Shown here: positions 1 to 37,500 of the stretch, piece after piece
How positions within the stretch are numbered: the first letter of the stretch is position 1
Layout: each line of letters starts with the position of its first letter
Source of the DNA: Gammaproteobacteria bacterium
Lineage (GTDB): Bacteria; Pseudomonadota; Gammaproteobacteria; JAJDYQ01
Assembly (NCBI GenBank): GCA_028289815.1
Contig: JAPYNQ010000049.1
Coordinates: 1 to 37,500, forward strand
DNA length: 37,500 bases
Direction: 5' to 3'
Notes under the pieces: model-generated
The model's database searches: none
Seen by the model: the letters and a program-made list of their open reading frames with translations, nothing else
What the model was told of the DNA's origin: nothing
Program-made: the position numbers and the translations under genes

Positions 1-25
1 ATCCATGAGTCTGTAAAAAATTTTT

Positions 26-997
26 TTATTGGTATTTATTTATGGTCTGTTGCAGGCGTTCTTTCACCTGTTGCCGAAGCGATGGCGGTGCGACGACTTC
101 CACGTCAGGCCCGAATTTGAGTATTTCGCGGATCAGTTCGGTCGGATTGCCATAAGGGACTTGTAATTCATACCGGCCATCCGGCAGTACCTTGCCCTGT
201 TGCTGTGGGTGCCAGCGTTCATCGGCTACCCATTTAGCCGCTTCGCTGCTGAATATCAGGTGTGCAGTTTCTGTAGCCGGGCCGGCGTAGATGCCAAAGG
301 TGCGGGTGAAATGTTCGTCCAGCTGTTCTTCGCTGAACTCCCGCGCTGCGGCTTCATCAATAGCGATGGGTTCCGTTCTGTCCAGCGAGAATGTGCGCAA
401 TGCCTTTCTCAGGTGGCACCAGCCGTCCAGATACCAGTTATCCCGGTAGTATATCAGGCGTTGGGGTGACACTGTACGTTTGGTTGGCCGGTTACGCCGA
501 CGACCGTGATAGCGGATATTGATCTGGCGACGGCGTATCAGGGCAGTGACCAGTTTACGGAAGTTTGCCGCATCCGTCGGTCGAGCTTCTGTTTGCAGTA
601 TCTTTACCCGTGCAGACAGTTCCCGGCTTTCTGTGCCCATGCCTTTGAGCAGGCTTTCTATCCGTTGCCTGAAGGCCCTTATGCTGTCATCCAGCAGGCC
701 CGGCTGTATGTCGCTGAGCAGTTTTTGTGTCGTTATCAGGGCATACAGCTCTTCCGGGCTGAACCACAGGCCGGGGATCTCATAGGGGTGTGTACCATGC
801 TGCTGGTCGTAATGGTAGCCATTGCGCGCCCTGTCATAGGTGATGGGTGCATTGAGGTAGGTCCGCATATCGTCAATGGTGCGTTTGATGGTCGAACGGT
901 TGGTATCCAGTTTTTCTTCCAGTTCACGCCGTGATATCGGTGTGCGCCGGGAAATGAGGATTTTATGTAATCCGAGTATTCGGCTGAAACGGTCCAT
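26..997 (-). CDS. WYL-domain transcriptional regulator (HTH + WYL)
   Basis: The 323-residue protein has the usual layout of a YafY/DeoR-like WYL regulator. A winged-helix HTH occupies about residues 1-60 (ISRRELEEKL followed by NRSTIKRTIDDM). The WYL domain lies around residues 150-230 and carries the signature NWYLDGWCH, and a C-terminal extension follows. WYL domains bind small ligands or nucleic acids and make the HTH protein ligand-responsive; the ligand here cannot be read from sequence. The gene diverges from the ROK kinase across about 210 bases, so it may control that gene, itself or both, but no operator palindrome was found. No strong Shine-Dalgarno precedes the ATG, so the start rests on the N-terminal HTH fit. 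Confidence 0.88.
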   Translation of the reverse strand: MDRFSRILGLHKILISRRTPISRRELEEKLDTNRSTIKRTIDDMRTYLNAPITYDRARNGYHYDQQHGTHPYEIPGLWFSPEELYALITTQKLLSDIQPGLLDDSIRAFRQRIESLLKGMGTESRELSARVKILQTEARPTDAANFRKLVTALIRRRQINIRYHGRRRNRPTKRTVSPQRLIYYRDNWYLDGWCHLRKALRTFSLDRTEPIAIDEAAAREFSEEQLDEHFTRTFGIYAGPATETAHLIFSSEAAKWVADERWHPQQQGKVLPDGRYELQVPYGNPTELIREILKFGPDVEVVAPPSLRQQVKERLQQTINKYQ

Positions 998-1141
998 ACG
1001 GTGAATGGCAGCGAGATATGGCGCATAATTTATTACATATCATTTAATAGCACCAGTCTTTATGGAACCTTTTGTTGCCAATCGGCAGGATATAGGCATA
1101 TCTTGCAGCCCCGGTCCGGGCAAAGGCCTTCATCTTCGTGG

Positions 1142-1168
1142 TTGAGATCAATGGGTGATGGCTATAAT
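1142..1168 (+). promoter_or_regulatory. Possible sigma70 promoter of the ROK kinase
   Basis: A perfect TATAAT lies at 1163-1168 and a TTGAGA hexamer at 1142-1147, with a 15-base spacer that is shorter than the optimal 17. Transcription would begin near 1175, leaving a leader of about 37 bases before the ATG at 1212. A second TATAAT sits at 1205-1210 directly before the start codon but has no matching -35. This is inference from motif matching only. Confidence 0.35.
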
Positions 1169-1211
1169 ACGGGCCAGGTTCGGAATTTCCTTAAAACAGG
1201 TTGTTATAATC

Positions 1212-2126
1212 ATGCGTATCGGGATTGATCTGGGCGGCACCAAGATAGCGGGTATCGCCCTGGATGATGATGACAACACACTCGCTTATGAGCGTATTCC
1301 TGCTTCATCACAGGATTACGGCTTGACTTTGCGGAAAATTGTGCAGCTGGTCGGGTTATTGGAGTCAAAGGCCGGTCGGGCAACAGCCATCGGTATCGGC
1401 ACTCCCGGCGCTATCTCTCCCGCTACCGGGCTTATGCGTAATTCAAACTCGGCCTGTCTGAACCTGAGACCGCTGGACAGAGATCTTGAGGCAGTTTTGG
1501 GACGACCTTTACGACTGCGTAACGATGCCGATTGCTTTGCCTTATCTGAGGCAACCAGCGGTGCGGCGGCGGGAGCGCACTCTGTCTTCGGGGTGATCAT
1601 CGGTACGGGGGTCGGAGGTGGCTTGGTCTTTAACGGGCAGCTCGTTACCGGCCCAAATGCGATCTCCGGTGAATGGGGACACTGCCCTCTTCCCTATGCC
1701 CGTGACGATGAGCGGCCAGGGGCCGCCTGCTATTGTGGTCATTCAGGGTGCATTGAGACCTTTCTGTCCGGGCCTGGCATGGCCATGCTTTATCGGAACT
1801 CGGGCGGTGGAGCATTGACTGCCAGGGAAATTATCGTGCAAGCGGGTAGCGATCCGCTGGCCGCCGAAGTGCTGGATAACTATATTGACCGGCTGGCCAG
1901 GGCGTTATCGGTAGTTATCAATATCTTTGATCCTGAGATCATCGTCCTGGGCGGCGGATTATCGAACATTGACACCTTGTATGAGCGGACACCTCTGCGC
2001 TGGGGTGAATATGTATTCTCCGACAGTGTACAGACCCGTCTGGTGAAGAATCTGCATGGCGATGACAGCGGCGTAAGGGGAGCAGCCGCTCTTTATACGC
2101 CGGGAGAGCTGCCAGAGTCAATATGA
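1212..2126 (+). CDS. ROK-family sugar kinase (fructokinase/N-acetylglucosamine kinase type)
   Basis: This protein is an ATP-dependent cytoplasmic sugar kinase of the ROK family. The N-terminal phosphate loop is IGIDLGGTKIAGIAL (residues 3-17). GIGTPGAIS and the catalytic-region NDADCFALSEA follow. The ROK zinc-binding motif is present as GHCPLPYA followed by CYCGHSGCIE, and FDPEIIVLGGGLS closes the C-terminal lobe. The 304-residue length is typical of Mak/NagK-like members. The start chosen is the ATG in MRIGIDLGG; a longer frame from 1155 adds 19 residues with no family counterpart. Substrate cannot be told apart between fructose, N-acetylglucosamine and other hexoses. The divergent WYL regulator may control it. 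Confidence 0.9.
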   Translation: MRIGIDLGGTKIAGIALDDDDNTLAYERIPASSQDYGLTLRKIVQLVGLLESKAGRATAIGIGTPGAISPATGLMRNSNSACLNLRPLDRDLEAVLGRPLRLRNDADCFALSEATSGAAAGAHSVFGVIIGTGVGGGLVFNGQLVTGPNAISGEWGHCPLPYARDDERPGAACYCGHSGCIETFLSGPGMAMLYRNSGGGALTAREIIVQAGSDPLAAEVLDNYIDRLARALSVVINIFDPEIIVLGGGLSNIDTLYERTPLRWGEYVFSDSVQTRLVKNLHGDDSGVRGAAALYTPGELPESI

Positions 2127-2182
2127 TAATCGGTGTTCTGCCAGCCGTATGATTTTCGAGACAGGTCCGCTAGGGCTATGGC

Positions 2183-2419
2183 CTATAATTTGCTATGGGA
2201 TCCGTCACAATGTGGCGCATCTGCGGTTGCCTTGCAGCCACATAGCCAGAGAGTTTCTTTTTTTTCCACTTTGATTTCAACCGGTGAAAAGTCGGTACCG
2301 GCGTGTGAGCCATCACAGAAGGGCTGGTTCTTTGAGCGTCCACAGGCACACCACCAGTAGGCACCGGCTTCCAGCTCAACTTCATAGGGTTCTGTTTGGA
2401 CAATAACGGCTTCTGACAT
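2183..2419 (-). CDS. Twin CDGSH-type iron-sulfur protein
   Basis: This small protein carries two CDGSH iron-sulfur motifs, each able to hold a 2Fe-2S cluster through three Cys and one His. The first set is C24, C26, C35 and H39 (CACGRSKNQPFCDGSH); the second is C60, C62, C71 and H75 (CGCKATADAPHCDGSH). Bacterial tandem CDGSH proteins of this size (78 residues) are soluble and linked to redox or iron handling, but the precise role is unknown. The start is set at MSEAVIV because GGAG lies six to seven bases upstream; an ATG four codons earlier would bury that site inside the gene. The gene converges with the ROK kinase and sits about 60 bases downstream of htpX, so it may be cotranscribed with htpX. 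Confidence 0.9.
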   Translation of the reverse strand: MSEAVIVQTEPYEVELEAGAYWWCACGRSKNQPFCDGSHAGTDFSPVEIKVEKKETLWLCGCKATADAPHCDGSHSKL

Positions 2420-2490
2420 TTTTTTCTCCATGATGATTTCTTCAACAATATTAACAGGCTATTGTGGAGCAGTCCGAGCTGACATATCAA

Positions 2491-3384
2491 TCAATATACA
2501 GTAGGTTTATCCATCAGCTTTTCAAGGGCAGCTATCCGCTCCTGCAACGGAGGATGGCTGGAAAATATGGCTTGCACTCTGCCGGCATTAATGGCCTGCG
2601 CTGCCATTTCCTCAGGCAGGGGCGGCGCATCGTGTGCGGCCTGCAGACTCTCCAGGGCGGCGATCATTTTGTGCCGACCGGCCAGCCTAGCACCACCTTT
2701 GTCGGCAGCGAATTCACGGCGGCGGGAAAACCACATGACAATAGCAGAGGCCAGAATTCCGAGTATGAACTGCGCCAGTAGCGATACGATCCAGAAGGCC
2801 GGTCCGTGGCCGCGTTGTACCTTGAAAACGACCCGATCAACGATAAAGCCAATGACTCGCGATAAGAAAACCACAAAGGTATTCATCACGCCCTGTATCA
2901 GTGCCAGAGTCACCATATCGCCATTAGCCACATGGCTGACTTCGTGCCCGAGTACGGCCTCAACCTCATCGCGGTTCATGTGCTCCATAAGACCCGTACT
3001 GACAGCCACCAGGGCATTGTTTTTGTTCCAGCCGGTGGCAAAGGCGTTCGGAGAGGGATGATTGAAAATTCCGACCTCCGGCATCCCGATACCGGACTGA
3101 TCAGCCTGGAAGCGTACGGTTTCTTTAATCCAGCGCTCGGTTTCATTGGCAGGTTCACCAATCACCTGCACATTCATGCTTTTCCTAGCCATCCACTTTG
3201 ACAGCAGCAGTGAGATAAAGGAACCGGCAAAACCGATGACGGCGGAGTAGATCAGCAGGGCATTGAGATCGAGGTCAACGCCGTTTTGCTGCAGCAAACC
3301 GTCTATGCCCAGCACACGGAACGTGATGCTCAAGACAAGCAAAATAGCGATGTTGGTTCCCAGAAATAAACCGACTCTCAGCAT
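2491..3384 (-). CDS. htpX: Membrane zinc metalloprotease HtpX
   Basis: HtpX is an M48-family inner-membrane protease that helps degrade damaged or misfolded membrane proteins together with FtsH. The zinc-binding HExxH motif is HEVSH at residues 147-151, and the downstream REFAADKGGARLAG segment supplies the third ligand glutamate. Two N-terminal membrane spans (about residues 5-28 and 43-63) and two central ones (about 160-180 and 195-215) fit the family topology. The length of 297 residues is typical. A strong GGAGG lies eight bases upstream of the ATG. The gene follows the SPOR gene on the same strand with about 50 bases between them. Confidence 0.96.
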   Translation of the reverse strand: MLRVGLFLGTNIAILLVLSITFRVLGIDGLLQQNGVDLDLNALLIYSAVIGFAGSFISLLLSKWMARKSMNVQVIGEPANETERWIKETVRFQADQSGIGMPEVGIFNHPSPNAFATGWNKNNALVAVSTGLMEHMNRDEVEAVLGHEVSHVANGDMVTLALIQGVMNTFVVFLSRVIGFIVDRVVFKVQRGHGPAFWIVSLLAQFILGILASAIVMWFSRRREFAADKGGARLAGRHKMIAALESLQAAHDAPPLPEEMAAQAINAGRVQAIFSSHPPLQERIAALEKLMDKPTVY

Positions 3385-3437
3385 AAGGTATTCCTCCGAT
3401 TCAGTTGCACCGGATTATAGAGGCATGAAGAACTCAA

Positions 3438-3998
3438 TCAAGGTTTCGATTTAAGCCTTAAAACGATACTGTCGATATTATTGTTGCTTAAATGATAGCG
3501 TACCGCCTCAAGATGCCTGAGTGATTCAAAAGGTCCCAGCATGACGCGATACCAGGTTTTATGACCGTGAGTAACTTTCTCTATCCCGGCCTCCAGGCCA
3601 AGAATCAAAATAGTGGCACGCCGTCGGTCAGCATCCTCCTGCTTCTGAAAAGAACCGGCCTGTAGTCGGTACTGTCCCGGCTTATCTGCGTCCGATGGGG
3701 CTTCACGAAGCCGACGACTGATTATGTGTGGTTCCACATATTCCTCGCGGCTGGGCAGTAGCTTGTAAAACTCAATGGGAAGCGTATCCAGGATATCTTC
3801 TTCTGCCGGAGGTCCTCCCGCCTCAACCGGCATATCATTCTTGCCGGGAGAGCGGCCCAGCCCCCGCAGAGAAATAATGTCACTCATGACAAGCCAGCAG
3901 CCGAACGTGCCCACAACAACGCCGGATATCCAGACTTTCCAGCAAAATCGGCATGGCCGGCTGTGTTCGGGAAGTTCGACTCTTTTCGGGGCAGGCAT
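3438..3998 (-). CDS. SPOR-domain cell-division-type protein
   Basis: This 186-residue protein has a short cytoplasmic N-terminus and one membrane span (about residues 23-46, VWISGVVVGTFGCWLVM). A periplasmic linker is followed by a C-terminal SPOR domain from about residue 108 (YRLQAGSFQKQEDADRRRA through WYRVMLGPF). SPOR domains bind denuded septal peptidoglycan, so the protein probably acts at the division site like FtsN. Its position directly after argS, 12 bases downstream, matches the argS-SPOR pair known in Pseudomonas and relatives. It is shorter than E. coli FtsN, and essential-FtsN function cannot be assumed. Confidence 0.88.
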   Translation of the reverse strand: MPAPKRVELPEHSRPCRFCWKVWISGVVVGTFGCWLVMSDIISLRGLGRSPGKNDMPVEAGGPPAEEDILDTLPIEFYKLLPSREEYVEPHIISRRLREAPSDADKPGQYRLQAGSFQKQEDADRRRATILILGLEAGIEKVTHGHKTWYRVMLGPFESLRHLEAVRYHLSNNNIDSIVLRLKSKP

Positions 3999-4010
3999 GG
4001 ATGAAACCTG

Positions 4011-5780
4011 TCAATCGCGGCGCATGACATGCGGAGCACCGACGCCAATGATGTTGAGGCCATTACGAATAATTTGTTGCGACGCCTTGATCAGACAGAG
4101 GCGAGCATTGCGCAAGCGCTCATCATCGACAATAAACTGGTGGGCGTTATAATAGGAGTGCAGTATCTGAGAAAGGTCGCGCAGATAGTAGGTCAGTTGG
4201 TACGGTTCATGCCGATCACCGGCATCGACAATGAGTTCCGTATAGCGGCCCATGACTTTGATTAGTTCCTGCTCATGCTCTTCGGTAAGATCTTCTAGGG
4301 CATCCAGGCCCTGCTCCATATCCCAGTGCAGGCCGCGCTCTTGCAGCTGGCGGAACACGCTGCTGACACGGGCATGGGCATACTGGATGTAATACACCGG
4401 ATTTTTGTTGGTCTGGGACTTTGCCAGATCAATATCAAAATCCAGGTGTTGCTCGGGCCTGCGCATGACATAGAAAAAGCGTGCGGCATCATTGCCGGTG
4501 CTCTGACGTAATTCACGCAAGGTGATGAAGTTGCCGGAGCGGGTTGACATTTTGAGCTGCTCGCCGCCTTCATACAGGCTGACGAACTGCACGAGCATTA
4601 CTTCCAGCTGTTCCGGTCTGGCACCTAGCGCCGTCATGGCCGCCTTTACCCGGGCGATATAACCGTGATGGTCGGCACCCCAGATATTAATAAGGCGGTC
4701 ATAGCCGCGCTCCAGCTTGTTCATATGGTAGGCAACATCTGAGGCAAAGTAGGTATAGAGGCCATTATCACGCTGTACGACACGGTCTTTTTCATCGCCA
4801 TAACCGGTGGATTTAAACCATAATGCGCCATCGCGTTCCTCAACGTCTCCAGACTGACGCAGCTGTCCGATAGCATCCTCAATGGCGTTGTTCTCCACGA
4901 GAGAAGACTCTGCAAGCCATTCATCGTATTCCACACCGAACTCACGCAAATCACGGGCGATATTCGCGGTAACCTCTGTCAGGCCCTGGCGGTGAACCTG
5001 CCGGTATTTTTCAATACCCAGCAGGAATTTGCAGCGCTCTATCAGCGCATCAATATAATGTTCGCCATCACCACCATCGGCTGCATCGGCAGGCAGATCG
5101 GTCAGGATAGTCTCTGCCGGATAACGCAGGGCATCTCTGCTCTGCCGGTGCAGGGTCGCGCCTATATCCCAGATATAATCACCCTGATAACCGCTCACCG
5201 GGAAAGGCAGTCGCTCACCGGCAAGTTCAAGATAACGCAGCCAGACACTGACTGCGAGTATGTCCATCTGACGCCCGGCATCATTCACGTAATACTCGCT
5301 GTGTACCGAGTAACCGTTGGCTTTAAGCAGATTAGACAGTGAGGCCCCGTAGGCAGCCCCCCGTCCATGACCGACATGCAAAGGCCCGGTCGGATTGGCA
5401 GAAACAAATTCAACCAAAACCCTGACGCCCTTGCCTGACTCGTTGCATCCAAAAGTCTCACCCCGCTCCAGGACCTGGCCGATGATGTCAATGGCCAAGC
5501 GGGATTTCAGGAAGAAATTGATAAATCCCGGCCCTGCGATTTCAGTTTTTTCCAGCCAGTCAACATCCGGCAGGAAGTCCACAATTTTCTGTGCCAGTTT
5601 GCGCGGACTCATCCCCGCCGGCCTAGCCAGCATAAGCGCAACATTGCTTGCCAGATCGCCATGAGACGGATCACGGGTACGCTCCACCCTGATGGAGGGA
5701 ATAGAATCAACGTCCACAACACCCTGGTCTTTGAGTGTGTCGGTCGCTACAGTCAACAATTCGATAAGCTGGTCTTTCAT
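4011..5780 (-). CDS. argS: Arginyl-tRNA synthetase
   Basis: ArgS charges tRNA-Arg with arginine in the cytoplasm and is a class I synthetase. The HIGH-type signature is HVGH at residues 135-138 within SANPTGPLHVGHGRGAA, and the KMSKS-type loop is the KMSTRSGNF segment. The N-terminal Arg-tRNA synthetase domain is visible around residues 1-90 (SHGDLASNVALMLA), and the C-terminal DALR anticodon-binding domain ends the protein. The 589-residue length is close to the family norm of about 580. It is cotranscribed with the SPOR gene downstream. Confidence 0.97.
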   Translation of the reverse strand: MKDQLIELLTVATDTLKDQGVVDVDSIPSIRVERTRDPSHGDLASNVALMLARPAGMSPRKLAQKIVDFLPDVDWLEKTEIAGPGFINFFLKSRLAIDIIGQVLERGETFGCNESGKGVRVLVEFVSANPTGPLHVGHGRGAAYGASLSNLLKANGYSVHSEYYVNDAGRQMDILAVSVWLRYLELAGERLPFPVSGYQGDYIWDIGATLHRQSRDALRYPAETILTDLPADAADGGDGEHYIDALIERCKFLLGIEKYRQVHRQGLTEVTANIARDLREFGVEYDEWLAESSLVENNAIEDAIGQLRQSGDVEERDGALWFKSTGYGDEKDRVVQRDNGLYTYFASDVAYHMNKLERGYDRLINIWGADHHGYIARVKAAMTALGARPEQLEVMLVQFVSLYEGGEQLKMSTRSGNFITLRELRQSTGNDAARFFYVMRRPEQHLDFDIDLAKSQTNKNPVYYIQYAHARVSSVFRQLQERGLHWDMEQGLDALEDLTEEHEQELIKVMGRYTELIVDAGDRHEPYQLTYYLRDLSQILHSYYNAHQFIVDDERLRNARLCLIKASQQIIRNGLNIIGVGAPHVMRRD

Positions 5781-5920
5781 GGTGATGCCTGCGACACAAA
5801 CGCGGCAGGATAATATATAAGCGGGTGCCGATTCTACTCAGGTACCGCTCGCTGTGATTTTTCGGAATTATCCGACAGACAGCAGGCACAGAAGCAGCCT
5901 TGAACAGCACGGTATGCTGT

Positions 5921-6391
5921 CTACTTGTAAGCCCCTGCCGAGATAAACTGGCTGAAGGTTTCGCACCAGACTACAGCAGTGGTGTATTTTGCCGGATTGA
6001 TGTCGTCCGACAGCGTCACAATGAAATTCTCAAATGTCTTCACATCACCAACCTGGACGGACCGGCGCTTTACCGCTTTGAATTCCGCTGCATCTTCGAC
6101 ATATTTCGGCGAAAGATAGAGTTTGTAATCCGGTCCGGGTGCCAGTTTGCCCATGAATGAAATGGTATCTTTTCCGATGGATAAAGAACCTTCACCCCAG
6201 TGAAAAGCATCACTGCCTTTCAGGTCGCGTCTGAATGTGGCGGTATAACGTGCCCCCTCAGCGCTCTGCATTACTTCGGCCTGATCGGGTGCTTGCGGTG
6301 CGACCAGTATGGGTAGCATGTAAATGCCGACGGCAAAACCCAACGCAAAAATGATGCCGTGCGAGAAAAACAAAATGATGATTTTTTTCAT
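5921..6391 (-). CDS. DM13-domain exported or membrane-anchored protein
   Basis: The protein begins with a hydrophobic segment (KKIIILFFSHGIIFALGFAVG) that acts as a signal anchor or signal peptide. A DM13 domain follows, covering about residues 45-155. The DM13 pattern is seen in the GKLAPGPDYKLYLSPK and KTFENFIVTL segments and in a late conserved Cys in TAVVWCETFSQFIS. DM13 domains are predicted to be redox-active or electron-transfer modules around that cysteine; the function in bacteria is not settled. The start chosen is MKKII, giving 156 residues. An upstream ATG at 6430 with AGGA just before it is an alternative that would lengthen the signal region. It lies between argS and ubiB. Confidence 0.75.
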   Translation of the reverse strand: MKKIIILFFSHGIIFALGFAVGIYMLPILVAPQAPDQAEVMQSAEGARYTATFRRDLKGSDAFHWGEGSLSIGKDTISFMGKLAPGPDYKLYLSPKYVEDAAEFKAVKRRSVQVGDVKTFENFIVTLSDDINPAKYTTAVVWCETFSQFISAGAYK

Positions 6392-6446
6392 GTCTGTAAG
6401 GAAGATTATCGGAGGTACGCCTTGGAGCATATTTCCTGCCGGTGGT

Positions 6447-8093
6447 TCAACTATCTCCACGCAGGCTGGCTATTAACAAACCTATCCCTGTGATGCCAAT
6501 TACCATAGGAATCCAAGACGCCAGCGATGTTGTTGCCGGCAGAATGGTCGCGCCTATAAACAGGCTACTGCCAATAATAGCCCTGTTGTATCTGGTACCG
6601 GTTGCCGTGATACGATTTTTAACCTCTTGCAGCGCCTCGTCATGTGCACCGGAGCGCTGCCTCTCTTCGTTGGCCTGCCTTAGAAATTCATGCACCAGTA
6701 AGGGTAGCTGGGGAAGCTTTTCTCCCCACAGCGGCAGTTCGTGCTTGAGCTGCCTGATGAAGGCACGATACCCAACTTGGTCACGCATCCAGTTTTCCAA
6801 GAAAGGCTTGGCGGTGACCCACAGATCAAGCTCATCATAGAGAGTACGTCCCAGGCCTTCGATGTTTAGCAGTGTTTTTTGCAGCAATACCAGTTGTGGT
6901 TGTATTTCCATATCGAAGCGACGCGCAGTCTGAAATAGACGCAACAATAACTGGCCGAAAGAAATATCTTTCAGCGGCCTTTCAAAAATTGGTTCGCAAA
7001 CGGTACGTATTGCAGCCTCAAATTCATCAACACGGGTATCCTCCGGCACCCAGCGGGAATCAACATGTAATTGTGCCACTCGGAAATAGTCACGCTCAAA
7101 AAAGGCAATAAAGTTTTCGGCCAGATAGCGCTTGTCGGACGGCGACAGACTGCCCATAATGCCAAAATCCACCGCCATATAACGTGGTTCTTCAGGGTTC
7201 CTGACATCAACAAATATATTACCCGGGTGCATATCAGCATGGAAAAAATTATGGGTAAATACCTGTGAGAAAAAAATTTCCACACCACGTTCGGAAAGCG
7301 TACGGAAATTAACACCGGCAGTACGCAAGGCGTTCATATCGCCGATGGGCACACCATAAATACGTTCCATAACCATAATGTTTTTGCTGCAGAAATCCCA
7401 GTACACTTCGGGAACGTAAAGCAAATCCGATCCTTCAAAATTACGTTTTAGTTGTGCGGCATTGGCAGCCTCGCGCATCAGATCGAGCTCATCCATCAGG
7501 GTCTTTTCATATTCCTGTACAACTTCAACAGGACGCAGGCGCTTACCCTCGCTCCAGTAGCGATTTGCCAGCCTGGCTATGGTGTAAAGAATACCCAGAT
7601 CATGTTTGATCCAGCGATCAACATCAGGGCGTAACACCTTGATAACAACCTCGCGACCATCTTTGAACCGAGCTGCATGTACCTGAGCGATAGACGCCGA
7701 GGCCAGAGGCACTTCACTGAATTCATCAAATAGCTGATCAATCGGCTGCCCCAAACTGTTCTCAATAATGGTGCGTGCTCTGTCGCCGGGAAACGGGGGC
7801 ACCTTGTCCTGCAGCAGCGCCAATTCGTTAGCGATACCGGACGGCAATAGATCACGGCGGGTGGAAAGCATTTGCCCGAACTTGATAAAAATCGGTCCAA
7901 GGTCTTCGAGTGCCCTGCGAATCCGCCTCCCGTGTGGTCCCTTATTGCGGGATAACCAATTCCAGGGCGCAAGGTATATGAGGAAGCGCAAAGGTCTGAG
8001 GATATGCGCCTCCAAGACAATTTCATCCAATCCGTGCCGAACCAGTACACGATTAATGAGTACCAGACGGAAAAATTGCTGCAAGCCATTCAT
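6447..8093 (-). CDS. ubiB: Ubiquinone biosynthesis kinase-like protein UbiB
   Basis: UbiB is an atypical protein-kinase-like ATPase of the ABC1/ADCK family, needed for coenzyme Q biosynthesis at the inner membrane. The family KxGQ motif is KFGQ at residues 71-74. The alanine-rich nucleotide loop is [15 protein letters not shown], the catalytic region contains [12 protein letters not shown], and the DFG is in [11 protein letters not shown]. Two C-terminal membrane spans ([15 protein letters not shown] and [16 protein letters not shown]) anchor it. The 548-residue length fits. It follows ubiE and ubiJ on the same strand, the classic ubiEJB order, with a gap of about 100 bases after ubiJ. Confidence 0.97.
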
Positions 8094-8199
8094 CTGCTAT
8101 CAGGCCGATGGTTGTTTTGCCGGTAATACCATGGCACAGTTCCGGCAAATCCAGGTCTTACCCTTCAGGCTCATAACGAGGCATATAACAGTCATCGGT

Positions 8200-8805
8200 T
8201 TATGGCTTCCCGGCATCAATCCTGCGTTGCAAGCGCTGTAAGCGCATTTCAAGACGCTCAACATCCGCTCGCAGCTCATCAACACCGTGGATAAATTGAT
8301 CGACTTCAGTCCTGACAGGCAATTGCCTGGTCTCAAACTGCAGGTAATTTTTCAGATCCTCGGCAAATGCCTGTCCGGCCTGACGGCCCCACTGCCGACA
8401 ATAACGGGCAGCCTCACCGATACGGAAGGCAATGACATCACCGGTATATCGTGATAGCCATTCCTCCCAGTCAGGATCAATATCCTGCAACAGGTCGCCG
8501 AATGCCTGGGCAACCTGCAAATCACCGTCAAACCGTAGTTCCCGGGTATTGGCCCGCCCGCCGGAACCCGCACTGATCAGCGCCAGAGGAGTACCGGAAA
8601 TGGTAGCGTCGGCACCTTGCTCGTACTCACCCGGCAAAATGACACGGTCTGACGTGAACCGGAAGAACAAAATCAAATCAATGCCGACCAAGTCAAGGCA
8701 GACGCATTTACCAGTCAGAGCCGGAACAATCAGCTCGGGCTGTTCCGCGATTAGACGATTAAAGGCGGTTTCAATCCCGGCGAGGATAACCCCGGGTAAT
8801 CTCAA
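8200..8805 (-). CDS. ubiJ: Ubiquinone biosynthesis accessory factor UbiJ
   Basis: UbiJ has an N-terminal SCP2-type lipid-binding domain (about residues 1-110) and a C-terminal helical, coiled-coil region ([25 protein letters not shown]). With UbiK it supports the soluble complex that carries the hydroxylation and methylation steps of ubiquinone synthesis. The 201-residue length is normal. The start appears to be TTG overlapping the ubiE stop codon by four bases, which implies translational coupling; the following residues [16 protein letters not shown] match the family N-terminus. Confidence 0.92.
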
Positions 8806-9566
8806 AATCTGTGGCCTCGATGTACGGCGACTATGCCACCTGAAAGATTATAAAACTGGCAGCCCTCAAAACCGGCCTCTTGCATCATGTCCTTAAGGGT
8901 TTCCTGATCCGGGTGCATACGAATGGACTCTGCCAGATAGCGGTAGCTGTCCTCATCACCGGCAACCAGTCTGCCCACTTTCGGTAAAACCGAAAAAGAG
9001 TACAAGTCGTACAGCCGATTGAGCCCCGCAACGACAGGCTTTGAAAATTCCAGCACCAGCAAACGACCACCCGGCTTCAGGCAGTGGTACATAGAGCGCA
9101 GTGCATCCTGCTTTTCGGTGACGTTACGCAAACCAAAACCGATGGTAATCACATCAAAAAAGCTATCCGGGAACGGCAGCAGTTCGGCATCGGCCTGCAC
9201 ATACCCGACATTGCCGCTGATACCCTCATCAATCAGGCAGTCACGACCATTGCTCAGCATGACGCGATTAATATCGGCAACAATTAGCTCACCGGTGCGA
9301 CCGATTTCCGGCCACAGGCGTTTGCTCAGATCACCCGTACCACCGGCCAGGTCCAGCACACGATCACCCGGCCTGAGCTGGCACAGGCTGACAGTAAAAC
9401 GCTTCCAGAGACGATGCAGGCCAAAAGACAGGATGTCATTCATAACGTCATACTTGCCGGCGACGGAATCAAAGACCTGCCTTACCCGTCTGGCTTTTTC
9501 GTTGTGAGGCACGCCTTCGTAACCGAAATCAACATGGCCTTTTTTATCGGTGGTGGTATCGACCAT
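8802..9566 (-). CDS. ubiE: Ubiquinone/menaquinone C-methyltransferase UbiE
   Basis: UbiE is the SAM-dependent methyltransferase that C-methylates the demethylated quinone ring in ubiquinone, and also menaquinone, synthesis. SAM motif I is [11 protein letters not shown] at about residues 71-81. The family start [26 protein letters not shown] and the motif [16 protein letters not shown] are both present. The 254-residue length matches E. coli UbiE. The gene heads the ubiE-ubiJ-ubiB set and sits just downstream of the DUF971 gene. Confidence 0.97.
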
Positions 9567-9600
9567 ATGAGTCGTCCCATATATCGCGGAATACAGACCG

Positions 9601-9969
9601 CTAGAGTTCCTTATGCCTGTGGTTAGCTGCCTTCAAAGCAGCAAGATATTTTTTCCAGTTGCTGTCTCTGTTAATACCCAACCGGTAAAGCCAATCCCAG
9701 GAGAAAATGCCGGAATCATGACCATCATCGAACACGATGGAAACTGCATAGCGCCCCACAGGCATGATTTTCTCGATTTTCACGTCTTCCTTGCCAATCT
9801 GCAACTTATAAGATTCCGGCCCGTGGCCCTGGACTTCCGCAGAAGGTGAATGTGTGCGCAGATATTCCGCAGACAGCTCAAACACGCTGCCCTCATCAAA
9901 TGAGACCGTGAGAACCCGTGTTGAGGCATCGTAATTCAGTTCGGTAGGAACAGGATTATTACCGGACAT
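9601..9969 (-). CDS. DUF971 (GBBH-like N-terminal domain) protein
   Basis: This 122-residue protein is a stand-alone DUF971 domain, related to the N-terminal domain of gamma-butyrobetaine hydroxylase. It shows the family pattern [28 protein letters not shown], then a central [27 protein letters not shown]. The gene is regularly found next to hslU in gamma- and betaproteobacteria, as here, where it starts 11 bases after hslU ends. Related domains have been connected with iron-sulfur protein handling, but no firm function is known. Confidence 0.88.
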
Positions 9970-9980
9970 GGTGACTATCT

Positions 9981-11303
9981 CTATAAAATATACCGACTGA
10001 GGTCTTCATCCTCAGCAAACTCAGACAAATTACTGTCAACAAACGCATTATCAACAGAAACCAACGCCCCACTCATATCAGAGGCTTCAAATGAAACATC
10101 CTCAAGCAGGCGCTCCATAACCGTATGCAGACGACGAGCACCAATATTTTCAATTCTTTCGTTGACGGAATAAGCAATCTCGGCAATGCGGCGTACGCCC
10201 TCCTTGGAAAATTTGATATCGACCCCTTCGGTTGCCATCAGGGCGGCATACTGCTCGGTAAGACTGGCATCCGGTTCAGTCAGGATACGGACAAAATCTT
10301 CGGCCTTCAGCGGGTCAAGTTCAACCCGAATAGGCAGGCGACCCTGCAATTCCGGGATAAGGTCGGAAGGCTTGGAAAGCAGAAACGCCCCGGAAGCAAT
10401 AAACAGCACATGGTCAGTCTTTACCATACCGTATCGGGTATTGACTGAACAGCCCTCAACCAGCGGCAACAGATCACGCTGCACGCCTTCACGGGAAATA
10501 TCCGGCCCGCTGTGCCCGCCTTTGGTAACCTTGTCGATTTCATCAATGAAAACTATGCCGTTTTGCTCAACGTTTTCCAGAGCCTGCAGCTTGATTTCTT
10601 CTTCGTTAATCAGCTTGGCGGCCTCATCATCCCGTAACAGCTGACGGGCATCAGAGACCTTCAGACGCTTGGTGGATTTCTTTTTGTTCGACAGGCTTTG
10701 GAACATGCTTTGTAGCTGGTTGGTCATCTCCTCCATGCCGGGAGGGGCCATAATCTCAACGCCGACAGAAATCCCGGAAATCTCAATCTCAATCTCTCTG
10801 TCCTCCAGCTCACCACCACGGAGCTTGTGGCGAAATTTTTCACGAGTCGTGTTACCGGATCGGTTGTCATCAGTATTGTCGAAACCGGGCGCAGGCAACA
10901 GGGCATCAAGTATGCGCTCCTCGGCTCCGATTTCAGCCTGTTCCCTGACATTTTCCATCGCGCTTTCGCGGGTCTGTTTTACAGCGACATCGGTGAGGTC
11001 GCGAATGATCGTATCAACTTCCTTACCGACATAGCCCACTTCGGTGAACTTGGTCGCCTCCACCTTGATGAACGGAGCATTCGCCAGTTTTGCCAGACGG
11101 CGGGAAATTTCTGTCTTGCCGACACCGGTGGGGCCGATCATCAGTATGTTCTTGGGCGTGATCTCATTGCGCAGCTCCTCACCAAGCTGCAAGCGGCGCC
11201 AACGGTTACGCAGGGCAATGGCTACCGCCCGCTTGGCAGCCCGCTGGCCGACAATATGCTTATTAAGTTCAGCGACAATCTGTTTAGGGTTTAATTCGGA
11301 CAT
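9981..11303 (-). CDS. hslU: ATP-dependent protease ATPase subunit HslU
   Basis: HslU is the AAA+ unfoldase that feeds substrates into the HslV peptidase chamber. Walker A is GPTGVGKT at residues 57-64 and Walker B lies in [10 protein letters not shown]. The inserted I-domain spans roughly residues 110-240, and the C-terminal [20 protein letters not shown] segment contains the sensor-2 and docking region, ending in RYIL. The 440-residue length is standard. The gene lies 39 bases downstream of hslV. No clear sigma32-type promoter was seen upstream of hslV. Confidence 0.97.
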
Positions 11304-11342
11304 TGTGACTCATTCCTTGAGATGCCGACACCATATGGTGCC

Positions 11343-11879
11343 TTATCCCAGCTCTTCAATCATCAGATTGGAATTGGTATAAACGCAGATACCGGCAGCG
11401 ACATTCAGGCCTTTCTCTACGATATCACGGGCCGACAACCTGGTATTTTCAAACAGCGCAACAGCTGCTGACAAGGCAAACATGCCGCCGGAACCAATGG
11501 CCATAATATCGTTTTCAGGCTGTACGATATCGCCGTTACCAGAAATAACCAACGAAACCTCATGGTCTGCAACCGCCAGCATGGCTTCGAGGCGCCGTAG
11601 CATACGATCAGTCCGCCAGTCCTTGGCCAGCTCGACTGCAGCCCGCATCAGATTACCGCTATGGGTTTCCAGCTTACCTTCAAAACGTTCAAACAGGGTA
11701 AAAGCATCGGCTGTACCCCCGGCAAACCCGGCAATTACCTTTTCGTTATACAGACGGCGAACTTTGCGAGCATTGCCTTTCATAACAGTATTACCCAATG
11801 AAACCTGACCGTCACCACCGACGGCAACCTTGCCGTCACGACGGACAGACAGGATAGTAGTACCCTCAAACTGCTGCAT
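11343..11879 (-). CDS. hslV: ATP-dependent protease peptidase subunit HslV
   Basis: HslV is the proteasome-related Thr peptidase of the HslUV complex. The core [29 protein letters not shown] matches the family. The protein starts MQQFEGTTI, so the nucleophile Thr would be residue 7 and six residues must be removed first. E. coli starts directly at MTT, whereas homologues in several other proteobacteria carry a similar short leader. The [11 protein letters not shown] segment and the final NLMIEEL are also typical. The 178-residue length is normal. The 185 bases upstream hold no recognised gene. Confidence 0.96.
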
Positions 11880-12064
11880 ATCTTGACGATTCTAAGTACA
11901 TAATGAAACACGGATTTTACATGAAAGTACAGGGGTCGCCTACATGAGCTGTCATTCACAACTATCCGGTACCCCGAACAACAGATCAACACCGCCATGC
12001 TGCGGACCTTGACTAAGCCTTGTGAAGGACTATCCACCGGCTAGGAGAGCGCACTATAGCATTG

Positions 12065-13846
12065 CTATCCAGCCATGCCGCCCGTTACATCCAGGGGCAA
12101 CGTAATCCAGAAAGAACTGCCCTCATCAAGCACGCTTGTCAGGCCAATTTCACCGCCCATCAATTGTAGCAGCTTTCGGGTTACTGCAAGGCCGATGCCC
12201 GTACCTTCGATACCGGAAATATGGTCGACCCCGGCCCGCTCAAACGGCTGAAATATAGACGACTGCTGTTCCGCCGTCATACCCATGCCGGTATCCGAAA
12301 TGGTAATACGCAGCTGATTGTCAGGCACCTGTCCGGTAACTACTGTAACAGCACCATCAGCCCTGTTGTACTTGATCGCGTTAGACAGCAGATTAATCAG
12401 TATCTGTTTTAATCGCCGCCGGTCAGCCATTAATACAAGATCGCCATCATGGGTAAGTCGGCTGCTGATGGTAATATTGCTTTTTTCAGCAAGTGGCATG
12501 GTCAGCTCAATACACTCCCTGACAAGCGCTTGGATATCGACCGATTCGTGCTCCATCTGAAAATGCCCCGCCTCAATTTTTGAAAGGTCCAGGATATCAT
12601 TGATCAGCGCCAGCAAATGCTCACCCGCGATAAGGATCTGTCGCACTGAAGCAAGCTCCTCCTCATCTTTCAGGGTCATTTCCAGTATTTGGGAAAAACC
12701 CAAAATAGCATTCAGGGGGGTTCGCAGCTCATGGCTCATACTGGATAGAAATTCGGACTTTGCCCGGCTTGCGGATTCTGCCTCATCCCGCGCGTTGATG
12801 AGCATCTGTTCGTACTGCTGACGCTCTGTCATATCACGCAGCAGGCAGGAAATAATCGTCATATCCCTCAGCTTTATCGGCGTCGTTACCAATTCGACCA
12901 TAAACTGGTGACCGTCACGGTGAGTCGCCATGGTTTTTATATGTCGGGAAACCCTGACATCGATTTCAGGTAATGCCAGCAGTTCACTGACCCGGCGATG
13001 ACCAAGCTCCCGCTGATAACCAAACAATTTTTCTGCAGCGGTATTGGACAACAAGATATTGCCGCTCTCGTCCAGAGTAATCAGGGCATCTGCCATATCC
13101 GATAACAAATTACGCTGGAATATGCTGATGTACTCCAGATATTTTCCCTTCTCAGTCGCTTCCAGCCGAGTTTTGATATTGATCAGCGTAACGTTATAAA
13201 CCCTGATGGCAGTAAGGCAAAGAAAAATAATGGCATAAGACAGTACTCCACCGAGTGCATAGGCCAGATATTCGCCCTGCATCAGCAGCATAATGTCAAG
13301 CGGAAGAATGGTACAGACAATAAATGCAATGGACGGTTGCCACTGAAAGGCATGCGTTGCCACTGCACCGGCACCGATAGCGAATACGGTAAAGGCGAGA
13401 GCAACCTGTATTACCGGCGAATCAGGGACAAAAAACCACAGCGCCCCCATTCCCCAGACAAGCCCCGAGACAACCGCCCCGACCAGAAACAGCCTTTGCC
13501 AGGCATTATCGGGAAACCGGGATTGTGCTTTATTGAACAAAGACGCCCAGAACAGGCGCAGGCAAGACACAACTATGAGGAGCGAATACCAGAATAACAA
13601 CTCGCTATGTGGCGAACTCGGCCACATGAATACAACAAACAGCGAACCGGCAACAATATTGCTGATGCCGCTGATAAACAGTGATTTATACAGCAGGACT
13701 ACCTGTTCATGCAGCACATCTCTGCGCTGGGAATCCCCGGATAAATCATAATCAAACTGCCCCTCGGACAGATAGCTCAACGCCTCGGAGAAATTACCAC
13801 GGTTGATCGCATCGGACAGGCTTGAATAGCGCTTTTCAGTGTCCAT
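12065..13846 (-). CDS. Membrane-bound PAS sensor histidine kinase
   Basis: This 593-residue kinase has six predicted membrane spans between about residues 50 and 215. A PAS domain follows (about 245-345, DALITLDESGNILLSNTAAEKLFGY). The HisKA phosphoacceptor is H372 in SSMSHELRTPLN. The HATPase_c domain has an N box (ILINLLSNAIKYN, about 482-494), a G1 box (ISDTGMGMT), an FERAG segment and a G2 box (GTGIGLAVTRKL). There is no receiver domain, and no response-regulator gene lies beside it, so its partner must be encoded elsewhere. The membrane section is a MASE-like integral sensor with no extracellular loop large enough for a ligand domain, so the signal may be membrane-borne or sensed by PAS. 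Confidence 0.92.
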   Translation of the reverse strand: MDTEKRYSSLSDAINRGNFSEALSYLSEGQFDYDLSGDSQRRDVLHEQVVLLYKSLFISGISNIVAGSLFVVFMWPSSPHSELLFWYSLLIVVSCLRLFWASLFNKAQSRFPDNAWQRLFLVGAVVSGLVWGMGALWFFVPDSPVIQVALAFTVFAIGAGAVATHAFQWQPSIAFIVCTILPLDIMLLMQGEYLAYALGGVLSYAIIFLCLTAIRVYNVTLINIKTRLEATEKGKYLEYISIFQRNLLSDMADALITLDESGNILLSNTAAEKLFGYQRELGHRRVSELLALPEIDVRVSRHIKTMATHRDGHQFMVELVTTPIKLRDMTIISCLLRDMTERQQYEQMLINARDEAESASRAKSEFLSSMSHELRTPLNAILGFSQILEMTLKDEEELASVRQILIAGEHLLALINDILDLSKIEAGHFQMEHESVDIQALVRECIELTMPLAEKSNITISSRLTHDGDLVLMADRRRLKQILINLLSNAIKYNRADGAVTVVTGQVPDNQLRITISDTGMGMTAEQQSSIFQPFERAGVDHISGIEGTGIGLAVTRKLLQLMGGEIGLTSVLDEGSSFWITLPLDVTGGMAG

Positions 13847-14065
13847 TCAGATACTCCCGTTCAGTAAAATCCGGACCATCAGTAAGACCGCAACTTAATA
13901 TGTATCAAATCCGTTGTCATTCCATATCCGGCCAAGATAGTTTACGATGGCCAGCGATCTCTGCCAACTACCGGTCTCCACGTAGAAAATTCTTTCCTGA
14001 CAGTCTATCAGGAATAATGGGCCTTAATACTACCCAGCAAAAAGGCCATGCTACTTACTCGTGCT

Positions 14066-14377
14066 CTAACTGCCACCGCCCAAAACAGCTTTTATTTTCC
14101 TTTTCGCCAGCCTGGGTAATTTATCCCATTCACTAACCAGTTTGGCAAGATTGTCATCCTCACAATAAAAATAGGCAACCGGCACATCCAGAACCAGAGC
14201 AATTCGTTTCAATGTCAGGAAATCAGGGACGTGTTTACCCGTTTCATACTGATTCATCCGGGCACTGGCTGAAAATTCGTCAATTCCCGCATCAATACCG
14301 AGCTGCCTCTGGGAATAACCCATCGCAGTCCGGATTTCTTTCAGGCGGGTTCTAACCGGATTACGAATTTGACCCAC
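14066..14377 (-). CDS. XRE-family transcriptional regulator
   Basis: The 103-residue protein is a Cro/C1-type HTH regulator. Its HTH runs from about residue 8 to 65: RTRLKEIRTAMGYSQRQLGI, then DEFSASARMNQYETGKHVPDFLTLKRIALVLDVPVAYFYCED. The short C-terminal tail holds no sensor domain. The start is a GTG with a weak AGAG nine bases upstream. It diverges from a small lipoprotein gene, and the 134 bases between them carry two copies of a palindrome sharing ACTAAG-N5-CTTAGT. The simplest reading is that this protein represses both itself and the lipoprotein operon. Confidence 0.9.
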   Translation of the reverse strand: MGQIRNPVRTRLKEIRTAMGYSQRQLGIDAGIDEFSASARMNQYETGKHVPDFLTLKRIALVLDVPVAYFYCEDDNLAKLVSEWDKLPRLAKRKIKAVLGGGS

Positions 14378-14395
14378 AAAAAAAGACTCTTGGTG

Positions 14396-14424
14396 TTGGC
14401 ATACTAAGATTTTCTTAGTATGCT
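14396..14424 (+). promoter_or_regulatory. Candidate promoter of the lipoprotein operon, overlapped by operator 1
   Basis: TTGGCA at 14396-14401 and TATGCT at 14419-14424 are spaced by 17 bases and resemble a sigma70 promoter firing toward the lipoprotein gene. The first palindromic operator fills the spacer almost exactly, so a bound repressor would exclude RNA polymerase. The -10 match is only four of six. A TATAAA-like stretch near 14472 is an alternative -10. Confidence 0.4.
14400..14422. promoter_or_regulatory. Palindromic operator 1 for the XRE regulator
   Basis: Two perfect 10-base arms, CATACTAAGA and TCTTAGTATG, flank a TTT centre. The core is ACTAAG-N5-CTTAGT. Its place between two divergent genes, one of which encodes an HTH regulator, and its repetition 34 bases away make an operator the best explanation. 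Confidence 0.75.
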
Positions 14425-14433
14425 GACCTTAAA

Positions 14434-14456
14434 CATACTAAGGATTTCTTAGTAAA
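14434..14456. promoter_or_regulatory. Palindromic operator 2 for the XRE regulator
   Basis: This is a second copy of the same core (ACTAAG, GATTT, CTTAGT), with outer arms less perfect than operator 1 (CATACTAAGG against TCTTAGTAAA). The centres of the two sites are 34 bases apart, a little over three helical turns. On the minus strand a weak promoter, TTTACT with TTTAAG after 17 bases, overlaps this site and would serve the XRE gene. Confidence 0.7.
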
Positions 14457-14511
14457 CAGAGGTTGGTAGCTTATAAATCAGATCGAAAATCTCTGATACG
14501 GAGTAAGGATC

Positions 14512-14928
14512 ATGAGAATGAATTTTTTGCGCATGACATCGTTTGCTTCGGCTTTATTGCTATCCGGTTGCACTGCTCCACCTGCAAAAGTAAATCAATA
14601 TACCAGCTATGACTGCCAAAGATTGCTCAGGGCAATGGAGTACAAGGTTAATGAGGCGAATTTACTGTTTACCAACCATGAAGACGAGGAAAGCCTTCGC
14701 AAAATTGGTGGTGGCGCACTCAAGGCAGGGGTCGGGTCGGCAATGGCAAGTTCGCTGATTCTTACTCCGCTTGGCGCACTCATTGCTGGAGGGTTAATGA
14801 TCGGGGGCACAGTGGACGCACTTGACGGCTTGGTTCATGACGAATTATCCGCTGAGGAAAAGCAAAAGCTTCGCATTTATGCACTCCAATTCGACGAGAT
14901 GAAGCAAACGGCGATACAGAAAAAATGA
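14512..14928 (+). CDS. Small glycine-rich lipoprotein
   Basis: This 138-residue protein has a lipoprotein signal peptide ending in LLLSGC, with the lipidated Cys at residue 20. The mature part starts with a polar stretch (about 21-65) and then a long glycine-rich hydrophobic segment (about 66-105: KIGGGALKAGVGSAMASSL, LTPLGALIAGGLMIGGTVD). That segment resembles the glycine-zipper hairpins of small envelope proteins and could insert in a membrane. A charged helical tail follows. It is led by GGAG eight bases before the ATG. The gene heads the plus-strand unit controlled by the twin operators. No specific family was recognised. Confidence 0.82.
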   Translation: MRMNFLRMTSFASALLLSGCTAPPAKVNQYTSYDCQRLLRAMEYKVNEANLLFTNHEDEESLRKIGGGALKAGVGSAMASSLILTPLGALIAGGLMIGGTVDALDGLVHDELSAEEKQKLRIYALQFDEMKQTAIQKK

Positions 14929-14968
14929 AAAAGGCGATGTCATTTTCATCAAAGAGCCACATGATCGT

Positions 14969-15205
14969 ATGATGGAGGGATCATGGGAACGTACATGGGT
15001 CTTTTATGGGATAAAAGATCCGGCCAGCCTTGAAATAGAGCAGATATTAAAAGTCGTGGAATCCGTTTTCGCACATAACCAGATAAAGATTCAGAAAATT
15101 ATTCCGGTTGACATGATTTCTGAAGGAATAACCTATGGGTATTTTTTAGAACTGGGCAAGCCAGGCTATCATATTCTGGAACAGCAGTACTCTGTTCCAA
15201 ATTAA
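14969..15205 (+). CDS. Small uncharacterised protein
   Basis: This 78-residue soluble protein has no signal peptide or recognised motif. It contains a central amphipathic helix (SLEIEQILKVVESVF) and ends EQQYSVPN. It starts 40 bases after the lipoprotein gene on the same strand and is probably cotranscribed. The start is uncertain: ATG codons at 14969 and 14972 both lack a clear ribosome-binding site. The in-frame codons just upstream read KGDVIFIKEPHDR, which looks like protein, so the native gene could begin earlier with one base lost near the ATGAAAAAGG at 14925. No function is proposed. Confidence 0.6.
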   Translation: MMEGSWERTWVFYGIKDPASLEIEQILKVVESVFAHNQIKIQKIIPVDMISEGITYGYFLELGKPGYHILEQQYSVPN

Positions 15206-15462
15206 TCGCCTGCATTAAGTTCAGGACAGGCTTGTCCAGAGCTCCCTCGGAAAAAGCCAGAGCAAGTGAGCAGTTCAAAGTGCAGGGAACTACCGCACAG
15301 AAATCCGTACATTAAGTAATAAAGCAGGCTGGAGTTCCGAGGTTCCTGAACCGGGCAACCGACCAGAATATGGCGCTACGAGCGCCCCAAAGTTTATTCA
15401 GGCCTAATCGGGTATGCTCAATATTGCAATAATTCCGCATAACTGATGCTTAGTCATCCTGT

Positions 15463-15488
15463 TTTGTTACTCATATATGAGTAACAAA
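15463..15488. repeat. Perfect 26-bp palindrome
   Basis: The arm TTTGTTACTCATA is followed directly by its exact reverse complement, making an uninterrupted 26-base palindrome. It lies 34 bases beyond the fic stop codon. The absence of a loop and of a T-run argues against a terminator; a dimeric protein-binding site is more likely. The binding protein is unknown, though the winged-helix end of Fic is one candidate. Confidence 0.65.
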
Positions 15489-15500
15489 CCTCTTTGTCGC

Positions 15501-15520
15501 TCATTTTTGCCCAAAAATGA
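15501..15520. repeat. Hairpin-forming inverted repeat after fic
   Basis: The arms TCATTTTTG and CAAAAATGA (nine bases each) flank CC. The repeat begins immediately after the fic stop codon on the minus strand. It could form a stem at the transcript end, but no U-tract follows, so terminator activity is doubtful. Confidence 0.5.
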
Positions 15521-15521
15521 A

Positions 15522-16645
15522 CTAAAAAGCATCCGTACCCTCTGCCAAATTCAATAAATCGGGAAAAGCATACATCCCCGCACGCCGTCCCCCGCCTTTT
15601 CGTATTGGCTTTATAATTCCGGCATTGATCAGCTCCGAGAGCAAACGTCTTGCGGTAGCAGGGGAGATACTCGCATGCTTGATGAAGTCGGTGGACTTAA
15701 AAATAGGCCTTTCGAAGATCCAGTCGAGGACACGAATCGCATACTGAGAACGTGACACTGTGGTGACCTTGGCCTTCATATCGTCATATAAAGCCAGAAT
15801 ATCAGTAGCTTTAGCCTGATTAAGCTCTGCCTGTTCTTTAATCGCTCTGAGGAAAAAAACACTCCACTGTGTCCAGTCACCGTTAGCAGAGACAGCAAGC
15901 AGGCGATCATAGTATTCTTCGCGGTTGGCCTCAAAGAAGGCTGATATATAAAACATGGGACCCCTGATGAGCTTTCGTTGCCACAAAAAAAGTGGAACGA
16001 TTATTCGTCCCAGACGCCCATTACCATCTAAAAACGGATGTAAAGCCTCAAATTCAGCATGAATAATTCCGAGCTGGACCAGCAGATCGGGTTCATCAGC
16101 ATGAATATATTTCTCAAACGCCGACATGGCATCAGGAAGTTTATCCGCACCAATAGGTGAAAATCGCGCCGTTTCGATGGTGCAGCCGTGAGGACCAATC
16201 CAGTTAGGAGTTTTTCGATATTCGCCTGGATTTTTATTCACGCCACGCACACCATCCATCAGTATCCGATGAGTTTTACGTATTACTCGCTGACCCAACG
16301 GCAGTTTTGCAAGCATTTTTGCGGCTTGTCTTACTGATTTCCGATAATTAAGTATCTCGTGAATATCTGCCTTATGTTCCGCTGCAAATCCAATCGTATC
16401 ATTTTCGCCTTGGGCCTCGTATTGCAGCACCTCACTCATAGTGGCCTGCGTGCCTTCAATACGGGAAGACAATACCGCCTCCTGTGTCGTTAAGGGCCCT
16501 AGTAACACCGACGCATTAGGAATAGCGGCAAGCGTACCATCGTAGCGAGCGACCGCAGCACTCTTGCCGGGCCAAGTAACGAAATAAGTTGAGACCAATC
16601 AATATTGACAGGAGGAAACTGGCCAATGTGATATTGAATTGCCAT
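15522..16645 (-). CDS. Fic-domain AMPylase with wHTH; 5' end apparently frameshifted
   Basis: Fic enzymes transfer AMP or similar groups to proteins. The catalytic motif is HPFLDGNGRLGR, and the N-terminal self-inhibitory motif SSRIEG, fitting (S/T)xxxE(G/N), is present. A C-terminal winged helix (ISPATARRLLSELINAGI) suggests DNA binding. The continuous frame covers 15522-16598 and opens with a TTG that has no ribosome-binding site, reading LVSTYFVTWP before GKSAAVARYDG. In the adjacent frame an ATG at 16645 reads MAIQYHIGQFPPVNIDWSQL then ISLLGP, which matches the usual family N-terminus. Joining the two needs one missing base in GGCCCGGC near 16570. The gene is therefore either mildly broken or carries a sequencing error; the catalytic domain is intact. 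Confidence 0.85.
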
Positions 16646-16742
16646 TGATATGAGCTAAAACTCCAAGCGCTTTGCGTAACAACCAATCATAATTTCTGAT
16701 CACTGGGAAATCACTCGAAACGAAGTCTCCCAACTTTGAAAA

Positions 16743-17978
16743 TTATACATGTCTCTTACTCAACCCCAGGCCATTGATCAGCAGTGGCATGGTGGTCGCC
16801 TGAATGAATATGGTAAAAATGACAACGCCGTAGGCAATGGATTGGATCGTCCACCAGTATGGCAGTTCTATCGGTAATGACAGGGCTAAGGCCAAGGTTA
16901 CTGCACCACGAATATTTCCCCAGTACATCACAGCCCTGTATTTCAGATCAATCGGGGTCACGCCCGGTACATAGTTCAACAGCGGTATTACACCCATAAT
17001 GCTGACAAGTCTGGCGACCATTGACGCTCCAATTCCCATGAGTATCGCAAGCCATTGGTCCGTGAACATGACGATCTGGATGGTAACCCCTGAAATCAGA
17101 AACAGCATGGCATTCGCCACATAGGCTTTATATTCCCATAATTCGTGCATGAAGCCGTACTGTTGTTTTTCCAGCATATTTCGGCTGGCATGACCCAGCA
17201 GCAGCCCGACAACCAAGACCGACATCACCCCCGAAACATGTAAAAGCCCCTCCGCAAGGATGAAAGATATATATGCCGATATCAGGCTGACCACACCGCG
17301 TGTGATGACATTTTTAATCAACGGCAGCAGGAGAAAAACCAGGCCGCCTAAAATACCGCCGACCAACATACCACCGAAGAATGTCTTAAAAAAAGCATAG
17401 ATGGCATCTGCAATACCGGTTGTACCATCGCTCTGCGTTGCGATAGCGATGAGCAGGGTGAATAATACAATGGCGGTTGCATCATTAAACAGGCTTTCAC
17501 CATCAGCAAGGATGGAAAGCCGTTCCGGTACACCCAGTTTTTTGAACAGTGCCAGTATAGCCGCAGGATCTGTTGCTGACAGCAAGGCACCGGACAGCAG
17601 GGCCGCAACCCACGGAAAGCCGTCAGGATAACCGATACCATAATACAGCAGTGCGGCGATGATGGCCGTTGACAGCAACATCAGAGGGATAGCCAGAAAC
17701 AAAACAGGAATGATGTTTTTTATGAGCGAACGCAGGTTGAGATTGAATGCCGCTTCAAAAATCAGTACGGGCAGAAAAACAAAGAAGATCAGGCCATGAA
17801 AATTATCCCAGCGTATGCCGGTATCGACCGAAAACATCACCAGGATTTCTGATACGACAAAGCCGATGAGCAATAACGCCGCAGTAAACGGCAGGTGAAT
17901 TTTCTCCGCCAGCGGTTCAATAGCAATGGCCAGCAGCAGCATACCCATAAATAGCAGGATGATGTGCTGTATGGTCAT
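16743..17978 (-). CDS. CPA1-family Na+/H+ (cation/proton) antiporter
   Basis: The 411-residue protein is hydrophobic throughout, with about 12 membrane spans. It has the Na_H_Exchanger pattern of the CPA1 family. The ion-binding ND-type site is seen in ADGESLFNDATAIVLFTLL, and other family marks are SGALLSATDPAAILALF and the later YWGNIRGAVTLALALSLP. It would exchange sodium or another monovalent cation for protons across the inner membrane. It lacks the long cytoplasmic C-terminal regulatory domain of NhaP-type exchangers. The gene stands alone, with about 175 bases upstream and about 100 bases to the fic 5' end. Confidence 0.93.
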   Translation of the reverse strand: MTIQHIILLFMGMLLLAIAIEPLAEKIHLPFTAALLLIGFVVSEILVMFSVDTGIRWDNFHGLIFFVFLPVLIFEAAFNLNLRSLIKNIIPVLFLAIPLMLLSTAIIAALLYYGIGYPDGFPWVAALLSGALLSATDPAAILALFKKLGVPERLSILADGESLFNDATAIVLFTLLIAIATQSDGTTGIADAIYAFFKTFFGGMLVGGILGGLVFLLLPLIKNVITRGVVSLISAYISFILAEGLLHVSGVMSVLVVGLLLGHASRNMLEKQQYGFMHELWEYKAYVANAMLFLISGVTIQIVMFTDQWLAILMGIGASMVARLVSIMGVIPLLNYVPGVTPIDLKYRAVMYWGNIRGAVTLALALSLPIELPYWWTIQSIAYGVVIFTIFIQATTMPLLINGLGLSKRHV

Positions 17979-18154
17979 ATGTGCAAACTATCTATTGACG
18001 AAACTGATATGCAATTCAGTAGTCGGTGACGACTTGCTTACTTGCACCGATATAGAAAAGTGCCAGCGACATGATTAATTATGCAGGCCATGTCGGCCAG
18101 ATTCTGTAGTTTGGTAAACAATCCAATCATTTTTTCTCAATATAAATATCCATC

Positions 18155-18547
18155 TCAATTATTTTCTGAGGATTGTTGCCTGACTGTTTCACCAATAGCC
18201 GCATCTTTGGTCATTGCCTGTATTATGTTGACTAGTTCATAGCCGCGGCTTCCGTAGTTAGAGGCAAGCCAGGCATTACCCTTGAATGCAGGCACTAACC
18301 AAAGTACAAAATAACCCACCGACCCCACAAATAAGGATATCCCCTGCCCATCGCTCCATGTAAAGATTATCGCAATAGCCCAAAGAACAAACCAAAGAAT
18401 AGCCTTTCCCCAGAGTTTGCATACCAACATCCAAGCTATTGATCCGATGGTGATTATCATCCCTAAAAAGAATACAGGCCAGTTAACACCAACTTTTACC
18501 GCCTCTAAACCAAAAACCGGATGTTTATAAACTTGAAACGTTTTCAT
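18155..18547 (-). CDS. Small DUF2628-like membrane protein
   Basis: This 130-residue protein starts MKTFQVYKHPVFGLEAVKVG and has three hydrophobic spans (about residues 23-45, 49-66 and 70-88). A soluble tail contains GYELVNIIQA. The arrangement, with a polar N-terminus and a WPVFFLGMI entry into the first span, fits the DUF2628 group of small inner-membrane proteins of unknown function. It sits about 70 bases downstream of the glutamate-synthase-like gene on the same strand and might be read through from that operon. The family assignment is by eye. Confidence 0.7.
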   Translation of the reverse strand: MKTFQVYKHPVFGLEAVKVGVNWPVFFLGMIITIGSIAWMLVCKLWGKAILWFVLWAIAIIFTWSDGQGISLFVGSVGYFVLWLVPAFKGNAWLASNYGSRGYELVNIIQAMTKDAAIGETVRQQSSENN

Positions 18548-18617
18548 AAAACCTTTATTCGTTATCTATAAAAAGGCAACCGATCTGCCATTCCCACCTC
18601 CCTTCTCAGGGAAAACA

Positions 18618-20138
18618 TTATGATGCCTTATCCGCACCGGCTGTTTCCGGCAAAGGATGAAGTTCATTCAAAGGTACAGACAGGCTGTTCTGACCGACAA
18701 TTCTTGCATGGTAGCGCCTGAGTTCTCTTGGTTCTTTTACTCCACAGGAGTGGCCAATCATACCGACTTCATACACCATGTTTTTGGCATAATTGGCGAC
18801 CCGTTCGGCTTTTTCGGTGACTACCAGCCCGCTCTGCATTTTTTTGTTGTGCGTGGTAATGCCGGTCGGGCAGGTATTTTTATTGCATTGCAATGCCTGA
18901 ATACAGCCCAGAGCAAACATGAAGCCTCTGGCACTCACACAAAAATCGGCCCCAAGGCACAGCGCCCAGGCAACATCGGCGGGTGTCACCAGTTTGCCGG
19001 AGGCGAATACCTTTATCCGGTCGCGCAGATCATGCTCAATCAGCTTGTTCACCAATAACGGCAACCCTTCGCGCAATGGCAAACCCATATCATCAATGAG
19101 TGGCATGGGTGCCGCACCGGTTCCGCCGTCTGCACTATCAACCGTAATAAAATCAGGGGCACTCTCCTTGCCTCGCTGATTGATGACATCGAATAACTCA
19201 TCCAGCCATCCATAGGCGCCCATCACCGCCTTGAATCCGACCGGTTTGCCTGTCACCCGGCGAATGCGATCAATCATGTCCAGCAGGTCAGCATTGGCAT
19301 TGATGTCTGTATGGCGATTCGGGCTGATGGCATCTTCACCGACCTTGATACCCCGTATTCGGGCAATCTCCTCAGTCACCTTGGCCCCCGGCAGGATGCC
19401 ACCCTTGCCGGGCTTTGCTCCCTGGGACAGCTTGATTTCAAACATCCTGACCTGTTCATGTGCGGCTATTTCACTTAACTTGTCATCATTAAGATTACCT
19501 TCCAGATCGCGCACACCATTCTTTGCCGTACCGATCTGGAAAACGATATCGCCCCCTCCTTCAAGGTGATAGGGCGACAGGCCACCCTCTCCGGTATTCA
19601 TCCATATACCAGCCTTGCGAGCACCTTTTGACAAAGCCAGTATCGCAGGCTTGGATATCGCCCCATAACTCATGCCCGAAATACCAAACAGTGCGCTGGT
19701 GGTCCAAGGCTTTTTGCAGTATGGTCCCAAGGTCACCGACGACGGATCAACGGCATCTTTTCCCAAGGTAGGAAACGGGCAGTTCACAAACAAAACCGTG
19801 CCCGGTGGTTTCAGGTCACGGGTAGAACCAAACGCTACAGTATTATTCAGATTCTTCGCCGCACGGTACGCCCATGAGCGCTGCGCACGGTTAAATGGCA
19901 GTTCTTCCCGGTCCATGGCAAAGAAATACTGTCGGAAAAACTCACCGATATGCTCGAACAGATAGCGGAAATGTCCGATAACCGGATAGTTGCGCCGGAT
20001 GGCATGCTGGGTTTGTGTAACATCAACAATGTAGGTAATGATAATCACCGCAACAAAAAGACCTACTACAAAGATAAAACTTACAGTAAGAACTTCCAGG
20101 GTGATATATATAAAACTATTCTGTAGTGTTTCTACCAT
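18618..20138 (-). CDS. FMN-binding glutamate synthase family protein
   Basis: The 506-residue protein has one N-terminal membrane anchor (about residues 13-37) and a large domain like the central/FMN part of glutamate synthase. Visible marks are SALFGISGMSYGAISKPAI, GGISPY-like GEGGLSPYHL, KPGKGGILPG, SADGGTGAAPMPL and the cysteine cluster CNKNTCPTGITTH that would hold an iron-sulfur cluster. It has neither the glutaminase domain nor the GltD partner, so it is not a complete glutamate synthase; the natural substrate is unknown. The ATG used has GGAG seven bases upstream. The frame also opens two codons earlier with TTG. It lies 24 bases after the aldehyde dehydrogenase gene. Confidence 0.9.
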   Translation of the reverse strand: MVETLQNSFIYITLEVLTVSFIFVVGLFVAVIIITYIVDVTQTQHAIRRNYPVIGHFRYLFEHIGEFFRQYFFAMDREELPFNRAQRSWAYRAAKNLNNTVAFGSTRDLKPPGTVLFVNCPFPTLGKDAVDPSSVTLGPYCKKPWTTSALFGISGMSYGAISKPAILALSKGARKAGIWMNTGEGGLSPYHLEGGGDIVFQIGTAKNGVRDLEGNLNDDKLSEIAAHEQVRMFEIKLSQGAKPGKGGILPGAKVTEEIARIRGIKVGEDAISPNRHTDINANADLLDMIDRIRRVTGKPVGFKAVMGAYGWLDELFDVINQRGKESAPDFITVDSADGGTGAAPMPLIDDMGLPLREGLPLLVNKLIEHDLRDRIKVFASGKLVTPADVAWALCLGADFCVSARGFMFALGCIQALQCNKNTCPTGITTHNKKMQSGLVVTEKAERVANYAKNMVYEVGMIGHSCGVKEPRELRRYHARIVGQNSLSVPLNELHPLPETAGADKAS

Positions 20139-20162
20139 AATCAATCTCCGATTATCCTTTAT

Positions 20163-21599
20163 TTACAGGGCTTTAGAGCGTATGACCATCATTTTTTCCA
20201 TCGTCATATCTTCATAGGTATAGCGTATGCCACCTACTCCGTAACCTGATTGTTTAAGACCAGCAAATGGCATCCAGTCAACCCGAAATGCCGTATGCTC
20301 ATTTATCATAACAGCCGCAGCATCCAGATTTTTATAGGCATGCAGGGCCGTATCCATATCTCGTGTATAGATCGAAGCCTGGAAAGCATACGGTAGACTG
20401 TTCGCCTGCCGGATTGCCTCATCAATATCATCATACGCATAGACACAGATAACGGGGCCAAATATTTCATTACGGCTGACCTTTGTATCACCAGGCGGGT
20501 TCAACAATACCGTTGCAGGATAACATGTATCTGAAACCGGCTTGCCACCGCCCAGCAGCCGGGCACCATCATTCACGGCCTGATCGACCCACTCATGTAC
20601 TCTGGTCACTTCACGAGAACGAATGAGGGGGCCGATATCTGTGTCTTCAGACACCGGGTCACCAACCTGCATGGCATCGCCTAATTCTGCCAGATGTTTC
20701 GCAATTTCTTCAGCCAGCCGCGACGGCGCATAAACGCGCTGTACCGATACACAGACTTGCCCGGCATGATAAAAACCGGCTTTGGCAATCATCGGCAGAT
20801 TCTCATCCAGGTCTGCGTCTTCTGCCAGAATGACCGGCGCGGCACCACCATGTTCAAGTGCGCAACGCGCACCCGGTGCCAGTTTGGAATGCAGCATCCA
20901 ACCTACCTTGGCACTGCCGATAAAGCTGAAAAATCCGACACGCCCATCGGTCACCAGCTGCTCCGCAATATTGAGATCATCAACAACACAAGCCTGACAC
21001 CATTTTTCGGGCAGGCCCGCTTCTCTGAGTATTGAAACAAACCGCATACATGACAATGGCGTATCCTCAGCCGGCTTGACAATCACCGGGCAACCGGCAG
21101 CAATCGCCGGCCCCACCTGATGTATGATTAAGTTTAATGGGTGGTTAAATGCGCTGACGGCGACTACAACACCAATGGGTTCACGGTGCGTAAATGCCAA
21201 CCGTCCCGCCGATGCAGGGTTAATATCCATCGGAATTTCCCGCCCTGACTCATTGCGCAATAGCTCAGCACAATTCCTGACACCATCAATCGCCCGCGCC
21301 ACCTCAATACGCGAATCAAGCAGTGGTTTACCTCCCTCCCGGGCCGCTTCAGTGGCCAGGTATTCAGACCGGTCTTGCATGATCTCAGCTGCCTTGTTCA
21401 GCACTCCAACACGTTCGGCTCCGCTCAGCCACCGGCTACGGTCACGGTAAAGTGCGAAAGCAGCTGATAACGCAGTCTCCACAGCCCCGCTGTCTGCTAT
21501 GCCGACTGAACCAATCCGGGAACCGTCAAAGGGCGAGGTAACGGCAAGCTGCTTTTCAGCCTCACAGCCTGCAATCATTAGTGGATAATCTTCAGCCAT
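20163..21599 (-). CDS. NAD(P)-dependent aldehyde dehydrogenase
   Basis: This 478-residue enzyme belongs to the ALDH superfamily, which oxidises aldehydes to acids with NAD(P). The catalytic Glu lies in ALEHGGAAPVIL and the catalytic Cys in AGQVCVSVQRVYA. The nucleotide-binding segment FIGSAKVGWML and the late NEIFGPVICVYAY are in order. The start is MAEDYPLMIAG, with GGAG five bases upstream; a longer frame from 21659 overlaps the upstream gene and adds residues without family support. It sits between acetolactate synthase and the glutamate-synthase-like gene with gaps of about 35 and 25 bases, so one mRNA is likely. The substrate is not known; the neighbours suggest a small keto- or semialdehyde. 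Confidence 0.93.
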   Translation of the reverse strand: MAEDYPLMIAGCEAEKQLAVTSPFDGSRIGSVGIADSGAVETALSAAFALYRDRSRWLSGAERVGVLNKAAEIMQDRSEYLATEAAREGGKPLLDSRIEVARAIDGVRNCAELLRNESGREIPMDINPASAGRLAFTHREPIGVVVAVSAFNHPLNLIIHQVGPAIAAGCPVIVKPAEDTPLSCMRFVSILREAGLPEKWCQACVVDDLNIAEQLVTDGRVGFFSFIGSAKVGWMLHSKLAPGARCALEHGGAAPVILAEDADLDENLPMIAKAGFYHAGQVCVSVQRVYAPSRLAEEIAKHLAELGDAMQVGDPVSEDTDIGPLIRSREVTRVHEWVDQAVNDGARLLGGGKPVSDTCYPATVLLNPPGDTKVSRNEIFGPVICVYAYDDIDEAIRQANSLPYAFQASIYTRDMDTALHAYKNLDAAAVMINEHTAFRVDWMPFAGLKQSGYGVGGIRYTYEDMTMEKMMVIRSKAL

Positions 21600-21633
21600 A
21601 TTAGCTCCAGATGATATTAGGTGATCGTATCTG

Positions 21634-23268
21634 CTAAATCGGACAAACCAGCCCGCCAAGTTTTTCAGTCAGCTTCATATTTTCCTCGTAGTCAACAGCA
21701 CAGTCTACGACCACGACGGTGTTATCGTCTCGCGCACGCCGCAATGTCGGCAACAAATCCTGCGCAGATTCCACGCGGTAGCCCTTGGCACCAAAACTTT
21801 GCGCATACTTTACAAAGTCCGGATTGTTGAAATCTATATGGCTGGGCCGGCCAAAAGCCTTCATTTGGTGCCAGCGGATCAGACCATATTTTGAATCAGT
21901 CCAGACAAGAACGATAAAGGCCGTGCCAATACGCAGTGCGGTCTCGATTTCCTGGGAATTCATCATAAAGCCTGCATCACCGGTTACCGCAACCACGGTA
22001 CGTTCAGGATAATGCAGCTTGGCGGCGATAGCACCAGGGACGGCTATACCCATTGACGCAAAACCATTTGAGATAATGCAGGTATTCGGATATTCCCCCT
22101 GATACATGCGTGCCATCCACATCTTGTGTGCGCCAACATCACTGATGACGATGTCTTCCGATTTAAGTAATTGCCGCAAGTCCCACATGATCTTCTGTGG
22201 TTTGACGGGAAAGCCGGCGTCATTGGCATGTTCACCGGTCTCATCAAGAATAGTCTGACGCAGGGTCGTTGCCGGAAACGTATCACATGGCCTGGCACAC
22301 TCGCTGATAGCGTTCAACGCCTGAGCAATATCACCGATAACACCACATTCGACAATGTAATATTCATCAACCTCGGCAGCTGAAAAATCAATATGGACAA
22401 TTTTCGCCTGCTTGTTCCTGTTCCATAAATGCGGGTGGTACTCGACAATGTCGTAACCTACGCAGACGACAACATCGGCCCTGTCAAACCCGCAGGAAAT
22501 ATAATCGCTGGCCGCAAGCCCTACCGAACCGAGACAATGTCCATGCGAGAATGGAATGGAGCCCTTGGACATAAATGTTGTCGCCACCGGCAGATTAAGT
22601 CGCTCGGAAAACCTGACCAGCGCCTCATTGGCTTTACCTCGCACAACACCGTTACCGGCCATGACCAATGGAAAACGGGCAGAAGAAATAATATCAGCGG
22701 CCTGTTGCAACTTGTCTTCAGGCGGCATCGGGGCCTTTGCACTTTGTACCTTGAGCGGTTCCTTTCCCTCAACCGGCATACCCGCAATATTCTCGGGAAA
22801 ATCAATAAAACTGCCACCAGGCTTTTCTGCCTGCGCTACTTTGAAGGCCTTACGAACAACCTCAGGAATAATTTCCGGTTCGAGCATCTGGGTTGAGTAT
22901 TTCGATATGGGCTCAAACAGGTTAACAAGATCAAGTATCTGATGGCTTTCCTTGTGCAGCCGCGTTGTTGCGCCCTGACCGGCGATACCTAAAATCGGCG
23001 CATGGTCCATATTCGCATCAGCAAAACCGGTAATAAGGTTGGTCGCACCGGGGCCCAAAGTAGCCAGACAAACTCCCGCTCTGCCTGTCAGGCGGCCCTG
23101 CATGTCGGCCATGAAAGCCGCTCCCTGCTCATGGCGTGTCGTAACAAAGTTGATCGGGCTGTCAAGCAGAACATCCATCACAGCGATGTTTTCCTCACCC
23201 GGGATGCCAAAGATATACTCAACATCCTCATTTTCCAGACAGCGGACAAACAGTTCTGATCCCTTCAC
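21634..23268 (-). CDS. Acetolactate-synthase-type ThDP enzyme (large subunit only)
   Basis: The 544-residue protein is a thiamine-diphosphate enzyme of the acetolactate synthase family, which joins two pyruvates to form acetolactate and CO2. The three domains are present: an N-terminal PYR domain with the catalytic Glu in TTRHEQGAAFMADMQGRLTG, a central domain, and a C-terminal PP domain with VTGDAGFMMNSQEIETA. The Mg region reads VWTDSKYGLIRW instead of the NN of biosynthetic IlvB/IlvI, closer to catabolic, FAD-independent AlsS. No small regulatory subunit gene follows, which also favours a catabolic or atypical role. The start is GTG with AGGAG six bases upstream. Confidence 0.9.
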   Translation of the reverse strand: MKGSELFVRCLENEDVEYIFGIPGEENIAVMDVLLDSPINFVTTRHEQGAAFMADMQGRLTGRAGVCLATLGPGATNLITGFADANMDHAPILGIAGQGATTRLHKESHQILDLVNLFEPISKYSTQMLEPEIIPEVVRKAFKVAQAEKPGGSFIDFPENIAGMPVEGKEPLKVQSAKAPMPPEDKLQQAADIISSARFPLVMAGNGVVRGKANEALVRFSERLNLPVATTFMSKGSIPFSHGHCLGSVGLAASDYISCGFDRADVVVCVGYDIVEYHPHLWNRNKQAKIVHIDFSAAEVDEYYIVECGVIGDIAQALNAISECARPCDTFPATTLRQTILDETGEHANDAGFPVKPQKIMWDLRQLLKSEDIVISDVGAHKMWMARMYQGEYPNTCIISNGFASMGIAVPGAIAAKLHYPERTVVAVTGDAGFMMNSQEIETALRIGTAFIVLVWTDSKYGLIRWHQMKAFGRPSHIDFNNPDFVKYAQSFGAKGYRVESAQDLLPTLRRARDDNTVVVVDCAVDYEENMKLTEKLGGLVCPI

Positions 23269-23311
23269 TATTCACTCCTTTTTATATGTGACTGATAACT
23301 TACTTTTACCT

Positions 23312-23340
23312 ATTATAGGTTTAATGTATAGGCCTTACAG
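23312..23340 (-). promoter_or_regulatory. Possible promoter of the acetolactate synthase operon
   Basis: On the minus strand a perfect TATAAT (23312-23317) sits 17 bases from a weak CTGTAA (-35). The -10 lies inside a palindrome, ACCTATTATAGGT at 23308-23320. The leader to the GTG would be about 37 bases. The palindrome may be an operator. Confidence 0.35.
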
Positions 23341-23344
23341 GTTT

Positions 23345-24127
23345 TTATATTGAACTATCGGGAGACCATACTGTACCCAGTACAATGTCTTTTGCCCATA
23401 ATTGCCTTAACGTATCCATCCCGCCTGCAATAATGACCTCTGGCCGCGGATGTTCCAGTTCTTGCGCGATCTGCTCCAGTGCTCGTTCACCACTCAAACT
23501 CCGCTCTTCATTATCAAGCAACTCGAACAGTCGTGCAGTAACAGGATTTGCCTGTATAAAACCCACATCATCCTGATGATCACGATAAATGATAATCCAG
23601 GTTGGCTGGTCCGGCTTCGCGATCGGACGATAAGTACGACTAATCGCATGCACCGGCCATTCGTAGAAAAGCAGCCATGCCAGAGGAGAGATAACAATAG
23701 ATTCATGCATTAAATCGCCTTGGCGGTCAAATGATATATCGGTCAGACAGCCTCTGGATAACCGCAACGCGGTTTCCATCCATTCGTAGTGAGCCAATTC
23801 AAGGATAAAGGCAGGGTCATCGTCACTCCGAACAAATTCATTGCGTAAATAATGGACAAATTCCTCCGCCATTTCCGGAAAATGTGGAGTTTTGGCGCGG
23901 TGGCGCGAGAAATAGTCCCGCATAAGAAGGTGCCAGGCATCTTCATCATAGAGTGAGCGTAAAATCGGAAAGCCGCTTGCCATAAAGCCTTCCACATTAT
24001 TGTAGAACAGTTCGCGGTAAATCATCATGCGACGGTCTTCTATGCCCTGAGGCCCGAGGATGTTGCCCGGGTCACGGATATGCGCGGCAAAATCGTATTG
24101 TATCCGCTTGAAGCCCGGCAGTGACAC
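23345..24127 (-). CDS. hvfC: DUF2063 MNIO partner protein, HvfC/BufC type
   Basis: This 260-residue protein fits the HvfC/BufC group. It has an N-terminal DUF2063 domain (about residues 5-100: FAAHIRDPGNILGPQGIEDRRMMIYRELFYNNVEGFM and FPILRSLYDEDAWHLLMRDYFSRH). A C-terminal domain (about 115-255) shows LAHYEWMETALRLS and a winged-helix-like end. In characterised MNIO pathways this partner binds the precursor leader and forms a complex with the DUF692 oxidase. The gene begins with GTG two bases after the hvfB stop, so translation is probably coupled. It is the last gene of the hvfA-hvfB-hvfC run; no DoxX-type hvfD/E follows. Confidence 0.88.
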   Translation of the reverse strand: MSLPGFKRIQYDFAAHIRDPGNILGPQGIEDRRMMIYRELFYNNVEGFMASGFPILRSLYDEDAWHLLMRDYFSRHRAKTPHFPEMAEEFVHYLRNEFVRSDDDPAFILELAHYEWMETALRLSRGCLTDISFDRQGDLMHESIVISPLAWLLFYEWPVHAISRTYRPIAKPDQPTWIIIYRDHQDDVGFIQANPVTARLFELLDNEERSLSGERALEQIAQELEHPRPEVIIAGGMDTLRQLWAKDIVLGTVWSPDSSI

Positions 24128-24129
24128 AG

Positions 24130-24993
24130 CTAGGAAGCCTGTGCTTTTAGCATGCTATGAGAAGTACCACACTGATATTGGGCAATTCTGTCAACTTCAA
24201 TAAGCAACTCCTCTAGGGGAGGGATATTAAAATCGCGCTCCAGCAAGGTCGGAAACACACCAAACGTATCATAGGCAGTCCGTAATAAATTCCATACCGG
24301 CTCACAAACATCATCACCATGCGTATCCACACGCAGGTCTTGTGCTTCAATAAAATGCCCCGCGATATGGGCGTAGGCGATACGCTCTCCAGGCAGCGCC
24401 TTGAGGAACTCTTTCGCATCGTATCTGTGATTAATTGAGTTCACATAGATGTTGTTGATGTCGATATGCAAATCACAGTCGGCCTCCTCAAGAACCGCAT
24501 TTACAAATTCAATTTCTGACATCTCCTGCCCTGGTGCCGCATAGTAGGAAACATTTTCCATGGCTATACGACGCTCCAGAATATCCTGCACACGACGTAT
24601 GCGCTCAGCCACATAGTGTATAGCCTCTTCAGTAAACGGGATTGGCATCAAATCATATAAATGTCCACCATCCGAGCAGTAACTGAGGTGCTCGCTATAG
24701 CACAGAATGCCATGCTCCTCAAGAAAACTCTTTACCTCCCGGACAAGCTCGATATCAAGGGAAGATGGCGAACCAATTGAAAGGGATAAACCATGACAGA
24801 CAAAGTCATGCTGCTCCGTGAAAGATCGAAATTGCTTACCGGCCTTACCGCCGACTCTCATCCAGTTTTCCGGGGCAACTTCCATAAATGAAACACGCTC
24901 TGGAAAATCGGCTGCCAGCGAGTCCATCAAGGATCGCCGGAGACCCAAGCCTGCACCATATACGGGATAATCACGCACCTGAACATCATCCAT
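24130..24993 (-). CDS. hvfB: DUF692 multinuclear non-heme iron oxidase (MNIO), HvfB type
   Basis: The 287-residue protein is a DUF692 TIM-barrel enzyme. Family members (MbnB, TglH, HvfB, BufB) use two or three iron atoms to modify cysteines in RiPP precursors. Conserved segments seen in order are GAGLGLRRSLMDSL, FMEVAPENWM, CHGLSLSIGS (H67), YSEHLSYCSDGGHLYDLMPIP (H102), AMENVSYY (E146), DLHIDINNIYVNSINH (D178, H189), AYAHIAGHF (H209) and RVDTHGDDVCEPVW. These carry the His, Asp and Glu residues expected at a multi-iron site. It lies between the EGKCG precursor and the DUF2063 partner, the standard order, so it most likely acts on the EGKCG cysteines. Confidence 0.93.
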   Translation of the reverse strand: MDDVQVRDYPVYGAGLGLRRSLMDSLAADFPERVSFMEVAPENWMRVGGKAGKQFRSFTEQHDFVCHGLSLSIGSPSSLDIELVREVKSFLEEHGILCYSEHLSYCSDGGHLYDLMPIPFTEEAIHYVAERIRRVQDILERRIAMENVSYYAAPGQEMSEIEFVNAVLEEADCDLHIDINNIYVNSINHRYDAKEFLKALPGERIAYAHIAGHFIEAQDLRVDTHGDDVCEPVWNLLRTAYDTFGVFPTLLERDFNIPPLEELLIEVDRIAQYQCGTSHSMLKAQAS

Positions 24994-25034
24994 CGTCCCA
25001 TCCCATGAGATACTGTACAGGCAGTCGCTAGAGA

Positions 25035-25364
25035 CTACTTGTCACCACCGCACTTGCCTTCACCGCACTTGCCTTCACCTTCGGCTTTGTGGCCGCCGCA
25101 TTTACCCTCACCACACTTGCCTTCAGCACCAACCCTGGAATCGCCACATTTGCCTTCACCGCACTTGCCTTCGCCTCCGGCTTTGCGACCACCGCATTTA
25201 CCCTCACCACACTTGCCCTCCATTGTAACCTGATAACCTGATCCCAAATCCACCATACCGAACGGACTGACATCGGCTTGAGCAACAGGCATGGTTGCCA
25301 AAGATGCGGCTATAGCTGTTCCCATTGCAGCAGCAACAGGCTTCATCGACTTTTTTTCAGACAC
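25035..25364 (-). CDS. hvfA: EGKCG-repeat RiPP metallophore precursor, HvfA type
   Basis: The 109-residue precursor has a signal peptide (about residues 1-30, AAAMGTAIAASLATMPVAQA, likely cut after VAQA). A short mature leader follows (DVSPFGMVDLGSGYQVTM), then eight EGKCG motifs arranged as four EGKCGEGKCG doublets. Its eight cysteines are residues 52, 57, 68, 73, 84, 89, 100 and 105. In Haemophilus HvfA the same motif is converted by HvfB/HvfC to an oxazolone-thioamide form that binds copper, so a periplasmic or secreted copper-binding peptide is the expected product. The start is GTG with AGGAG seven bases upstream. hvfB begins 41 bases after the stop. The 178 bases upstream show no convincing promoter, though the locus has its own gap from the Aas-like gene. 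Confidence 0.92.
   Translation of the reverse strand: MSEKKSMKPVAAAMGTAIAASLATMPVAQADVSPFGMVDLGSGYQVTMEGKCGEGKCGGRKAGGEGKCGEGKCGDSRVGAEGKCGEGKCGGHKAEGEGKCGEGKCGGDK
25047..25220 (-). repeat. 48-base tandem repeat encoding EGKCG doublets
   Basis: Three full 48-base units and a final 30-base partial unit encode EGKCGEGKCG plus six-residue linkers (GRKAGG, DSRVGA, GHKAEG). Within each unit the pentapeptide is itself doubled, giving a 15-base inner period. The DNA is nearly identical across the EGKCG parts and more varied in the linkers, which points to growth by duplication under selection for the motif. Confidence 0.9.
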
Positions 25365-25542
25365 TAATTTTCTCCTGTGTAAGTTATATTTTGTTGGTCA
25401 CCCTGAGAGCTCTGTATAAAGATCTGGCCAGTTTTGGAACACATACAAAAACGAGTGACCGCACATTCATAGTTCATGGTTGCAATATACCTTATGATAA
25501 AGCCAATATTTCAAAGTTCATGATTTTATCGGATAACCCGGT

Positions 25543-27714
25543 TCAGCCAAATCGACTGGACGCCATATCAAGCAAGCAAGCATAATCCGTTTTCCCTGTT
25601 GCCAGCAATGGAATACCATCCACATGGATCATATTTCTTGGCACCAGAAGCTCGCTTTGGCCTACTTGATGTGCCATCTCGAGCAGCTCCATACGACCAT
25701 GATCAGCAATATCTCCGGTTGAAAACAGCACCAGCCGCTCCCCTCTTGCGGCATCGGGTATAGCGACTACAGCATGATCTTCGTCCGGCCAGCAGCATCT
25801 GGCCAGATGCTCAACCTGAATCAGAGATACCATTTCCCCCGCAATTTTTGCAAAGCGTTTGGCCCGACCCTTTATCGTGACAAAATTCATATCATCTATA
25901 CTGACAATATCACCTGTATCATACCAGCCATCGCCTTTCAATGTTGATGGTGGCTGTAATACACCGGGCTCATCCGGCATAAGGTAACCACTCATAATAT
26001 TCATACCCTTAACATGTAAACGCCCGCCTTCTTCAATTCCGGTAACCGGCTCAAGGTGATATTCGATACCGGGCAATAATCGACCCGCGGTGCCTGACCT
26101 ACAATATATTGGCGTGTTAACAGCAATAACAGGACTGGTTTCAGTTGCCCCGTAGCCCTCAAAAATCCGCAAGCCAAATTTTTCATACCATATTCGCTGC
26201 GTTTCTTCCTGTAATTTTTCCGCCCCTGACAATAACAGTCTGACTTTATGAAAATCATAAGCATGGGCTTTTTGCGCATAACCTGTCAGAAAAGTATTAG
26301 TACCAAACAGAATCGTGCAACGAATATCATAAGCCAGCTCAGGAATGATGTTGTAGTGTAACGGCGATGGATATAAAAAAAATCTGACCCCCGTGACTAA
26401 TGGCAGTACCATTCCCGCCATGAACCCAAATGAATGAAATAACGGCATAGCATTTAATATGACATCATTCGCTGTAAAAGGGATTACGGCATCAAGCTGA
26501 CAACGATTTGCCAGCAAATTGGCATGGGAAAGCACAACACCCTTAGGCGCACCTTCTGATCCTGATGTAAAAAGTATGACGGCCGACTCTCTCGGATCAT
26601 CAGTTGCCTGGCTCAGGCTCCAGGCAAAATTAGGCAACAGACCTGACAATAAAGCCTTCAGTTTTATGGTTACAGTGAGGCTTTCTTTAACATCTTCCAA
26701 GTAAATAATATCAGTGTCGTTTGCCACTGCCTCTATGACATCCTGCCTATCCAATGCCTCAATAAATTTTCGGGAGGTAATAATCATACCGATACTCGCC
26801 GTGCGGATTGCAGATCGAATGTCCTTTATGCCCATAGTGTAGTTAATCATGGAAGGTGTCTTGCCGAGCAAGTGTAACGCCAGAAAAGACACAACCGTGG
26901 GTATGGCATTAGGCAACATTAATCCAATACCTGCTCTATCTTTTAGTAACTTCCTCAACGCATAAGACAAGCCAAACGCCGAACGTAACAATTTCGTATA
27001 GTTTAGTTGTTTGCGATTGATATCTTCTATTATCGGCAGCGATCCACCATGTATCGTCCTCGCTTCAAGCAATGCCTCAAAAAGTGTCTGATGATACCGT
27101 CCGGAGATAAACACCATGTCTCGCATCATATCTTCCAGTAGACGAACGGCTATTGAACGCCGTCGGGAACCTCTGATATCGGGATCGATGTCAATCGTAC
27201 GAGAGGGAAGAATTGTTATTCGTATTTTGGGAAGCCAGCGCTGGCGAACAATCCCCTTTAGTCGGGAAAATTTCGAGTATTCCGGCCCATCAAGATGTAT
27301 GGGCAGTATCCGTGCACCCGTCTTATCCACCACCAATCCCGATCCCTGATAAATTTTCATCAGGGAACCGGTTACGGTAATGCGGCCTTCAGGAAAAATA
27401 GCGACAAGCTCATTATCTTCAATCGTGCGAATAAGCGTTTTAACGTAAAGAGGATTCGTCGGATCGATAGTAAGGTATTTAACTGGCCGCAAAAATGGCT
27501 TCACCCACCAGTTACGGGCCATAAAGGTGTTAATAACAAACAATGGCATTCTGGGCAGGAAAACAGCCAGTAACATACCATCAAGAAATGACACATGATT
27601 GGCAACGATCAAGACGCGCCCGTGCGCACGGTGAAAATTTTCAATGCCCCCCACCTCTACGCGATATAAAATACGCAGGAGCATACGTATTAAGTGTCGA
27701 AGTACTTCCAGCAT
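25543..27714 (-). CDS. Aas-like acyltransferase/acyl-ACP synthetase fusion
   Basis: The 723-residue protein joins two enzymes. An N-terminal PlsC acyltransferase domain (about residues 15-210) carries NHVSFLDG (H40 and D45 of the HX4D motif) and FPEGR. A C-terminal AMP-binding ligase domain has ILFTSGSEGAPKGVVLSHANLL, GYGATETSPV and WYDTGDIVSIDDMNFVTIKGRAKRFAKIAGEMVSL. This is the layout and length of E. coli Aas (719 residues), which reacylates lysophosphatidylethanolamine in the inner membrane. No transporter domain (LplT-like) is fused or adjacent. A GGAG lies 12 bases before the ATG. It ends 178 bases before hvfA on the same strand. Confidence 0.9.
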   Translation of the reverse strand: MLEVLRHLIRMLLRILYRVEVGGIENFHRAHGRVLIVANHVSFLDGMLLAVFLPRMPLFVINTFMARNWWVKPFLRPVKYLTIDPTNPLYVKTLIRTIEDNELVAIFPEGRITVTGSLMKIYQGSGLVVDKTGARILPIHLDGPEYSKFSRLKGIVRQRWLPKIRITILPSRTIDIDPDIRGSRRRSIAVRLLEDMMRDMVFISGRYHQTLFEALLEARTIHGGSLPIIEDINRKQLNYTKLLRSAFGLSYALRKLLKDRAGIGLMLPNAIPTVVSFLALHLLGKTPSMINYTMGIKDIRSAIRTASIGMIITSRKFIEALDRQDVIEAVANDTDIIYLEDVKESLTVTIKLKALLSGLLPNFAWSLSQATDDPRESAVILFTSGSEGAPKGVVLSHANLLANRCQLDAVIPFTANDVILNAMPLFHSFGFMAGMVLPLVTGVRFFLYPSPLHYNIIPELAYDIRCTILFGTNTFLTGYAQKAHAYDFHKVRLLLSGAEKLQEETQRIWYEKFGLRIFEGYGATETSPVIAVNTPIYCRSGTAGRLLPGIEYHLEPVTGIEEGGRLHVKGMNIMSGYLMPDEPGVLQPPSTLKGDGWYDTGDIVSIDDMNFVTIKGRAKRFAKIAGEMVSLIQVEHLARCCWPDEDHAVVAIPDAARGERLVLFSTGDIADHGRMELLEMAHQVGQSELLVPRNMIHVDGIPLLATGKTDYACLLDMASSRFG

Positions 27715-27952
27715 TTTACACAGATTCTCCGTTATGCTTATTCCGCACGGGTGGTTCTATAAAGCAGTCGATGAGACTATCGCACAACAACGCTGCACTG
27801 CACCCGGTTTATCGGGCACCAGTTATATACCGCAACCCCTTAGCTCCAGGCACTTTGCCCCCAACCGGTTTTTCACAATTCTCTCAATCAGCAACGGCAC
27901 GGAATCATGGCTGATATCCGTCAGTATGGCAAGTGAATCTTCTCCTGACCGA

Positions 27953-29347
27953 CTAACGCTTGCGGTGCCAGCACCTGATCCGTTCACGTTTCTTTATCTG
28001 CCGAGGAGTCAGTTTATTTTTCCGATCCTTAAAGGGGTTATCGCCGCCCCGGAATTCAATTTCAATTGACGTACCCCACAGCCGTAAGTGCCTGCGTATC
28101 CGATTAACCAGGTAGCGACGATAATTGTCGGGAACAGCCTCGGCAGAGTTTCCATGAATAATAAACCGGGGTGGATTCGTACCTCCCTGATGCATGTATC
28201 TGAGCTTAATTCTGCGCCCTCGAATTAATGGTGGTTGATGCTCTGCCAACATATCCTGTAGTAGCCTGTTTAATGCAGGTGTCGCAAAACGACGAAACGA
28301 TGCTGTATAGGCCCTCTCGGCTGAATCCAGAACATCAAACACATCCGTACCATGAAGCGCGGATATAAAGTGTAATTCGGCAAAATCTACAAAACCGAGT
28401 TTTAGTTCCTGCTGTGTCTTGATTTTATCGCGCTGCTCAGCCGACAACCTGTCCCATTTATTGATCGCGAGAACCAGTGCCCGTCCTCTCTCTATGATGT
28501 AGCCCAACAAACTGGCATCCTGGTCGGCAATGCCCTCACGGGCGTCCAGCATCATTATCACAACATTGGCTTCATCAATAGCTTGCAGCGTCTTCACCAC
28601 ACTGAATTTCTCTACTACCTGTTTAATACGACCACGACGACGTATGCCGGCCGTATCAACTAATGTAATTCTTTTGGTGCCATACCAGAGAGGAACGAAA
28701 ATACTATCACGCGTCGTGCCGGGCCGGTCAAAGATAACCAGCCGTTCCTCGCCCAGCAATCGGTTGACATAGGTAGATTTGCCGACATTCGGGCGACCAA
28801 CAACCGCAAAGGTCATACCCCTGTCGGCCGGGTCAGCCTGACCACCAGGCTCCTCTGGTATCGGAAAGTAACCAACCAGTCTCTCAGAGAGCCTGGTCAG
28901 GCCTCGACCCTGGACTGCGGCTATCGCCATGGGTTCACCAAGCCCTAGGATGTGGAATTCACTTAACGCCATATCAGCATCCATAGAATCAATTTTGTTC
29001 ACCAACAGTTGCACCGGCTTTCCATGACGCCTGAGTTGTTCAGCAATTTGCTCATCATGCGCATTAAGTCCCTGTTGCGCATCAACCAGCAAAAGAATCA
29101 AGTCGGCCTCACCCACCGCCTGCAGAGATTGTCGCATCACCAAGTTATCAATATCTTTCGCTTCATCAATCAGCCCTCCGGTGTCTATGATAATAAACGG
29201 CCGGCCACCTATATCGGCATGGCCATACTGACGGTCACGAGTCAACCCCGGATAATCTGCCACAAGGGCATCACGGGTTCTGGTGAGGCGGTTAAAAAGC
29301 GTTGATTTGCCAACATTCGGCCCACCGAGCAAAGCGACAACTGGCAC
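27953..29347 (-). CDS. der: Ribosome-associated GTPase Der (EngA)
   Basis: Der is the double-GTPase needed for 50S ribosome assembly. Two G domains are seen: G1 motifs GGPNVGKST (about residues 8-16) and GRPNVGKST (about 182), with G4 motifs NKID and NKWD. A C-terminal KH-like domain follows (IKLRYMHQGGTNPPRFIIHGN), then a basic tail. GTG at 29347, reading VPVVALLGGPN, matches the family N-terminus and has a GGA-type site eight bases upstream; the frame also opens with TTG six codons earlier, without a site. The first G1 has Gly where Arg is usual, which should be tolerated. bamB ends just upstream, the common bamB-der order. Confidence 0.96.
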   Translation of the reverse strand: MPVVALLGGPNVGKSTLFNRLTRTRDALVADYPGLTRDRQYGHADIGGRPFIIIDTGGLIDEAKDIDNLVMRQSLQAVGEADLILLLVDAQQGLNAHDEQIAEQLRRHGKPVQLLVNKIDSMDADMALSEFHILGLGEPMAIAAVQGRGLTRLSERLVGYFPIPEEPGGQADPADRGMTFAVVGRPNVGKSTYVNRLLGEERLVIFDRPGTTRDSIFVPLWYGTKRITLVDTAGIRRRGRIKQVVEKFSVVKTLQAIDEANVVIMMLDAREGIADQDASLLGYIIERGRALVLAINKWDRLSAEQRDKIKTQQELKLGFVDFAELHFISALHGTDVFDVLDSAERAYTASFRRFATPALNRLLQDMLAEHQPPLIRGRRIKLRYMHQGGTNPPRFIIHGNSAEAVPDNYRRYLVNRIRRHLRLWGTSIEIEFRGGDNPFKDRKNKLTPRQIKKRERIRCWHRKR

Positions 29348-29370
29348 AGAACTATTCCGGAACAAGTCGG

Positions 29371-30525
29371 CTATCTGGCCGAATAAACCGACAGCTCCCC
29401 GTCAAGCGAATAACTATACACAAATCCGTCTATAACCAGCGGCGGAGCATTAATCGCAGAGTTACCCGCCTTGATACGAGCGGCAAAACTTCCGTCATCA
29501 ATCGAAAGCCAATGCACATAACCTTCAAGATCAGCAACAACGATATATTTGTCATCTACAGCAGGCCCCGTTACGCTCCTGAATTGCAGCTTGTCCTGTT
29601 TCCAAAGGGCGGCACCACTCCTACGATCAAGTGCCCAGACATTGCCGTTGACATCCGTGACATAGAGATTTGATCCGTCGGCAGATATGTCAACCGAGGT
29701 TGCCAGTTCCTTTGACCAGATAGTGTGACCGGTCTCAAGATCCAGGGCAACCACAGTACCTTGATAGGATGCGGCATAAATAACACCGTTGATCACCAGC
29801 GGGTCGCCGTCAATATCAACAATACGGTCCAGATCGGAGCGGCCACTTGGATAAGCAACGCTCTTTTCCCAGATTGGCAAGCCTTCCTTCAGCGAAATCG
29901 CCGTTAATTTACCGCCATCCGAACCATAGATCACCAAACCACCTGCCAGTGTGGGTGAACTGCTGCCACGCAGGGTAAGAACCGGAACTGTTCGATCATA
30001 AGTCCACAGGCGCTCACCATTCTCTGCCGACATACCAAAAAGGCGTCCATCAATAGACCGTACTATGACAATACCGGCAACGGCTATCGGCACAGACAAC
30101 ACTTCACTGGTTACACGACTGCGCCACAACTCCCTGCCGTCGTCAGCTGCAAGGGCAATCACTTCGCCCTCTCGCGACCCCAACAACACCAGAGCATCCC
30201 CCACACCCGGACCACCACCTAAACGGGACTGCGTATCGGTGCGCCACTTGATCTCACCCGAACCGGAATCCAGAGCAGTAACAGTACCGTCCTGGCTGGC
30301 CGCATAGAGGCGTTGACGGGCATATATCGGCTTTAAATTAATAGCATAGTGCGTATCACCAACATTCCTTGACCATACCCTGCTCACCGCAAGCGAGCTT
30401 TTGATTGCTAACAGGGGTGTCGGAGGTTCCGCATTATCATCATCCTCAAACAAACCACTGACAGTTCCACAACCACTTAACCCGAACAAAAACAGCAGAT
30501 AAGCACAATGGCGCACTATAGACAT
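29371..30525 (-). CDS. bamB: Outer-membrane assembly lipoprotein BamB
   Basis: BamB is the beta-propeller lipoprotein of the BAM complex that inserts outer-membrane proteins. A lipobox LSGC puts the acylated Cys at residue 19. The rest forms repeated PQQ-like blades, for example VTALDSGSGEIKWR, VIALAADDGRELWR, LFGMSAENGERLWTYD, VVALDLETGHTIWSKE and VWALDRRSGAALWKQD. The 384-residue length is normal. It lies five bases after yfgM and directly before der. Confidence 0.96.
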   Translation of the reverse strand: MSIVRHCAYLLFLFGLSGCGTVSGLFEDDDNAEPPTPLLAIKSSLAVSRVWSRNVGDTHYAINLKPIYARQRLYAASQDGTVTALDSGSGEIKWRTDTQSRLGGGPGVGDALVLLGSREGEVIALAADDGRELWRSRVTSEVLSVPIAVAGIVIVRSIDGRLFGMSAENGERLWTYDRTVPVLTLRGSSSPTLAGGLVIYGSDGGKLTAISLKEGLPIWEKSVAYPSGRSDLDRIVDIDGDPLVINGVIYAASYQGTVVALDLETGHTIWSKELATSVDISADGSNLYVTDVNGNVWALDRRSGAALWKQDKLQFRSVTGPAVDDKYIVVADLEGYVHWLSIDDGSFAARIKAGNSAINAPPLVIDGFVYSYSLDGELSVYSAR

Positions 30526-30530
30526 GGCAG

Positions 30531-31196
30531 TTACTCCGTTGTTGTATCGGTGTGGGCGATATCATCCACGGACATCGACAAACCATCAATTTTCATGCGC
30601 AAGGCCTCGGTATTCGCGCCATTACCAGCCCGCCTTTGCGCCCTTAAATAAGATTCTCTGGCAAGCTGAATATTCCCCTGTGCATAGTGAATATCACCTT
30701 GAACCTCCTCATACAGAGCAGCATACGCTGTTGGAGGTTGTTCAGCCAGTAGTGCTCCGGCTTCGTCAAATCTCGACATTTCGATATAGATTCTTGCCAG
30801 ACGAACTCTGGCTATCGGCACCAGAATGGATGCCTCGCCGCGATCAATCATTTCTGCAAGAGGCTGCGCAGCATCTTTCAGCTTTCCCTGTTCAACAAGC
30901 GAGCGGGCAAGCAATAGTCTTGCTATATCGGCATACAGGCCATCGCTCATGCCCGACAATAAAGACCTCACCTTCGCTTCCGCCGTGTCCGGCCCGGAAC
31001 TATCAAGCACCCTGATTATGTCATACAGATTCGTGGAGATTTTCCGGGAATTTACTATACGGTGCTCTTCCCATGCCTTCCATCCGTACACTCCACCCAG
31101 GCCCACGATGATCCCCAGCGTAATTGATAATCCATTTTCATAAATCCATGTTTTAATCTGCGCCAACTGCTCTTTTTCTGTATCCTTACTGCTCAT
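30531..31196 (-). CDS. yfgM: YfgM-type TPR inner-membrane protein
   Basis: YfgM is a single-span inner-membrane protein with a periplasmic tetratricopeptide domain, linked to the SecYEG translocon and PpiD. This 221-residue version has a short cytoplasmic start (MSSKDTEKEQLAQIKTWIYE), a membrane span at about residues 23-42 (GLSITLGIIVGLGGVYGWKA) and then TPR-like helices, including RLLLARSLVEQGKLKDAAQP. The chosen ATG gives the usual N-terminus; TTG three codons upstream is possible. It lies between hisS and bamB, the conserved order. Confidence 0.93.
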   Translation of the reverse strand: MSSKDTEKEQLAQIKTWIYENGLSITLGIIVGLGGVYGWKAWEEHRIVNSRKISTNLYDIIRVLDSSGPDTAEAKVRSLLSGMSDGLYADIARLLLARSLVEQGKLKDAAQPLAEMIDRGEASILVPIARVRLARIYIEMSRFDEAGALLAEQPPTAYAALYEEVQGDIHYAQGNIQLARESYLRAQRRAGNGANTEALRMKIDGLSMSVDDIAHTDTTTE

Positions 31197-31295
31197 GTCA
31201 TCCAACCTGATATTTAATTAACAGAAGAAACTCTAAGAAATGTGCGCAACACTCATGATAGCGTCGCGCAGTACCGGGCATCCTCGTATATTAAT

Positions 31296-32627
31296 TTATA
31301 CACTAGCCTGTCGGTTGTTACATACTTCGGCATCGCTTGCTACCACTTTCGGGCGCTCCCGGATATTCAGGATTTCTGTCATGCGCCCGGCGAGCTGATC
31401 ATATGAAACCATCTCCTGCGGAGCATCCCTGCGAAGAAACTTAACCACAATATTATGCTCATGAAGCTCCCGTTCCCCGAGAACCAGCGCGACAGTAGCA
31501 CCGGATTTATCCGCTTTTTTAAACTGGCTTTTGAAACTCCCACCACCACAATTTACAATCATCCTGAGTCCCGGAATGTCGGAACGCAACCTTTCCGACA
31601 ACCGGTATAAGGCCACCTGAACAGCATCACCAACACCAACGAAGTAAATGTGCGGGGATCTTTCAGCCTGTATATCCGGCAACATTTCGGTCAACCTTTC
31701 AATACCCAGTGCAAACCCTACTGCCGGCATGGGTTGTCCACCCAGCTGACTGACCAGTCCGTCATAGCGCCCCCCCGCGCAAACGGTTCCCTGAGCACCC
31801 AGGCTATCCGTGGTCCACTCAAATACAGTATCGGAATAATAATCAAGCCCCCTTACCAGTTTATCGTCCAACACATATGAAATTCCTACTGCATCCAGCC
31901 GGTCACATAAGCCCTGAAAATGCTGTCGTGAGGACTCGTCCAGATATTCCGTCAGACATGGCGCACTCTCCACAACAACTCGCACATCAGGATGCTTGCT
32001 ATCCAATATTCTCAGTGGATTCGTATGGAGTCGCCGTCTGCTATCATTATCCAGCTTTCCGATGTGTCTCTCAAGATAGGTGACCAGTGCCTCACGATAT
32101 CGGGACCTGGACTCAAGGTTCCCAAGAGAATTTATATGCAGACGAACATTTTCAATACCCAGCTTTTGCCAAAAACGATTCGTCATCATAATCATTTCAG
32201 CGTCAATGTCCGGACCACTTAAGCCAAAAACCTCCGATCCGATCTGGTGAAACTGTCGATATCGTCCTTTTTGTGGCCTTTCACGTCGAAACATGGCCCC
32301 CGCATACCAAAGGCGCTGAACACCCTGATTGATTAGGCCACTTTGTAAAACTGCCCGCACACAACTGGCCGTGCCCTCGGGTCGTAAGGCCAGGTTATCG
32401 CCATTACGGTCATCAAAAGTGTACATCTCCTTTTCAACAATATCGGTCACCTCGCCGATAGAACGCTTGAACAACTCTGTTTTCTCGACAACAGGTGTAC
32501 GAATTTCCCGATAGCCATAGGCAAGTAAAATATCACCTAGTGACTGCTCTATATACCGCCAGACCCCTGTATCAGCCGGCAAAACATCATTCATGCCCCT
32601 GATAGCCTGTAGTGAGGAGGTTGCCAA
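31296..32627 (-). CDS. hisS: Histidyl-tRNA synthetase
   Basis: HisS charges tRNA-His and is a class II synthetase. Recognised blocks are [44 protein letters not shown], motif 2 ([26 protein letters not shown]), the HisA-type [16 protein letters not shown], and motif 3 ([11 protein letters not shown]). The TTG at 32627, with CGGAG eight bases upstream, gives the family-standard 443 residues. The frame also opens at an ATG at 32699, but that adds 24 atypical residues and overlaps rodZ. The ispG gene often placed between rodZ and hisS is missing here. Confidence 0.95.
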
Positions 32628-32682
32628 GAAATAAACTCCGGTATGCGTTTGTATTAAAGCGATTTTGAACCAAAGGTCGGCA

Positions 32683-33636
32683 CTACTCGACCTGATCATC
32701 CAGAATCAGTCGGGCCACTTTATTGTGGTAAGGAACCAAATTGATAACCTTGCCCATGTACATCAGCTCCACATTTTCCGGCCTGCCTAAGGTAACCCTG
32801 ATAGGAGAAACACCATTCAGCTCAATACGCTGACCATCGTCAAACGTACCGGCCCGCAGTTCACCATCGGCATCATGCACTCCGACCCAGCTAATACCCT
32901 TTAATATCAATACCACATCAGCCTTGGCTGCGGTTACGTCCCCGGCAGGCTCCAGTGACTCTACTCCGGTCACTGTCCCGTTGGTCAGAGCCGGGGCGAG
33001 CTGCTGTATGTCAGTAGCTATTGCTGCATCGTCAGTCAATGCATCATCGGATACCTGTGCGGTATCACTCTGTAAAGCTATTGCCGCTTCCTCTGAATTC
33101 GCGGTCACCAGCGGCATTTCGGCATTATGCTCTTTGGCTTCCGTTACAGGAGCATCAGCCAGCGGACTCGCCGGTGCCTCTTCAGCCGGGTGTTGCCGAG
33201 GCTGCACTATCTGATCTATCACATGGAAAGAATTTTCAACAAACCACAGACCAACAACTACCACCAAAGAAACGATCAGTCCACCACTGATACATTTAAC
33301 CCAGCCATCCTGACCAAATAAATCAGATGATGCCGTATTGGTGGATCGAAGGGGAGAATTCAGATCAAACCGCTGGTCGAATGGCTTCAATACAGACTCG
33401 GGCAGGCCAAGCAGTTTCGTATAAGCCAGAATATAACCTCTGACATAGGCCGGCTCCGGCAACAGAGCATAATCATCCGCCTCCAGGGCCATTATCACGC
33501 TCACTTCCAAGTGCAAGCGACTGGCAATATCCTCAGACTTAAGCCCTTTCTCCTCTCGAGCGTTTTTCAGCTGAAGACCGGGCAAGCCGATTTCCTGTTC
33601 CCCGGTAGCCTGTTCGTTATCAATACCCATACTCAT
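32683..33636 (-). CDS. rodZ: RodZ-family cytoskeletal/HTH membrane protein
   Basis: RodZ links MreB filaments to the cell wall machinery and helps set rod shape. The 317-residue protein has an N-terminal HTH domain (about residues 20-90: [23 protein letters not shown] and [19 protein letters not shown]), one membrane span (about 113-135, [18 protein letters not shown]), a low-complexity periplasmic linker rich in Ala and acidic residues, and a C-terminal DUF4115 beta domain ([17 protein letters not shown]). The start ATG overlaps the pilW stop as ATGA, so the two are translationally coupled. Confidence 0.93.
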
Positions 33637-34421
33637 CTTGGAGCAAGATCTTCAAGTAGTAACATCGTTTGCGCCGAGTCAGGGAAGCGTGATTTGAGGC
33701 GCACCGCATAGCTGGCAGCTGCCTGCTTATCTCTCAGATTTTTTTCGACCTGGTAACCGGCCCACAAAGTCTCGGCAGTATGCTTGGCCAAAGCAACATA
33801 ACGTTGTATGTAGTCTCTGCCTTGTCGATATTTAGCCTGTTTCAGGCTTACCCGAATCATACCAACCAGGGCAGGAAGCAATTTCGGACTTTTTTCCAAT
33901 GCCTGACGAAGATAATTTTCTGCCATAATGTCTTCATTTATCCGCAATGCGCACAAACCCGCATTCGCCAAAGGCAAATAAGGTGTCCTGTAAAGCGGAT
34001 TTTCAGCCGCAATATCAAATTGCCTTATAGCTTCCAGCTCACTGCCATGCCGGCACAAATATTGCGCGTAGTTATTGCGTAGCTTGGAATCGTTGGAATC
34101 CAGCCTGATTGACTGCTCATAATGCTGTTTCGCCAAACCGTTCTCTCCCATTCTTTCATAAAGCACGGCAATAGTATTATGCGCAACCGCAAGCTCAGGA
34201 CTCTGTACCAGCGCCTTCTTCAATTTTTCCAGGGCTATTCCCAGCTCCCCTTTCTGCATATACACAATACCCAGTTGAACATTAAGATAAGCAGGAGAAT
34301 TAATATAATTTTCTCTGGGCTGCTCGCTGGCAAATCGGGATTCCGAGGATTGCCCTGCGAGCTGGCAACCTGATACGAGTATCAACGAGACTACCGACAA
34401 AATAACAGGCATCGCTTTCAT
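33633..34421 (-). CDS. pilW: Type IV pilus biogenesis lipoprotein PilW/PilF
   Basis: PilW (PilF in Pseudomonas) is the outer-membrane pilotin lipoprotein that helps PilQ secretin assembly. A lipobox VSGC places the lipid Cys at residue 19. The mature protein is made of TPR repeats, for example AYLNVQLGIVYMQKGELGIALEKLKKAL, AHNTIAVLYERMGENGLAKQHYEQSIRLD and AENYLRQALEKSPKLLPALVGM. The 262-residue length fits. It overlaps rlmN upstream and rodZ downstream by four bases each. No other pilus gene lies in the window, so pilus function rests on the family. Confidence 0.93.
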   Translation of the reverse strand: MKAMPVILSVVSLILVSGCQLAGQSSESRFASEQPRENYINSPAYLNVQLGIVYMQKGELGIALEKLKKALVQSPELAVAHNTIAVLYERMGENGLAKQHYEQSIRLDSNDSKLRNNYAQYLCRHGSELEAIRQFDIAAENPLYRTPYLPLANAGLCALRINEDIMAENYLRQALEKSPKLLPALVGMIRVSLKQAKYRQGRDYIQRYVALAKHTAETLWAGYQVEKNLRDKQAAASYAVRLKSRFPDSAQTMLLLEDLAPR

Positions 34422-35506
34422 GACACAGCCACCTGAACCTCATTAAAGCGCATGGAACGATTCCGCACCTCACCCGCCAATTGCCCACAGGCGGCCTCAA
34501 TATCCTGTCCACGGGTTTTACGTATCGTCGCCACCAACCCGGCGGCCTTTAGCATCGCTCTAAATCGGCGAATGGTATGACTGTCCGAACAACGATATGA
34601 GATTCCCTTAAATGGGTTAAACGGAATCAGGTTAATTTTTACGGGCAATCCTTCCAGTAGCCGGCTGAGCTCCTTTGCATGTTGCGGCTGGTCATTCATA
34701 CCATCCAGCATAACGTATTCCATGGTAACCACACGACGGGCCTTAGCATAGGTGTACTTTTTACATGCCGCAAGCAATTCAGCAAGCGGAAATCTCCGAT
34801 TGATCGGTACCAGTTTATTTCTAAGCTCATCGTTTGATGCGTGCAGGGAAATGGCTAGGCTGATATCGCAGTCATCCACCAGCTTCAAAATATGAGGCAC
34901 AACACCCGCGGTACTCAATGTTACGCGACGGCTGGACAGACCATAGGCGAAATCATCCATAAAAACTCTGAGTGCGGGCAATACGTTACGATAATTATAC
35001 AGAGGCTCCCCCATCCCCATCATGACGACATTACTGACAACCCTGACCCTGCGACCAAAACCTGCCAGGAAGCGGTTTGCCATCCAGAGCTGGGCGACAA
35101 TCTCCGCCGTTGTCAGATTACGGCTAAAACCCTGCCGGGCTGTCGCACAGAATGTGCAATCAAGAATACAACCGGCCTGGGACGAAATACAAAGTGTGCC
35201 GCGCACACCTTCGGGGATAAAGACGGTCTCAATGACATTACCATCATCCAACCGAAACAACCACTTGCGGGTACCGTCTTTTGAGAGCTCCTCGCGGACC
35301 ATTTCAGGAAACCTGATTTCTGCGCACCCCTTAAGCCGGCTGCGCAACGGCTTGCTCATATTCGTCATCTTGTCGAAGTCGATTACCCCGAATTGATGAA
35401 TCCACTGACTTAGCTGGTCGGCACGAAAACGCTGCTCGCCATGACCGGCAAAAAATACCGCCAACGCCTCCCGGTCAAGATTCAACAGATTGATTTTTTC
35501 AGTCAT
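34418..35506 (-). CDS. rlmN: Dual-specificity rRNA/tRNA adenine-C2 methyltransferase RlmN
   Basis: RlmN is a radical-SAM enzyme that methylates A2503 of 23S rRNA and A37 of several tRNAs. The radical-SAM cysteines are C113, C117 and C120 in AGCILDCTFC. The methyl-carrying cysteine is C340 in the GQDIEAACGQLAGE segment near the end. Other blocks include VVMMGMGEPLYNY and LSTAGVVPHI. The 362-residue length is normal. It follows ndk by 11 bases and leads into pilW with a four-base overlap. Confidence 0.97.
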   Translation of the reverse strand: MTEKINLLNLDREALAVFFAGHGEQRFRADQLSQWIHQFGVIDFDKMTNMSKPLRSRLKGCAEIRFPEMVREELSKDGTRKWLFRLDDGNVIETVFIPEGVRGTLCISSQAGCILDCTFCATARQGFSRNLTTAEIVAQLWMANRFLAGFGRRVRVVSNVVMMGMGEPLYNYRNVLPALRVFMDDFAYGLSSRRVTLSTAGVVPHILKLVDDCDISLAISLHASNDELRNKLVPINRRFPLAELLAACKKYTYAKARRVVTMEYVMLDGMNDQPQHAKELSRLLEGLPVKINLIPFNPFKGISYRCSDSHTIRRFRAMLKAAGLVATIRKTRGQDIEAACGQLAGEVRNRSMRFNEVQVAVS

Positions 35507-35517
35507 CGGCGCTTATT

Positions 35518-35949
35518 TCAGCGGATACGCTCACAAATACCGTCTTCGCCGAAAAAAAACCTGATCTCCTGCTCCGCCGTTTCCGGGGCATCGGAACCAT
35601 GTACGGCGTTTTCATCGACAGTTGATGCAAAATCGGCACGGATAGTGCCAGGGGCGGCCTCTTGGGGATTGGTTGCGCCCATCAGCTTGCGATTTTTTCT
35701 GATTGCGTCCTCACCTTCAAGCACCTGTACCATGACCGGGCCTGAGGTCATAAATTCAATCAGATCATTAAAGAAGGGACGCTCTTTATGAACAGCATAA
35801 AAACCCTCGGCCTGCTGACGCGTGAGATGTAACATTTTAGATGCGACAATACGCAGTCCTGCCTTTTCAAAACGGGAATAAATCTCTCCGATAACATTCC
35901 TGGCAACCGCATCAGGTTTAACAATGGAGAAGGTACGCTCTACCGCCAT
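35518..35949 (-). CDS. ndk: Nucleoside diphosphate kinase
   Basis: Ndk moves the terminal phosphate between nucleoside di- and triphosphates through a phospho-histidine. The active-site His is in [20 protein letters not shown]. The sequence starts [35 protein letters not shown]. The 143-residue length is that of E. coli Ndk. A longer frame from 36069 adds 40 residues with no family match and was discarded. It heads the ndk-rlmN-pilW-rodZ-hisS-yfgM-bamB-der run. Confidence 0.97.
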
Positions 35950-36352
35950 TTGAAACTCCAAAAGTATCAGGGTAATGCAACAGAAACCGCGCCGCTCGGC
36001 GGGTTTCCATGAAAATTCGAGGGTGAATTGTATAGACACCTGACCGCCCGGGCAATCAAAGAGAGGCATCTGAGAAACTCAGACTGCTGAAAAAATCCTG
36101 TCCCCGGTGACCTGTCCTCGTGTGCCTGCCTGCTCACACACAGCCTGCGCCGCCCGGGACTGGCCGACACCCGTTGAGCCAAAACACAATGCGGTACACC
36201 CCGCACCCGTCTCCTGAAACTGGCCTCAGTGGTGCACATCACCGCCTGCCAAGTTCAGCAGCTGTTTCATTCCACTGTCCACTCATAGTTTCAAAAATGA
36301 TCTTTGAATTTACCTGTCTGGCTTCCGAATGTTAACCTTACAGTAACTTAAA
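35950..36352. other. Intergenic stretch upstream of ndk, no gene seen
   Basis: About 400 bases between ndk and the decayed mazE-like gene hold no convincing gene. The G+C-rich part (about 36090-36230) has short repeats: a seven-base direct repeat CCTGTCC 14 bases apart near 36098, GTGTG/CACAC arms near 36120, and a GCGG/CCGC hairpin near 36192. A tight hairpin TCTGAG-AAA-CTCAGA lies at 36069-36083. It may hold the ndk promoter and structured leader RNA, but no known RNA family was recognised. Confidence 0.45.
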
Positions 36353-36609
36353 ATGATATTACCATTTACAGCAATAAAGACGATTACTCTGAAAACCGAT
36401 GAAACGTTCGATGCCCTGTTGACGGGAATGGCAAGACACCTCTCAACGCCACCAAAAGCGAGGTGATGCGTGCTGCGGCGCTGAACTACAAAAAGCATCT
36501 GGAGCGGGCCTCCTTGGTGCGCCAGGTTTGAAAAGCCTCATTGAAAGTCCGAGAGGAAGCTAGGCAATGCGCAACTGAATTTGACGCGGCCAACGCCGAT
36601 GACTTGTAG
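36353..36609 (+). pseudogene. Decayed ribbon-helix-helix antitoxin (mazE-like)
   Basis: From ATG at 36353 one frame reads KTITLKTDETFDALLTGM then ARHL. After CTCTC near 36443 the next frame continues NATKSEVMRAAALNYKKHLE, then RASLVRQV, a TGA stop at 36529-36531, and KASLKVREEARQ to the TAG. Put together this is an RHH-type antitoxin of about 85 residues. It has one frameshift (two extra bases, or one lost) and one internal stop, so no full product is made. It overlaps the mazF-like start by 11 bases, as in real antitoxin-toxin pairs. Confidence 0.75.
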
Positions 36610-36995
36610 ACGCGGCGGCGAGATACGTCTTGCAAATTTCAATCCCACAAAAGGCACGAAACCCGACAGGATATGACCGCGTCTGGTCATTCAGAGCGAA
36701 CTGCTATAATGACACCAACCATCCAAGCACAACGATCATCCCGATCACCAGCAGGCTGGCCGACAATGTGGCACCATTGCGATACCGGGTAGGTGCAAGG
36801 GATCAGCTGAAAACTGACTTCGAGGTCATGCCGGAGCAGGTAAGAAGCATTGACAACCGGCGGATTTTGCCAGAAGCGCTGACGGTATTGACGGTGCTGG
36901 AATTGGCAGAAATAGAAGAATACCTAGTCAACTTCTTTGACTTATTCTCTCCCGAATCGAGTCGGGGATTGTCCGCATCGGCAGCACGGCAATAA
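36599..36995 (+). pseudogene. Decayed MazF/PemK-type endoribonuclease toxin
   Basis: Starting at an ATG overlapping the antitoxin end, the frame reads RRGEIRLANFNPTKGTKPDR, a TGA at 36674-36676, then PRLVIQSELL. After one extra T near 36707 it continues in the next frame as NDTNHPSTTIIPITSRLADN, and later LKTDFEVMPEQVRSIDNRRI. This follows the MazF fold (GEI...NPTKG...RP.LVIQ...ST.I..PITS...EQ.R.ID). One stop and one frameshift inactivate it. The C-terminal end runs past the usual MazF length and overlaps the opposite-strand toxin remnant. Confidence 0.78.
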
Positions 36996-37237
36996 TATAT
37001 GCACATCCATCTGATAAGTCATAATAAATCGCATATGGGAATCTCCTAGAAAGCATTCAATAATACCCCATACTCTTTCCTGTGTACGCCGCCGTAAATA
37101 ATCAGTGACTCTATATTCGACAGGAGACAGTCCCAGAAATAGTCTCCAACACCACATTCCTAGTTCTCATAAAAATTCCTTCTATCTTCAAGATCTATCA
37201 GGGCGTCCGACAATATTTTGATGGACTTGGTATTCAT
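36928..37237 (-). pseudogene. Decayed RelE/ParE-type toxin
   Basis: The ATG overlaps the antitoxin stop by four bases (ATGA). The frame reads SIKILSDALIDLEDRRNFYE, a TAG stop at 37160-37162, then CGVGDYFWDCLLSNIESLII and YGGVHRKEYG. One extra base near 37057 moves it to the frame reading MLSRRFPYAIYYDLSDG, then CAYIIAVLPMR and ISQRS before the TGA. This is the pattern of RelE/ParE toxins that follow PF09720-type antitoxins. It is inactive as it stands. Confidence 0.78.
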
Positions 37238-37440
37238 TTGCCATGTTTTGACCTCAGCTCGTCAGCTGAGATGAATGCGGTTTTACCTTCTTCAATTTCT
37301 TTTGCTCTGCCGGCAAGAATATCCCGGTGCCATTCGGGCGATTCAATTTCAGGAGTTTCGTGGATAAGTGAATCCCATAAGGCCTCCATGATTTGCAGAC
37401 GCTCCAATTTGCTCATTTTTGACATTTCAGTGATATTCAT
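37234..37440 (-). CDS. Addiction-module antitoxin (TIGR02574/PF09720 type)
   Basis: The 68-residue protein matches the short addiction-module antitoxin family: KLERLQIMEALWDSLIHE, then PEWHRDILAGRAKEIEEGKT and the tail SADELRSKHGK. It is intact, while its toxin partner immediately downstream is broken. It would normally neutralise a RelE/ParE toxin and autoregulate the pair. A TATAAT -10 element lies upstream at 37478-37483 on the minus strand; the matching -35 could lie beyond the window edge. Being intact may mean it protects against a related toxin elsewhere, or simply that decay is recent. Confidence 0.82.
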   Translation of the reverse strand: MNITEMSKMSKLERLQIMEALWDSLIHETPEIESPEWHRDILAGRAKEIEEGKTAFISADELRSKHGK

Positions 37441-37500
37441 TGTATTTTCTCAAATAAATAAGAAATGAACGTCCACCATTATAAGTTATTCAAATATCAA

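Follow-up and report, generated by a model that had tools for sequence, protein, structure and literature searches.

The genes hvfA, hvfB and hvfC, which lie in a window of 37,500 nucleotides of contig JAPYNQ010000049.1 (the whole stretch of gammaproteobacterial DNA analysed here; genome G000, 2.18 Mb, 97% complete), are a further intact example of an already published RiPP class, the Buf_EGKCG peptides or oxazolins, which their authors now call captophorins (PMC13097082). Some distance downstream stands a gene for a GltS-like flavoprotein, and genes of this family are a specific recurrent neighbour of HvfB-type MNIOs, far above chance, and not of the sister systems.

EGKCG precursors lose four hydrogens per cysteine, the group formed being 5-thiooxazole, and copper is bound by the peptides of the class (PMC13097082); the loss is known for fontiphorin, oxazolin and bulbicupramide (PMC13097082, PMC12538549), and about 2,000 Buf_EGKCG/oxazolin precursors have been listed (PMC12452194). 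Copper loading of the peptides is thought to be stochastic and aggregation-prone, and their physiological role is only partly established (PMC13097082). Since the class has been characterised in these homologues, hvfABC belongs to a known kind, whose 5-thiooxazole chemistry, export and copper role it would share by analogy. As a whole, an EGKCG-type captophorin cluster, with that chemistry, export and copper role included, is very probably the right reading of the operon, which is a clean addition to a very large class of copper-handling peptides. The features of the extended cluster are collected in Table 1.

Table 1. Genes and relics of the extended hvf cluster (positions in the window)
Feature	Position	Strand	Remarks
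hvfA, precursor, predicted to be exported (Sec signal peptide, 8 EGKCG)	25035..25364	-	NF050137 match
hvfB, MNIO (DUF692), peptide maturase by family	24130..24993	-	carries the tri-iron ligands and the residues of Lys-Cys-type specificity
hvfC, DUF2063/PME1 partner protein of the MNIO	23345..24127	-	NF050145; PDB 3DEE, E=4e-7
alsS-like acetolactate synthase large subunit (PRK08322 family)	21634..23268	-	recurrent neighbour
aldH, aldehyde dehydrogenase family	20163..21659	-	most of the relatives examined have it paired with alsS
GltS-like FMN-domain protein (PF01645)	18618..20144	-	N-terminal transmembrane helix, CX5CX4C motif
hvfX (DoxX-like), pseudogene relic	17993..18138	-	sister locus has an intact hvfX here
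Cation/proton antiporter (Na_H_Exchanger)	16743..17978	-	recurrent last gene of extended cluster

The hvfABC operon and its precursor

The three open reading frames are all intact and follow each other in the order of transcription hvfA-hvfB-hvfC, the first two being 41 bp apart and the last two only 2 bp. The tightly spaced operon of a preliminary description of this DNA is thus borne out, as is its exported precursor with eight EGKCG motifs, for which the motif count, a family match and a signal peptide read by eye all speak. HvfA has 109 residues and a GTG start codon with the ribosome-binding site AGGAG. Its N-terminus, in which basic residues at the start are followed by a hydrophobic segment and then by AQA-D, is typical of Sec signal peptides. 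After the signal peptide comes a conserved leader, SPFGMVDLGSGYQV, whose counterpart in relatives reads NPFxMxxLxSGYxVA. The core holds exactly eight EGKCG motifs, arranged as four EGKCGEGKCG pairs with a period of 16 residues, and no further cysteine; both the period and the eight motifs are kept in the sister species. The period was considered as a novelty and set aside, as the literature gives 17 residues and the spacing in relatives peaks at 15-17.

Among the NCBIfam models, HvfA passes that of the KCGExKCG HvfA domain, NF050137 (55 bits, cut-off 19.5), and stays below the cut-off of the full-length HvfA equivalog, NF050188 (50.7 bits against 95); a Pfam scan gave no match. Judged by sequence, it would be the same kind of precursor, though not a member of the full-length equivalog itself. 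Some 96 relative loci yielded 79 precursors that have three or more KCG motifs, nearly all of them directly upstream of HvfB, a layout that is far above chance.

The HvfB and HvfC proteins

HvfB reaches 444 bits with the NCBIfam model of its family (NF003818, cut-off 360) and 345.6 bits with PF05114, and its matches in the PDB are 3BWW, TglH and MbnB. HvfC scores 290 bits with NF050145 (cut-off 142), matches DUF2063 and NGO1945_C in Pfam, and has 3DEE as its match in the PDB. An AlphaFold model of HvfB, built from 44 sequences (pLDDT 88, pTM 0.87), has 3BWW as its best Foldseek match (E 4e-24; TM 0.79 by query, 0.89 by target), followed by iron-loaded TglHI and MbnB.

The iron ligands of VcMbnB are His55, His91, Glu135, Asp165, Asn168, His194, Asp209 and Glu238 (PMC8888699). 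Seven of these eight are identical in the alignment with HvfB (H102, E146, D178, N181, H209, D223 and E252), and so are His211 and Asp240, the latter at the position of the catalytic Asp (H225 and D254 in HvfB). His55 falls outside the alignment, and its likely counterpart is H67; this residue and all other mapped active-site residues are invariant across 44 homologues. Lys-Cys-type MNIOs are marked by two Arg residues and by a Phe after the catalytic Asp (PMC13097082), and HvfB carries these marks as R19, R20 and F255, the last following D254, whereas Arg-Ser and Asp-Thr stand at those positions in the second MNIO encoded by this genome. The assignment to the HvfABC-type MNIO systems, with a DUF692 enzyme whose His, Asp and Glu residues are where they were expected and with a DUF2063 partner, is confirmed by these cut-offs and residues and by the fold of the model.

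By analogy with the characterised homologues, HvfC, as a PME1 protein with a RiPP-recognition domain, would bind the leader of HvfA and offer the Lys-Cys motifs of this precursor to HvfB's iron cluster. With O2, HvfB would then oxidise each of the eight cysteines to a 5-thiooxazole, with the loss of four hydrogens each and of up to 32 per precursor. The modified HvfA is predicted to leave the cytoplasm via Sec and to lose its signal peptide, and the mature product would bind Cu(I) outside the cytoplasm and buffer excess copper, so that the copper handling proposed in the preliminary description still holds by analogy. The GltS-like flavoprotein encoded downstream, with HvfX as membrane partner in relatives, would probably be an accessory redox component of EGKCG-type systems.

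Comparison with known MNIO systems

The hvf operon of Haemophilus influenzae (oxazolin) has in common with the operon of the window the order hvfA-hvfB-hvfC, the signal peptide and the EGKCG repeats; it differs in its DoxX-like genes, which we take to be intact there, whereas hvfX of the window is decayed and had stood far downstream. The fon cluster of Fontimonas thermophila, which specifies fontiphorin, consists of the same three genes (EGKCG precursor, MNIO and PME1) and shows the same Arg-Arg and Asp-Phe pattern, but it has seven modified sites against the eight EGKCG motifs of HvfA, and the window adds the alsS-aldH-gltS-like genes and the hvfX relic downstream (PMC13097082). In the mmr cluster of Microbulbifer, which specifies bulbicupramide, three genes and paired-Cys EGKCG cassettes (5-8 Cys) are again found, with a loss of four hydrogens per cysteine and copper binding; DoxX goes unmentioned in the text of that paper, and it differs in that the flanking genes were judged not to be part of the biosynthesis (PMC12538549). 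Bufferin operons (BufA-BufB-BufC-DoxX) share the enzyme pair and the 5-thiooxazole chemistry but have a DUF2282-type precursor without EGKCG and an MNIO without the Arg-Arg and Phe marks, and no GltS-like gene was found near them. A bufferin identity was rejected, as HvfB scores 256 bits with the BufB model (cut-off 310) and HvfA lacks a Pfam match.

A methanobactin-like function, in which the product would be a peptide bearing oxazolone/thioamide groups, secreted and then re-imported to acquire copper, has on its side the common enzyme superfamily, with its fold and iron ligands, and the earlier assignment of such groups to oxazolin, which NCBIfam names still reflect. The oxazolin modification has since been revised to 5-thiooxazole, and NMR on alkylated homologues excludes oxazolone/thioamide (PMC13097082). 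Against the 444 bits of HvfB for its own family stand 37.5 for MbnB (cut-off 325), and its partner is a DUF2063/PME1 protein that gives no match to MbnC. The methanobactin leader has no signal peptide, whereas HvfA has both a Sec signal peptide and repeats, and the cluster showed neither an exporter gene nor one for a TonB-dependent receptor. A methanobactin identity was rejected on these scores and on the type of partner, and the function is considered highly improbable. Of the known systems to which the operon had been likened, MbnABC is more distantly related, and the group that it makes is a different one.

The hvfX relic and the genomic context

HvfX belongs to the DoxX family of membrane proteins. 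In the sister species G001 the gene is intact (L036:11117-11740; 228 bits with NF050144, cut-off 80), and in the window the first ~41 and the last ~85 nucleotides remain, some 500 bp being gone and internal stops being present. A 130-residue hydrophobic open reading frame between the gltS-like gene and the relic (18155-18547, minus strand) is unrelated to hvfX; it has no family match, and the sister species showed no such frame at this position. The DoxX-like genes had been described as missing, which is right for intact genes near hvfABC but overlooks both the relic and the one intact DoxX gene of the genome, in a second operon on another contig. Their absence had also been held to set this copy apart, and this did not stand. 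A DoxX gene lies within 2.5 kb on the same strand at 34 of the 53 relative loci with enough flank, and its absence, at the other 19, is therefore common; given that the three-gene fon and mmr clusters are functional as well, the lack of DoxX makes no difference in kind, and hvfX was here present before it decayed.

The second operon, on contig C13 at about 35850-38210 (L002:1166-3527), encodes a DUF2282 precursor, an MNIO, a DUF2063 protein and DoxX, and is a bufferin-type cluster. Its completeness, which might allow it to substitute, and the hvfX relic are what may be said for the view that the hvf cluster is decaying as a whole, with hvfABC kept by chance or for a partial function only. The three genes are nevertheless intact with every active-site residue present, the eight EGKCG motifs are all perfect, and the sister species keeps their period and number; general decay is accordingly judged unlikely, if less so than a methanobactin-like function, and the loss of hvfX could mean reduced function.

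A search of the whole genome for a copper-exporting P-type ATPase gave 23 bits at best (cut-off 397), with matches in all 14 control genomes. Because both sister species have such an ATPase, its absence may reflect an assembly gap; G013 and the single-contig genome G045 likewise gave no match over the cut-off. As none was found, peptide buffering may matter more in this genome.

A recurrent neighbourhood of hvfABC

No terminator-like site was seen between hvfC and alsS, and a promoter scan returned 5 sites against 4.3 expected. A search of genomes for the same neighbourhood showed that alsS-aldH-gltS-like-hvfX-antiporter recurs beside hvfABC, the order in G001 (L036) being hvfABC-alsS-aldH-gltS-like-hvfX-antiporter. 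The location, too, had been thought to set the copy apart, which is true of its Aas neighbour, seen only in this genus, and not of alsS and aldH, which other families of this class have there as well. In G002, the third species of this genus, alsS is reduced to a short fragment between hvfC and aldH (L037:1952-2218). A gene for a Fic-family protein (15522-16598, minus strand) lies near the end of the extended cluster of the window.

Among 274 genomes of Gammaproteobacteria, HvfB (E up to 1e-80) and AlsS (E up to 1e-150) occur together in 49, and in 7 of these the genes are within 3.2 kb, always on the same strand, where genome size predicts ~0.17 pairs within 4 kb by chance. This co-location is significant yet rarer than the link to the GltS-like gene, and alsS was set aside as the main functional link for that reason.

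In the same sample, an HvfB-type MNIO and a GltS-like gene are at most 8 kb apart in 23 of the 59 genomes that hold both (44 under a stricter GltS-like cut-off), always on the same strand, against 0.3-0.4 pairs expected if placement is independent; related genomes are not independent in this expectation, and the linked genomes span many families. The linked loci include L047, L152, L153, L156, L158 and L159, and at the 103 loci of other-type MNIOs no GltS-like gene was found within 8 kb among the strongest matches listed. The orders A-B-C-gltS-X, A-B-gltS-X-C, A-gltS-X-B-C and A-B-C-X-gltS were all seen, so that the gene sometimes lies inside hvfABC itself. That one and the same set of genes was reshuffled repeatedly speaks for a functional link.

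That hvfABC might be functionally unrelated to its neighbours, with alsS, aldH and the gltS-like gene as chance company, bears on the neighbourhood alone and leaves the identity of the operon untouched. In favour of this view, many genomes also have the GltS-like gene at a distance from hvf, the majority of hvf clusters are without it, and its linked copies do not form one clade: in a tree of 53 GltS-like proteins the label "linked" takes 11 changes in the most parsimonious reconstruction, of which at least 3 are forced by well-supported branches. Set against the 23 close pairs, their absence within 8 kb at the 103 other MNIO loci listed and the insertions into hvf clusters in several orders, chance company is unlikely, although it deserves more weight than either of the alternatives for the operon itself. 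In G138 (99% complete), a signal-peptide precursor with 12 KCG motifs (L177:4304-4750) adjoins gltS-like and hvfX genes, and no MNIO match was obtained anywhere in that genome.

A possible role of the GltS-like flavoprotein

The match of the GltS-like protein to glutamate synthase is confined to the FMN domain (PDB 1EA0, 2VDC), and the Pfam scan detected no glutaminase domain in the protein. Of 32 homologues, 31 have the N-terminal hydrophobic helix, and all carry the CX5CX4C motif, which in glutamate synthase binds a [3Fe-4S] cluster. The need of MNIOs for an external reductant has been stated to be unclear, ascorbate being of help (PMC13097082), and a membrane-bound flavin/iron-sulfur protein encoded next to an MNIO is therefore a candidate for that reductant; glutamate synthase goes unmentioned in the main text of both PMC12452194 and PMC13097082. 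That the membrane-anchored FMN/[3Fe-4S] protein forms, with the DoxX-like HvfX, a redox accessory dedicated to captophorin systems of the EGKCG type is a tentative proposal, about which doubt slightly outweighs confidence. As a hypothesis, the protein might be the physiological reductant that holds the iron cluster of the MNIO in the mixed-valent, active form; alternatively, it might manage the thiooxazole/copper product's redox state.

The association of a flavin/iron-sulfur enzyme with EGKCG-type MNIO clusters is of larger value than the operon itself and is the part that deserves follow-up, as it offers a concrete candidate for the cellular reductant of these iron enzymes, or for something else that the pathway requires.
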